In this document: piece after piece, positions 1 through 64,000 of the stretch
Layout of the letters: each line of letters opens with the position of its first letter
Numbering within the stretch: position 1 is the stretch's first letter
NCBI GenBank assembly: GCA_000310025.1
Contig: FN649752.1
Span: forward strand, 3,844,346 to 3,908,345
Reading direction: 5' to 3'
Length of the DNA stretch: 64,000 nucleotides
Origin: Ectocarpus siliculosus
Lineage: Eukaryota; Sar; Phaeophyceae; Ectocarpales; Ectocarpaceae
Made by a program: the position numbers and the translations under genes
Notes under the pieces: generated by a model
What the model was told of the DNA's origin: nothing
Database searches by the model: none
What the model saw: only the letters and a program-made list of their open reading frames with translations

Positions 1-24
1 CGGTTATACGAGTAAAACACCGGA

Positions 25-178
25 GCGGCCGTCCAAACCGTGGCAATGTTCATGGAACCCGATGTGAGGTGTTAGCCATTTACACGCTGAAACATCATAG
101 ACTTACCAATGATAGAGACTACATGTTGCACGACACGCGTAGAGGCATCAAAGTGTGCACGGTAAACAAAACCCCACG
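25..178. repeat. Duplicated 3' flank of the EsV-1-7 genes, copy A
   Basis: This non-coding stretch lies just downstream of the minus-strand EsV-1-7 gene and can be aligned by eye with 27870-28030, which lies just downstream of the second EsV-1-7 gene. Shared text includes a nearly identical run around GTCCAAACCGTGGCAA, followed by CATGGAACC and TAGCCAT. The gene and its 3' flank were therefore duplicated together, which argues against retro-copying of a processed transcript. Confidence 0.6.
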
Positions 179-1192
179 CTACGACTTCTTCTTCGGCCGC
201 CCCCGAGGGCGTTTCTTTCTTCCCCTAGTGTGCTTTGGGCAGAACTCCGCCTTCTTCTTGGTGGGGCCGTCTGCACCAATTGACGTGTACTTGTTGCACC
301 CTGGGCGGATACATATCTTGCGAACGACGTTCACCATGTCCGCCTTGGCGTGCTGCGAACAGAGCTCCGGCTTCTTGCTGTCGGCCATACCGAAGAACGA
401 CTGCTTGATGCACCCTGGGTGGCCGCATTTCTTGTATCCGTGAACGCTAACCATGTCTTCCTTGGCGTGCTTCGCACAGAACTCCGCCTTCTTGCCGTTG
501 GCTGTTCCGTATGATGGATGCGTGACGCACCCCGGGTAGCCACACCTCTTGGCGACGACGTTTACCATGGCCGGCTTGGCGTGTTTGGCACAGAATTCCG
601 CCTTCTTGCTCCCTTCTGTGCCATATGACGGGTACTTGAGGCACTCTGGGTGGCCGCACTTCTTGTCGACGACGTTAACCATGTCTTCCTTGGCGTGCTT
701 CGCACAGAACTCCGCCTTCTTGCTGCCGTCTGTACCGAACGATGGCTGCGTGACGCACCCTGCATGGCCACATCTCTTGCTGACGACGTTCACCATACCC
801 GGCGACCTGTGCTGAAAGCAGAATTGCGCCTTGCCCCCCTCTGTGCCAAATCTCGGCTTCGTGATGCACCCTGAGTGGCCACACCTCTTGGCGACGACGT
901 TAACCATGGCCGGTTTGGCGTGTTTGGCACAGAATTCCGCCTTCTTGCTCCCGTCTGTGCCATATGACGGGTACTTTAGGCACTCTGGGTGGCAGCACTT
1001 CTTGTCGACGACGTTAACCATGGCCGGCTTGGAGTGCTTTGAGCAGAACTCAGCCTTCTTGCTCCCGTATTCGCCGAACGATGGCCGTGTTGTGCAGTCG
1101 AGCTCCTGGCAGCATGCTCGTTTCTGTCCATTGCGTCTGGCGGTCGTACGCGTTGACTGCAGAAGAGTACGGTGCAAACCATGATCGAGCAC
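179..1192 (-). CDS. EsV-1-7 repeat protein, eight repeats, 5' end broken or unresolved
   Basis: The frame encodes about 330 residues. From about residue 27 it is eight tandem cysteine/histidine repeats of roughly 38 residues, each with the pattern C-x4-C, a central [SF]-x-G, then E-[FL]-C-x2-H and a linker such as MVNVV-x-K-[RK]. This is the EsV-1-7 motif, found in the Ectocarpus developmental regulator IMMEDIATE UPRIGHT and named after a protein of the Ectocarpus virus EsV-1; it probably binds a metal, and the biochemical role is unknown. The protein ends in a basic tail, RPRGRPKKKS, resembling an AT-hook core plus a nuclear signal. The start is odd. The frame opens without an ATG, and the only upstream ATG (1199-1201) is followed at once by an in-frame TGA (1196-1198). 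Either translation begins in an upstream exon (possible acceptor before 1156) or the start has decayed. The paralogue at 28031-28588 has a normal ATG. Confidence 0.85.
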   Translation of the reverse strand: MLDHGLHRTLLQSTRTTARRNGQKRACCQELDCTTRPSFGEYGSKKAEFCSKHSKPAMVNVVDKKCCHPECLKYPSYGTDGSKKAEFCAKHAKPAMVNVVAKRCGHSGCITKPRFGTEGGKAQFCFQHRSPGMVNVVSKRCGHAGCVTQPSFGTDGSKKAEFCAKHAKEDMVNVVDKKCGHPECLKYPSYGTEGSKKAEFCAKHAKPAMVNVVAKRCGYPGCVTHPSYGTANGKKAEFCAKHAKEDMVSVHGYKKCGHPGCIKQSFFGMADSKKPELCSQHAKADMVNVVRKICIRPGCNKYTSIGADGPTKKKAEFCPKHTRGRKKRPRGRPKKKS

Positions 1193-2397
1193 AACTCACA
1201 TTCCAGTGTTGAGCAGGTCGTTTCTCAAAACCAATTTGAGCGGGTGACATCAGGCAGCAGCGAGAGGAAATCCAATACATTCCACAACAGCGGTGGGGTG
1301 TCCCATCATTTCTAGATTGGTCAGACGTGTAAGACAACGCTATGCTTTTGGTCGGGGTTGAATCAGCCGTCGTTTTCCCACCACCAATGCATGTAAAACT
1401 ACATTCTTCGTGAGGCCCACGCTCTTCGCTGTTCAAGCTCACGGGATAACCGATCCATGCTGCGTGGTATAGGTTGTCTCTCAAGGAAAACGCGACCGAC
1501 AATGCCCCTGGCTCGTCGCTTTCGTCTTTATTTGTTTTGGGTACAGTCGGAGTTTCAAGCGGCGTTTCCTCGACAACCCGCCGAATTTTGGTTTCGAACA
1601 GAAGTCTTCCAAGGCGTGCCATATGTTTCTGAACCAGCCTGGAGAACCGGGCTTCTTCGAGGTGTGGGAGACCGCGCTGCTCATTTTTTTACATCCACTC
1701 GAAACGCACCCTGCTACCCGTTGCTCTAATAGGCCTCAGTGAAATCGAAAGCTGGCAACGTGGCTGTGCCCAACAAGATGCGTAATGGTTTCGTTTTTTC
1801 GAGATCAGGTAGTAGAGCGATCAACGTGAGCCTTGTACTGGCCTCCGAGCACATCTTCGTGTAGTTTCATGGGGCACGCTCACCATGGGGAACACGCTTC
1901 CCAAACAAAATGCGTGGAGATGCTTCAAAACTGCGCTGCTGGCATCCAGCATCTCGTGGCCGTTAAGAGAAAGTGCGTAGTGATAGCTTCTCAACTACGA
2001 GGAATGAAACCAGCATTCGTACAAAGTCGGCGTTTAACCCCCTTGCCTTTACTCGAACACAGTCCAACCCAACAAAATCGAAGTATTGTATAAATATTTC
2101 AAGAGTATGTTTATGGAGCGTAGGGCCACACGTCGCCATACACTTGTGTAGCCTCGTTATGGTGACAAGTGTGACCATTTCCTCTCAGATGCTCTGCACT
2201 TCAAAAATATGTACCATTTTTCGTCGGTGCTCGATACCGCCAGTTGTGCACTACTGATACGTTTCCCAGTAGGAAACCTCTCGACCCTGACCCTACCACC
2301 TACCTGCTACCAACCGTCAGACGTCGGGACAGCTCGCAACGTGTGAGTGATGTGTAACACAACCTAAACAAAGCAAACATGGTCTCAATAATCATCA
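1193..2397. other. Intergenic, no supported gene
   Basis: Short overlapping frames occur on both strands, but none has a recognisable domain, a convincing start or coding-like composition. A minus-strand frame (1050-1622) opens with an ATG at 1620-1622 (residues MARLGRLLFETK) and runs out of frame into the EsV-1-7 gene. It could hold a 5' exon, but no well-placed donor was identified. Confidence 0.3.
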
Positions 2398-2565
2398 TTC
2401 GTTCACATAGAAATGGCGAATCTTCCAACAAACTCGCCGTCTCATGTGTTGCCGCCGCCCCGCCGTCCCCGCGTCGCTCGTTTGTTCTTGGCGCGGAGTC
2501 CTTCCGTTGGCGCTTCGATGGCCCTCTTGTGGTGCTGACGATCAAACACGATAAGGAAGTGAGAG
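2398..2565. repeat. Block X, copy A of a four-copy dispersed repeat
   Basis: This stretch aligns by eye with 15733-15890, 23268-23430 and 29700-29870. The best conserved core reads roughly TTCACATA, then GTTGCCGCCGCCC, then GGCGCTTCGATG. Copy D at 29.7 kb still has an open frame through the block; the other three are interrupted. The four copies are strongly diverged (visibly many substitutions and small indels), so the duplication is old. No terminal repeats or target duplications frame the block. Confidence 0.55.
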
Positions 2566-4399
2566 GGAAGAAACACACCGGGGGGGGATAGACGGCTCGT
2601 GATTGTATATACAAACGAGATCGTTTTATGACAACATGGGTCAGGGCACTGGGGAAAGTGCAAACAGACTGTGTGTACATGATGTGTAGAGTGCAGGCCA
2701 TCTTCAGGTTTGTCGTTGGAAAGCACTCAAACCTAGCGTGGTACAATGACATTGTGCTTCCGTCGAGATGGTAAAACGACAGCGAGAACACAAATGGCCA
2801 GGTGTAGGCCATGGGTCCTTCTGGCTTCGCCCGTCTTTACCCCAGGCCAGATGTAGAGGGGGGGAGAACGTCTATGAGCAGCTGGTGCTTCACAAAAAAG
2901 GCCCGGTTCAACTCTTCCAACATGCAGCCAACGTGCAGCTGGGGTTTGAGGGATCGGCTCCGTTAGCTAAAATTGGTTCTTGTCTTCTGGGATAGAGGGG
3001 AGAGAGTTGGCATTGGTCTCAGAAAAAGTAATCGTCCAACACCAGCCCGCGCGTGGCGGTGACTCATGGGTACGAACGCGTAGAAGGAACGCGTGAGCTG
3101 TCGCTTTTTCTCTATCGTTTCTGCTGGTATCGACCGCGCACCGTGGATCAAAGACATATCGTCGGTGTTCGCAGGACGAAAATCCCTGTAACATATTCTA
3201 ACAGGCCCCCACAGGAAAGCGTGTGTATTGGTTTGATTACCATTAACTGGAACCCGTCGACCAATGAGAGTGCACTAGTCAACGCTGCAAACTATCGTGA
3301 ACATGACAAGGTCAGCAAGATTCTCGATCGAATCGCCGACGACACGACTGGACGTCCGGGCCAAGTCTCGGGATTCATAGTACCCGGAGTGTTCCATGTG
3401 TGTGCCTTGTATGCGGAACCCAAGCAGTATCACACAAGAGACGAGCTCGAACGCCAGACATCACATTGGTTGCGCAAAAAGGAATGCCATGGTATAGCAT
3501 AGGCAAGCGCCAATCCATGTATGGTTGCCTGGAGGTCCATACAACTGCACTGCGTGCCGCTTTATGGCTTTACAGTTTGCTTCGCTACCCAACTACGAGA
3601 GTTCGTTACCTCTTTCCAAGAACATGCCAGCACGGAATGACCACCCGATCGAGAAAGTACGCCGTTCGAAGGGGGGATTTGATGTCCTACACTGACGGTT
3701 GAGGGGCACCTGCTGGATACAGGACGTATTTGAGTCTGTTCTAGCCATTGCACTGGGAAGGCAGTGTGATGCCAGCCGAAATAGAAGCTTCTACTAGATG
3801 GTTCTTTTTTCATTCAGGTCGAATCGATCTGCTTTCCATCGTACATTGCTGCTGAGGCAGTTCTCATCGATGCTATGCATATGTTGTGGTGAAAATGGGC
3901 CAGTCTGCATGCAACGGTGGGCTGCTGCTTGCTGTGGAGTACGTGTCTGTGCGTGTGAGTGCGTTTCAGAAGCAGGATATGGTAGGCTTTCTTTCGCGAT
4001 AAAGGTTTTGCTTCTTTTCTACCGACGGGCAGGGCAGCAAAAAGAGGTAAGCATAGGTGACCTCTGAGACGACAAGATTACTCAATTTTTGGAACGCTGT
4101 AGCAACCAAACATCGGGCAAACTCCGCAAAGTTCAGGCTCACGCGCGACTAAAAAGTCTTCGCTCGGGACAATAAATAAAGCTGGACAGATTGACACGCT
4201 CAGGTCGGTAAAGATGGCACTCACAACCCGAACGTCATGACGTTGAGATGCTACGATGCGACCGTGATGATCTTCACCATGTCCTCTTGCGTCGCCCCTG
4301 GGAGGCAAGCCACCTAGCTCCCGAAGGGGAGCCTTGTACCTTAGGGTTAGGGTTGTGAATTATTGAGCCAGCTTGGGCGAACATTCGGTCAGCGAGATT
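2566..4399. other. Intergenic, one unexplained open frame at 3053-3502 (+)
   Basis: No gene is supported. The plus-strand frame 3053-3502 runs 149 codons without an ATG and ends in the residues RKKECHGIA. Its centre, with residues EHDKVSKILDRI then GFIVPG, loosely resembles a frame at 5931-6000 with residues GDEKISKILQAI then RFIVHT. It may be a decayed exon of the duplicated unit. It has no recognisable family. Confidence 0.25.
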
Positions 4400-4735
4400 C
4401 GTCCAAACGAGTCAACCTGGTTAGCGACAGTTTCCCACCAACACTAGGATTTTCGGTTGCAATTGCAACCTCCCTTTGAGATGACTTGGGACCACAAAAA
4501 ACACCCGAAGGCGAGAGCGAAATCTGCGAATACGTATGATGTGTGCAGCAGGGTTGATGAAAACATGGGTGGGTGCAACACCTACCCAGGGAACCATACC
4601 AATGTGTGAAAAACCGATATCGCCCACGCCGTCGGCTGTGGGTGTGCACCTGTGAATAATTAGATGCCATCGATCGCGCTAATCACCTCCACCGTATAAA
4701 CCACTCGATAGAGCGCTCTCTAGCCTTCAGGCTCC
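4400..4735. repeat. Block W, copy A (pairs with about 16560-16735)
   Basis: The text around GTCGGCTGTGGGTGTGCACC, a following ATCGATCGCG and AGAGCGCT recurs in the same order at 16645-16725. It lies between blocks X and Y in both copies, which supports duplication of a multi-kilobase unit rather than independent insertions. Confidence 0.45.
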
Positions 4736-5089
4736 ATTGCGGGTGTGCGTGACACTTGAGGTCTACTGCGCACAGATGGGGGGTACTGGTTCGTGTAGCA
4801 GCGCACTTGCGTTCAGATGTATGGTTGTGTGCGTGTTTGCTGTGAGCAAACGTATGTCGCGTTGCGAGATGCGACAGAGCCTGCTTCGTATCGTGTTCCG
4901 ACCGAGATGTCAGGAGCGTGTTGCCGTCCGAGACAAAATCAATTGCGGATTCCTCTCATCCAAATTCAATGTCCGTACTGCAGTCTAGACGGAGGCGGCA
5001 CTAGGCACCCCCTTGAGAGATGGTCACAATACTGACTTTCGAAATGGACACCTCAGGGAGATTGACTTGCCAGTTTGTTAGCGGGGACG

Positions 5090-6720
5090 TAGATGTTGGG
5101 CGGAAAATCGTCGAAAATGAAGCGTTGCTGGCTTGGAAACACTGCCCAAAGAGAACCTGAAACTGAAGCCTTGAGGGATCACAGATACGAGCTCTTCATC
5201 TTTAATATAACGCAGCAGCTACGCTCAACCACAAGTTTCGCACTACCCTTCACCTTTCAGCGTGTGGGCTGCCAGCTGTCCAGCCGGTGTGCCTGCGTAG
5301 GGCCTTGGCTATCCCTCCAAACTTGCGCCTGCCTGGCCTTGCCTGTAGCGAGTCATCCGACAACTGCAAAGAATGGGTCTCGTTGATGCTGCAAACACCA
5401 TCCCCCGAAGGATGACTCCGGAGGCACAAGGAAAATATGCGCACCTCAACATCAAATACAATTCAGTCATCCCGAGTATCTGACCATGACGACGTAGACA
5501 TTACTAGCACCGCTTGTTCGTGCGGAAGAGACAAAGAGGAAATAGACTTGGGTACGAAGACGACAGAGCCCACAAAATATCTAAGAATATGAGGGGCCTT
5601 CGCCATGATGTATGTCGGATTGAATGGGATGGATGTACCTGTACAGAAAATTGGCCACATTTACCGCAGGTCGTACTGACCATGCTGCAAAGTCCATTAC
5701 TCATCCGCGGGTGGGGTAACAGCACGCGTTCTCAACCGCTAGCAATTTGATGCGCCAGGCATCAACGCGTAAATCTACACACAACACACGCGCACGCACG
5801 CTAGCCTACCTCCTCTACGTGCTGCTGCTCCTCCTGCTTCTCTTCCTTCACAGCCACGCCATCGACTCCAGGAGCGGCCTGTTAACGTCAAACCAACAAC
5901 ACAGGGCCACTGCATTGTGTGTTCGCAAGAAGGTGATGAGAAAATATCCAAAATTCTACAAGCTATCAGTGAGGCGAGGAACCATTTGCGGTTCATAGTA
6001 CATACACTCGATTCTCACTCCTCAAGGGTTACACCCCTCTTTGCCGGCTGCATGCTGCCTCCATGCAGTCTAGACATGGTGGCTGGGATCAGCATCTGCT
6101 TTGTGAAGACGAAGGTAGGTGGCGATAGAGTGACTCAGAGCCGCAACGACGTATGTCAAGCGCAACTTGCCTTCATGACAGGTCATAAACCGTTGCGTGT
6201 TGTAGCACTTCTTCCGTCGAAATGGGTATCAACGGACACGTGCAGCTGCAGCTGCGGGTTGCCAAGCGACATGGTGAAGGCGTTGACCAGGTACCCGGGT
6301 CATCAAGACAACCCACCAAATACTAAACCCACCAACCAGAGCCGGACGAGACTTACACCATTGCGATACCTACCTCGGCTTCCTCAAGTCTCTCATAATC
6401 GATGCTACACCTCTGTCATGTGATGACTCGTGTTTCTATCCTGCATCTTCGATGCCGTGTGGTGTGCAATCATATTTCTTTCTGGCTGCGCTGACTCTCC
6501 AACACACAGAGCACGTTTTCGTGGATATGTCTGGTTCACTGCACTGCGTGACCAAACCACACCCGCGTGATCTCCACACGAGGCAACAGAGAGTTCGTCT
6601 AGCCGCAGGTTGGTGGAGACAATCCATGTTTTGTGCCCTGATTCCCCTCCCATCTGAAGGAGGCAGAGCAGAGGTGTCAAACGCTGGGGGAAAGCCGGGT
6701 TTAACAAGACGTGAGGCCGA
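5090..6720. repeat. Block Y, copy A (pairs with 17105-18165 and 31640-31990)
   Basis: Several segments align with copy B in order: the GAACCTGAAACTGAAG region (5153-5168), the CACCTTTCAGCGTG to TCTCGTTGAT region (5249-5387) and the region around TGTTTTGTGCCCTGATTCCC (6628-6647 against about 18135). The CTTGCGCCTGCC to CGTTGATGCTG part also matches copy D near 31698-31770. No frame survives in all copies. On the minus strand a short shared stretch begins MAKA in both A and B, so a decayed gene is possible. Confidence 0.55.
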
Positions 6721-7640
6721 ATAGCCCATCACTCGCAGTGGTACGCAACACTCACCTTGACTGCCGCAGTACCATCACCAATCTCGGCTTCCAAACGACT
6801 CAATGACATCGAGCCTGTGTACAATACGACACGGATTGCAACAAAGCATCTTTGGTTCGAATGTAGCAGAGGCATTGCAAAGACTTCCTTGTAGGTGACA
6901 CAACAGACGACAATACAACGGCAAGCGATCACCAACTCCATGCTGCTGCTGTTGTCACCACTTGGCATTCTCCTGCACTAGGTGATCGGAACAATAGGAA
7001 CAGACAGGTGGCACAGCGGTCAATCAAACGGTAGCGCATTGGAGGCGTCGTTAGCCGTTGTCAACTAAAAACTCTACGTGCGATAGATCATCCTGGCCGC
7101 AGACAATCGATTTTTATTCGTTTCGGGTCCGTGTGCTGGAGCTTTCAGTTCGGTGTCATTGTTTCACGCATGGATGATCGTCGGTAACACGACGGAATTC
7201 GACTAACACGACAGAATTTGGGGGAACGGTATGCTACTGTCATTAACCTTCACCACCAACAACACAGTCCAGCGCGGATGTAAAGTTCAATAATGCCGCA
7301 GAGTGACGGAAAATATGCTCCCCGCGTACAGGGGCAGTCTGGTCTTGACCATCCCGACATACCTATCGTACATTTTCTTGCATTTCTTCGTCTATTTAGT
7401 CAATGTGCCCATGCCGAAATATCAAACCAACAGCATTGCAAACAGCAGCAGCGCCCCCCCTTGTAGTTTTTACCCTGTGATGGAATCAGCAATGTGCAAG
7501 AGGCCAACGGCGGGCTTGGTTCTTGGTTTTGTGGAAGGGGAGGAGGTTTTATGGGTAAGGCCTCGTGCATTGAGTGTCTCTTTGCTGTCAGTTGAAGGTT
7601 TGTGGCTTCTGTGTCGATCATGTCTCGAGCAGAGAGTGAG
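6721..7640. other. Intergenic, nothing recognised
   Basis: No long coding-like frame, RNA gene or terminal-repeat structure was found. A short direct repeat (AACACGACGGAATTCGACT, then AACACGACAGAATT) lies at about 7187-7217. Confidence 0.3.
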
Positions 7641-8040
7641 GGGGGGGGGGGGGGGGGGGGCCCCCAAATCGGGGCTGCCCGAATCCAAAAAACCTTTACC
7701 CCCCCTCCCCAAAAAACCGGGGGGGAAACCCCCGGGTTTTCCCCCGAACAGGGTTTCCCATTACCAAAGGGGAAAGGCCCGGGGGGATTTCGGGAAACCC
7801 AAAAAAGGGGGCCCCCCCCCCGCTAAAGGGGTTTCGGATTTTTGGGTTTTTTTCTTTGGGAAGGGAAAAAACCGCGTAAAAATTAAAAAAACCCCGGGGG
7901 GGGGGNNNNNNNNNNNNNNNNNNNNNNNNNNNNNNNNNNNNNNNNNNNNNNNNNNNNNNNNNNNNNNNNNNNNNNNNNNNNNNNNNNNNNNNNNNNNNNN
8001 NNNNNGGCAGGGGTTGGGGGGGTTGGGGGGGGGGGGGCAC
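7641..8040. other. Scaffold gap (N 7906-8005) with low-quality flanks
   Basis: One hundred Ns mark a gap of unknown size. The 265 bases before it and about 35 after it consist of long G, C and A homopolymers typical of unreliable Sanger read ends. Reading frames through it (for example 7303-8046 on the plus strand) are not genes. Confidence 0.9.
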
Positions 8041-9670
8041 TCATAGTCGTGCATGCCGTAGTCGATAGACCATTGACCTCGCATCCCTACAAAGCCGGGA
8101 CGGAGCACGCCGGGTTCTCACCGGACCAGGCTCTCACATCACCAAGCGCGAAGCGCCGTGAGGTATTCGGCGAGTCGCATGAAGGGTGCGCTGCATCCTG
8201 CTAAGGGTGTTCGGCATCTTGTGCTTACTTCCTTGCGTACGGATGACAGCTGCGTATGACTTAAATGACACCGGGGGGGAGGGGGGGGAGAAAACAAGAG
8301 TGGCGGTGATGCCTTTCCCGTGTTTGCGCTTGGATCGGTCCGACAGGGCTGGCTGTAACTCGTGAGTTTGTTCGACATGTTTTCTTCTTTTGGTACCTTT
8401 CTGTGTTTCGGCTGCGAGTGTCTAGCCGTATCTGCACGTGAGGCCGGCATGATCGGAAAACCACGTGTACGTACGACATTGTTGTTCGGATGTCCAGATG
8501 GTTATAGCATATGTATAAGTACCCGAAAGAGGCGACTTTCAAAGCTCGATCGCCCCACAACCAAGATTGTGCCAACACCAAAAATGGTGGTTTAGGAAAC
8601 ACATCGTCGAGGGCGTTCCGTGGAATTATCGGGCTCTTTCCCCACTCCGTTGGTTGTAGAGCAATCACCACGAGTGCCATAGGGCATTCCCAACAACGAA
8701 CGATAGTTCCGGACCTCGGGCATGGCCACGAGGGACTGTAGATCTTGGTCCCGCATCGATACTCTCCGAATTGAGCGAACATTGTGTGGTTGCATGGTCC
8801 TGCCTAATGTAGAAAGGCCAAAACGTTGCCGTTGACAAACAGCTTCACTGCCTGCTTCGGTGACTATTCTCACTCTCGATTCAGAACAGGTCCCGCGCAA
8901 CGAAAGAATACTGTGGTCTGGTGGACGTCAGCTTCATGCGAACGTATCGCTCGTTTCGCCAAGCAGTCCGTAGGTGAGCTAGACGACCAACGAGTTGAAA
9001 GTATGCCCCAAGTATTTGACCGATTTCGAAAACGACCGAAAGAGCACCCAGCGATCAGACATGAGATCAATATCACCAGTTGGCAAGTGTTCCGCAGGAA
9101 GAAAAAACATAGGTGTCGCACAGAGAAGCGCTTGGAACTTGTCTCCACCAGCATATCACGCAGTCCACCTCCACACACCTTCAAGTCAAGACTCACAGTT
9201 GACGCGGCGTGTGCTTGAACATGTTCTCTGCCGAAAAAGGTGTTCGTGTTCGCTGCGAAATCGAAGAGCATGTAAACGAACAGCGGCGTGCGCGTTGGCA
9301 CGCTTACTGTGGGTCTGGTGCTAACGGGGTGCTGTCGAAGGCTGTTCTTCCGCTCCCACAGCCAGCAAATCTGCTTCCGTACCAAATCGATACCGTTCTA
9401 CTGCTGCACGCACCGTCCCAGACCCAACCTTCCGAAGTACAGGTGTATAGCAGTACGTAGGTCGCTCCACAAGCTGTCTTGGACGCACCGCGGTTCAGAC
9501 GATTGGGTCCGTGCTGGCCCACACAGAAGTGGATCGTGAATGGTAGGACCCATTTGCGAACGTGTCGGACCGCAGCTGAGCGGCGGCCTTCGGGTGAGCG
9601 GCCAAACAATATAACCTGGGCGTGCCAATGCGCGCGTCGCTACCCCATCATGTCCTCAATCGATTTAGGA
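8041..9670. other. Intergenic, nothing recognised
   Basis: Frames are short and lack family signatures. The longest (about 8261-8782 and 8870-9385, both minus) have the Cys/Arg/Ser-rich composition of non-coding DNA read by chance. Confidence 0.3.
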
Positions 9671-9671
9671 T

Positions 9672-9678
9672 AGATATA
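9672..9678. other. Left target-site duplication of the foldback element
   Basis: AGATATA here is repeated at 10987-10993 directly outside the other end of the element. The adjoining T at 9671 and 10986 allows an 8-bp reading. Confidence 0.75.
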
Positions 9679-10986
9679 AGGGAATAGACACAAGTGGGTA
9701 TACCCACCCCTTTCTCGGACAAAAGTGGGTACTCGAAAATCCAGCGCGCGCGCACTCCATAGGCGACCCCCAAACGACTCAAAACCCCATTCTGACACCT
9801 GGGCGACACAGCCAGGGACCATACACAGCACGGGCATCGATTGTTTCTCCCTTTGAGGCACACCTTTGGCCCTAATACCGCCGACGCGCGCAAGGCCTCA
9901 CCAGAGTGCCCACTTATGTCCGACATCGCGGTGGGTATACCCACCGCTGTCAACAATTTTTTTCATGTACCCACTTGTGTCTATATTTTGACCAACTTTT
10001 GTCCAAATTGTACCCACTTTTGTCCACTTACGGACGGCGGAAATCGAGCGGAAATCGACCTCCACGTCACCGCACGGCAGAACATCGAATAGCCTCGGAA
10101 CGTCTCAGAACCTCCCAACACCGTATCCATGGCATATTCCTATCCATGGCTGCCGACTGCGGACCGACCACGGAGGAACATGTCAGAAACATGCCAGACC
10201 CCTTCGGTACCGGCACGGGAAGATACCCGCGGCAAGCCCGGCAAGCAGCGCACTAACGGCACGCCACAAATAATTGCGTGACACACAACGGACAACACAA
10301 CCAACGGGTCGCGCATACAGAACAAAAAGACGCGCAAACAGCAACAACACACAGACAAAAGCACCAACCACCACGACGAGTGCACACCGACTCGTCACGG
10401 CAGCAGTAGGCTTGCCGCGCGTATCTTCCCGTGCCTGGTATCTTCCCGTGCCGGTACCGAAGGGGTCTGGCATGTTTCTGACATGTTCCTCCGTGGTCGT
10501 TCCGCAATCGGCAGCCATGGATAGGAATATGCCATGGATACGGTGTTGGGAGGTTCTGAGACGTTCCGAGGCTATTCGATGTTCTGCCGTGCGGTGACGT
10601 GGAGGTCGATTTCCGCTCGATTTCCGCCGTCCGTAAGTGGACAAAAGTGGGTACAATTTGGACAAAAGTTGGTCAAAATATAGACACAAGTGGGTACATG
10701 AAAAAAATTGTTGACAGCGGTGGGTATACCCACCGCGATGTCGGACATAAGTGGGCACTCTGGTGAGGCCTTGCGCGCGTCGGCGGTATTGGGGCCAAAG
10801 GTGTGCCTCAAAGGGAGAAACAATCGATGCCCGTGCTGTGTATGGTCCCTGGCTGTGTCGCCCAGGTGTCAGAATGGGGTTTTGAGTCGTTTGGGGGTCG
10901 CCTATGGAGTGCGCGCGCGCTGGATTTTCGAGTACCCACTTTTGTCCGAGAAAGGGGTGGGTATACCCACTTGTGTCTTTTTCCCT
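9679..10986. mobile_element. Foldback / MITE-like element with 549-bp inverted arms
   Basis: Two near-perfect inverted arms, 9679-10227 and 10437-10986, flank a spacer of about 209 bp. The tips read AGGGAATAGACACAAG on the left and AGGGAAAAAGACACAAG on the reverse complement of the right. The insertion is bounded by AGATATA on both sides (9672-9678 and 10987-10993), a 7-bp target duplication, or 8 bp if the adjoining T is counted. Inside each arm are many copies of a GTGGGTA/TACCCAC unit, some as the palindrome GGTGGGTATACCCACC, often next to TTTTGTCC; these look like transposase-binding sites. The spacer encodes no transposase, so the element is non-autonomous. Only a few differences between arms were seen, suggesting recent formation or gene conversion. 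Confidence 0.9.
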
Positions 10987-10993
10987 AGATATA
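10987..10993. other. Right target-site duplication of the foldback element
   Basis: AGATATA matches 9672-9678. Confidence 0.75.
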
Positions 10994-11744
10994 ATGTTAG
11001 CACTTTCTGCGTCGGACTGACGATTTTTCGATTGCTTGACCTCGACAGATATTGGATTCAGACAAGGAACGGAGTACCAGCATTTTCAGTGCACCCTTCG
11101 AGAGAGCCTCCGGCGCCTAGAGCAACATGTGTACAGCTTGATGTTCTCGTTCGCATCTGTCCATTCGTCGCCGTTGATCCTCCGATAAGACCCACCCTGA
11201 TCACTGCGGATTTGCTGCTGCGCTGCGGACCATGAAAGAGGGCACACATGCACCTTGGGCCTACATCAAAGGGGTCGACCACTGGGATATTTTGGTGTTG
11301 ACCTACTCCCTTTCACCGAGAACCAGCAGCAATAGACTGTGTATGCAAAGTAAGTGGCAGCGCGTCCTGCGGCAGGTATGACACTCCGGTCCCCGGACGC
11401 GGCACCACTTAGTCACAGTAGGACTTCTTGAGGTCGACCTTGCAGTACTGTAGACATTGGGTGTGCACCGCCCCTACAGAAAGACCCCATCAGAGGTGCG
11501 GCCCACCCGGGACAGAGCAAATTTGACAGCTATTGGTAGCAGCAGTAGTCCACACATCGTCCATGTGGCACATCTGAGAGAGGGAGCAGTTGTTCAAAAT
11601 TTCAATTTTGGCTACGCTGTAGTACCCGTCGGTGGTACGGTCTCACCAACTAGTTTTACGATGCTGGGAACTGCATCAACCCCATGCCCAGATAGGCCCT
11701 ATTGACGCAGTCTACTCTTGAGAAATTAGTTCAAGGGTCGGGGG
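10994..11744. other. Intergenic, nothing recognised
   Basis: No supported gene or repeat structure. Frames are short and without family features. Confidence 0.3.
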
Positions 11745-12490
11745 GGGATCGCAGTGTCTCCACTGAAAAAATCCAGGGAACGCCTGCATGTCTTAGTTTT
11801 CCAAAGCCTGTCTCCAGTACGAAACTATGCATACCATCGCAAATTAACCGTCCGCCGCGGTCGCTGGTGCACAATGTTAGTGTCTGGGATTGTAGCCCTT
11901 GTGATACACGGCAGACTAGCGGTCCGCGATTTTCCAAACGACCCTTCTATCATCGAGATCGGTGAGCTACAAGCAGGATTTTTGAAGCTGATGTTGCGTG
12001 TTGTTGTGTTTTCGTCATGCTTCTCTTTAGTATTGCGACAGCTGTGCGGTCCGATTTTGAATAGCTTCAAGCGCCTTTGCTTGTGGCTAACCCTACATAT
12101 GCATGACCACAGGCATTCAAATCGGCTATGGCGACGAGTACGGCATGTCAGGGAAGAGCTGCGCTGAAGTTCGCGGCCCCACACACTCACATAGGCGCTG
12201 ATTCGCCGTTACTGTGTTCTTCAAGCGTTAAAGTCGGACCGCACAGCAGCTTCAAAAATCCTGCTTGTAGCTCACCGATCTCGATGACAGAAGGGTCGCT
12301 AGGAAAATCGCAGAACCGCTAGTCTGCCGTGTATCACAAGGGTTACCATCCCAGACACAAACATTGTACACAAGCGGCCGTGGCGGACGGTTCATTCGTT
12401 ATGGTAGTTTCCCTGGAATTAGGGAGGGGGAAACTGAGATATGCAGGCGTTTTTTCTGGATTTTTTGGAGGAGGTACTGCGAACCCGCGT
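11745..12490. repeat. Inverted duplication (11745-12060 against 12228-12490)
   Basis: The right arm is the reverse complement of the left at a visibly lower identity than the foldback element at 9.7 kb. Shared runs include AAAAATCCTGCTTGTAGCTC, CACCGATCTCGATGA and TAGTCTGCCGTGTATCACAA. The right arm lacks about 50-70 bp present in the left (around 11993-12045). The spacer is about 165 bp. No target duplication was found, so this may be an old foldback element or a local inverted duplication. Confidence 0.8.
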
Positions 12491-13107
12491 ACCCATATTT
12501 TGCAACCCAACACTTCCGCGCGTAATGCGCAGGACTGCGACTCACCAATAAAGAGGGACAGCGAGGAATGCCAGTGGGAGGATCCCAAACCCTCGTCCCC
12601 GATCTGCCAGAGACTACCACGCTACACAGCCAGCGTGTGTGGAGAAGCTTGTTGTGCGGTTGGTGGCAGGGGCCGCACGTGCGCATACGGAACCACGGAA
12701 TGCCACACGACCACACGATATGAGAGCAAGAGTTCCCTCGTGCGGCGACTTTTCTCTGCTGGCAAGTTGTTCCGGTAAGTTTCCCTCTCGCCTTGGCTGC
12801 TGTGGGGAAGTAATAAGGGGCAGAGTGAGCCGACAGCAGAGGGAGCTCATGGAGGTCGAGTGTGACACGCCTCCATCAATATTTTGATATTTTGTAAGGG
12901 GTGGTGGCTGGAATGTTGGTCTCGGCCAATCAGCGCCTCCCATCCTCACCCCACGATCCCGCGATGTAAAGGGTGGCCCCAGGGTGCCTGCGGTTGCCGC
13001 CAAGGCATGGGTGTTTTGGTGTGTTCACCGTTGTTTCTTTCTTGTCTTCTTGCGTACCTCCGTGTCAACGTGTCAACTCACAGACCGCTGTAAACCGAAC
13101 GAACTAC
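12491..13107. other. Intergenic, nothing recognised
   Basis: No recognisable coding, RNA or terminal-repeat signal. Confidence 0.3.
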
Positions 13108-13240
13108 CCCCTGGCAGGAGTTGAACTAAATACGTAACGATTGCGTGTGATTGGCCTCGAAAACGAAGAGTGACTCATCGAAAAGGGTCCAAAACCTTCC
13201 ATCCCAGCAGTCTCGGGCAAAAAAAAAACAACTGTAGTTT
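13108..13240 (-). repeat. tRNA-derived SINE-like repeat, copy 1
   Basis: On the minus strand the sequence contains AGTTCAACTCCTGCCAGGGGG, shaped like the T-arm and 3' acceptor of a tRNA. It is followed on the plus strand by a shared body (CCTCGAAAACGA, AAAAGGGTCCAAAACCTT, CATCCCAGCAGT). The same arrangement recurs at 18555-18670. The copies differ at many positions and neither forms a full cloverleaf. Confidence 0.45.
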
Positions 13241-14786
13241 AAACACCTCGTGCGGCATTCGCACATCTCTCAGGCGCTTCACCGGACTCCGGATACGACC
13301 ATCCAGCGCACTCTGTCCCCGACCTCCCAGTACCTGTAAATCCGTGCTTGGGACGTTGCAGGGGCCCGTAAAGTGGACAATGATCGGTGCCAATGTCTCC
13401 TCATTCTTTGCCATTCGATATCGTTGTCATTCATTGCGTTCTCCTTCGACAACGCTAGCGCCCGCACTTGGAGACCTTGGCAGTCAAGAACTTCATGCTC
13501 AATAATATATCAAAACATGAGGACTTGAGCATCATTTGTGAGTGAGTGAGTCCGGGTAAGAAGCCCTTACGACGAAACCTATCTAGCGGCCATTGTAGAC
13601 TAACCTTCATGAAAAAAAACGGCCTCGGCCATACTTGCTGTAGAGGTTTTCAGGTGCGGGTGCTAACGAGTGCAGTAGGAAGAATCCCGTTGTAAGGTGT
13701 GGTAAATAATTAGCGTGTTGGTTCTCCAAGCAAGACATACCATCATCTCAGGGTCCGGTGTAGTCCATTTAGGTACGTACGCCGCGAAGCGAGAACGAGC
13801 ATCCACATCCTTCCAATTTGGTTTATCCTGGACCAACGGGCGCCGTTGTACCGGCATGCAGTATCAAAATCCTGTCGTTCCGTCACACGCCAACCTGCCA
13901 TCTTGAAAAATGTCCTCTCGTCAGAGAAGAAAACATGTACGTACGTACGTCGTCTCTGCGCCTCGTCATGGAAGCGAATATCTCCCTACGAACACACACA
14001 ACATATGATAATGCGTATTTTGGGCCGTTCATAGTTTATTCACCAGATGCATTCCTAGACGTTTTAAACGTGAATCTTGGGATCGCTTCTCAAAGCGTGA
14101 TGGCGTAACCGCCATAATCCTTGTATTTGTTTCATTCAGTACCGGAGCAATGACGGTTTTGGTTTCCAAGCAATGGCTGTAGATCCTTTGAAGAGACCAT
14201 GCGCCGCCTCTGAGGGAAATCAACCCTGTGGTTTGCGCCCAGGGTAGAAATAGCTTACGCTGTTCCATCACCAGTGCCATTTACAGAGTTTTTCTTCCAC
14301 CCTCTCCATTTTTCATGCTGCTCACGGCAGGGAGTTTCAAATTGAATACTCCGTATATCGTAGCTGCCGTTCACGACAGAATGCCCCTGACAACTTCTGA
14401 CTGGCCGCTTCCTTCTCCAGGAGCTTTGCGTCTGTCTATGGTACGGTCGGTTTTTCAGGCGCGGTTACCAATAACATGCGCTGACTTTTCGTTTCTGGCC
14501 GAATATTTCCGCCGCTCGCTATGCATTTTCACACCTATCTGAAACAACGAGCTTCATTGAGTTAAGGTTTGGGAGGCCCTGCTACCCTTCTTGGTTTCAG
14601 CTCTAGACACACCATGCTCCTTTGCATCAATGTACCTGGGATAACTTCAATTTAACAGCACCCCTCTGGGGGGGTACCTACATGATGGTGTGCGGGATGG
14701 CTTTTCACGGGCACCCGTGGATGACGACGGGTTTCAGTTGGTTGGCGGGATGGGTCAGTTTTGTTGGTAGCACAGGCTCCATGTTG

Positions 14787-15128
14787 GGCTACCCCTATTT
14801 GCACGACGCGCGTGCAAATAAGACGTGCACGCTTCGAAACGCCTCCGTGGATGGGTTGAAACTGGGTTATACACACACGCGACCGACCCAACCCAACCCA
14901 ACCCAACCCACCCAACCCAACCCTAACCCTAACCCTAACCCTAACCCTAACCCTCACGGACGTCCAACCGGGGCCGTGGTGGCGAGACTGGCCACGAACG
15001 CGGCTGCGCCACGTTCGTGGTCCGCACGTCAGAACGTGGTCCGCACGCTGCGCGCGCTGTTTTGACCAATCACAAGTCGAGTCGTGCACGGTCTTATTTG
15101 CACTCGCGTCGTGCAAATTGGGGTTGCC
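14787..15128. mobile_element. 342-bp TIR element carrying telomere-type repeats
   Basis: The ends form inverted repeats of about 45 bp, starting GGCTACCCCTATTTGCACGA on the left and, on the reverse complement of the right, GGCAACCCCAATTTGCACGA. The 10-bp target CTCCATGTTG is duplicated (14777-14786 and 15129-15138) and occurs once at the matching place in copy C (22646-22655), a preserved empty site. A target duplication of about 10 bp fits Mutator-like elements. The interior holds a CCCAA-type tract (about 14885-14920), CCCTAA repeats (14921-14954) and a GC-rich part with repeated GTGGTCCGCACG. There is no coding capacity. Confidence 0.9.
14921..14954. repeat. Interstitial telomere-type (CCCTAA)n tract
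   Basis: Five and two-thirds units of CCCTAA lie inside the TIR element and are preceded by a degenerate CCCAA tract. TTAGGG is the common telomere unit of brown algae, stated from general knowledge. Because the tract lies inside a transposed element, it does not by itself indicate a chromosome fusion. Confidence 0.9.
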
Positions 15129-15248
15129 CTCCATGTTGGACTTGTGAGAAACTCATACGGGCTGACACATGTGCATACTAGGTGCGCTATTGTTGCCAGC
15201 ACCAAGAAAAAAGAAGTGAGAAAAGAAAAGAAGAAGAACGAAATAAAT

Positions 15249-15322
15249 AGCTCCCACGCGGAGTTGAACCACGGACCTTACGCTTACTAAGCGTACGCTC
15301 TAACCAACTGAGCTATGAGAGC
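15249..15322 (-). tRNA. tRNA-Thr (anticodon AGU), copy B
   Basis: The 74-nt minus-strand gene folds into a full cloverleaf. The acceptor is GCTCTCA with TGGGAGC (one G-U pair), the D-arm GCTC/GAGC, the anticodon stem TACGC/GCGTA with loop TTAGTAA (anticodon AGT), the T-stem CGTGG/CCGCG with loop TTCAACT, and the discriminator base is U. No intron is present and CCA is not encoded. The internal A box (TAGCTCAGTTGG) and B box (GGTTCAACTCC) are good, and T-rich sequence follows on the transcribed strand. An identical copy lies at 22763-22836. Confidence 0.97.
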
Positions 15323-15732
15323 ACTGTCTTGCTGTCGATGGTGGGATCCGATTACCTCTAATAGTGCAAACAAGATAACAAGCCGATCTCTCGAAGAATG
15401 AAGGCTTTATTTTTCCCCCTTGCCTTCCTGACTCCTAAACCAAGTTATTCAAGAATATATGTACGGAGAGCACACTCCAATATACCACCGTTTAGACTCG
15501 CTGCAAGCGTGGCCGACCTACTCTCAGAATCGTCGTATTTCGGTACATGATAGAAATTTTGTGGGTGATCGAGAAGCGATGCACCACTGCCAAGTTGCTC
15601 AGCAGCACCCCTCTCGAACCTACACTACAAAACCAACTTATCCGTCCTGTAGGGGAACTACAGTAACTGTGAGTTGTGTGCAATAGACTACACCTCTATC
15701 CAAAGCATGCACGGACCAAATGCGGAACCATG

Positions 15733-15890
15733 AGTTGTTCACATAAAATCGCGAAAAGAACGAAGCGTCCACCAAACGTCCCTACTTTTGTGTTGCCACG
15801 GTCCCCCCTTTGGCCCTCTAGTCCTGGCACAGAGTAATTTAGGCACTAGGATGAATCCCCTCTGCAGGCGGCATCACACATGATACAAAG
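15733..15890. repeat. Block X, copy B
   Basis: This aligns with copy C at 23268-23430 over TTCACATA, TGTGTTGCC, TAGTCCTGGCACAG and CCCCTCTGCAGGCGGCATC, and more weakly with copies A and D. It is part of the large B/C duplication. Confidence 0.6.
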
Positions 15891-16235
15891 GGGGGTGTCA
15901 AACACTCGGGTTCAAAGCCATCCTTCCCTGACGTACAAATGCAACCTAGTCATGACAGCGTCGAAAGGATGTGGGCAAACCATTGCTCCCGACCTCTCTT
16001 CACATAGAGAGTTGAAAACAGTGCCCGTGTGCGTGATGACTTCAGCGCAGGCCATCTCCAGTTTGCCGCGATATTTTCCACGAGCCCACAAAGAGGTCCC
16101 AACTGCCCCGAACAACCTATTTTTAGAGCCCCATGTATGTGTCCTGACAGTCATGCTAAAAGTGGGGACAGACACGTAAGGACGGCTGCGTTCTGCGATC
16201 CCAGTCCTCTCATCTAGAAAGGAACAAAGCACATA

Positions 16236-17104
16236 TATATATTTGCGCGGTCTCCCTTACGAATGTTGGTTATCGACACCCCGAGGGTGCCTCAATATGA
16301 CATCCTCAACGAGTGTGATCATGTGATGGTGTGCCGGTGGTCTTCACTTCCTGCTCATTTCTGTACGCGACAAGAACAACCGTGAAATATTGGGCCCAGA
16401 ATAGGTGGACATTGTGCCAGCGAGATTGGTCCAAAAGAACCACAACCTCTTCAACGCTCGTTTTCTGTCGAAATAGAAAAAATTCAACAGAACGAACTTT
16501 AATCCGAAAACATCAAGCAGAGGCGAGTGGGCAAGCTGCAAAGAAGTACGACGGATACGGCTGAGGAAAACACTCACGCGCAGGCAATTGCCACCCAGGA
16601 AAAAGACAAGCGTGTGTGTGAAGAACAAGTTTCCCCGCGTCGTCGGCTGTCTGTGTACCTATGCTTACTTCATTATAATCGATCGCGGCAATCAGCTCCT
16701 TAGCGAACCCCGCCGCTGGAGCGCTATCTGGCCTGTGTGCCACAATGATGACGGGTGTGACAGACACGGACAGGATCACACACTGGCAACTATTAGCACC
16801 GCCATGGAACCGACACCGAGAGAGGGAAAATAGAGGGTATGCAGTAGCGGCAGGCTTCGATTGCGTTCCGATGGTGCTTGTGTGTTTAGCATCAAAAACA
16901 AAAGGGGTGTCTGATTGATGACATCGAGGGTACATTGGTATCATGTTCCGAGATCACGGCAGCTTCGTACTGCCTGGGAAATAATCGCGGCTTTCCTGAC
17001 TTCGTCTAGGCGGGGATCGCCCCTTGGGCCATGTACGTGGCGATGAAGGCTGAGTAAGGTAATGTTTAAATCGACACGGCGGGGAAACTCGCCAACAAGC
17101 GGGG
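16236..17104. repeat. Inter-block segment with block W, copy B (about 16560-16735)
   Basis: The stretch from about 16560 to 16735 matches block W of copy A at 4.4-4.7 kb. The remainder has no recognisable feature. Frames at 16331-16564 (+) and 16513-16944 (-) lack family signatures. Confidence 0.35.
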
Positions 17105-18165
17105 CCGTAGATCTTGGGTGGAACATTTTCGGAAACGAAGTGTGAACAGTTTGGAAAAGAGCCGAAGGAGAAACTGAAACCCTCATAGAACACAACTACC
17201 CGTATCTCGTGTGGTAGCTTGAACCGGCACACCACTTCATCGCACTACTCGTCACCTTTCAGCGTGGGGGGTTGCCGTCTGCCGCCTGCCCATACGCTGT
17301 ACCGGCCGAGGGCCTTGGCAATACTAACGGCCTTGCGCTTGCCTGAACACCCCTGCCGCGAGACATCCGAAAACTGCAAAGAGTGGTTCTCGTTGATTCT
17401 TCAAGCACAATCCAGAAATGAAAACTCTGGAGCTACACAGTGAAACCCAATCAAAATCAAGGGCAACCCAATCATCCCCAGTATCTGGCCACGAAAAGGT
17501 GAATTACGAACACCGCTCGTTGATGCGGAAGGAGGACAGGTGATACCGTACATTGCGTTGGACTTGACGATAATCTCCAGACGAAACCCACGATATATCA
17601 TTTTTGCTGCGAGAGCCTTTGCCATGACGTCTATGACTCGAATTGGATTATCTACCCAGGCCCCCGTCAGCGTGCACATGGACGACCATCATCGTGTCGA
17701 GAAGAGCGGGACCCATAGCAGATAAACGTCGACCGTACCGATGATGGTGCAAACATCTTTGAGCATTGGGAGTTGAGCAGAAGGCACGCATGCTCAAACA
17801 CTAGACGTTCAGTGTGACAGGCATCAAATATCAACACTCTATGCTCCATACAACCAACACCGACGAGACTAAACACACGGCGATGCCTATCTCGACTTCC
17901 TCTTGCCTCCCTTGATCGGTGCCTTGCAACCTCTGAAACCACATCATCGTCGGGTGATGACCCGTGTCCCTTTCCCGCTTATTCGGTACCGCGTCGTCAG
18001 CAGGGTTCGTCATCTTCATCATCGGACATATCTAACTCGCTGCGCTGCTGGACGGAAGCACGCCCGACGTTGACGGGAAACAAACGCGAGGGAACAGATG
18101 GTGTTTCTAGCAGCAGGTTGGTGGATGTTCCGTGTTTTGTGCCCTGATTCCCCTCCATTTGTACC
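17105..18165. repeat. Block Y, copy B
   Basis: This aligns in order with 5090-6720: GAGAAACTGAAACC, CACCTTTCAGCGTG, GGGCCTTGGC, CTTGCGCTTGCC, GAGTGGTTCTCGTTGAT and TGTTTTGTGCCCTGATTCCC. The minus strand has an open frame at 17401-17679 of unknown meaning whose residues include VDNPIRVIDVMAKAL. It is not kept open in copies A or D. Confidence 0.5.
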
Positions 18166-18167
18166 AT

Positions 18168-18480
18168 GCAGTCGTTTTATCTTCTTGCGCGCCTCCGTGA
18201 TAACTCATATACCCCGTGCTTTGCGTACAGTAGTGACGGACCAATGGACTTGATTTGGCACGTGTCTCCACAATGTAGGTATTCTCGAGGCTCTGGCTCT
18301 CTCTCCTCGAAGAAAGAGCGTCCGAGAAATTACTTTGCTGGGAGTAACTTACGAAGGCACACACGCACGACAAGTGTGTCGGAGAACGCATAGTGGACAC
18401 CCCTTGTTGTGTAGGACTTGCTTGTAGGGATACCCTGTAGGGCAAGGGTTATGGGTGGGCAGGCTACGTACACCCACCTA
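18168..18480. repeat. Block Z, copy B (pairs with 24352-24655)
   Basis: The copies share TCTTCTCGCGCGCCTCCGTG-type text, AGTAGTGACGGACCAATGGA, CTTGATTTGGCA, AGGCACACACGCAC and CCTTGTTGTGTAGGAC, in the same order and orientation. In copy C the tRNA-bearing segment reaches Z after only 0.6 kb, so blocks W and Y are missing there. Confidence 0.6.
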
Positions 18481-18554
18481 GAATCGTTAGGAAACAACAA
18501 AAACTAACGAGGTCGAAAAGCAACCAAATAATCGTTCGGGGGAATGAAACCCAA

Positions 18555-18670
18555 CGATCGACCCCCTGGCGGGAGTTGAACTCACGTCGTCATGACTGGC
18601 GGCCTCGAAAACGATTACTCCAAAAGGGTCCAAAACCTTGCATCCCGGCAGTCCCGGGGCATAAAGACAT
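18555..18670 (-). repeat. tRNA-derived SINE-like repeat, copy 2
   Basis: This shares with 13108-13240 the CCCCCTGGCGGGAGTTGAACT motif (a tRNA T-arm shape on the minus strand), then CCTCGAAAACGA and AAAAGGGTCCAAAACCTT. Confidence 0.45.
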
Positions 18671-18679
18671 GTTGGAGAC

Positions 18680-20215
18680 GAAGGTAGATACATACGCATA
18701 TATTACACAGAAAGCACGACCAGGAGGCGTCCCTCCTTGCGTAGGGCACGGAGGCATGGAGGTTGTAAACGCATACCATTCTACAGCATAATATTGTCTA
18801 CAGCTACGTGTAGTCTATTGCGTACCGGAGTCTGTCCTGGAGAGAATCAACGGCGGTGTGTCGACTACATCAATGCACTAGACTGCCAAGTAAAATTACC
18901 AGTAAATCGTGAGCAGTGGAGGGTTTTCTATACATAAAAAAGTCCTTGCAGGTTAGTCTGTCCACGACCGGACACACGCTCGTCATTCGTCTCTTTTGAG
19001 GAATAGTCTAATAGACAGTTTCGGAAGTTTTCGTTTGGGTCCGATGAATGGCCCAGACAAACCGAGGGTCATATATTTTTAATATTTTAGTCGGTAAACG
19101 TCTTTTTTTGTCTGGGACGGCCCCAACTTACACCCACGGCTCAGACAAACACCTCTCACCGCCCTCGTTTTATCTGAGGCGTGGGTTCCTGTTCATCAGT
19201 AGGTCCAGGTTTTCATTAGCAACAGAGTAGGCAACCACAATAGGATGGCATCGCAGGGTACAGACTCGTCCGAGCCTCATGTCACCACCACTGGACCGAC
19301 AAACCTGCTCCTCCTTCGATGCGGGCGGTGTGCGTCTAATATGTAGGTATGTGGTGATCGCTGTGGAAGGGACCGACAAGCAAGGGTGGGATGAGACAAG
19401 GTTCACCAGCCTCAAAATAGAGCAACTTTCTCGCCTACAACCAGTTCAGGAGAACACCCAGACCATAAGCTGTAGGCCACTCGAACTGCCGGGAGGGTGC
19501 CCAAAAGCTGCCTTGTGTTACTTTCTATCGGCGCAACCTCCTCTAAACAGCTATTGCGGTTTATGATGCTGCTGAAAAATCGCTGTGTGAGGGGTGATTG
19601 TTCTAGGTTGGAGCTGCTGTCGCTGCTGCTGAACCGCCGCCGTCTCTCTTTCGCTTGATTGAAACAGGATGCGGCTGAGAATTTGTTGCAAGAAGCCTGT
19701 ACAGGGATTTCTCTGCGGTGACAACACCCCCGCTAGATGCTCCTGGCACCTTGGGTGATAGATGGTAGCAGCCAACCAAGCAAACCTATTGTCTTTCTTG
19801 GGTATAGACAAAAGGGCGAAGAGGCCGCGTGGGGAACAACGGCGCACGCGAATCTTTTGGCCAATCAGCGAGGGGGTGTTGCCAAGTCATGCCGAAAACA
19901 AATCTAAACCTCTTTTCGCATCATTTTGATGCCAATTTTTGTCTGGGCAATTTCATCTGACCATGTTGTCCGACCAAAACGTAACATTTTCCCGAAACTT
20001 CCCAATATCGCGTCTCTGCAGAAGTGCATAGAGCTGTGTGCAAAAACGCATCGGGACTGAAAAGCGTAGAGCTCGGTTCATAGCAAGCGTTCGCAGCCAC
20101 CCCACAGGATCTGTGCTTCTATGATTGCCCGGGCGGTGACCAAAATCAAATTGAAGGCTGTGCACACCACCCGATGTTTGGGATTTTGCATTAAAGAAAA
20201 AAAAAACACACACAC
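18680..20215. other. Intergenic, nothing recognised
   Basis: No supported gene. A short CA microsatellite follows an A-run at about 20191-20220. Confidence 0.3.
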
Positions 20216-20221
20216 ACACAC

Positions 20222-21090
20222 TTAGCCTCCCCCATGCTGCCCCCTTGCGGCGTCCCAGTTCATGGCAGAAGTGTTTTGTGCTTTCAACCGCACTAAGACT
20301 GACGTATTTTCGTTGTTCAGCCGGTTAGCGCGGTTGATGCTAACAGTAAAGACACACACACACAAATCGTTGCTATCGCCAACCACTTGGCGCACGAAGC
20401 TTTTTCCCGGAGGAATTTTGACGACGAAAGAGCCTTGGTTCGCCTGAAAGATTTTCACACTAACAGGATTCGGAGACGGTTTACCTTCGAGCTAGCTCGT
20501 TTTCTGTCGGTGCGAACTCGCGACACGTTCAAACGTCATGGGCTACTGGTCGACCAACTTCCACCACGGCCAATTGGTTGGGATCTCTGCGCGACAACGA
20601 TAGTGATGAGGGTAATAATGTTGGGAGTGACGGAGACGAAGGAAAGGGAAAGGGAAGAAAGGAGGACGAAAACGATGATAGAGGAGGAAAACATGGAGGA
20701 GTGGAAGAGACCAAAGGATTTGAGCCAGATGACCGTCCCTACAACAAAAGACGCAGGGCTAGGGAAGAACTGCCAAAAGATTGCTGTGGAAAGGTGATGA
20801 ACATGATGGTAGCCAAAACAAGGAAAATAATGGTGAAAGCACTCCAAAACGAACTCGAGTGCCAGGTAACAGCCTTGGTAGACGCGTGCAGTTTTCTTCT
20901 GTTGCTACCGTTCCTGTCTTTGATCCAGCGGATAATTTAGCCTCCCCCATGCTGCCCCCTCACGGGGTCCCAGTTCATGGCAGATAGAAGTGTTTTGTGT
21001 TTTCAACCGCGCTAAGACTGACGTCTTTTCATTGATCAGCCGGTTAGCGCGGTCGATGCTAATAATAAAGACACACATACACACAAAAAA
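20222..21090. mobile_element. TRIM-like element or paired SINEs: two direct repeats of about 150 bp
   Basis: Direct repeats at about 20222-20372 and 20937-21090 share TTAGCCTCCCCCATGCTGCC, CCAGTTCATGGCAG, AAGTGTTTTGTG and AGCCGGTTAGCGCGGT. Each ends in a CA-rich microsatellite. They flank about 565 bp of which part (20578-20860, +) is an acidic then basic open frame rich in E, D, K and G, with no retroelement domain. Short direct terminal repeats around a small interior suggest a terminal-repeat retrotransposon in miniature. Alternatively these are two SINE insertions, since the GGTTAGCGCGGT text resembles a tRNA A box. No target duplication was found. Confidence 0.5.
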
Positions 21091-22762
21091 AAAAGCACTC
21101 TGCGAACGGACACATACATTAGTTATTATAACCTCGTGCGGCATTCGCACATACATCTCTCCAGCACTTCAACGGGACTCCAGGTACGACCATTAATCGT
21201 ACTCTGTCCCCAACCTCCCAATACCTGTAAATCCGTGCTTGGGACGTTGCAGGGACTCGTAACGTCGACAATTATCGGTGCCAATGTCTCCCTCAGTCTT
21301 TGGCAGTTGATATCGTTGTCATTCATTGCGTTCTCCTTCGACAACGCTAACGCCCGCACTTGGAGACCTTGGCAGTCAAGACTTTCATGCTCAACATTAT
21401 GTCAGAACATGAGGACTTGAGCATCATTTGTGAGTGAGTCCGGGTAAGAACCCCATACGACAAAACAAATCTACCGCGTAGAGTAGCCTAACCCTAGGGA
21501 CAAAAAACAGCCTCAGCCCACCTACTGTTGTTGAGGTTCTCAGGTGCGAGGGGTGGTACGAGTGTAGTAGGAAGAATCCCGTTGTTTAGTGAGGTAATTA
21601 GCGTGTTGGTTCTCCAAGCAAGAAATATCATCATCTCAATGTCCGGTGTAGTCTATATCCGTACGCCGCGAAGCGACAACGAGTATCCATATCCTTCCAA
21701 TTTGCTTTATCCTGGACCAAGGGGCGCCGTCGTACCGACGTGCAGTATCAAGTTCTGCCGTTCCGTCTCACGCGAACCTCCCCTCTTGCACCCTTTCCTC
21801 CCGTCAGAAGACAACACGTGCGTAGGCTGTCTCTGCGCCTCGTCATGGAAGCCAACATCTCCTCATGAACACACACAACATTTTAGTGCCTATTTTGGGT
21901 CCTTGATAGTTTGTTCGCCAGATGCGTTCCTAGAAATTATAAATCGTGAATCTTGGGATCGCTTCTCTAGGCGTGGCGGCGTAACCCCCAAAATCCTTGT
22001 ACTTGTTTCATTCAGTACCGGAGCAGATGGCGTTTTTAGTTTCCAAGCAAGGGCTGCAAATCCTCTCAAGAGACCATGCGCCGCCTCTGAGGGAAATCAA
22101 CCCTGTGTTTTTCGCCCAGGGTAGAAATAGCTTACGCTGTTCCATCATCAGTGCCTTTTACAAAGTGTTCTTCGTCCACCGTCTCCATTTTCCACGGTCA
22201 CAAAAGTGATTTCATGTTGTATATAATAGTTGCCGTTCACGACAATGGCCCTGACAAATCTCTCACTGGCCGTTTCCTTCTTCAAGGGGTTTACGTCTAT
22301 TGTATGGTCGGCCCTTCAAGCGCGGTTACCTATAGAACGCGCTGACGTTTCGTTTCTGACAGAATATTTCCGCGGCACGCCATGCGTTTCTAAACCCACC
22401 TGAAACAACGAGCTTCATTGAGTTGAGGTTTTTGGGAGGCCCTATTACCCTTTTTGATTTCAGCTCTAGACACACCATGCTCCTTTGCACCAGACCAATG
22501 TACCTGGGGTAACTCGAATGTAACGGCACGGCGCACCTTCCTGGGAGGGTACCTAGGTGTGCGGGTTGACTTTTCACGGGCTCCCGAGAATGACGACGGG
22601 TTTCAGTTGGTTGGTGAGATTGGTCATTTTTGTTGGTAGCACAGGCTCCATGTTGGACTTGTGAGAAACACATACGAGCTGACACATATGCAACTAGGTT
22701 CGCAATTATTGGCAACACCAAGAAAAAACAAGCGAGAGAAAAGAAGAAGCAGCAAAAGAAAT

Positions 22763-22836
22763 AGCTCCCACGCGGAGTTGAACCACGGACCTTACGCTTA
22801 CTAAGCGTACGCTCTAACCAACTGAGCTATGAGAGC
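22763..22836 (-). tRNA. tRNA-Thr (anticodon AGU), copy C
   Basis: The sequence is identical over all 74 nt to the copy at 15249-15322, with the same complete cloverleaf and internal promoter boxes. The surrounding segment is diverged between the copies, so the perfect identity points to selection or conversion acting on the tRNA gene. Confidence 0.97.
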
Positions 22837-23267
22837 ACCCCCTTCACGCCTGGCAGGTGTGCGGGTGCACTCTATCAGTACTAGTGGACGCAAGAGATGA
22901 ACAAGCTGGTTTCGAATAATGTACCTGGTAGACTACATGTTTCCCCCTTTCCTTTCCTGTAATATCCCAACCAAATTATTCAAGAATAGATCCGTGGAAC
23001 GTCGGAAAACACGCCAACATTGAACAGTTTAGACTTGCTAAAGTTGCAAGCGTGGCCGACCTACTCTCAGAATTGTTGTATTTCGGTACATGGTAGAAAC
23101 TTCGTCGGTGATCGAAAAACGATGCACCACTGCCAAGTTGCTCAGCAACACCCCTCTCGAACCTACACTACTAAAATCAACCTATCCGGCATGTAGGCGA
23201 ACTGTCTGTGAGTTACGTGAAGTACACCTCTAACCAAAGCATGCACGGGTCAAATGTAGAATCGTGA

Positions 23268-23430
23268 TTTCCTCACATAGGAACGCGAGAATAACGAAGC
23301 TTCCATCTAACTTGCCGACTTGTGTGTTGCCGCCGCCCTACCGTCCCCGCTTTGGTCCGTTAGTCCTGGCACAGTGTAATTTCGTCGGCGCTTGGATGAC
23401 TCCCCTCTGCAGGTGGCATCAAACACGAAT
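23268..23430. repeat. Block X, copy C
   Basis: This aligns with 15733-15890 and, more weakly, with 2398-2565 and 29700-29870. The shared core is GTGTTGCCGCCGCCC, then GGCGCTTGGATGA. Confidence 0.6.
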
Positions 23431-23770
23431 GACACAAAGGGGAGTGTCAAAACACCGGGGTTCAACGACATCTTCCCGGACGTGCAAATGCAATCAAGCC
23501 ATGATACCGTCGGGGCTACCCATTGCTCCTGACCTCTCTTCACGTATAACGTCAAAACAGTGCCCGTGCACGTGATGGCTTCAGTGTAGGTCATCGCCAG
23601 TTTGCCGCGACATATTACATGTAGCCCAGTAGAGGTCCCACCTGCCACGAACATCGTATTTTCAGAACCAGGTGTATGTGTCCTAACAGTCATGCTTAGA
23701 GTTGGGGGCAGACACGTACGGCCGGCTGCGCTCTGCGATCCCAGTCCTTCCATCCATCTAGAAAGGATAA

Positions 23771-24351
23771 AAGCACACAATGTACATAGTGTTCGTGTGT
23801 TTTGATACGGACAGTTTGTCAAATGGATCTACCGGCAACAGCGGAGGGCACGGGGACAGGATAGCGTATTGTATACCTGAAGCGTTTCTATGTGTGGGCC
23901 CTTCTTTCTCGAAATTTCGTGGAGGGCCCACCTCTCCTTTCCCCCTTGCTTGTCGAATACGAGAGATATCACGGGCCTCCCCTTCCAAGTAACGGACAAT
24001 AGAAACAGCAATTATGTACCTCGTCCTGTTCCAAAAATAATGTGGGGGATGGAGTGTTATAATGTGAAGGTTCAATAGCGAACGACGTGGTACATGTAAG
24101 AACCTGCGACTTTCAATCACTACCGGTGATCATCATTTTTTATTGTGTTTTCGCTTCGTGCTAGTATCCCCGCTGCACTTTTGCGCGTCTTTTGACGTAT
24201 GGTACACCTTCGTTGACCCCGGGGATGGTGAATTATCATCCCTGGGATACTCAAGATAACTCCGCGCGCGGTAAAAACTCTCAAAAGAATAGAACGATGT
24301 GTGTGTGTTTTTATAGCGGGGACGACTGTACCGTTTGGTCGTTTCATCATC
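23771..24351. other. Intergenic with a short hairpin
   Basis: GTGGGCCC (23895-23902) pairs with GGGCCCAC (about 23923-23930) around an internal TCGAAATTTCG. No terminator or miniature transposon could be assigned to it. No gene is supported. Confidence 0.3.
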
Positions 24352-24655
24352 ATCTTTTCGACCCTATCTTCTCGCGCGCCTCCGTGCAAACTCAGATACC
24401 CCGTGCAAACCCAGCGACGCGCGGAGTTCAACTGAATTCACGCTTTGCTACTGCAGTAGTGACGGACCAATGGACTTGATTCGGCATTGTAAGAGCGTTC
24501 AAAAACGTTTTTACACTGGGCGTATCAAGGCACACACACGCACTACAAGCATGGCGGGGAGCGCAAAGTGGAGACCCCCTTCCTTGTTGTGTAGGACGTT
24601 TGTAGGGATGTTGACGGGCTAGGGCTAGGGATCGGGAGGTTACGTATACACACAG
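24352..24655. repeat. Block Z, copy C
   Basis: This pairs with 18168-18480. It contains an extra GCGGAGTTCAACTGAATTC (a tRNA T-arm-like string) not present in copy B. Confidence 0.55.
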
Positions 24656-27600
24656 CAAGTCTTATTCTGAAGGAAAAATCAAGTACACCACAGGCTTCTC
24701 GCCTTCGCGGCTCTCGCTCTCATTTTCATGGGGTCTCCGGTAATGAAGAGGGAAATCCCTGATTTCCAATCCTTTATGTCCGATGACCACTGCCTCGTCG
24801 TGCTATCATCGCTCTTTCCTCGTCGTATCATGGCCGGCCCTCCCCTCCACGAAGTTTGCTTTGTTCGGCAGACCCTTTCCTGCCTTGTCCTATCTTGGCC
24901 TCGTCCTCGCCCTCTTCTTAGTTTATCGACCTGATTTTCTCGTCTGGTTGGACGGCATTTCCCGCGTATATTTCAGCTTCATTTCCCGCATGTATGGCTA
25001 CTGGTTTCCGTCATGCATCCCTCGCGATCTCTCCTTCTTTTCATGGCTTCCTGCTTTTGTCTGGTCGGACTTGAGTCCATTTTGTCCTTGCGCGTCTATG
25101 AATGATTTCTGCGCCTGGAGCTGTTGTTGCGTTCACTCCCCTCGCCGCCATCATCCTGGAGTGCTACTTGGTAGACGCATCATGGTCCTCGTCTTCATGA
25201 GGTTTCATAAGTTAGTTAGGCACTATCTAGACCTGATTCTCGCCCTCGTCGTCATGGGTTTTCGTGCTGTTTTCCTCGTCTGGACGGACTTACTGCCTTT
25301 TCCGGCTTAATTCTGGTTCCTGGTTTCATTAGCGGTTTGCAGTTTGTTTGCGGTATTCGTCGTGCTGCAGACATATGGCGGGACGGTCAACAAAGAAATT
25401 CCACCTAATCTTGGCTTTCGCACACTGTACAGTCGGCTAACCCGTCGGGACTGCCCTCGGCCATTACCTGCCGTATTCTTCAACCGGAGAAATTGCGGTG
25501 CTAAACGGTTCCCCGTCTACTCATCAAAACGTGGCCTTTCCTGCTCAGAATGTTGCCGCCCATCATGCATGGCCATGCCTGTCTTTATTTCTCCTCCGTC
25601 TCGTACTCAATGTTATGAGATTTGAATTGAAGCACGTATCAACGGTATTGCGGAGTGCGAGAAAATATAAAAATATGTAACTCTCGATGGAAGGACAAAA
25701 ACAGGGGACATGACCTTTGTGGCCCCTTTTAGAGGGAACATGTCCACATCCTCTTTATGATCAGTCTACCTTTGAGAGCAAGGCAACCGCAAGCAAGCAC
25801 TGCTGTTCCAAGAGATAAACAAATACGAGGGTCTTCAGGGATCGCTACGCATGGCATGTAATCCTACAACATTTGGCGTCGTCAACATTTGGCGACTCAT
25901 GCGAACGTCGAGTGGGTCTAAGTCAAAAACGGGAAAGAATGTTGCTTCTTTCCTTCTGTAATTTCGCGTGGATTGATGGACTCTCTCATCGTATCCAGTC
26001 TATAAAAAATCCTTCTTCATCACCGCGACCAACTCCTATCATATTCGACCCCACACATACATACCCTCCCGGGGAAAAAAGGAAAGGGCTTCAGATGAGG
26101 CCGGGGCTACCCCCGCGCTATTATCCTATTCTGACGGCAATAAAAAATAGTAACGGGAAGATCGAATCTCGCCAACCACCAAAAAATCGTGCGATGCATA
26201 GAACACGTCGAACATGTTGAGGCTCAGCGCTGAATGGTCTAACGGTGAATTTTTTCCGAATACCGGCAACGTCACGGATGTCGCCCGCCAGTAAAAGCAC
26301 GCACTTTAGGCTGGGAAGAATTTCGTAAACTTGTTGGCGGCTCCGAGAAGTCTTCTTCATTTTTCACCAGAGAAAGGGTTTCTTTGCTTGTACTCCTTTT
26401 CTAAATGTTTCAGGCGCGAGGAAGACGTATGAAATAGTGTAGCGTGGAGGAGGTGGCCGTTTGGGAGGTTCTCATCTCCCCAACGCCCTATCGACAACCA
26501 TAACCTCGTGCAACTCTCCAGATGCAATGCGCAGAAAGCGCCCAGTTCTATAACCACGTTCCTGACTAGCCCCCCCTCACCTCAAATTATTGTCGCCGGG
26601 GCCATGCAGAACATACCTACCTACATAGGTTTGCCGAACGATTTGAGCGCGTAATTACTTTCTTTCAGTTCCTCCTGAAGGGAGTGAAAGAGTTGCCGCA
26701 AACAAATGTTTGGCGAAGCTCTCAAATTATGTTTTAGGGAAACGGCTTCCGGGCGGTTGGGCGTGGATGCGTTGATCGAGGGGAGTTCACATGTTTTGGG
26801 GGATGCCCGTGCCGCAGACGAAGTACAGCAGTAGTAGCGGTCACAAAAAAGCTGGCGTGACAAGGTTGACACCTTCCTTCATGATGGGTCTCTTGTCGCC
26901 GTTGTTGGACAGACCGTCAGGTAACGATCCTCGTGAGGAACGTCATCAAATCACCACCAGCGGTGCTCACACTGCAGACCACCTCTTGCTTGTTGGGTAG
27001 GCACTCACAGATTTGCTGTTGGTACCTGCGTCATCTTTTCGAGCTTATCGGCGACAAATAGGGAATTCCGTTCGCCCCCCCGCAGCATTCTCCAAGGATA
27101 CATGCATACATCGCTAATCAGAAAGACAATCCCTCGTATCTTGACACCTCGCAGCTATGGGGTCCTGTAGTCATGCACCCTTCCGTTTGAACAGCTCACC
27201 GAATGGAACCTGACTACAGTCAACACCAACTTTTCGAGAAATCCGGGGAAATTACAGTAGTTCTTCTACGCTTGCATGACCAAGCCACTGGTCCAACCCC
27301 CCTGCCCGCTGACACTACCCCACGTACCCGCGTTCGACAAATACCCTCCGAACTCTGGAACTCGAACGAAACATGAAGCAGAACATCCGTTCATGTCCGT
27401 TTGGCACTTGAGACCATAGATAGATGTCAACACACCGCCCTCTTCTAAACAACGAATTACCCGTCAAGCAGCATACATATCGGAAAACCCTCCTTCCCGG
27501 TATCTTAACGAACGGCATCTGACACAAGTGGGTGAACCGAAACCATTGCGGCCGGCTTTAACTAAAGCGACTTGGACCCCTCCTGTCAGTGGCGTTCCTT

Positions 27601-27867
27601 GGTGGTCCCTAACAGCGGGCACTGTTGTACCGCTCTCATTCTCCCGTGCTCTCCTGTTGACATGCCTCTAGGCCGGTACGCAGTCTTTCCTATGCTGCAC
27701 TACTACAAGAGAGTGAGTGTACCTCTAGCTCATTGCGTGCCCAACTCACAACATGAAGAGGTGCGAAGCCCCCATCTTCCAGAACCACGCGGTTCAAGTC
27801 AGCGCAAAAACAAACGTGGAATTCATGTGTCCTGTGTGTGTTGCTTCATTAAACGAACAAGTCATCT
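24656..27867. other. Long intergenic stretch, no supported gene
   Basis: The plus frame 24783-25310 (175 codons) is rich in F, W, L and V, and its DNA has loosely repeated CTCGTCTGG/TCGGAC units, so it is more likely degenerate repeat DNA than a membrane protein. On the minus strand, 26121-26360 opens with ATG (residues MKKTSRSRQQVYEILP) and is immediately preceded by another open frame (26357-26557). Both could be remnants of a mobile or spliced gene, but no domain is recognisable. Confidence 0.3.
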
Positions 27868-28030
27868 CAACGGCTGTCCAAACCGTGGCAACATTCATGG
27901 AACCGTTCTGCAACGTTACATGTAGCCATGCACCAAGCTGAAAGACTGCAGAGCTACCTATGGTGGGCTACAAATTGCACAACCACACATTCAGCAAGGG
28001 CACCAAAGTACACGGCAAGCATGGCCCCCT
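27868..28030. repeat. Duplicated 3' flank of the EsV-1-7 genes, copy D
   Basis: This corresponds to 25-178, including GTCCAAACCGTGGCAACATT and CATGGAACC. Confidence 0.6.
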
Positions 28031-28588
28031 CTACGACTCCGGCCGCCACGGAAGGCGCGTGTTCACCTTTTTTCCCCTAGCGTGCTTTAGGCAGAACTCC
28101 ACCTTCGTCCTCGTGCGGCCATCTACACCAATTGAGGCGTACTTGGAGCACCCTGGATGGCCGCACCTCGTTTTGACGACGTTCACCATACCCGGTGCCG
28201 CGTGCTCCTGACAGAGCTCGCGCTTGTAGCTACCGTCTTTACCATGTGACGGGAACTTGAGGCACCCCGGGTGGTTGCACTTCTTCCCGACGACGCTGAC
28301 CATGCCGTGCTTGCGGTGTGTACCGCAGAACTCCGCCTTTCTGGTGCCATCTTTACCGAATGTTGGGTGCGTGGGGCAGCCTGGGTGGCCGCACGTCTTG
28401 TTGTGAACGTCCACCATATTCGGCTTGGCGTGCGGAGAGCAGAACTCCGGTTTCTTGCTGCCCTTATTGCCGAAAGTTGGTTGCGTCGTGCACCCGGGCT
28501 CCTGGCAAACAGGCCGTCCCTGTCCACGGCGCCGGGCGTTGTTACGCTTTGACTGGAAACAGGACGGTTCGAGACACGAGGAGGACAT
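28031..28588 (-). CDS. EsV-1-7 repeat protein, four repeats
   Basis: This single open frame of 185 residues starts with an ATG at 28588 and encodes four EsV-1-7 repeats from about residue 28, each C-x4-C followed by C-x2-H (GHPGC near the start, E-F-C-x2-H near the end), linked by M-V-[SND]-V-V-type spacers. The last repeat is followed by a short basic tail without the AT-hook-like RGRP seen in the paralogue at 179-1192. The N-terminus MSSSCLEPSCFQ carries two extra cysteines. A CAG before TCAAAG at codon 13 could be a splice acceptor, but the uninterrupted frame is simpler. The family is linked in Ectocarpus to developmental control; the function here is inferred only from the repeats. The gene appears intact and is the likely functional member of the pair. 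Confidence 0.9.
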   Translation of the reverse strand: MSSSCLEPSCFQSKRNNARRRGQGRPVCQEPGCTTQPTFGNKGSKKPEFCSPHAKPNMVDVHNKTCGHPGCPTHPTFGKDGTRKAEFCGTHRKHGMVSVVGKKCNHPGCLKFPSHGKDGSYKRELCQEHAAPGMVNVVKTRCGHPGCSKYASIGVDGRTRTKVEFCLKHARGKKVNTRLPWRPES

Positions 28589-28904
28589 CTACTTCAGCAA
28601 GTATGGGAGCGAGCGACATCGAGTATGCATAGCAGCAAGAGAAATTCAACCATACCTCATGATAGCAAAAAAGCGGGAAATGCCGTCACCTCGTCGTCAC
28701 GTGCCGTACGTACAAGCTGCAATCTGAAATTCGAACGCCGTACGAAATATTCTTCGCGGAGACCACTCGCGGGCACCCAGAACCACCCAACATTTCATTC
28801 TAATGCCTGTACAATATGGTCAAGGGCCAAGCACATCATGAATATCTCCGAACTGTCGGGCTCGTCTTGAGCCCACTCACCGCCACTGCGCACAAGACCT
28901 TAAC
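28589..28904. other. Upstream region of the 28-kb EsV-1-7 gene
   Basis: No coding or repeat feature was recognised. It should contain the promoter of the minus-strand gene, but no clear TATA or initiator motif could be assigned. Confidence 0.3.
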
Positions 28905-29184
28905 AGGTTGCCCGATTTTGTCCGAAATCTTACCCACCGAAATCTGCTATTATATCCTATTATTTTTATTTTCATGTATCCACTCTCACGTTTGCCCGTT
29001 TTGCGACCCAATTTTGTCCGAAACATTACCCATTCTTGTCACCTTTCAAACCTCGAAAATCAAACCCCCGTCATCGCACGGGGGGCGTTTTTCAAGGCTC
29101 AAAAACAGGCAGAGGTGGGTACGTTAGCATGGGTTTCGGTGGGTACACTCACTAGAAGGAAATTCGGAACAAATCGGGCAACCT
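28905..29184. mobile_element. 280-bp TIR element (MITE) related to the foldback element
   Basis: The ends are inverted repeats: AGGTTGCCCGATTTTGTCCG at the left and, on the reverse complement of the right, AGGTTGCCCGATTTGTTCCG. Inside are TTTTGTCCGAAA, TTACCCACC and GGTGGGTAC units like the TTTTGTCC/ACCCAC units in the arms of the 9679-10986 element, suggesting the same transposase family. No coding capacity. A clear target duplication was not found. Confidence 0.75.
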
Positions 29185-29650
29185 ATTGAGGCTTTGTGCG
29201 CCGCGGCGGTGTGTGGGTTGAAGATGACCGCGGAAGTTTGTGAACGTTTATGTCCTTGCTGGGCATGCCCCGTGACCATGTCGTCCAGGCATCTGAATAA
29301 GATTTCGCGTCGTCCCCCATATCAAGAGTGGTCTCAGCGAAGCATAGTTTCGAGCGCCAGTGTTGTACGATGAGGTGGATATACCTACTGTTGTCCATTC
29401 CAAAACAAAAGTCGTAAAATATTTCAGAAGATGTGGCAGGGGCCATGGCAAACCAAGTCACAAAGCGTTGTTGGACGCTCCGAAGAGTGACGCACTTGGC
29501 CGGTTTACACTCTCCATCGTTGCCATTCCCTACCGGACACCACTTCTTATGTCTTCGATACTGTACAAGGAGTAAATCTTGCGTTGTAGGAATCCTCCCG
29601 ACCCTGCCACTCCAACATGAAGCAAACTCCAACCATCAGCTACAGAAAGA

Positions 29651-29914
29651 ATGCTAAACATGACTCATCTTCGTCCAACAGATACACACATGATGCTCGA
29701 GCCCCCCGCAGCACCACCTGTTCACCTAGAACAACAAAACGAAACGATAACCAGACTCGCCGTCTTGGATGGTGCCGCCGACCCAGTTCCTCCGCTCAGT
29801 TTAGATGTTGCCGGGGCAGACGTCGTCCGTCGTCGCTTGGATGAATCTCTCGTGGAGCTGGAAACCAAAAGCAAATCCATGCAGGCGGGTGGCGGCAAAA
29901 GACCGGCGGGTTGA
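29651..29914 (+). CDS. Hypothetical small open frame over block X, copy D
   Basis: The frame opens with an ATG and encodes 87 residues, ending KSKSMQAGGGKRPAG. The middle (ITRLAVLDGAADPVPPLSLD, then VVRRRLDESLVELE) has a coding-like, amphipathic character. The same DNA recurs in diverged form at 2398-2565, 15733-15890 and 23268-23430, where the frame is broken. It may be a remnant exon or a fragment of an unidentified gene. No family was recognised. Confidence 0.3.
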   Translation: MLNMTHLRPTDTHMMLEPPAAPPVHLEQQNETITRLAVLDGAADPVPPLSLDVAGADVVRRRLDESLVELETKSKSMQAGGGKRPAG

Positions 29915-31639
29915 ACAACAGATGACTGCACACCTACAACGAATACGAGTTTGCGGGTCAGGAAGTTGTACTTACAGCCATCCTTCCATTCCCCGCACAA
30001 AGATATCGCTCGTGGAAACGATGGACTTGGGTCACCATAGCCGTACATCACAACTAGTAGCACAACATATGTGGTGTTTCTGCCGTCCGAAGCAAGCAAT
30101 GTTTCATTCTTGAACGGCAGGGGGATGGAGGGGAAAATGTTACGGTCGCGCTGACACGGTAGTTGCTACGATTAGGTTTCCCGGAGTACAAGTCCTTATC
30201 CGAAAATACCACGTGTTTTCCCGGTGCTTCACTCTAGTCCACTCAAGAGAATAGAGTGCTTTGAGGGAACCAGATGGCAACCCGGAAAGTTCCATAATTC
30301 TGTCGAGTGGAACGAGGAAATCCACGGCTCCGCTGACAACGGAAGTGAGTTCCCCCCCCAGAGCTGTACACGTGGAGGATTCAAGCAAGTCGAAGCTAGA
30401 GTGGAGAGGCGGCAAACACGCCAAAGGACCATGACTGGATACTGTTGCTGTTTTCTTCTTGTGGACATACAATGGAATATAACTTGGTGCAGCAGTCAAA
30501 CACCGAAAATGAACACTTGCTGACGAAAAATTGCACAACCATAACAATAACCGAAATCTGTAGGCTCAGCCAACCGTCGCTGTGCACCGCTTCGAAACAT
30601 TGTCTTCCTTTATCCAGGTATTTCGCTGGGATCATCGATTCCACACCGGCGTTGTGGGTAGGCGGTTATTTTATCACTTTTTCCCTCTTCCGCAGACGCC
30701 GGGGTGGGCAAGATCGCTGGTGGTCCTTCTGGAATATGTGTAGGATGTGCCTATGGCTCGATGCAGAGGTACACCTCGTCATGAGTCGGACAAAAGACCC
30801 AAACAAGCGGGACAGAGCGTACACTTCCAGCGTCACAATATAATGTGGCACTCCTCTGATGTTCCGGGTTGTTCCCGTTGTTGTAGGCGTCCCGTCTCCC
30901 ACACATATCCGACTTTGGTATACGCTTTGAACTACACCAACAACGGATAAGAAGCGACCAGGTGGACTTGTTCGCGCATAAGGTACTTCGACAAACGTGC
31001 GATGAGCGTGAACCACGCCTGAAGCTGTCTGTTGGCAACTCGGTCGTGCTGGTGTTGCGGTGTGCTACCGGCCACGAGTCTGGACTTTCGCCGTCACACC
31101 ATCTAATGTTCTCCTTCTGGTATGGTTCTGCTCCAACTCCCTTGGTAATAACACAGCTCCACCAAATGTGGATTCTAGAGTGGTGGCGGTTGCATTGGAA
31201 GGAGATCGTGCTGTTGATGTGTGTTTGAGACGTCTGCTCGTCCCGCCCGTCGTGCATAAACTCGATGTCTACTCCTGCATGCTGCCGTCAGGCCAGGAAA
31301 CGATCCATCATTTACCCAACCAAGTCTAGTATCGCCATCCTTGCCATATGCACTATTCGTACAGCTCACCTGGTCTATGAATATAGAGAAGATACACAAC
31401 AGCAGTAAGCGTTTGGTGAGTGGGGAACGACAATTTTGTACTTTTCCATCGGACTGTGCGGGGGCTTCGGGTGGTTGGCTTCGAACAGTTGTTTCCACCT
31501 TTAGGAAACCCCCGCTTCGAGGCAGTCACCTCGATCGGGAAAGTGACGCAAGAACCGTTCATCCTTGCATCTGATCTGGCAAGTATAGATGAAATACCGT
31601 CATTCCGCAGAAATCCTTACCCTTCCGCGTAGTTGCGTC
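29915..31639. other. Unit D interior, possible remnant coding pieces
   Basis: Two plus-strand stretches look mildly coding-like but lack starts and domains: about 31150-31290 (residues VDSRVVAVALEGDRAVDVCL) and 31420-31632 (residues PRFEAVTSIGKVTQEPFILA, ending FRRNPYPSA). The second resembles a string near 35607-35660 (residues LDIRQIPTFRRKEK). They may be decayed exons. Confidence 0.25.
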
Positions 31640-31990
31640 GCCGCCTACAGCCTGCCGGAATTGTTTGCCGGCGGGAAGCTTTCCCTTTGCCGTCGAGCTT
31701 GCGCTTGCCGCCGCGTGCCTGTAGCAAATCATCAAAGAACTTTGCTAAGAACTGGCTTCGTTGATGCTGGAAGCGCTAGCGTGAAAAGATGAAAGATTAC
31801 TCGGAGGAAACTGAGGAATCCAGAATATCCAACACGGGCAACATGAGAACAATTCGTAGAGTTGGGTCCCCCACACAACCTCAACACGACCATGGAGGTT
31901 GGAGCCACGTTTCGATGAGGAAGTCACAAACGAAATTTGGGTATTGGTATATTTCAAGAAAGCCAATAGACTGTACTCAAACGTATTCGA
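31640..31990. repeat. Block Y, copy D
   Basis: CGAGCTTGCGCTTGCC, GTGCCTGTAGC, AAGAACTGGCTTCGTTGATG and GAGGAATCCAGAATATCC align in order with 5290-5480 and 17325-17500. This places copy D in the same block order as A and B. Confidence 0.45.
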
Positions 31991-32277
31991 GGAAATGGGG
32001 TAGCGCTATTGATGTCACCTGCACGTGGTACTCGACTTGCACGGAAATGACTTCACCCTGCGTCAATGGGTGTGAACGTGCCTAAGCATACTTCGAGTCA
32101 AAGGGCGCGGCTATCTTCGAAATAGATCGTCGTGGTGATCGTGCTGTACTGTAAACCCCATTGAGCGTTGCCAGCATTTTCAGAATACATGCGGTTTTCA
32201 TGGGGAGGGTCTCGGATTTTCACATGCCAAACGTGACTGCTCTACTTTCATGCCGAACAAACCGAATCACGGCCTAC

Positions 32278-32366
32278 CTTCTCCTCCTTCTCCTCCTCTT
32301 CCTCCTCCTCCTCCTCCTCCTCCTCCTCCTCCTCCTCCTCCTCCTCCTCCTCCTCCGCCTCCTCTC
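32278..32366. repeat. CTC/CCT trinucleotide microsatellite
   Basis: A nearly pure CTCCTC run of about 85 bp. It creates long polyleucine, polyproline and polyglutamate frames that are not genes. Confidence 0.95.
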
Positions 32367-32940
32367 TGCTACCTACTCCAGGGGTGGTCTTTCGGCAACA
32401 TCCGGCAGACCAGTGACAGAGCATTGTGCAATCGCAAGGGTGAGAGACCAAGATGTAGCGGAAGCGAAACACGCTGACAGCCACCAAACGGCCCCAGTCC
32501 ATGACACCACTCAGGAACCTTACACGAATGAAGGAGTACCAACTGATTGTGGACTGTGCGCGTGCGATGCATGCAATAAGTCGCGATAGATCTTGCTAGA
32601 GTCGGAATCATACAGCCACGACATGGTTTGCGAGAAATTAATGTCGTCTAGAGCCCGTTCTGACCTTTTCTGGCTCTATCTGACATTGGTTCTGGACATC
32701 GGTCCCTACACCTTCCAATGCAAATTCTGGACGCATCAGTCTGGGTCACACCCGAGAAAGGCACAGCAGGTTTGCTTCGCCTACCTTGTACGGGGTGGAT
32801 GCCTTCATTTTTATCGCGAGAAGGATTCAGTCGTTCCTTTCCCTCGTCCACTGTGAAGTCGACTCTTTGCGTACACACGAATACAAGACACGCTTTCCAC
32901 ATTGTGCACAATGTGAGAAACAACTTCCAGCTCGTGTGAC

Positions 32941-33013
32941 TGCACCGAGATTCGAAACCACGTCCCACACCTCAGAAGGCCGCGAGGTTATCTACTGAAC
33001 CACTCAGCCACTG
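32941..33013 (-). repeat. tRNA-derived pseudogene or SINE head (Ser/Leu-like)
   Basis: On the minus strand the sequence has a tRNA-Ser/Leu-type A box (GTGGCTGAGTGGTT) and a B box (GGTTTCGAATC) at tRNA spacing. The stems do not pair well: the acceptor does not close and the T-stem has mismatches. It is best read as a tRNA-derived repeat, not a working tRNA. Confidence 0.5.
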
Positions 33014-34124
33014 TTGTGTGACCAGTGATCTGCACCCAGCAGACTAGGCCATAACTTAGCATCACTACCAGGAGACGCGCATGGCGGGATCCAATAGGTT
33101 TGACGAGTAATGAGTGATGTCTCAGCAAGACGATCGAGAGGTACTTATATCGTGTGGAGACGTCGGTTACACGCGGCTGGTCGAAGCAAGCTTCTACAGC
33201 AACAAGCACATAAGCAACCCTACACGAACCCAGACATCCGTCGATACGCACATCGCGCTCTTGATAAGTGCTACCGGCCCCGGGCATGACTTCCACGGTG
33301 AGAGGTGTGTCGTTACCCTCCCCATCATTCGCGGATATCTCTGACTCGTCGGCCAGCAGTACGGGACGCATGACGGTCGTGAATGGGCAAGTACGAAAGT
33401 GAACAAAAGAAGGCTCGTGGAGATAGTCTACGCTTGGTGTTCTATGTAGTTGCCCTCCAAGTCTCCGGCGCTACATGCTGCCGAAAACCGCACCTTAAAG
33501 AACGACTCACCTTGGTCTCCACAGTAAACTCGCCATCCTTGACTTGCGAACCGGAAAATGACATCGCCCCTGCATGAACAGTAATACGAAACATGAACAT
33601 CAAAACGCCGGAGGTTAAAGTTCCGTCGTTTCGATTTTTGCTCGAGGGTTACCAAGGTCTACTGCAAGTGATATTGATGGTAGGACAATATCACAGCACA
33701 TGTTCCATGGTTCCTAACCACACTTCAACCACAAGACATTCCTCTACACCACCGTAGCCGTATTGAGTTTTCGCGCAGAGCCTTTCCCACCTTGGTCCCC
33801 ACCGCCGCTGTTGCTGTTGCCTCCACCCACCATATTCCTGAAGGAGCCATCAGAACAACCGTAACAGGAACAGTTGTTGGGTACAAGGACGAACATCACT
33901 ACAACGACACAGCCACAGCAGTGCGCGGGCAGTTCTATACCACCATTTTGAAGTGCCAAACACCCGAACAACGCCGCAAGTGCAGAGTATATGTTTTTTC
34001 AATGTGACAACACAGTGTCAAATGACTTGTACAGACCAAACTAGAAAGAGATCGATTTGGCGACAAAAAATAGGGGCAGCACCACCCAAGCGAATACGCC
34101 AAGCGGTCGGCCAACATAGCCGAG

Positions 34125-34520
34125 TCAACCAAGTGCATACTTGTCGACCATGACCACCAGTGGATCAAGATCCGCTTCCAAGGCTGCTGCCGTTGCGTGG
34201 GCCGCCTCCGCCGCTTCGACTGCCGCCTTCGCCGCTGCAGATTTTGCTGCAGCCGCTGCTTTTGCCGCTTGAGCCACTGATACCGCCGCAGCCGCTCTGA
34301 CCGTCGCCCCCTCTACCGCGTTTACCATCTTCAAGACCTTGAGCGTCTCCGTCTTCACTTTGCTGGCTGCTTTAGAAACCCGTTCAGTTGCTCGAGACAA
34401 AGGGAGAGCGCCGAGACCGGTCATATGAGCCACGACCTCGTCATCGACGGCCTTCAGGCCGGAAAACGCGAGTCTGAGCTTCTCCGAAGTGGCTGTCAGT
34501 TCTTCTCTCGGCGTCGCCAT
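34125..34520 (-). CDS. Small alanine-rich coiled-coil protein, family unknown
   Basis: An ATG at 34520 opens a 131-residue frame ending at a TGA (34125-34127). The protein begins MATPREELTATSEKLRLAFS and has hydrophobic heptad spacing over roughly residues 5-70 (for example VSKAASKVKTETLKVLKMV), then an Ala/Lys-rich helix around residues 78-120. The GC-rich codon use is like that of the real exons further right. It has no signal peptide, cysteines or catalytic motif. A GTATGC near the end of the frame could be a donor, so the real C-terminus might lie in a further exon downstream. It is probably a real gene of unknown role. Confidence 0.6.
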   Translation of the reverse strand: MATPREELTATSEKLRLAFSGLKAVDDEVVAHMTGLGALPLSRATERVSKAASKVKTETLKVLKMVNAVEGATVRAAAAVSVAQAAKAAAAAKSAAAKAAVEAAEAAHATAAALEADLDPLVVMVDKYALG

Positions 34521-35316
34521 ATCACCTCAACCTGTCTGTAGTTAGTCAGAAGACACCGGCGAGGGCAGGGGGTGGCGAAGTGGTGAGAGGAAGATCACAG
34601 GTGCCTGAGACCGTACACAGCACGAAGGTGCCGAGGCTGAGAAGGATAATACCGAAGGTTGTCACACGTCGGTCTTGCGACTGGGTCATCTAGAACATAG
34701 AGGCGGACCCCTTTACAACACAAACAGGCATTATTTTCGAGCCGTTGCATGTTTCCATGCTGCTTCAACCATCTTGTTAGGGTTGTTGGCGAACCTGTGG
34801 ATCTACCTGCGAGAACGACTGACGAAAAACAGTACTCGGCCTTGGAACAGGGCGAATGGGGGCAGCAGGAACTGCAGTTGACTGTTGTCGGTGTCGACCT
34901 TTGTTTCGTAGGCATCGTGTGTGTCATTTTCAGTCAAGACTGGAACCCTCGTGCATGGGCTACAATACCTCTGTTGGTGGGAATTGACAAAATAGGGTTT
35001 ACCCCGGTGGGTTAGGAAAAAACGTTGTTGCAGTACACTTCTGGTGCTGCTGCTTTGTCACAAAAGAATGTCCTACAGTACATACTTGAATATGTATGCA
35101 ACTTTCCTCTCGGAGCGCATGCTGTCTAGAGTACAGTAGCATGGGAGAATCCCACGCAAGAGGACACCGTAGTGGCAGTTTTACGCGGGAGAGAGAGAAA
35201 GGGAAGAATATCACGCCTTATTGGCTGACATCAACTACTGGAATGGATGCCCCCTTGCTTCCGGCCTTCATCAGCACCTTTTCAAGCTGTGTTGCCGGGG
35301 TATGCTTTGGTACATA
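34521..35316. other. Intergenic, nothing recognised
   Basis: Probable promoter region of the 34125-34520 gene. No clear motif and no other gene. Confidence 0.3.
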
Positions 35317-36387
35317 CAGTAAGGGGCCCGCAGTAAGGCCGCATAGTGCTACGAGAATAAACCGGCCTTATTGAGGGCACCCGGCCTTACTGAGAATCGG
35401 CCCTGTATAACGCCGGTAAAGGCCGGTACCGGCCTTATTGAGGACCCGTGCGCCTACACTAGGCCATACGAAGCGGACGACGCAGTTTCAATCGGTGCTT
35501 TGCGATCGCATTCATTTCATGCTTCCCATCCAACCGTTCCTCGTCTCTCAGGCACATGTCCAACCGGTAAGAAATCAAAAATGAAATGGTGTGATACAGA
35601 AATACCATGCTAAAAAATACTCTAGACATCAGGCAGATCCCCACGTTCCGCAGAAAAGAAAAGGAAACAAGTCCGTCGCATTTATGTAGTCTTAAGAGAC
35701 GAACACCTGACGTAGGGAAAACAAGTCAAGCGAGAAACGCATTCAACGGCTCAAGACGGCACGGTAGTCTTGACCTCGGCCCAAAAGTACGCCCCCACTC
35801 AAAAACGGAAAGGCAAATGCCCATCAAGTCGTACACCCCTTCTTGTTTTGCAACCCCAAAGTAACAACAGATGAGCACACAGCAGCACCACGCATTTATT
35901 CCTGCCATGTAAGGGCACAGACCACCCATTCCTGACAAAATCTCCTGAAAAAAAACGAGACCACCAACGACACAGCAAACGCTACCAAGATTCCTCCCAT
36001 GCGCTCATCACGTCAATAATAATTCCCTCAAGTCCGCCTGCCGCGTGGGCAGTGCGGCATGCGCTGCGATCATCACCATCTTGGCCCTCTGCAGAAAGAT
36101 AGCGGCCTCAGCATTGCCGCTGTCTTCCGCAGCCTTCTCCAGAGCGCCGAAGTGCACCGACACCGTGGCGCACAGGAGAGAGGGTGTAGTAGTATGCGGC
36201 GAAACCAGCGTCGCTTCTACGGATACCGGCCTTATCGGGGGCAGGCTGGGGGCCATAACCGGCCTTATAGAGGGAATGCCCTCAATAAGGTCGCCATAGA
36301 GGGCAAAGTCTGTGCCGAGCGATTTCACCGACCTTATACAAGGGCAGGCGGCCATATTCAAGCGGCCTTCCAGCGGGGCCCCTACTG
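35317..36387. mobile_element. Tc1/mariner-type non-autonomous element, TA target duplication
   Basis: The left end reads TA then CAGTAAGGGGCCCGC; the right end, reverse-complemented, reads TA then CAGTAGGGGCCCCGC, with further similarity through AAGGCCGC. TA is present on both sides (35315-35316 and 36388-36389), as expected for Tc1/mariner insertions. Subterminal copies of a CCGGCCTTATTGAGG-like unit recur near both ends (35360-35445 and 36225-36345) in both orientations. No transposase frame is present. The right part overlaps the open frame at 36008-36216. Confidence 0.7.
36008..36216 (-). CDS. Possible terminal exon inside the mariner-type element
   Basis: The last 70 codons before a TGA at 36008-36010 look coding: residues TVSVHFGALEKAAEDSGNAE, then AAIFLQRAKMVMIAAHAALP, ending ELLLT. 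They predict an amphipathic helix pair. A TAG acceptor just before 36216 would join it to an upstream exon, but the sequence immediately upstream is the subterminal repeat of the element. Either the element captured a host exon, or two sequences overlap by chance. No family was recognised. Confidence 0.35.
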
Positions 36388-38354
36388 TACAAGTACATAG
36401 TTGGCGAGCTTACTGCTGTACAGCAGTACAGACACCCAATTGTGCGATGCCCGGGCTTGTGGTGATGCGCTCATACAGCACCCATACATGTAGTCGACAG
36501 ATATACCGTTCGACCAGTAGCACCAGCCTGTGGGTATAGTTCAACACACGAGGGCGTGAGATCTGCTCAGACCTCCCACCCCATCTGCAAAATTGGCGGT
36601 AGTGTCTGGTATGCATATATGTACCCTGTTGCACGGGCTGCAGAGATGGGAGGAGGAACATCTTTCCATAACATAAACACGGGTTGCATCTTCTACAGGA
36701 ATCCCCCTTCCATGCTGTGTACCAATTACCCATTTGGTATTTGGTATCATATTCGAATTATCCATACTCCAACGTCCCGCCTCCGCAGACGTAGAACCAA
36801 AGTAGGCTCTTCAGTGCACAGCACACAGCACCAGCACCACTCCTGCTTTTTCGCAATGGACGATCACTCACAGAAGGTTCCTCGCGGCAGTCGCCTGTTC
36901 GTGGTGGTGTGGTCAAGCGGTGGTTAGAGACTAGACTCCCTTGCAGAAGACGGGGGGCGTGCTATTCCGAGTGGACCGTGTTGGCAGCAACGGTGCTGGG
37001 GTGTGGTCAGTCCGCGAGTTTCAAGCTTTCATGCAAGTCTCTGCTGGACCCACAGCAGCACAGCAGTCCCCACGTCCCCACCATCAGCCACACATGCACA
37101 AGGCGGGTTGGTTGTACAGTGCGCTCTCATTTGTTGGGCCCCGGCGAGACTGCTGACCTTCGGCCAATCAACGCCAATCCTCGCCTCTTTATTATCTTTT
37201 ATCGATCATGTGTGCAAGTGTACAGCAGTAGTCCAGACGTCCAGACGGTTTAGACTAATAGCCGTTTCGACTATCATGTTTGATCGTGAGAAACGGGCCA
37301 CATTCAGGATCGATAGTGCAGCGGAATGGCAGCACGAACACTATGCACGTCCAACCTTCAGCTGCCTCATGTCTCTCACATCGTCAGATGCGGCTTGCAT
37401 GCGAGTGTCAAATCATCACGCGCAGCTACATCGATCGCTATTGTTCCGGCAAGCAAACGCACTGCTGTAATAAAGCAAGACCAGCAGCCCGGCTGATCAA
37501 TCAGACACGCGCACCTTGTCAGCGAGGCGCTCCCGCGGCGGAAGGGAACCACTGGTAGTGTGCAAATTCCACTCGCAAGTGCCGGCCATCGTTCCTGAAC
37601 AGTATAATCGCCAACTACATTATTATCCCGGCGCTATGTTATTCCCCCGTGTGAGTTTTACTAAAGTTACCTACCGCTGTTACAGCACCGTGATGCCGAG
37701 AGAATGACTAAGAGGAGAAAGAGAGCGACCTATATTGTAACACGGCGACAACGACAGCGATCACCACCATGCACCAAAGGCGCCCAGTCCAGTAGAATTC
37801 CCGATAATCCTCGATTTTTGAGGATGGCGCCAAAAAGAACACTGCAGCGTCGAGAACGAAGCACAGCATTGCCAGGACGTGTGTATCAGCAAAAAATAGT
37901 TTGGCGGTGCACCACAAACACGAGGAGTTTGCAGTCTGACCGAAGCAACATGGGTGTGTTTCGTGAGCTCGGTGTTTGGCTTTGGCATGGCCTGACCAAC
38001 GCTGAGAGAGAGGTCGCGAAATAATCGGGCGGCATCGCGAAAAGAGAGACCCATCCTCATCGTTTCGCCGGAGGCCCAAGGTTCCGATTAGATAAATGAC
38101 GGACAAGATATTGGAGGCGGCGGATCGCCGCACGAAATAGAAAACACGCAGCCCCGTCGAAAAAAAAACAGTGCCAGTACTAAAAATGTGATGGGAATGT
38201 CCAGGAGTGTCGCAGCAACAATTGAGTGGCAGCAATCGCTCGTCCGCTGTCCATTTCTGATTCGCCGAAAAAAAAGGCAGTGCGGTCCCGAACAAATCCA
38301 CTTCGCCAGAGAGAAGAGAAAAACACACATCAAAGGGTAGATGTCCACCGTTGG
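36388..38354. other. Intergenic, 3' side of the aldo/keto reductase gene
   Basis: Contains the 18-bp perfect palindrome TACTGCTGTACAGCAGTA at 36411-36428 and two more ACTGCTGTA/TACAGCAGT copies (37221 and 37461). The minus frame 37708-38328 lacks an ATG and directly follows the reductase stop, so it is probably 3' untranslated sequence. Confidence 0.35.
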
Positions 38355-41300
38355 TTATTCTCGACGCAGAGCTGCAAACCCCTCTTCAACTTTTTCTGCC
38401 TGCTCCATCTCTACCACCGTGCAGCCTACCCCCGGGCTACCCATCAACCAGCGAAGAGCGTAAATTTGGAGGGGCTCCGAATCAGCCAACAAATGGGCCC
38501 CACTTGGACAACCTTTCCCAGTCGTCGCCATATCTCGCACTCTCTGCGCGCAGCTGTATCGCACCATTTTCCCGTAGCGATCGAAAAAATTCTGGCAGTG
38601 GGTCATGCAGCCGAAGGCAAAAGGCGAGGGGGGGATTGAAGCGCGAGTTAGGACATGCCATTGACTTTGCACGGCCTGGAAGCTAGTGCACGGGGAATGG
38701 CGGCGGTACCGCCTAGTCCAAGCTGGGGATTTGGTTCGTACATCCTTCTTCCATGCACACGCGTAACATTTGTGCAAGCCCATTTATCCCATTTATCACG
38801 GGGGATCGTTGCAGGCAAGAAGCACATTGGATCAGTCTTGTTGTTGTTTTCTTCGCGCATAAATGCTCTAACCGACAAATGTCCAGCACCTCCTTTACGC
38901 AAACATTCCACCAGGGGGCAACAGACCGACCAAAGCCAATCACCGCACGTGCTAAGACGACAGAAAGACCAACTTATTGCTCGCCCTTCTTTCCAGGACT
39001 ACCAGCAGCAAGTGTTGACCGCACGAAACGACACAACCAAAGTGTTCACTTTACTTCACCTGTAACAGATCTGCCGAGTCGTCGTCGAGGGCCTCGAACT
39101 TGTCTGCTATCATCGGGGTGATGCTTCCCCCTAGCTCCGCCTCGTAGTGTTCCAGGGAGGTGAACTTCGTAAGCTGCGTGTTCATATCCTGCACCAGCTG
39201 CTGAAGGAAACGACACCCCTGCCGCGCAACGTTCCACCGCCGTCACCGAAAAGTGAAGGAACAAACTGACAGCAGTGACGCGTCTGTCTCCCCAGGGACA
39301 GGTGGGAAAGTAATTTGGTTCTTGGGGGCGGGTGGTGGCGGACAATCTTAGGAGTATTGCGCCATGGGTTTCCTTGTGGAGTGTTAGCACAGCTCGTGCG
39401 CACTAACCGTGACGAACAGCGCGTTCAGCTGCAAGGTCTATGCGCGATAAATAAAAGCATGAGACACGTGAAATCCGATATCAAACCGCTAGACTAGCTG
39501 TTAAAGACTCTGGCGCCCGCAGCATCACAGCGCGCGGGGCGCTGCACCGCATTGAAAACCTGCGTGCGCTACCAGCGTGCACCCTGCTTCGATGACGGAG
39601 TGTACCTGTACCTGTCTAATTTCTTCCTCTTCTTCTGTGGGCTCTCGGTCCTCGGGGATCTCTAGGTTGAAGTGATGCAGCACCTCTCTGTCACGCCAAG
39701 AAATAAACACAACGAACATGGCGTTGCGTGGTAAGATCTGAGGAAGAGTACTCCCATTGTCACTGCATGCAGCTGCGAAGAGACAGCAAAGTGTCAAATC
39801 TCGCGTAGCTCTTACACCGACAACCACTGTTCGGCAACTCGAGATTGCGTCCACAAACAAACAAAGAGAGGATCACCAACATTGCCAAAGTGAGAAACAG
39901 TGAAATGGAAGCCACAAGAGGCGCATGCGAAGCGCAACCAACCCAACACCAGCAGCACTCCTCTCCTAAGACCCCCCCCGCACGCGCGCAATTCCAGTGT
40001 TCCTGTCCCCGGTACAGACCAACAAGCCTCTTTGCCGGTGCGTCACCTCCAGGGGTCACAAAGCGGTTTCATCGGCGATCTCTAGATGGGGGCACGTGAA
40101 AACACAAAAAAAAAAAAACGGGAGCGCCGAGCCCCCCACCTGCACACGTCCATGTAATCCTTCGGCAGACCTCCTCTCAGCGCGTCGTCCACTAGCTCGA
40201 ACTTGCCTTCTGGTGTGGCCGCCCTAAGCGGGTGGCATGCCATGACCTGAGCATGGACAACGGGCGACCATAGGAAAGCAGGTAGGCCAAGTGCCCGCAA
40301 AAGAGGTGCGCATCAGCAACTGACTTGAAATCGATTTCGCGCCGTCAAGTGATCTTGGCTGCTCGCCACCGCGTAGGTGGATACATCCAATTGCCGCAGA
40401 CGAACATACTGTTGTTTCCATCGTACACGTCCACCGACTCATGCGCATGCGTGCAACTCGTGGGGAGGGCGAGAGATATAGAGGATCTCAGAGAAGGTAT
40501 CACATGCACAGGCCAGCTGTGCAGCGGGCCCTTGGAGCATTGACCTCACACGATCACATGATACCCATCACAGGGAACGCATTTGCACATGGCACCCCAC
40601 GGTCCTTTCTGGTGGAACACAGCGCGCGAGAGCACAGCTGAAAAAAAACAAGCTACGGGACAGAGGAGCAAAACCGAACACGACAAGTCACCTTCAGACC
40701 AGCCTTCTGCATCGCCGGAGCCGTGGCAAGCCCAGTGACCTCAAGCAGGCTAGCGGGCATCTGCACGATCTTGAAGGCGTGCCTGTATGACACGACAACC
40801 GGTACACAACAGACCCACCGTCAAAAGGGTGAACGATAACGACAACGGACTCGTGCGCCAATAACGGTGAACTGACTAAACATTGGCACACGCACGGCCA
40901 CCTTGTAGCGAGAATATCATTAGAGCCAACGTCTTCTTTGCAAATACATGGTTTAGTTGTACGTTACGAACATCACCAGAAACATGATATTCGGGCATGT
41001 ATGTGCAAAATGAAACGGTGGCACCACTAGTTGCTGCACCGATGACAGTCGAAGACGCACAACAAAGGTTTTCGTCGAGCTGTTCCACATGTTCAAAGGG
41101 AGCAGTCGGTCACGCATCCCCGTGCAGACAGACGCCTTGAAACTTCATCGCTGAACGAAACCACGTCTCCGTGAAATGCCCAACATTTTGTCTAACCGAT
41201 TGACAGTGGGCAACCCCCGCCGTCACCCAAGGGTCTTCGGTCATGTCAGAAAAAAAAATCGCCGCAAGGGTTTATGACCGATTAGAAAAAACCTTCCCTT

Positions 41301-43388
41301 GGTACCCTGCACAAAAATTCAAAACCGAACCACAAACCTCCAGCGTAAAGACACAACGCCCAGTTTCATCGCTCAACAGCAGCAACTAGACCTACAATAA
41401 CCGGATGTCGATGGCAGCGGCACGGCGCTGCCGGCCTACAAGCACCGGACAAGGTCCGCAAAAGTCCCGTCCGCTCAGGGAAGCCCCCCTCACCGGTCTC
41501 GCCCAGCCCTGGAAGCCGCCTGCTCCGCGCACTCCACCAGCTTCTCCCACGACACGTGCATCGGGTCCCACGTCGGTAGCGACAGGCCCAACGAGCTCAC
41601 CCCGTACGCCATCCCTCTCCCTGCTTGTCCCTCCATCGCCTGAAACAAGGCCGCCATCTCCTCGTAGAACGAGCCCCGAGCTAAGTCTAGCTGGGCCTGG
41701 CTGGGCGGGGACGGACCGCCACCGTCCCCGGTCGCGGAGGCGTTCTCGCCGCCGGCGAGTCCTAGCTTGAGGGCGAGGTGGTGCTCCGGGTGCTCCACGA
41801 GGTACGCGCCTATCTCGGTGGCCCCGAAGCGACCGGTGGAAGCCGACAGCTCGTGTCGATAGAAATCTGGGTGGAGGGAGTGGGAGAGACCGGGCACGAC
41901 GTGCGCTACTCCTGGGAGTTTCGAGCCCGCCTGATCGATGAGGTAATAATAGTTTCGAAACACCAGGGTCATCTTATCGAGGTCTGGTGAAGGTACATAC
42001 ACGTCGAAGGGTACACTGCCATGCTGGTACTGCTGTGTGGCAACAACGTGTTGAAGGTGACATACTAGTTTTAGTGTGGTAGTGAACACCGAGCATTTAT
42101 TTCGCCGCGATGGCAACTTATGTACTCGGCTCAACGGATTCAATTCATGCCTGTACTGCTGTGCATACCTCGCACCCTGCCCTTCTAACCTCGTGATGCA
42201 ACAACCAACCAACAGAGCGTACCCAGCACCTTGCTCGTGCAGGCAATGAGAAGCTTCTCCTTCGGTACGGCGGCTTCGTGGTGTTCCACCGTCCCCTCAA
42301 ACACGTGCGGGCCAGCCGCCACCCAAGCTTCAGTACAGAAGTTTTTACGGTCTGATATGATAATGACTCTTCCCATCTACTGGCTTTTACGCCCTCTGAT
42401 TGGTCGAGCGTTGGTTCGGGCGGTCGATTCCTCTCCAGCGCTCTCTCCCCATTCCGTATTCCGAAGAAGCGGTGCAGCCGCGTTTTAGCACAGCAGTTCG
42501 CGGCCGCTAGGTTAGACCTCTTGGGACCTCTCGGACCAATGGAGTAAATAACAGACCGTAAATTGACCTCCCAAGCTTACCGCGGCGTAGCCGAACTTGG
42601 ACACCACCGTTATGCTCGTGTCTTTGCCTTCGCCAGAGGCCAGCCACCGATCGACCCCCTCACCCACCAAGAGCTCGCTGTTTCCGCCCATGTAATTCGC
42701 GCTGGTGTCGACGACTACACGAGATACAAGGGACACACCGGGGAAGCAGAGGAAACATAAGGCTCGAAGTCAAGTCAGCACGGCAACTGCCGCTATAGAC
42801 TATTACCCTTGCCAAGGTACAAAAAGTAGGTATACAGCTACAAATAGCGGGTCAAAATGTAAGAACAAAGCGCCACATCGTTCAACACATGTGTGTCACG
42901 GAAAAGACGTTGATAAAGACTAGCACACCAGGCGGACATGGTGAGCGGGGCGGGCAAAACTAAAGCTGTACTAAGCAATTGTAGCGGATAGACAGACCGC
43001 ACTACTGCTGTGTGCCCTGGTGCCCTGGTGTTCATGATACACTGCTGTAAAACGAATGTGTGTATGGCAGTTTGGTACACATGGTACAGCAGTAGTCGAG
43101 CGCAGTGGCCAATGGTGCATGTAGCCCAAAGGACATTTGCACTGCTGTACTACCGCTGCTGCTGAACATGCTTACGGGTACTGTACCAGTACAAGAGAAC
43201 GACAGGAGAGCCAGCGGCGGGGCAAACAAAGACAAGTTGCTCAAGCATACTGCTACATGTAGTACCAATAGGTGTCACCTACCTGTGATGCCTCCCTTTA
43301 GAGCTGTCTTGAAAGCCGTCTCATGCTCCACGACACCCTTCGCACACTTCGCCGCCCCGAAAGCGACCTTCGACCATGACATCCCTGC
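38355..43388 (-). CDS. Aldo/keto reductase family protein, eight exons
   Basis: Eight exons join in continuous phase through GT-AG introns: 43283-43384 (or 43388), 42581-42714, 41494-41930, 40692-40782, 40140-40246, 39612-39687, 39060-39200 and 38355-38474 (TAA stop at 38355). The product is about 400 residues, a TIM-barrel NAD(P)H oxidoreductase that reduces carbonyls or oxidises sugars. The catalytic tetrad is complete: Asp and Tyr in VVDTSANYMGGNSELL, Lys in TVVSKFGY, His in LVEHPEHH. Further family motifs are YGVSSLGLSLP, VMACHPLRAATPEG, FTSLEHYEAEL and YALRWLMGSPGVGC. An acidic insert EPTEEEEEIR lies in exon 6. The first ATG found (in exon 1, about 43382) lies about ten residues into the fold, so a short upstream exon may be missing. 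The substrate cannot be told; the sequence type resembles the longer plant/fungal-type reductases. Confidence 0.9.
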
Positions 43389-46384
43389 CTTTGTAGGCTC
43401 ACAGCAGGTGGCACGTTCGTGCACCGCGTCGCACGTGCGGCAGAGCTAGCAGTTGAGCTGCCGAAAGCTGTCGGGAGGGGGGTCGTAGGATCGCCGCCGT
43501 GGGCATCCTGGTGCATGTGTACGGCGGCGTTGCAAAGATAATGTAGGCGGTGGCACCATCACGTGTTTTCGGTTTCAACAGCTCGCTCCGACGAAAAAAA
43601 ACGATGAAACCGTCGAGAGTCGAGAGACGTCCCGAGCGCAAGAGAACATCACCCCAAAACCCTGCGGCCGCAGCACTATGCAAAAATAACCGCCAGCCCG
43701 TTAGAATCCCACCCGGGGGGAGTATCCACCTGTGAGCCTGTGGGGAGGCGACGTGGTGTGTGTATGTTGAAGCAAACGCGTCATGATGATGAAAGAAAAG
43801 GAGGGATACCCGAAGATATCACAGCAGCAAAACCCACGAAGAAAAAACGGCACGGGTTGCAGTCAAGATGCTACTGCTGTATCCCGTCGACAGCATGTGG
43901 CTTCAGCTATCCTCCTGGTCACCTTGAACGCCCTAGTGTTGCTAGATATTTGTGGAAAGCGCGGGGCAACAACACCGTGCGACAGCTCTTTCATTACTGT
44001 TCTCCGAATCTATTTTGAACCGGTCATTAGGTTCGTCGCCCCCCCCCCCTCTCTCTCGGTGACAGTCAATAGTAACATGGCCGATCGCTTGCATGAGCTC
44101 TTGTAGATACAATGATGATGACTGCCGAGTCTTGGAAGCGCACGATGTTCAAGTTTGAGGGAGACAGACATCTTCTTTTTTTGTCCTTCTGGGGCTGGCT
44201 GCGTTGTCGGGGAAACTAGCTACCTAGACTAAGTGAGTTGAACGACGAGAAGCAGCATCAGATTCTTTGACTGCGACGTGCAATCTATCGAACGACATCG
44301 ACAACCGTGCCCCTTGCACCTCTCACGCATGCCACGTGTCAAAGAGCACATCAGATCATCCCTCATACGCAACGCCAAATTCTTGCCATATATTATGTGG
44401 GTGCGCTTGCTGTTCCCTCCAATTCGTACAGTCACTGAAGCACCCAGTAGAAATTTGCACGATGAGCGAAGCACTCTACATTTCTACTGGTACATACACC
44501 TGATGCATGCAGCGAACACCGTAGGTCCTTGCCACGCCGGCCCAAATCATGGCAAGTGTACCTTCCCATAACAAAGGTGATTGAAAAAATTCCATCATTC
44601 AATCTCCGATTTGTATGCCCCGTTCGGAGATCGAGCTATTCCTACAGTAGGTATTGTGCATTGATCATGTATCATGCGTCCGCAATTCTGTCCTTCTGTG
44701 TCCTACTCGCACAACGCAAATTTTTCGTACAATGGTAAAAAAACATAATTCCGTCCGTAAAGTAAAAAGAACAACACCGAGAAAAACACGCCGCCTCTAG
44801 CCTGGACCAACCACACGCCGCATGTATCCACACGTACGTGCTGCAGTTACTCCAGCAAACGGAACAACCCGTGGTGTGATCGCCGCTCGCTCCTGTTGTG
44901 TAAACCCTATCCTACAAGTCGTTTGCCCCCAGCAGTAAACTTCGTCGTCTCCATGACTCAGCGACGACCACGCCTCTCGCCTCCTTTGACCAAATACCAT
45001 ACACCCTACAGTACAGGGCACTTTCACCCGGAACACATCGATCGGCAGCAATGGGCATCTGCTAGAAGACACCAGGAATGGCCACGGTTGCTGAGGTTCG
45101 GGACAACGGCGACACCTCTCCTCTCTGCAGTAGCGATAGCACCCTTCGCAACTTTCGCTAACGTCAATACGTCAAATGGGTAGCAGTGCAACATTATAGA
45201 CTCCCCCGCCTTGTGCAGGTCAACCATTCTCCCCATATAGAATCACCAAACGTGCGTCTGCGACTAACCGCGGGGTTCAACACCCTTGTCGCTTATCGTT
45301 TCCCCCCCCCCGATCAAATAGCAACAGTAGTTCCATGCTCTCCTCTACCATTGTGTTTCCACGCCAGAGGGCCAGCCTACCAAAGCGACATGCATGTCCA
45401 GCTCGTCGTGTTAGTGTTCGTGTGCTCCTCAAATGTGCCTATTTCCACGCGATAGGGCCGGCCTACCACACCCACTTGTCCGCTTGGTCGCGTGAAACTT
45501 TGCGCAAGAAGGGGGTGCAGCTCCCATGGCCCCCGATCCCTCCCGCGGCATCTTCTCCCGCGTCCTGGTTCCCAACAGAAAACAACAAAAACAGAGACAG
45601 AAGACAGGAGAAAGAAGCAGCGCCACACCGGGTCGGTGGCGGCGTGTGTGTACCAAACCGTGAACGTGTGCATGTACGGAGTCGGTGAGACTAGAATGTG
45701 GTACGATACGGTACGGGTCCGCAGTTAAGATATACAAGTACCATTTTGTTGAGAAACAAACGCTCACATTTTCACGAAACATGAAAGAAAAAAAAGTGGG
45801 TCAAGAAACACGCCTATAGCAGAACACGGTGAATCTTTGCATTAAACTCTATAGCGCACTTATTTGCAACCTGCGCTCGACTTGACAGTAGCCACGAAAT
45901 AAAAAGCTGTGCCTCGACCCGATATTGACGTTTGTTTCTTCTCCGGACCCGTACTTAAATGACAATAAAACGTGGTATGGCGATAGCCGATGTGAGACGA
46001 TGTGTACGGCTCCCAGTCCTGGCCAGGCTGGGGCAAGAGGAATGGTAGAGAGGGGTCAGCGAAAATGGAAAGCACAATAACCACTTCCTGGCATTACTGG
46101 TAGCCTACTCAGAGGTGAGGCAAAACATGGGGCAAAAAATCTCCATTCCGGAGAAGCTAAGAATTTCCCGCCGGGCGAACGCGGCTCTATTTTAGTTGGA
46201 CCACCGCCAGCAAGTCATGAAATGCTTTCCGCGAAACCATGGAACTGAGAATCGGCTTGTTGCGCTGAGATACGGCCAAGCACGACACATGGTTGGTCGA
46301 TCGAAAACAGCCAGTTCATGTTCATAATCGATGTGCACACTGGTACAGTGTATATACCAGCAACAGCAACATACCCCCGACTTC
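43389..46384. other. Intergenic, nothing recognised
   Basis: This holds the 5' side of the reductase gene and the 3' side of the ATPase gene. A partial tandem duplication of about 83 bp occurs at 45354-45475 (TTTCCACGC, GGGCC, GCCTACCA repeated). Several copies of ACTGCTGT cluster at 43003-43150 and 43871. No further gene is supported. Confidence 0.35.
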
Positions 46385-49300
46385 TCATCTCAAAGCACCC
46401 CTACAAGTGCGCACCTCGTCAAGCATGACGTCATCTTCACCCACAGGCGCCCTCATCTCGGGACGTGTCACGCAGCCCTTGTCCAGCAGCTCGTCCACCA
46501 CAGCCTCCACGTTCGTCACCACCGCCCCCTGCGGCGCCGCCCCTCCCGCCCTTCCCTCCAGCTCGACCACCGCCTCGAACACCGGCGAGCCCGCGCGTCG
46601 TTCCTTTCGTTCCCCGACGCATGCGTGCAGGTCGTTCGTCGCCCGGAGGGCGTAATGATGAAAAGGTCACCGAGAGTACTGTAACACGTGTCTTGGGGGA
46701 TCTGTGTGCGAATCTATCACTTGTCTGGGGAGTCCGTGCGCAAGTGTTCTCTTAATGGTTCTGGTATACGATCATGTTTCCAGGCGCATGCAACGACACT
46801 CACAAACCTCGGAAAGACCAACCATCTGAGCCACTTGTATTGTCTCCTCGTATGCATAGGTTGAGCTGAGCAAGGTCCGGCGACAGCTCAGCTCGTCGCC
46901 ATCTCTCGACAACTTCTTATCACCGCAACATCGCATGTTGTTCATGTGTTCGGCTATTCGCCAACAAAAAAATCTCCACCGAAACACCAGAAAAGAACAG
47001 AACAGCAATCCGAAGCTTTTGGAATAGACGCCGACAGCAGAACACTACATAGCGTCAAGTTGGACGACCAACAACCCTTCACCATTTGGTCGTCGCTGTC
47101 GTCATCGACATTGGCTGAACGTTGTATATCCTCCAATCCTCCGAGGGCCGCGCCGATTTCCGGGCTGTCTAGAACGTAGGGTAGGTCGCCCACAGCACCG
47201 GCTACAACGCGAATGCCGCTGCGCAGGGGGTCAGTACAGTAAAGGTCGGGAGTGAGGTATGGCGAAAAATGTCCATACAAGTCCTCAGGCAGTATGATTC
47301 GATAGCGCACGCAATTCACGTAGTCTTTATTGATTTTTTATGGCGATGGTGCAGGTTGCCGTGATACATGGCGATACGTTGACTGTTGCTGCTTGGGGAA
47401 AGACCGCTCGGTTGGGCAAACTTGGAGACTTGATCTGCTTCACGGAAAAGAGTACCGACACCACAAGCACTAGCTGTAGCCGTTAACAAAGAGGGGCACA
47501 GCGGCAGCACTACCGCCAATACTCGTAGCCTAGGGGTTGAAAAACATCCAAAGCAGCGGGCAAGCACGTGCGACAAACTCGCGCTATTAATGGCAAATAT
47601 GAGGGTGGGCCTCTTGCAAAACCTCTCTGCGTGTGCTATGAGCTACCGTGAGTGGGTGAAGTAGTTTGTCTCACCGGGCTTTGACCGCCATGCAAGCCTC
47701 GATGTCCAGCTGGGAGGAAATCTCGTCCACCACGATTGTCTGAGGGCTGTGGTTTCGGTAGGCTTGGAGAATGACCCTACCACCACAAAAAAGAGAGTCC
47801 AGGGACGTGGATGCAGCGGGAGAGACGGCAGCGAAAAACAGCATCAGTCCGGGTTCGGCCTTGTTGACATCCCGACGAACGGCGTGCGGCGCAACACGAG
47901 GACCTTGAACGTGTTACCAACGCTTGAGAAGATGGCGGTCAAGCTTTTCTCTACCGCAACCATCCCATGTAGACAATATTGACATGTGCCACAGCATTCC
48001 GTATGGAAGCATGCCTCACTCAACGGCCGATCTCGTTGTCACCGATAGCGAAACTTTCACTACGACGCCGGTGTTGGGTAAAATATATTTTCAACTACAT
48101 GTGAAAAGTTCAACAGGAGCCCCAAGGGGTCAGAGCGGTGCCGCACAATTACCCACGCGGCAAACCCGCCAACCCCATCATTGCAGGCTGGGCAGAACAG
48201 ATCAAGATGCCTGCCCCTCGTACCACGCTCTGTAGAACTCGCGTCAATTCGTAAACCGTCGGGAATCCGTTGGAACCGACGTCGACTTGCACCGCCCAGA
48301 CGAGACCTTTCTACGACGAGAACTAACGAAACGAAACGAAACGAAACGAAACGAAACGAAACGAAACGAAACGAAACCGCTGGGCGAACATCGTCCCGCA
48401 TGCTAGAAAAAGCCAGCACCTATACTTGTAACACTCTCGGACACCGGTGGAGTTCTCTATCGCCGCCATCCGATCCGCCCACAAGGTGGCAACTCAATCG
48501 GGGTCTCATCGGCACGCTCACTCGTGCTGCTGCATCCCTTGCGGGACCATGACCCTGCGGCTCTCTTCCCCGATAGCGCGTCTGTGAGGGACGACGCCGG
48601 CGCCTCCGATGTCGCTCCTCGTGTCCACGATCACCACAGTCTGAAAAAAAAAAAGGCGTCCGTTTCACCGAATGTGCGAAAAGACCGCAACCGAGGGGAA
48701 CGAGACTAACACCAAGGGAGCTAGCTCTCAGAGAGACGCTTGGAAAAGAAAAACAGTGACCCAGACCGCAGAAATATTGCGTTTTTTTTCTGAATGCATG
48801 CAACTGCGGATGTAATTCAATCGCCACCCCTGAGGTACCCTACGCGCCCTCTTTAGGGAAGGTTTCTGGTTTCTTCGTTAACCTTATTCTTAGCCTTCCA
48901 AGGGATCATTTCTGCATACGGTATACAGCAGGGGCGTCGCCGCCCATTCTTCACGTGTCCAGAGGCCACGACAGAAATTGCTGTAGAAACCTGAAGGCAC
49001 ACATCACGACGTACTCGTTTCTGAGGTTTCTCTGGATACTTAGGCATCCACAACGATGCAACCCTCACACCTCGTGGGACGAAAGCTTTCGGCACATGTC
49101 TCGCACGAGCGTCGTCTTCCCGGCTCCGTGCCTACCCAGGACCAGAATCGAAGCCGGCGCCTGGGATGCCCGCTTTCCTGTGTGCAGATTTTGACGCACA
49201 TGCGTTGACATGTTGGGTTGTGAGATTTCAAGCATTTCTCGGCTGCCGTCGCGCCCCTTTCTTCCTCGGACGCAGGTACATTTCCCCCCAGTGCTGTCAC

Positions 49301-52300
49301 TTACTCGTGGGGTCATAATCATAATCATAACGGTTTTTCATGTAGCGGCATCCTCTACTTTCAAGGCATACGTGGGCACCTCATGGCTATGTGAGCACCG
49401 CGGAGATCATTTCTAATTCGTGTGGCAACATCCCTACAGCATTACCTTCGGTGTCGTACTGTATCGCTCCAGGCGGCGGGTTAGGTGTCGCAACGGTTAA
49501 TAACTATCGGAACAGAACCTCCCAACCCGTTCTAAAAAGTGTTGCGCATTCACAGTTCCGTCTTGTCCAGCGAACATAGATGCTAACGTAGTGAAACGCA
49601 TGCTCCCTCGCCACCGTCCCTCTTGGCCTCTGTACCGTAACACACCCCCTTGTCGAAACTCGGTTGTTCATCCTCTCCCGCACAAGCGAAAGCGCGGCGA
49701 AATTAACGCACCAGACCCTGTTGCAGTGTGGTGGTTGAAGAGGAGGTCGTCGACCATGTCTGCCATGCCCTTGGCGTATCGGCCCACGCGAATCGTCACC
49801 CCGTAAATCTTGCCGCCCTGACAAATAACCATCGAGTGAATCAAGCATCAACCATCATCAGGGTATTGGCCTCAAGGAAACCGCAGACGAGATGCGATAC
49901 AACGGTGAATAATTACAGTTAGAATTGCATGCACAGTCTCCCCCGTAATAACGAGAGCCCCTCTTGAAAGGGAGCCCAATAGATACGAAAAATTATCCAC
50001 GAACGGCGAACAACCCGGGCATGGCTCTGGGTTCAAGCGCAGAATGCGAATTGCGCGGCAAAAAGTGTCAAGTTGTCGTTGTTCTTGTTGCTGCAGATCA
50101 TGATGAGGTTGTTTCTGTTGTTCAAATCGTCACCCAGGGGTTGAAAGGTGAAAATGTTGCTGATCTGATCCTTGTTGCTGCGATGTTGTCACAACGTGAA
50201 TTTTACAAAACCGTTACGACGTCTATCCAGTTCCTCGTGGCCTAATATTTTCAAGACAAGGAGAAAAAAACGTTAGACGTCACACGTTGTATGAAATATG
50301 AAAGATGTCAGGTAAGGCGTAAACAGATCCCAGGGAGGAACAACGGAAATCATTCACAACGCACACCGACAGCAAGGGGGAGGGAGGAACCGTTACAGTT
50401 CCATAATAAGAATGACGCTAGTAGCCGTGACATATACACAAAGGCGTTGTACGTACGACCCAACCATGATCTAGCACGCCGGCCAACAGCATGGACATGC
50501 TAACGCTACTCCCGATAAACAAGGCGATGCCGGCGGCGGTGATGAAAAAACACTTTTGGTACGTAACCCTGCGCGGGATTTCTTGAGAACGTTGACGTAA
50601 GCAACACGGGAATGCCAAGAAACACACTTCGAAGTAGGCGAGTTTTAATTGTGTTGTGGTGCTGCCACCTTAGCACCAACGGCGTAGACCGTACTTATCG
50701 TCTACTCAAGGGGCGAAGATGGAAGTACGAATCGAACTCATATGCCACACGCTACGATGACGGCCGATCCATAACCAGCCCTAGATGGGCCCGCCACCAA
50801 CTAGACACGGCATGGTGTCCATCTTGAATCATCAAGCCCAGCTCAGGGAGGTCAACACTCTACCTAAAATAGGTTGAGGTGGGGGCTTCGTAGTTTCTAA
50901 ATTTTCGCACCTTGTCCCGCATCACTCCCACCCTGTGCAGCAGTCCGTCGAACCCCGCCATGTTGTCCCTCCCGAAGAGACCCAAGTGCTCCAGCTTGCC
51001 CACGACGCAGTTGAGGTGGTATCGGGTCACTAGCACGCCGCGGTCCTTGCACAGGTACACCTTGCCCCTGCCTATAGCACGCCGATTGGTTCAAGACACG
51101 AAAACAATATTGTCCAAGGAGAGAAACGGCAAGACGAGAGAGGACCAAGAGAGAAAAAGTGACGTGAGAACTACTACACCTTGGTCAGCGGTGGATGTCT
51201 CCATGAAAACGTCGGCGAGGGCTCAAACGAGGATGGGGAAAGCCCAGACACAAATTCAGACAAAACAGAAGCTTGGCTAATATACCCCACCCCACTCGTC
51301 AGACTTTCAGCCAGCAAGGTCAAGCATGATACTCCGTGCCCAGATCGGGCACACCTTTGACACGGCCAACCGAGGAGGAGAGAACAGCTGAGTTCATACC
51401 CTGGCACGTGCAGTACTTGTGAGGCTTGCGTCTGCAGGTTGCACGCCAAAGAGCTAACCAAGGCATGATGATGATGACGTCACAACAACAAAAAGGGGGC
51501 CGTCGACCATGGCCATCCTGTTTCGCCACGATATCAGCTCAAGCAAAGCCGACAGACACTTCACTATTTTTGTCATTTTGTCGCTTGCCTTTAACGAGTC
51601 CCCTCGGACGACACCCTTGGTCCAGCACGACCTCTTCCAGTCCGGAAACCACGTCGCTGCGCAGAACAACAGGAGCAGACTTGAGGTGAAGACAATCTCT
51701 TCGTCATTTCGAAGGATTAATTCTTTGTGCGGGTAACGGCAAGACTCCTGGTGCCGACACTCCGCTAGCGAGCGCCTAGCGCGACATTCGGTAGGTGGGA
51801 TTGTGTGAAAAGGCACCTGGCAAAATCGTTAGTTGCGGCTGGCGTCAACGGCGCCTCACTACACGGGCTGTTTGTGTGATGCCCTGGCTTGACAACGAAC
51901 GATGTCAACTGTTTTCGGAGGCTTTGATTCGCCGAACAGGAATGAGCAGGGTGACGTGCCCAACGTCCAGTTCATTTGCTGATGCCGTTATGACCTTCTT
52001 ATGACCATGTCACAGCCAATGCCTTGGTTCGCTACTACGGTTGCGGAAGCGGAAATCAGTCAAGGTCATCCGGCCGCAAAAAGAAATAACTCTCCATCTG
52101 AACGCAATGACCGGTACCTGTGGGCCATGATATCGTTCACGAATACTTTGGGCATGTGCTTGAGTAGTTCCAACACGTCGTCCTCTCCACCAGCACCCCA
52201 CGACTGCTGCTGAACCTGACACCTTCGGCCGCCGGTACCGCCGCCGCCGGTACCGGTGCCGCTACCGTTCGAGGCGCCTTGGCTCGTGCCGGCGGCCCTT

Positions 52301-52350
52301 CTTCGGGAGGAGGCGGGTGACGGCAAATCCCGCAGCCTTGAAGACCGAGT
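46385..52350 (-). CDS. SpoIIIAA/Ycf45/SPD1-like AAA-type ATPase, spliced
   Basis: Eight exons join in continuous phase: about 52350-52118, 51698-51589, 51071-50911, 49817-49712, 49177-49071, 48640-48522, 47776-47675 and 47218-47083. The order of motifs follows the family: EDDVLELLKHMPKVF, LEEVVLDQG, LGLFGRDNMAGFDGLLHRVG, IYGVTIRVGR, Walker A GRHGAGKTTLVRD, VVIVDTRSDIGG, then MQQHE joined to VILQAYRNHSPQ, Walker B TIVVDEISS, and GIRVVAGAVG. The family includes bacterial SpoIIIAA, algal plastid Ycf45 and plant SPD1; a plastid role is likely, but no transit peptide was resolved. Intron 2 appears to use a GC donor (AAAG then GCAAGC). VAGAVG replaces the usual VATAHG. A C-terminal block at 46655-46415 (residues AGSPVFEAVVELEG) fits the family but lies in a different frame from the available acceptor at 46678; exon 46865-46808 is tentative. 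The first exon start is unresolved. Confidence 0.85.
48326..48375. repeat. (ACGAA)10 pentanucleotide microsatellite
   Basis: Ten perfect ACGAA units lie in an intron of the ATPase gene, between the exons ending at 48522 and starting at 47776. Confidence 0.97.
50021..50245 (+). CDS. Hypothetical small protein antisense within an ATPase intron
   Basis: An ATG-initiated frame of 74 residues with a TAA stop lies on the plus strand inside the intron between 50911 and 49817 of the minus-strand ATPase gene. Residues include CQVVVVLVAADHDEVVSVVQ and ENVADLILVAAMLSQREFYK. The composition is coding-like (V/A/L/D/E-rich helices) and codons favour GTT and GCT, unlike the GC-rich neighbours. It could be a remnant of an inserted gene or a tail exon. 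No family recognised. Confidence 0.35.
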   Translation: MALGSSAECELRGKKCQVVVVLVAADHDEVVSVVQIVTQGLKGENVADLILVAAMLSQREFYKTVTTSIQFLVA

Positions 52351-52439
52351 TGCGAGAAGCGTATGCAAGAGCGACACACACAAAGGGGAAGGGTAGCTGT
52401 CAAAGCGATCGCCTATGCAAGCACGCTCCCGAACGGGAA

Positions 52440-52765
52440 AGAGCGGGAGACTAGCCTAGATGAGGTGAGAGTATGAGGTGTAGGTCGAAAGACGAAAAGA
52501 AGGGGAAGAAGAGATAAAGGAAGGAAGACAGGCACAGAGGACAAGACCAAGGCAGGAAAAGAGAAAAGGAGAACACATAAAGAGCATGTACTGTGAGAAG
52601 CAATAGAGGAAAGGGATCGAAGAGAGAGAATGGGAGGGCCAGGCAGACCAACCAATAAATAATATGGTAGAAGATAAGAGAGATAGGGTAGCTGCGGGAC
52701 AGAAATGAGGGAAATGCGAGGGCACGAAGGGAAAGATGCTACTAAATAGTGCTGGGATATGCAAC
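52440..52765. other. Purine-rich tract upstream of the ATPase gene
   Basis: For about 320 bp the plus strand is strongly enriched in A and G (GAAAGACGAAAAGAAGGGGA and similar), so the ATPase-coding strand is pyrimidine-rich. It lies between the first recognised exon of the ATPase gene and the 3' end of the next gene, and could be a 5' untranslated region or promoter. The proline/serine/leucine-rich frames on the minus strand are a by-product of this composition. Confidence 0.5.
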
Positions 52766-53469
52766 CTAGTGGAGAGGAGGGTCATGTATTCGGCTCAAGG
52801 GGGCCGCAGACGTTGCGGGAAATAGGGAAACGAACACCGGTGCAACTCTCAAGAATGTCGGCTGTCCCAAGGTCTCGCCGCTACTGCTCGCTGCTAACGT
52901 CGATACGCTTCCTGTCGATCGGTGGCGAACAGGAACTAAATGCTGTTCGATATGCAGGGAGGTCGTTCGACGACGCAACGGCAGCGGAAAACAATCATGG
53001 TCGGCGACCATACACCGAGCTGCGAAGGGGGATTAGTTTGGAGTACAGAAGGAATCGAACCCTCCAGGATCCGCTGAATGCCCGAGCAAAGGTGAGACAC
53101 CGTTCCTCTTGTTTGTACTGCACCCGCGATCTGTGGCGTCGCAAGCGCCGGTGTTGTCGATTGAACGCTCGTGTCTCCTGCACACTTTCTCAATGGCGAT
53201 TCTTCTCGTCTTTTCTTAAGCGCGATATCGTGAATGGGGTAAGTCAAGCCAGTCTTTGTCTATGCATGTAGTTGTGTTGTGTTTTATATACCCTTTGGAA
53301 TCTCCGTATCGCCAGCCATTCCTAGAACTAGCATGGAACCCGCCGCCTCACCAAACGAGCTGACCTTCTATACCTTTGTTGGCCTGTGTGTGCTACTCCG
53401 CCTCCTTACCCAGACAGCGCCCACACCACAGCATAACATAACTCCACCATCGACACCAAGCCATTCGAT

Positions 53470-54614
53470 TCACCTCTGTTCCACGTCGTCCTCATGGTCG
53501 TTCCCCAGGCGGCCCGTGCCATCAATCAAGAGATGAGGGCGGGACCCTCCTCCACTCTCTCCGCCGCCAAGCCCGAGGCCCGGGCCACCAGCTTCCGAGT
53601 TTCCGGTCCCCCCATTGGACAGAGAGCCGTCCAGGGTGCCAAAGGTGATTTTCGTCTCCTGCATTCTGCTACCGTCCCTCTCGTACCCCCGTCCCTGCTG
53701 CGACAGATCGGGCTCCGACAGGCCCTGCCTAGCGGTGGTGTAGGCGTTCTTCTTGTCCGGGTCGTTTCGAGAAGATGGCGACGATAGCACTTCCGCCTCC
53801 ACGTGAACGTTGCTGGCGCAGCGCCTCTCCGTACGCTCCTTAGCCTGCAACGGACGGTGGCCGTGGGTTGGTTTGGTTGGAACGCGGGCGCTTTGACGTC
53901 ATGGCGTGTGGACGCTGCATCGTTGTCATTCATTGCCATGGAGCGAAACTCAAGAGAATGGACAGATACTTGAAAAGACTCCCGCCAAACCTCTTTTGAC
54001 TTAACATTTGGATAGCCTCCGTAGCCGTAAATATTCCACAGTTCATTACATCCTCTCTCCTGCAGCCAATGCACTGGTTGTCATGGACACACGCTCTTGT
54101 TCTGTGCAGTGTACAGGAAATTGCCTTTGCTAGCTGTTTCTCGGGGTCTTTAAAGAAAGACAATGGTACTACTACCATTCTTCAAGCTGCACGCGGGAGG
54201 AAAAAGGGAAAAAAGAAAGAAAAGGCAACCCTGCGGTAAGGGAAAACGCGTCGCTACGTTTCTCCCCGTCAAAACAGTGGTGACCAAACCGCCGGGCGCT
54301 GCACACGATACTACTAAAGTGGTTCATAGTCGCCGTTTAGTTGCGCTGGAAAAGCATAATGGCTGTTGGAGCCGCAAAACATAGCTAGGGTTGAACTTGG
54401 AAGGCCACACCCGTCACGATCGAGCATGGAAGAAACTCGGTTCCACCGCCAAAGAGTTTATCTCCTACCCTAACCTAACGGTGTCAGTCAGTCGGTCCTG
54501 CAGCACAAATGAGCCATGAACGTCGACCAGTGGTAGCTTTTGTTCCGCTATACACACTCGTCTTGGGTGGAGATGCGTCTATTCTATTGGCGGTGTTAAT
54601 ATGTGTGACTAATG

Positions 54615-54648
<34 letters not shown>

Positions 54649-57600
54649 CCGCGTCCCACCCAGCCCCCTGCTCGCCTTCTGGAGTTCGTAGCTGGCGAGA
54701 GTCTTGGCGTCTCCCTCCACTGCCCTCCCGTCCTCCAAATCGACGAACATCATGCGCCGCCAGCCATCTCGCTTGGTGTTCGTGGCGGAGTCGACCTTCA
54801 TCTGCAATGCAATAACGGACCGACGGTATTTGTCTAAGAGTGACGTGCGAGCAAAGTACCACCGTGGTCTCGTGAACAACACGGAGCTCCTTCCATCCAA
54901 GCAAAGGCTGCATGCAAGAGCACTGGCAACCTCCTTGGCGTTCCGTCGCGTATGACGATACGTCTATGGCATCGTCCTGGGTTAGTTTTCGTTCGCTGAT
55001 TTCCAGGGCAGAGCACGGAGTTCCTCGGCCGTCTTGTCCCCACCGGGCCACCACCCAATGACGCACCGGCGTGCGAGGCTTCTTCAACAGGTCAACATAG
55101 CCCCCGATAGAACAACGGCAAGTGTGGCGATAGCGTGAGAGGCCATTTTCTTACAGTACGAGGTTGGGGCTTGAAAAACCTCTTCACCTGAGAGGCTTTG
55201 AAAACGTTGTTCAGTCGCTGGTCTCGGTGCTGCTCTTGCTGCCCAGCGGCGATCAGAGCCACCCTGGCCAGCCGGCAGGCCTGCGGTATTCAGTCGCACA
55301 CGAGGGACAAGAGTTGGCGAGGTTAACTCCTTGCGTACACAGAAGCATTTGTGTCTACGTTGAGTGGCAAGTCGGGACATTAGGGCAACCGGGACCCCAA
55401 AACCTTCCGCCCATACAGCATCCAGCACTACAAAAACACGCACTAGTACGATGCTACAAAAATGCTACAAAAATTCAGAACATGGTTGAGTGAGCTCATT
55501 TACAAGTATCCCCACCATCGAAGATCCTCCGTACTGTAGCTATTTCCAGTTTTCAATACAACGGCTTCCTCTGTTCACACGCCCGAGCCACAAGCTCGAG
55601 TGTACCTTTTTTTCATAGCGCTGTCTACAGTAGTCTACAGTAAAGCGCAAACTCTAAAGCGACGGCGGTGTGCCAATTGCGGCGGCCGACTTCCAGATCC
55701 AACAAATTGTAGCCGCGGAAGTCACCAGAAAAACTAGTCAAGAATTTCTGCCAGTTCAGCCAAACACAACGCGGTCTTACATAGTGACAGAATCTATGCG
55801 AGCGTTCCTAAATGGCGCACCAATCAACAGCATGAAATGAACGAATACCGTGGGGGAGCACCCCGCACCGGCTTGATTATCCGTCTCTCCCCTCTCGGAC
55901 GAACCCGGGGTACATGAACCCTCGTTGCAAAAGACCTCTACAGCCCATACACATCCTTGACCGCCGGTGTTGGGCCTGAAGGCCGCCACACTAGTTCACG
56001 CCTTGTTTCGTTTATTTGAAATCAGGAATCAACCAAATCAACCACGCCCACCGTCGTCCCAACCTCTAATAAATTTTGAGGGCTGCACCGGAACAATGCG
56101 GCACTCACCTCGCTGAGTCGAGCCGCGCCGTCCGCCGCCAGCTGCAGGACCTCCTCGCTCGGGGGACCCTCACACTCGCCGTCCATGGAGAACATCCTAG
56201 AATAGCATGACACGCGTGCCGTGCAGTAGTGGCGTAGCAGCACAAAAGGCACCGAAAATCGTTGGGGATGTCTGTCAGTCATCCAACAATACAACAGTCG
56301 GAGTTGTCTAGCTCTAGCCGTCGCATACGCAAAGAGTCCGAGAATTTTCGCCACCTATCTTTAACGGTGTACATAATCAAAACGTTTCCTATTGCCTCTC
56401 CGATGGAGTAGTCGCAACTCTCCATGCTGGGCACACAAGGTTGGTCCACAACCCCACAATACTTTCGTTCACGTCGTGCCCTCTTCAACGAACTATTTTC
56501 GAAGGTAGGAAAGAAATTTGCATGGGTATCGGTAGTAAACAGGTGGCTCTCTGCGCCCCTAGTTGCGGAGGGATTGCGTTTGGCAGGGACAGACAGCCGG
56601 TCGGCCGGAACGATAACCATGGCTTCCTATGCCGCTCATGGAACACTCTACCGATTCCCGGGCATGGTTTGCGCGTGACACAGCAAAGAGCGTACTCAAG
56701 ACTCGATTAGACTCAATTTCAAGTGGAACGGGTGCTGATGCTGTGGGCAAACCAGCTCAACTTCAATCAAAACCCGCTACGGTATGGTACAGTAACTCGT
56801 GCAGCCGTGAGACTCTAGCAGACCTCCATCTTGATAGTCACCGTTTCACGTACACGCAACCTCGTGCCCATTGAACAAGGTTCACACGCGGCTATTCCGG
56901 CACGCAGCAAGCAGTTCTTCACAAGACCCAAGACTACGTTTCCCTCGTTTCCCTCCAGAGCCTCCGAAAGCCAACATTTTCCATGAGGGGTAGATACCCT
57001 CGACTGAAATAAGTCAGCGATGAGGGGGGGGGGGGGGAGAGGGGGATGAAGCAAAAATACTCTTGACTTAACGCTGTTGGTCGATATCGATACCAAACAC
57101 CGGGCCAAACACTCGTTGGCCGGAGCGGAGAGTGCCGAAACCGCGGTTTACTGCTACTGCCTCTACTGCTACGGTGCGGTGGCGGGTAAGGACGTAGCGA
57201 GGGATGACAGCAACCAACACAATATTAAAATGTTTCGCAATAGCAGACAAGCACCAGAGAGTGGGGATAATCTCGTCTAGTCTTAATCTCGTTTCAACGC
57301 ACCGGCGAGGGTTCCGGCACACATGGAAGGCACGGAGAGCATCCCCGAAGCTGTTGAGCGCGTCCCCCCAGAGCGCCTCGTGCGCCAGCTGCAGGTCCAT
57401 GACGGAGTTGATGCGCGGGCGTAGACCCAGCCCTTGGAGGAGGCGAGCAAGGGCCACAATGTGGTCGTGCGCGTCGTGCATCTCCTGAAGTGTCAAGGGG
57501 GTGTTAGAGGGAAGACGGGTCAAGGGGAGGGTCTACGGTACGTGCCGGCCACAGCGGCGGTGGCATCAAGTGTCTTGGTTTGTTTCCCGGGAAAGTGGTT

Positions 57601-60062
57601 TGACGAGCAGGGATGGAGTGGGGGAATAGTCCAAACCCAGTGTACACACATAATGCATGCGGGTGCGCACTTATTAGCTATTGCTGAACGCGGTGAAACC
57701 GCCTGCTAATCAAAACACAGCTAACCTATGCGGCTATTAGATCCGTCCGGCAGGGAAAAGACGTACAGGCCTCCGCCGCCACGCACCATCACTCAGCACT
57801 GCATGCATTACACCACAACAACGCACGCAAAATTTGCTTGAACCAAAACGGAGCACGGCCGTACGACCCTTCGGTTCACGTTACTTGCTCGTAGTGGCGT
57901 GGTAGGGCACTGGTTCAGGACAGCGAAAAACGAACAGCCCCCCACCTTGCCGATGTCAGCATCCTCAAGAACCGGGCGTAGCTCCGTGCAGAGGACCTGT
58001 CTGCCCTGAGGTGTGTTGAGCAGGGATTGCACGTCGAAAACCAAGACCGAAGGCGCTGCTCCAGTGGCGACCTGCGTAGGGGGGTTCAATGTGATACGGA
58101 GGCCTCGTGACGTGGGCATTTTTCTTCCCACGACGCAGATCGGTAGCAGCAGCAGCACAAGCTGCGATAGGCTCGTCAACAAGCTTCACCGTAAAAGAAG
58201 GACGCTTTCGAAGAGACCGTTGCAGTTGGCCCAGCGAACACTACCAGGAGGCCAAAGTTTCGGGCGGAAATATTTATGTATACTCCAAGTGCATGGCCAA
58301 CGTTTCCTCCACCGTCGCCGCCTCCGCTCGCGCCCCCGTAACCCTCACCTGAATAGTCGAGATCACGCCATCCGATGCCCCCAATTTGGTGCCGTTAAGG
58401 CGAACCGCCACAGGTCCAGTCCCTTCCAGCGCCTTACTGAGGCGCCCGGTGCCTCCTCCTCCTCCTCCTCCTCCTCCTCCTCGCCCCCCTCCGTCTCCCG
58501 CCTCAGCCTTGTTGTTGCTCTCCCCCCTAACCGTAAGCATTCCGACCGCGTCTGACATGCTCCGCTCGTCGCGAACAACAATGAACGGCGTGAGGGACTC
58601 CGGGGCGGTGGTATCCGCGATGGCCGGGGTGGTGGCGGCGGCGGCGGCGGTGACGCCTCGAGCAGACCCGTGAGTCGGAGCCACGCCCTGACGGATGGTC
58701 TGCGCCCCGTGCGCTAGGGGGGGTGCGGGCACGGAAGGGCCGGGGGTCGCACCACAAAAGGCTGTTCCACCCTGGCGGAAAGCGGAGGAAGAAGGAGGAC
58801 ACGGTGATGGCGACGGGGACGGTGCAGCCGTCCCGGCGGCGGCGGGTTGGTGTCTTTCGGTAGGAGTCGAAGAAGAAGAAACACGGGGAGTGACGCCGGG
58901 CGCCGGTGCTGCAGAAGGCGCTGCTACGGCAGGAGGGGGGCCTGACGGCGTGTCGGCGTTGTGGGTTGCAGCCGAATCCTGTTGTTCGCCTAGCTGTACA
59001 ACGGCAGCGGGGGTTGGGGCCCGACCAGCTGCTGTTGATGGAAATAGTCTACAAGGTCGGGACCATTGGTCCAAACCTGTGCCGCGAGCTTCAGCGCGAA
59101 GTTGAGGGCGGGAGGTTCCAGCATCTGGGGGCAACCCTGCCGTAGTGGCGGCGAGAGCGGCCTCGTACAGGGCCGACGTGGCCGCGGGCGGCTTCGCCAC
59201 GATTGGCGGGGTCGGAGGAGTGCTCGCGGTGGCAAACGACGGCTTCCTAGCGGCGCTGGCCACGGCCGCGTCGCCGGCTGTAGCAGCGCTTACAGCCCGG
59301 AACAGAGTAGAAGTCTGAGGTTTGGGAGCGGGCCCGCTGGCGTCGATGGCGGCCACGGCTGCCTGATAAAACTCGCTCCGGGGGCTCATCGCTGGCTTGC
59401 GGGCGTCTCCAACAACGGCGGGGGAGTCGCCTTTGCTCGTATCGTCGCTGGGTTCGCGCGGTGTGAAAGAAACCGCCGATATGTCGAGCGAAAACCCTGC
59501 ACCTCCGCCGCCGCCACCACCACCACCACCACCACCGCCATCGCCACCGTCAACGCCACCAACGCCAAAGGCTATCCCGCCATCTGCACCACCCGCTCTA
59601 GCCCTGCCGGCGCCGTTTCCTGGGGATGGGAGAGCCCCACCGGTGGCGGGCTCGCCGATGGCGACGGCGAGAGGCAAACCCCCCTCTGCCGGGCTTTGGT
59701 CAGTGCTAGCGCTCTCTTGGCCTTGGGGACGAGTCGTACTCGCCCCCCGAAGGATGGACAACAGCGTCCGACCGCCGCCAACCGTCTTCTCGAGCGGCGG
59801 GCTCGTGGCGTTTCCTTTCGAGGCTACCGCGGCGTGCGTCCCCGCCCCCTGCCCCTCCGGGCGTCCGGTAGCTGGTTCCTCGGGTCGAGCCGACTTCGTG
59901 TTCTGCTGGGTCATGCCCGGGACAACGCCGACTCCCGGTGACGAGGGAGCAGGGGCGGCGGCGGCCTGCACCCCACCTGCCCGCCCCAGCTGCCGCTTCG
60001 CCGCACCGTCACAGTCCCGTCCCGCGCCGGTCTCCGACGGCGGCGGCGGCCGAGGCTCTGCC

Positions 60063-60095
<33 letters not shown>

Positions 60096-62683
60096 TCTTC
60101 CGCTTGGACAACCCCCTCGGGGCGCTTGGTTGCCGTCACCCTGAGGCGTGCTTTGGAGAGGTGGTCCACCAGCCAGTAAGCCCCGGGCTTGCGGAACACG
60201 GCCATGAGGGGACTTCCGGACGCATTCGTCTTCTTTACCTCGAAGATGCCCTGTGCAGCACGAGGACGTCGCGGTCCATGTACACCGGAAAAGGGGAGGG
60301 GGTAGAATCGACGGGCAGCGGGTGAGGCACGACACGGCATTGAGACGAAGCTATATCGAGCGGGGGGTCCTTCGTACAGTTCACGGGTAACAATCAAACG
60401 GAAATACTTCATAAACACCACAGTATACCGCACGGGGTGGGGGGGTTCGGGTGTGAGTACCGGCGTTCAGCGTGCTCCTCGACACATCCACAGGCAGAGC
60501 AATGCCAGACGCGCCAAAAGTGGTGCAGTGGGTGCATGCCCCCTCGATGCAAGCAACGGTACAAGCCTGAATAGAATCTTCTGCGATGTCTTCCGGCGCG
60601 CGTTCGCAGCGCAATGGGTAAACGTGCATTCCAGCGCTTCCGGATGACGTCGGGTACGGCGGCACGAGAAGGCATGCCCCTACAATATCCCCAACACCAC
60701 ACGATACGTTCATTGCCGACCAATCAGCAGCTAGCTCTTGACATCGTGCTTGTTGTCTTGCGTGTACTGAAATACTCCCAAGGATAGGCATGCCACCGGT
60801 GTCGTAAAACCCAGTCTGTCGGAATCTCTATATCCTGTACACACCTTGAGGGAATGGACGGTGGGAATCTCCAGGCTGATCGACAGAGCCCTGTCAGGAA
60901 CCATGCCGCTGCCACGCCTGACCGTAGCCGTTTCGATGGAAACAGCAGCCTCCGCCTGCAAGACCAGCGGCCCCGATGGCTCGAAGCCGTGGTCCCCAAC
61001 GATGAGAACCTGGGCCACTGCCGATCCATGCTCCGGCCAGACACCCAGCCCGCGTTGGGGGAAGAGACTCGAGTACGCCTGCACGTCGACCAGCACAGCC
61101 GCGTCGTTCGCAATACCCCCGCCGGCTTTCGAGATGTCGAGGCCACCGCCGCCAACTCCCCGCATCCCCCACTTCACTCGCACGGGTTCGGGTTGCCGCT
61201 GCTGCTGCTGCTGCTGCTGCGTCTGCTGCTGCTGCTTCGGCGGTGGAGGCGAGAGGGGCTCGATGGTGCGGTGTCCAAGCTCGCGGAGAGCAGCGGCGTG
61301 TGGCGTCCGGACTGCCTCCCGCTGCCCACAGTCACCGGCCGTACCCCGAATCGGGGATGGGGCCGCTGCCGCCGCCGCCGCCGCCGCAGTGCCAGGCTCC
61401 GCCTTCGTCCCGGACGGCGGCGGGCTGACGAGGGGGGTGCCTTGGTTCAACGGGTCCTCCTCCTGAGTCACTGGTCGCTCTTGTTGCTGGCGGAGAGCTG
61501 CGTCGGCGTGCCGCACCGGTGATGGCGCCACGGCGGAGCTGTCCCCCATCTCCGTGGCTTGCGGCGGCACATCGAGCTGTCCTCCCGGCATGACACAATC
61601 TTTCTTCCCCTCGTCCTCGTTCTTGCGACCGCCCTCCGACGGGGTCAAGGCATCCGCACGGCGGTTCGTTCCGGTGCGGGATTCGCTCGGCGCCACAGTC
61701 GGCGTGGCCGGCCCCTGGTCGAAGCGCGCCGCCTCCGGCCGTGTCTGTGGGGGGTGGTACTGGTCACCTCGCCCGGGTTGCAGGCCGTGTTGCTGTTGGT
61801 AGGTCTTCCACTGGGACGGCTGTGTCGAGTCGGTCGCGGCGTTCGGTCCGAAACCTTGGGGCTGCGTGTGCCCGCCGGGTGGGCTTTCCTGCGGCGCGGG
61901 AACAGCGGCGGCACCGTACCGGTAGGCGCTCAGGGCCGCTTGGTGAGGCGAAGACCCCGGCGGCGGGAGAGCAGCCCTGGCGATCATAGCCGCGCCGACA
62001 CGACGGGCGGTCCCGACGTCTCGAATGTCATCAACCGGGTACGGCGCTGCCGCTTGGCCGGCCACTCTTCCCCGCGGAGGGAGCGGAGCCGCTGGCGGAG
62101 AGACGTGCCCGTGCCCCACGTAGCTGCTGATTGGGTTGGGTGAAACAGGGGAGTATGCACCTGCTGCGCCGCTTGCGCGGACGTTGTGAGCGAACTGTGG
62201 GTTTTGCCCCAGGAACAGGCTGTTCCCGAAGGCCTGTTGTGCGGGCTGCGGCAGTGGTGCGACCCGGTGGTGCTTCGGCCCGTGCTGCTGCTGCTGTTGC
62301 TGCTGCTGCAACAGTTGTTGTTGCTGCTGCTGCTGCTGCAGATGCTGTTGCTGCTGCAGGTGTTGCTGTTGCTGCAGGTGTTGCTGTTGCTGCTGCTGTT
62401 GCTGAAGCTGCTGCTGCTGCTGGGCGTGGCGATGATGATTCAGGTGTAGTGGTGGCGGTTGGACGATGTTTCCAGGAGTCCTGAGCAGCACCTGGCCAGC
62501 GGCTGAGTCGAGGTAGAGACCGGCCGCCTTTCCCTCGCTGATGTGCTTCAAAATCTCTGGGTGGATCTGGTGCGTGTCTAGTCTGCCGCCGTTGCGCTCC
62601 ACCTCCTTGACACAGTTGCGGATCCGCGCGTCCCACCAGAGGACCTGGTGCGTTTGGCAGTCCCCCACCCCGATCTGCTCCAT
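53470..62683 (-). CDS. EXD1-like 3'-5' exonuclease-fold protein, probably catalytically dead, with long low-complexity N-terminus
   Basis: Seven exons join in continuous phase: 62683-60845 (ATG at 62683), 60250-58349, 58071-57946, 57484-57303, 56196-56109, 55280-55188 and 54801 onward (to about 54659). A last exon, 53838-53470, ends in TGA; its link to the previous exon is unresolved. The first 1,150 or so residues are low-complexity: polyQ (exon 1), then Pro/Ala/Gly/Ser-rich with a Gly run. The fold then follows the RNase D/EXD1 order: PFIVVRDERSMSDAV, VAVRLNGTKLG, ISTIQ joined to VATGAAPSVLVFDVQSLL, LRPVLEDADIGK, EMHDAHDHIVAL, INSVMDLQLAHEAL, PPSEEVLQLAADGAARL. The DEDD acids appear lost: DxE is R-L-N, the HDxxxD aspartate is His, and YAAxD is L-A-A-D-G. 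Animal EXD1 is likewise an inactive RNA-binding protein, so a scaffold or RNA-binding role is possible. Confidence 0.8.
54615..54650. repeat. (ACA)n trinucleotide microsatellite
   Basis: About twelve ACA units lie next to the exon ending near 54659. If read through on the minus strand they would encode a run of leucines (TTG). They are more likely intronic. Confidence 0.95.
58455..58485 (-). repeat. Glycine-coding trinucleotide repeat inside the exonuclease fold
   Basis: A CTCCTCCTC run (plus strand) encodes a Gly run inserted between the first two strands of the exonuclease domain. An insertion here is unusual because the flanking residues should form adjacent strands of the catalytic core. 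Confidence 0.85.
62270..62430 (-). repeat. CAG/CAA repeat coding polyglutamine
   Basis: Mixed CAG/CAA codons (CTG/TTG on the plus strand) encode several Gln runs broken by single H or L residues, about residues 87-138 of the EXD1-like protein. Alternating codons suggest selection for the amino acid run. A shorter polyQ run occurs at about 61198-61235. Confidence 0.95.
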
Positions 62684-63822
62684 GGGTGCTCAACCGCTCA
62701 GCCTGCTGGCGTCGACAAGAGCAACGGCCTAGTCAAGAGGGTGCTGTTGTGAAGCCTCCCAAGCGCGCTTCGCGCGAGCGTATGTATCTATTCCACGAGA
62801 CACCGCGATGAGACAAAGAAGGCGCGAATAAATAGTCAGGAAATCTGAGACAATCGACCTGCGCCTGATGCAGCGGGGGATGTATGTGTAGATGCGGTTT
62901 CAAAAATGCCGGCGGCGGGGAGTGTTACATAAAAAAAAGCTACTGGTACCACTGATTTGCGACGTTGGGCGCGCTAGCCAGCGTCTTATGCTGGGTTTGT
63001 CAACGATGCGGTTTGAGGCTGCGGTGGTGAGATCCAAGCCAATAGAACACAAGTTAAACATCGGAAGGGCACATGATATCAACCGGAGACATTGATGTTA
63101 GACTACTGCTGTAGGTGCCGGTTGGGTGCAACAGCGGCGCGGGCGGACGCGACCATGTGGGGCGCTCCCGGAAAATGAGACACAGCCTACTCTCGACCAC
63201 GAGAATTCTAGGCTTTACTTCCAGGAAACGCGAGCTTCACCTTCGCCAGCCACCTGATGTTGCAGCGGCTAAAGCATGCCAAGGAGGACGTGTGTGTGGA
63301 TATTGCTACTCTCTACTCTGGTACTCTGCTCGCCCTTGTGAAAAAAAAAAAAATGCTTGGTCTGGCTCTCTCAGAGGTGACAAAAATATGAAACATGATC
63401 ACCGTCTCCATCCAAGGCACAGAGTTGCATCAGACCTTGAGGGAATCGTAACGGGCGGTTAGGCCATCGCATGCAGCATGCAGCAAGCCAGCCAACATTT
63501 CTTGCTCTTAATTTTTTTTTTGGCTCTACTGTTGACAGCTGAGAGAACAGAGAACAGCTCCCGCGGTGTTTTTCTGGCCGCAATCGAAAAACCGCTCGCG
63601 AGCTCAGAGCATTTGTATACCCTATCGGGTAAACCAGAGAAGACAACGATCGACAAAGACCCATCCGACCAGACCGGGCGTGCAAGATCCTGAGGCCCCT
63701 ACTCCGCTGGCGCTGTATTCACCTGCTCACTCCTTCTTCAACGCACGCCCTCCTGCCAGGTGTGTAGTTTTGAGGAGCACAAGCAAGATCGCGGCGGCTG
63801 CTGGAGGGGGCGACACGTATCC
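62684..63822. other. 5' flank of the EXD1-like gene, nothing else recognised
   Basis: This should contain the promoter of the minus-strand gene. An AT-rich CTATTTAT (minus strand, about 62827-62834) lies some 145 bp upstream of the ATG and is only a weak TATA candidate. No RNA gene or repeat element was identified. Confidence 0.3.
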
Positions 63823-64000
63823 CCCCCCCCCCCCCCCCNNNNNNNNNNNNNNNNNNNNNNNNNNNNNNNNNNNNNNNNNNNNNNNNNNNNNNNNNNNNNN
63901 NNNNNNNNNNNNNNNNNNNNNNNNNNNNNNNNNNNNNNGGAACGATTCCCGGGGTTTTTTTTGGGCCGCAATCGAAAACCGCCTCGGGACCTTAAACCAT
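63823..64000. other. Scaffold gap (N 63839-63938) with a corrupted duplicate after it
   Basis: A C homopolymer leads into 100 Ns. The 62 bases after the gap align with 63549-63610 (for example GGCCGCAATCGAAAA in both) but with homopolymer errors, so they look like a low-quality read of the same locus. Confidence 0.85.

What the first reader, a model, noticed from the sequence alone, without database searches (positions are those of the whole stretch)
14777..15138. A 342-bp transposon that carries telomere repeats, with its empty site preserved in a paralogous segment
The element has TIRs of about 45 bp, a 10-bp target duplication and internal CCCTAA and CCCAA tracts. The duplicated segment at 21-24 kb has the unoccupied target, so insertion is shown directly and dated after the segmental duplication. 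A mobile element that disperses telomere sequence offers a simple source of interstitial telomeric repeats that would otherwise be read as chromosome fusions.
Basis: seen in the sequence. Interest (0 to 1): 0.75.

Follow-up and report, generated by a model that had tools for sequence, protein, structure and literature searches.

The report
Jumping mini-element carrying telomere repeats
A short, fairly recently active "cut-and-paste" DNA element in what looks like a brown-alga genome carries a stretch of the organism's own telomere repeat inside it, so each jump leaves a small telomere-like tract in the middle of a chromosome that has nothing to do with a chromosome fusion.

Summary
Window 14787-15128 (342 bp) has 38-bp inverted ends and a 10-bp target duplication; the paralogous tRNA-Thr segment keeps the empty site (22646-22655). 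The 189-Mb genome holds 10 other full-length copies, 2 partial copies and a 53-bp relative. All 11 full-length copies carry the CCCAA/CCCTAA tract (2-5 perfect CCCTAA units), so it is ancestral to the family, not local slippage. CCCTAA is this genome's telomere repeat.

The ends point to a Mutator-like (MULE) origin: sister ends head two decayed loci that encode pieces similar to a SWIM-bearing MULE transposase, and a MULE with both ends present has a 10-bp duplication and shares TATTTGCA near the same offset. No intact matching autonomous copy was found.

As a source of interstitial telomeric tracts this family is minor: 1 of 43 tract loci (perfect 24 bp or more) on contigs C1-C11. Four other dispersed families (B, C, E, F) hold 18 more, and one copy of a fifth (D) gained its tract privately. 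A and C have homologous interiors. A control weakens any claim that telomere tracts specially favour such elements: AC tracts also fall partly in repeats, and the difference is not significant. New variant of a known kind.

The parts
14777..14786 (.). left target-site duplication CTCCATGTTG
14787..15128 (+). non-autonomous element (MITE), family A, 342 bp
14787..14824 (+). 5' terminal inverted repeat, 38 bp
14887..14920 (+). CCCAA-type degenerate array
14921..14950 (+). telomere tract (CCCTAA)5, followed by CCCTCAC
14992..15020 (.). GC-rich hairpin CCACGAACG...CGTTCGTGG; region homologous to family C
15066..15072 (+). CCAATCA motif, also seen after the hairpin in most family C rows
   Evidence: by eye
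15091..15128 (-). 3' terminal inverted repeat, 38 bp
15129..15138 (.). right target-site duplication CTCCATGTTG
22646..22655 (.). single, unoccupied target CTCCATGTTG in the paralogous segment
15249..15322 (-). tRNA-Thr (AGT) in the occupied segment
22763..22836 (-). tRNA-Thr (AGT) in the empty paralogous segment

Best explanation
[quoted passage not shown] A Mutator-like transposase supplied in trans cuts it out at its 38-bp inverted ends and inserts it with a 10-bp target duplication; the telomere tract travels as passive cargo and shortens or lengthens by slippage after insertion. Shown: mobility (target duplications, empty site), the tract in every full-length copy, sister ends at loci with MULE-transposase-like coding pieces, interior homology with a second tract-bearing family. 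Inferred: that the MULE moves it, that the tract is passive, and how the ancestor first obtained the tract.
For: Copies and target duplications: 10 other full-length copies plus 2 partial; 9 of 11 exact 10-bp duplications. Empty site. Copies 0.3-4.2% from consensus, the window copy 0.61%, against 17% divergence of the duplicated segments. Tract in 11 of 11 (2-5 perfect units) and lengths vary between otherwise near-identical copies. Telomere identity: CCCTAA arrays at the starts of contigs C56 and C234 in telomere orientation, the second followed by a satellite like the one at L020, L038 and L044. MULE: sister ends on C455 and C15 (96% over 76 query bases) and C54 (93% over 59); piece in L140 39% identical over 209 aa (E 3e-40) and pieces at C455 34% over 152 aa (E 7e-19) and 52% over 52 aa (E 2e-13) to the L135 MULE (repeat of the L140 comparison 40% over 191 aa); L135 has PF10551 at 3.9e-16, 10-bp duplication CCCCATGTTG and TATTTGCA at offset 10 as in family A (shuffle p 0.005).
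Against: No intact autonomous element with family A's own ends was found: the ends with up to 2 mismatches lie nowhere near the 45 PF10551 matches (true ends and MULE matches on a shared contig are at least about 400 kb apart). The C455 and C15 loci each show one end only, the coding pieces lie in opposite orientation relative to that end, the C15 end has a 3-base insertion, and neither the L140 nor the L016 frame gave a Pfam match at E 1; the SWIM match of L135 is below Pfam's cut-off (17.1 against 19.6 bits). The end similarity to L135 is only 8 letters. The ends of families B, C and E were not found on the 12 loci tested.
Confidence: 0.82

Rival explanations
1. The tract was acquired locally in this copy (slippage or telomerase-aided break repair), not carried by the family.
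For: It is exactly what is seen in family D: L017 has a tract of 4 perfect units while 4 of 4 other fetched D copies have none and a few bases in its place.
Against: 11 of 11 full-length family A copies have the tract in the same place at different genomic sites.
Confidence: 0.02
2. The tract-hairpin-CCAAT interior is a shared functional module (binding telomere-repeat proteins, or acting as promoter, replication or fold-back element) that several MITE families keep under selection.
For: Interior of A and C homologous outside the tract: 20 of 25 C rows exceed all of 200 mononucleotide shuffles, 23 of 25 have z of 3.7 or more (rows are related, so not independent). The stem is kept with two pair changes between A (CCACGAACG) and C (CCGAGAACG) (by eye). 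Tract present by a loose test in 16 of 20 C, 10 of 16 B, 20 of 20 E copies fetched.
Against: Homology is also explained by common descent of A and C. Inverted repeats can be kept by template switching. Older C and B copies decay in the tract. AC tracts in the same genome show a comparable tendency to sit in repeats. No expression or binding data.
Confidence: 0.12
3. Family A is a Pack-MULE-like chimera: MULE ends that captured the interior of a family C-type element.
For: A's outer ~50-70 bp resemble the sister MULE ends and the resemblance stops there, while the middle resembles family C (boundaries by eye).
Against: C's ends also carry TATTTACA/TTTTTGCA near the tip and 8-bp duplications, so A and C may simply be diverged relatives; no donor locus was identified.
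Confidence: 0.3
4. The ends belong to another superfamily with 8-10 bp duplications (for example KDZ, hAT or P), not MULE.
For: Duplication length alone is not diagnostic; families B, C and E show about 9, 8 and 8 bp.
Against: MULE-like coding pieces next to the sister ends. KDZ, hAT and P transposases were not searched for.
Confidence: 0.1

Closest known systems
Mutator-like MITEs, e.g. ml-MITEs of pineapple (PMC8449440, abstract and passages seen)
   Same: Short non-autonomous elements with 9/10-bp target duplications, assigned to MULE by duplication and ends, autonomous partner not found there either.
   Different: Those are noted for inserting into (TA)n microsatellites; 'telomer' does not occur in that paper's main text. 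Here a telomere tract is inside the element.
MuDR family of Ectocarpus sp. 7 (PMC12477816, passages and Table 1 seen)
   Same: Same kind of host by inference; the table lists DNA/MuDR with 1 family and 56 copies.
   Different: The passages seen do not mention telomere repeats inside a transposon; the supplementary library was not available, so family A may be in it under another name (e.g. DNA/Unknown).
Short interstitial telomeric sequences attributed to transposable-element insertion or break repair (reviews PMC9693754 and PMC6410037, passages seen; PMC8537989 and PMC7215372, start of abstract in a listing)
   Different: Here the element, its empty site, its copies and the likely transposase lineage are identified. 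Family D's L017 resembles the private-gain route.
Telomere-bearing elements of ciliates (recalled, from no call)
   Same: Transposons associated with telomere repeats.
   Different: As recalled, those carry the repeats at their ends and code for a transposase; here the tract is internal and the element is non-coding.

Membership tests
MITE (miniature inverted-repeat element) | Short (<500-600 bp), non-coding, terminal inverted repeats | tested here: met
   306-343 bp in 11 full-length copies, 38-bp ends; non-coding judged from length and sequence, no protein search of the element made
MITE (miniature inverted-repeat element) | Multiple near-identical copies at unrelated sites with target duplications | tested here: met
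   11 full-length copies, 9 exact 10-bp duplications, 1 of 13 of 14, 1 ambiguous
Mutator-like (MULE) | Target duplication of about 8-11 bp | tested here: met
   10 bp
Mutator-like (MULE) | Ends shared with an element that encodes a MULE transposase | tested here: inconclusive
   Sister ends at C455 and C15 beside pieces similar to the L135 MULE, but both loci decayed, one end each
Mutator-like (MULE) | Mobilised by a MULE transposase | not testable with these tools
   needs a transposition assay
Pack-MULE | Captured fragment of a host gene between MULE ends | tested here: inconclusive
   Interior resembles another MITE family, no host-gene donor looked for
Relic of chromosome fusion | Telomere tract at a junction of formerly terminal, subtelomeric sequence | tested here: not met
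   Tract is bounded by the element's own sequence and the empty paralog lacks all of it
Local slippage product | Tract private to one copy | tested here: not met
   Present in 11 of 11 full-length copies

The most novel reading that the evidence does not exclude
In this alga the telomere tract, GC hairpin and CCAAT-containing core is a selected module shared by several MITE families with different ends, which uses telomere-repeat-binding proteins or the telomere-healing machinery to the element's benefit, and which in turn seeds the genome with internal healing sites.
Probability: 0.1. Interest if true: 0.8.

Novelty: new variant of a known kind. Interest (0 to 1): 0.45.

Why it matters
Short internal telomere tracts are commonly read as scars of chromosome fusion or of telomerase-aided break repair. 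Here is a sequence-level case, with the empty site preserved, in which a DNA transposon family brought the tract, and a partial census in which at least 20 of 43 tract loci lie in dispersed repeats of six families (one by private gain). It gives a practical rule for such genomes: mask MITEs before inferring fusions from short tracts. It also makes testable whether transposon-borne tracts serve as sites of new telomere formation.

Tried and rejected
Local gain of the tract: rejected for family A, accepted for L017 of family D.

Family A as the main source of interstitial tracts: rejected (1 of 43). Three full-length A copies lie on C1-C11 (L003, L006, L008); only L003 has the perfect 24-mer.

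Telomere tracts specially enriched in inverted-repeat elements: not established. Best inverted-repeat score of 33 or more around 7 of 41 telomere-tract loci (one of the 7, L024, is a low-complexity case) against 0 of 20 AC-tract loci (Fisher p 0.08; 6 of 41, p 0.16). Membership in a shared repeat cluster 21 of 42 against 5 of 20 (p 0.10; without the 3 satellite loci 18 of 39, p 0.16), and random 20-locus subsamples of the telomere set gave a mean of 7.3 clustered (range 4-12 in 30 draws). In the earlier run on 53 loci, 1% of random window positions also scored 213 or more, because of real repeats in the window.

A matching autonomous MULE by position: none of 45 PF10551 matches is near the ends; of six MULE loci fetched, only L135 gave ends with an exact 8-11 bp duplication.

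Hairpin covariation by script: the pattern captured 19 of 36 rows, all from family C and none of the 11 A rows, so the A-C stem comparison is by eye.

Genome-wide element counts for B, C, D, E are lower bounds: the tool scored 40 candidates each of 43, 211, 211 and 151; the copies I fetched were taken mostly from the top of each list (20 C, 16 B, 4 D, 20 E), which favours similar copies.

Literature: searches listed no title or abstract start describing a MITE with an internal telomere tract; subscription papers and supplements were not searched.

Full report
1. The element. The finding is real. The element occupies 14787-15128 (342 bp), flanked by CTCCATGTTG on both sides. Inside, a CCCAA array (14887-14920) runs into (CCCTAA)5 (14921-14950), then CCCTCAC, a GC-rich hairpin (14992-15020) and a CCAATCA.

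2. The empty site. A paralogous segment with its own tRNA-Thr has the single target at 22646-22655. With the element and one duplication left out, 1675 aligned positions are 82.9% identical and the junction is gap-free. The window copy is 0.61% from the family consensus. The insertion is therefore much younger than the duplication; I give no absolute date.

3. The family. A genome search (189.5 Mb, 492 contigs) found 10 other full-length copies and two partial ones (L011, L012). Of 11 full-length copies, 9 have an exact 10-bp duplication; L006 has a 13-of-14 flanking repeat; L010 lies in poly-C. L012 has lost everything from its 5' end into the tract yet keeps the 10-bp duplication, and L011 is cut near the other edge of the tract; two cases are too few to call the tract fragile. 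L014 holds a 53-bp relative with a 9-of-10 duplication. All 11 full-length copies carry 2 to 5 perfect CCCTAA units; the longest uninterrupted run is 1 (L006) to 5. The tract is thus ancestral and length-variable.

4. Is it the telomere repeat? Contigs C56 and C234 begin with CCCTAA arrays in telomere orientation, and C234 continues into a satellite also found at L020, L038 and L044. This resembles the description of Ectocarpus telomeres, TTAGGG with a ~98-bp subtelomeric satellite that contains the motif (PMC11541908, passages seen); I did not compare satellite sequences. The window also encodes an EsV-1-7 repeat protein (PF19114, E 7.3e-118), a domain described as proliferated in brown algae (PMC12477816, passage seen).

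5. Mobilising enzyme. PF10551 (MULE) has 45 matches in the genome, none near a family A end. A sister end (GGCTACCCCTATTTG..., then a diverged inner part) heads loci on C455 and C15 (the C15 copy has a 3-base insertion). Both loci contain pieces similar to a MULE at L135: 39% over 209 aa (E 3e-40) at C15 and 34% over 152 aa (E 7e-19) plus 52% over 52 aa (E 2e-13) at C455. L135 has PF10551 (3.9e-16), a sub-threshold SWIM match (0.0041), a 10-bp duplication CCCCATGTTG and both ends; its end shares TATTTGCA with family A at offset 10 (one base earlier at its other end; shuffle p 0.005). Against: C455 and C15 show one end each, the pieces lie in opposite orientation to that end, and neither frame scanned gave a Pfam match. 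I read family A as MULE-derived with good but incomplete support.

6. Other tract-bearing families. The perfect 24-mer (CCCTAA)4 occurs at 316 overlapping places against 3 for the reversed control. The 100 listed places cover contigs C1-C11 completely if the list is in order, as it appears, and part of C12. They form 43 loci on C1-C11, and I fetched the surroundings of all 43. By BLAST clustering and alignment: family A 1 (L003); B 3 (L028, L035, L050); C 4 (L027, L037, L048, L054); D 1 (L017); E 6 (L029, L033, L034, L039, L049, L055); F 5 (L021, L025, L026, L042, L053); subtelomeric satellite 3 (L020, L038, L044); unassigned 20. Unassigned loci were not searched genome-wide, so some may be repeats too. 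Clear inverted ends were found for B, C and D, weak ones for E (by eye). Target duplications are about 9 bp in B, 8 in C and 8 in E (best-fitting lengths plus reading by eye). F is a longer repeat whose kind was not determined.

7. Ancestral or private tract? By a loose test (two consecutive near-units, one perfect) the tract is in 16 of 20 C, 10 of 16 B, 20 of 20 E and 0 of 4 D copies fetched; 15 of 1980 random window slices pass the same test. Copies came mostly from the top of the match lists. Family D is the instructive exception: L017 alone has the tract where its relatives have a few bases, so private gain does happen.

8. A and C share an interior. Outside the tract, the 140 bp after A's tract align to C copies: 20 of 25 rows exceed all 200 shuffles, 23 of 25 have z of 3.7 or more; two (L093, L027) show nothing. 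The best alignments cover about 60 bp. Common descent or capture of a C-type interior by MULE ends would both explain it.

9. The control against my reading. Twenty AC-tract loci (every fourth of the listed places) had 0 of 20 inverted-repeat scores of 33 or more against 7 of 41, and 5 of 20 in a shared repeat cluster against 21 of 42 (Fisher p 0.08 and 0.10); in samples of equal size the telomere set averages 7.3 of 20 clustered (range 4-12). So telomere tracts are not shown to be more transposon-borne than ordinary microsatellites. What stands is that they are transposon-borne in many cases.

10. Verdict. A new tract-bearing MITE family with a directly demonstrated insertion, MULE-like, one of several in this genome. 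The general idea that short interstitial tracts can be remnants of element insertion is in print (PMC9693754 and PMC6410037, passages seen). Searches listed no paper whose title or abstract start describes an internal telomere tract in a MITE; that is weak evidence of absence.

Noticed in passing
   Followed up: partly
L017 (G000:C1:330939-331962): One copy of an abundant TA-flanked MITE (family D) has privately gained a telomere tract with a short internal duplication; 4 of 4 fetched relatives lack it.
   Followed up: partly
L014:824-876: A 53-bp element that is almost nothing but the family A-type ends, with a 9-of-10 target duplication: close to the smallest unit that could still have moved.
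   Followed up: partly
L012 and L011: Truncated family A copies whose breakpoints lie in or beside the telomere tract; L012 keeps its 10-bp duplication.
   Followed up: no
L020, L038, L044, L060: Subtelomere-type satellite containing CCCTAA motifs; L020 (C2 about 8.0 Mb of 9.28 Mb) and L038 (C7 about 0.93 Mb of 2.3 Mb) lie far from contig ends, a candidate for true rearrangement or misassembly.
   Followed up: no
L021, L025, L026, L042, L053: Repeat of over 900 bp (family F), 93-99% identical between copies, carrying a short telomere tract; kind of element not determined.
   Followed up: no
window 8017-8264 and L015:9426-9683: A 260-bp repeat, 91% identical, next to the sister inverted end on contig C54.
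   Followed up: no
L015:1544-6199: Long open frames that look like a copia-type retrotransposon polyprotein (by eye; no family search).
   Followed up: no
window 48325-48377: Perfect AACGA pentanucleotide array, 10.6 copies.
   Followed up: no
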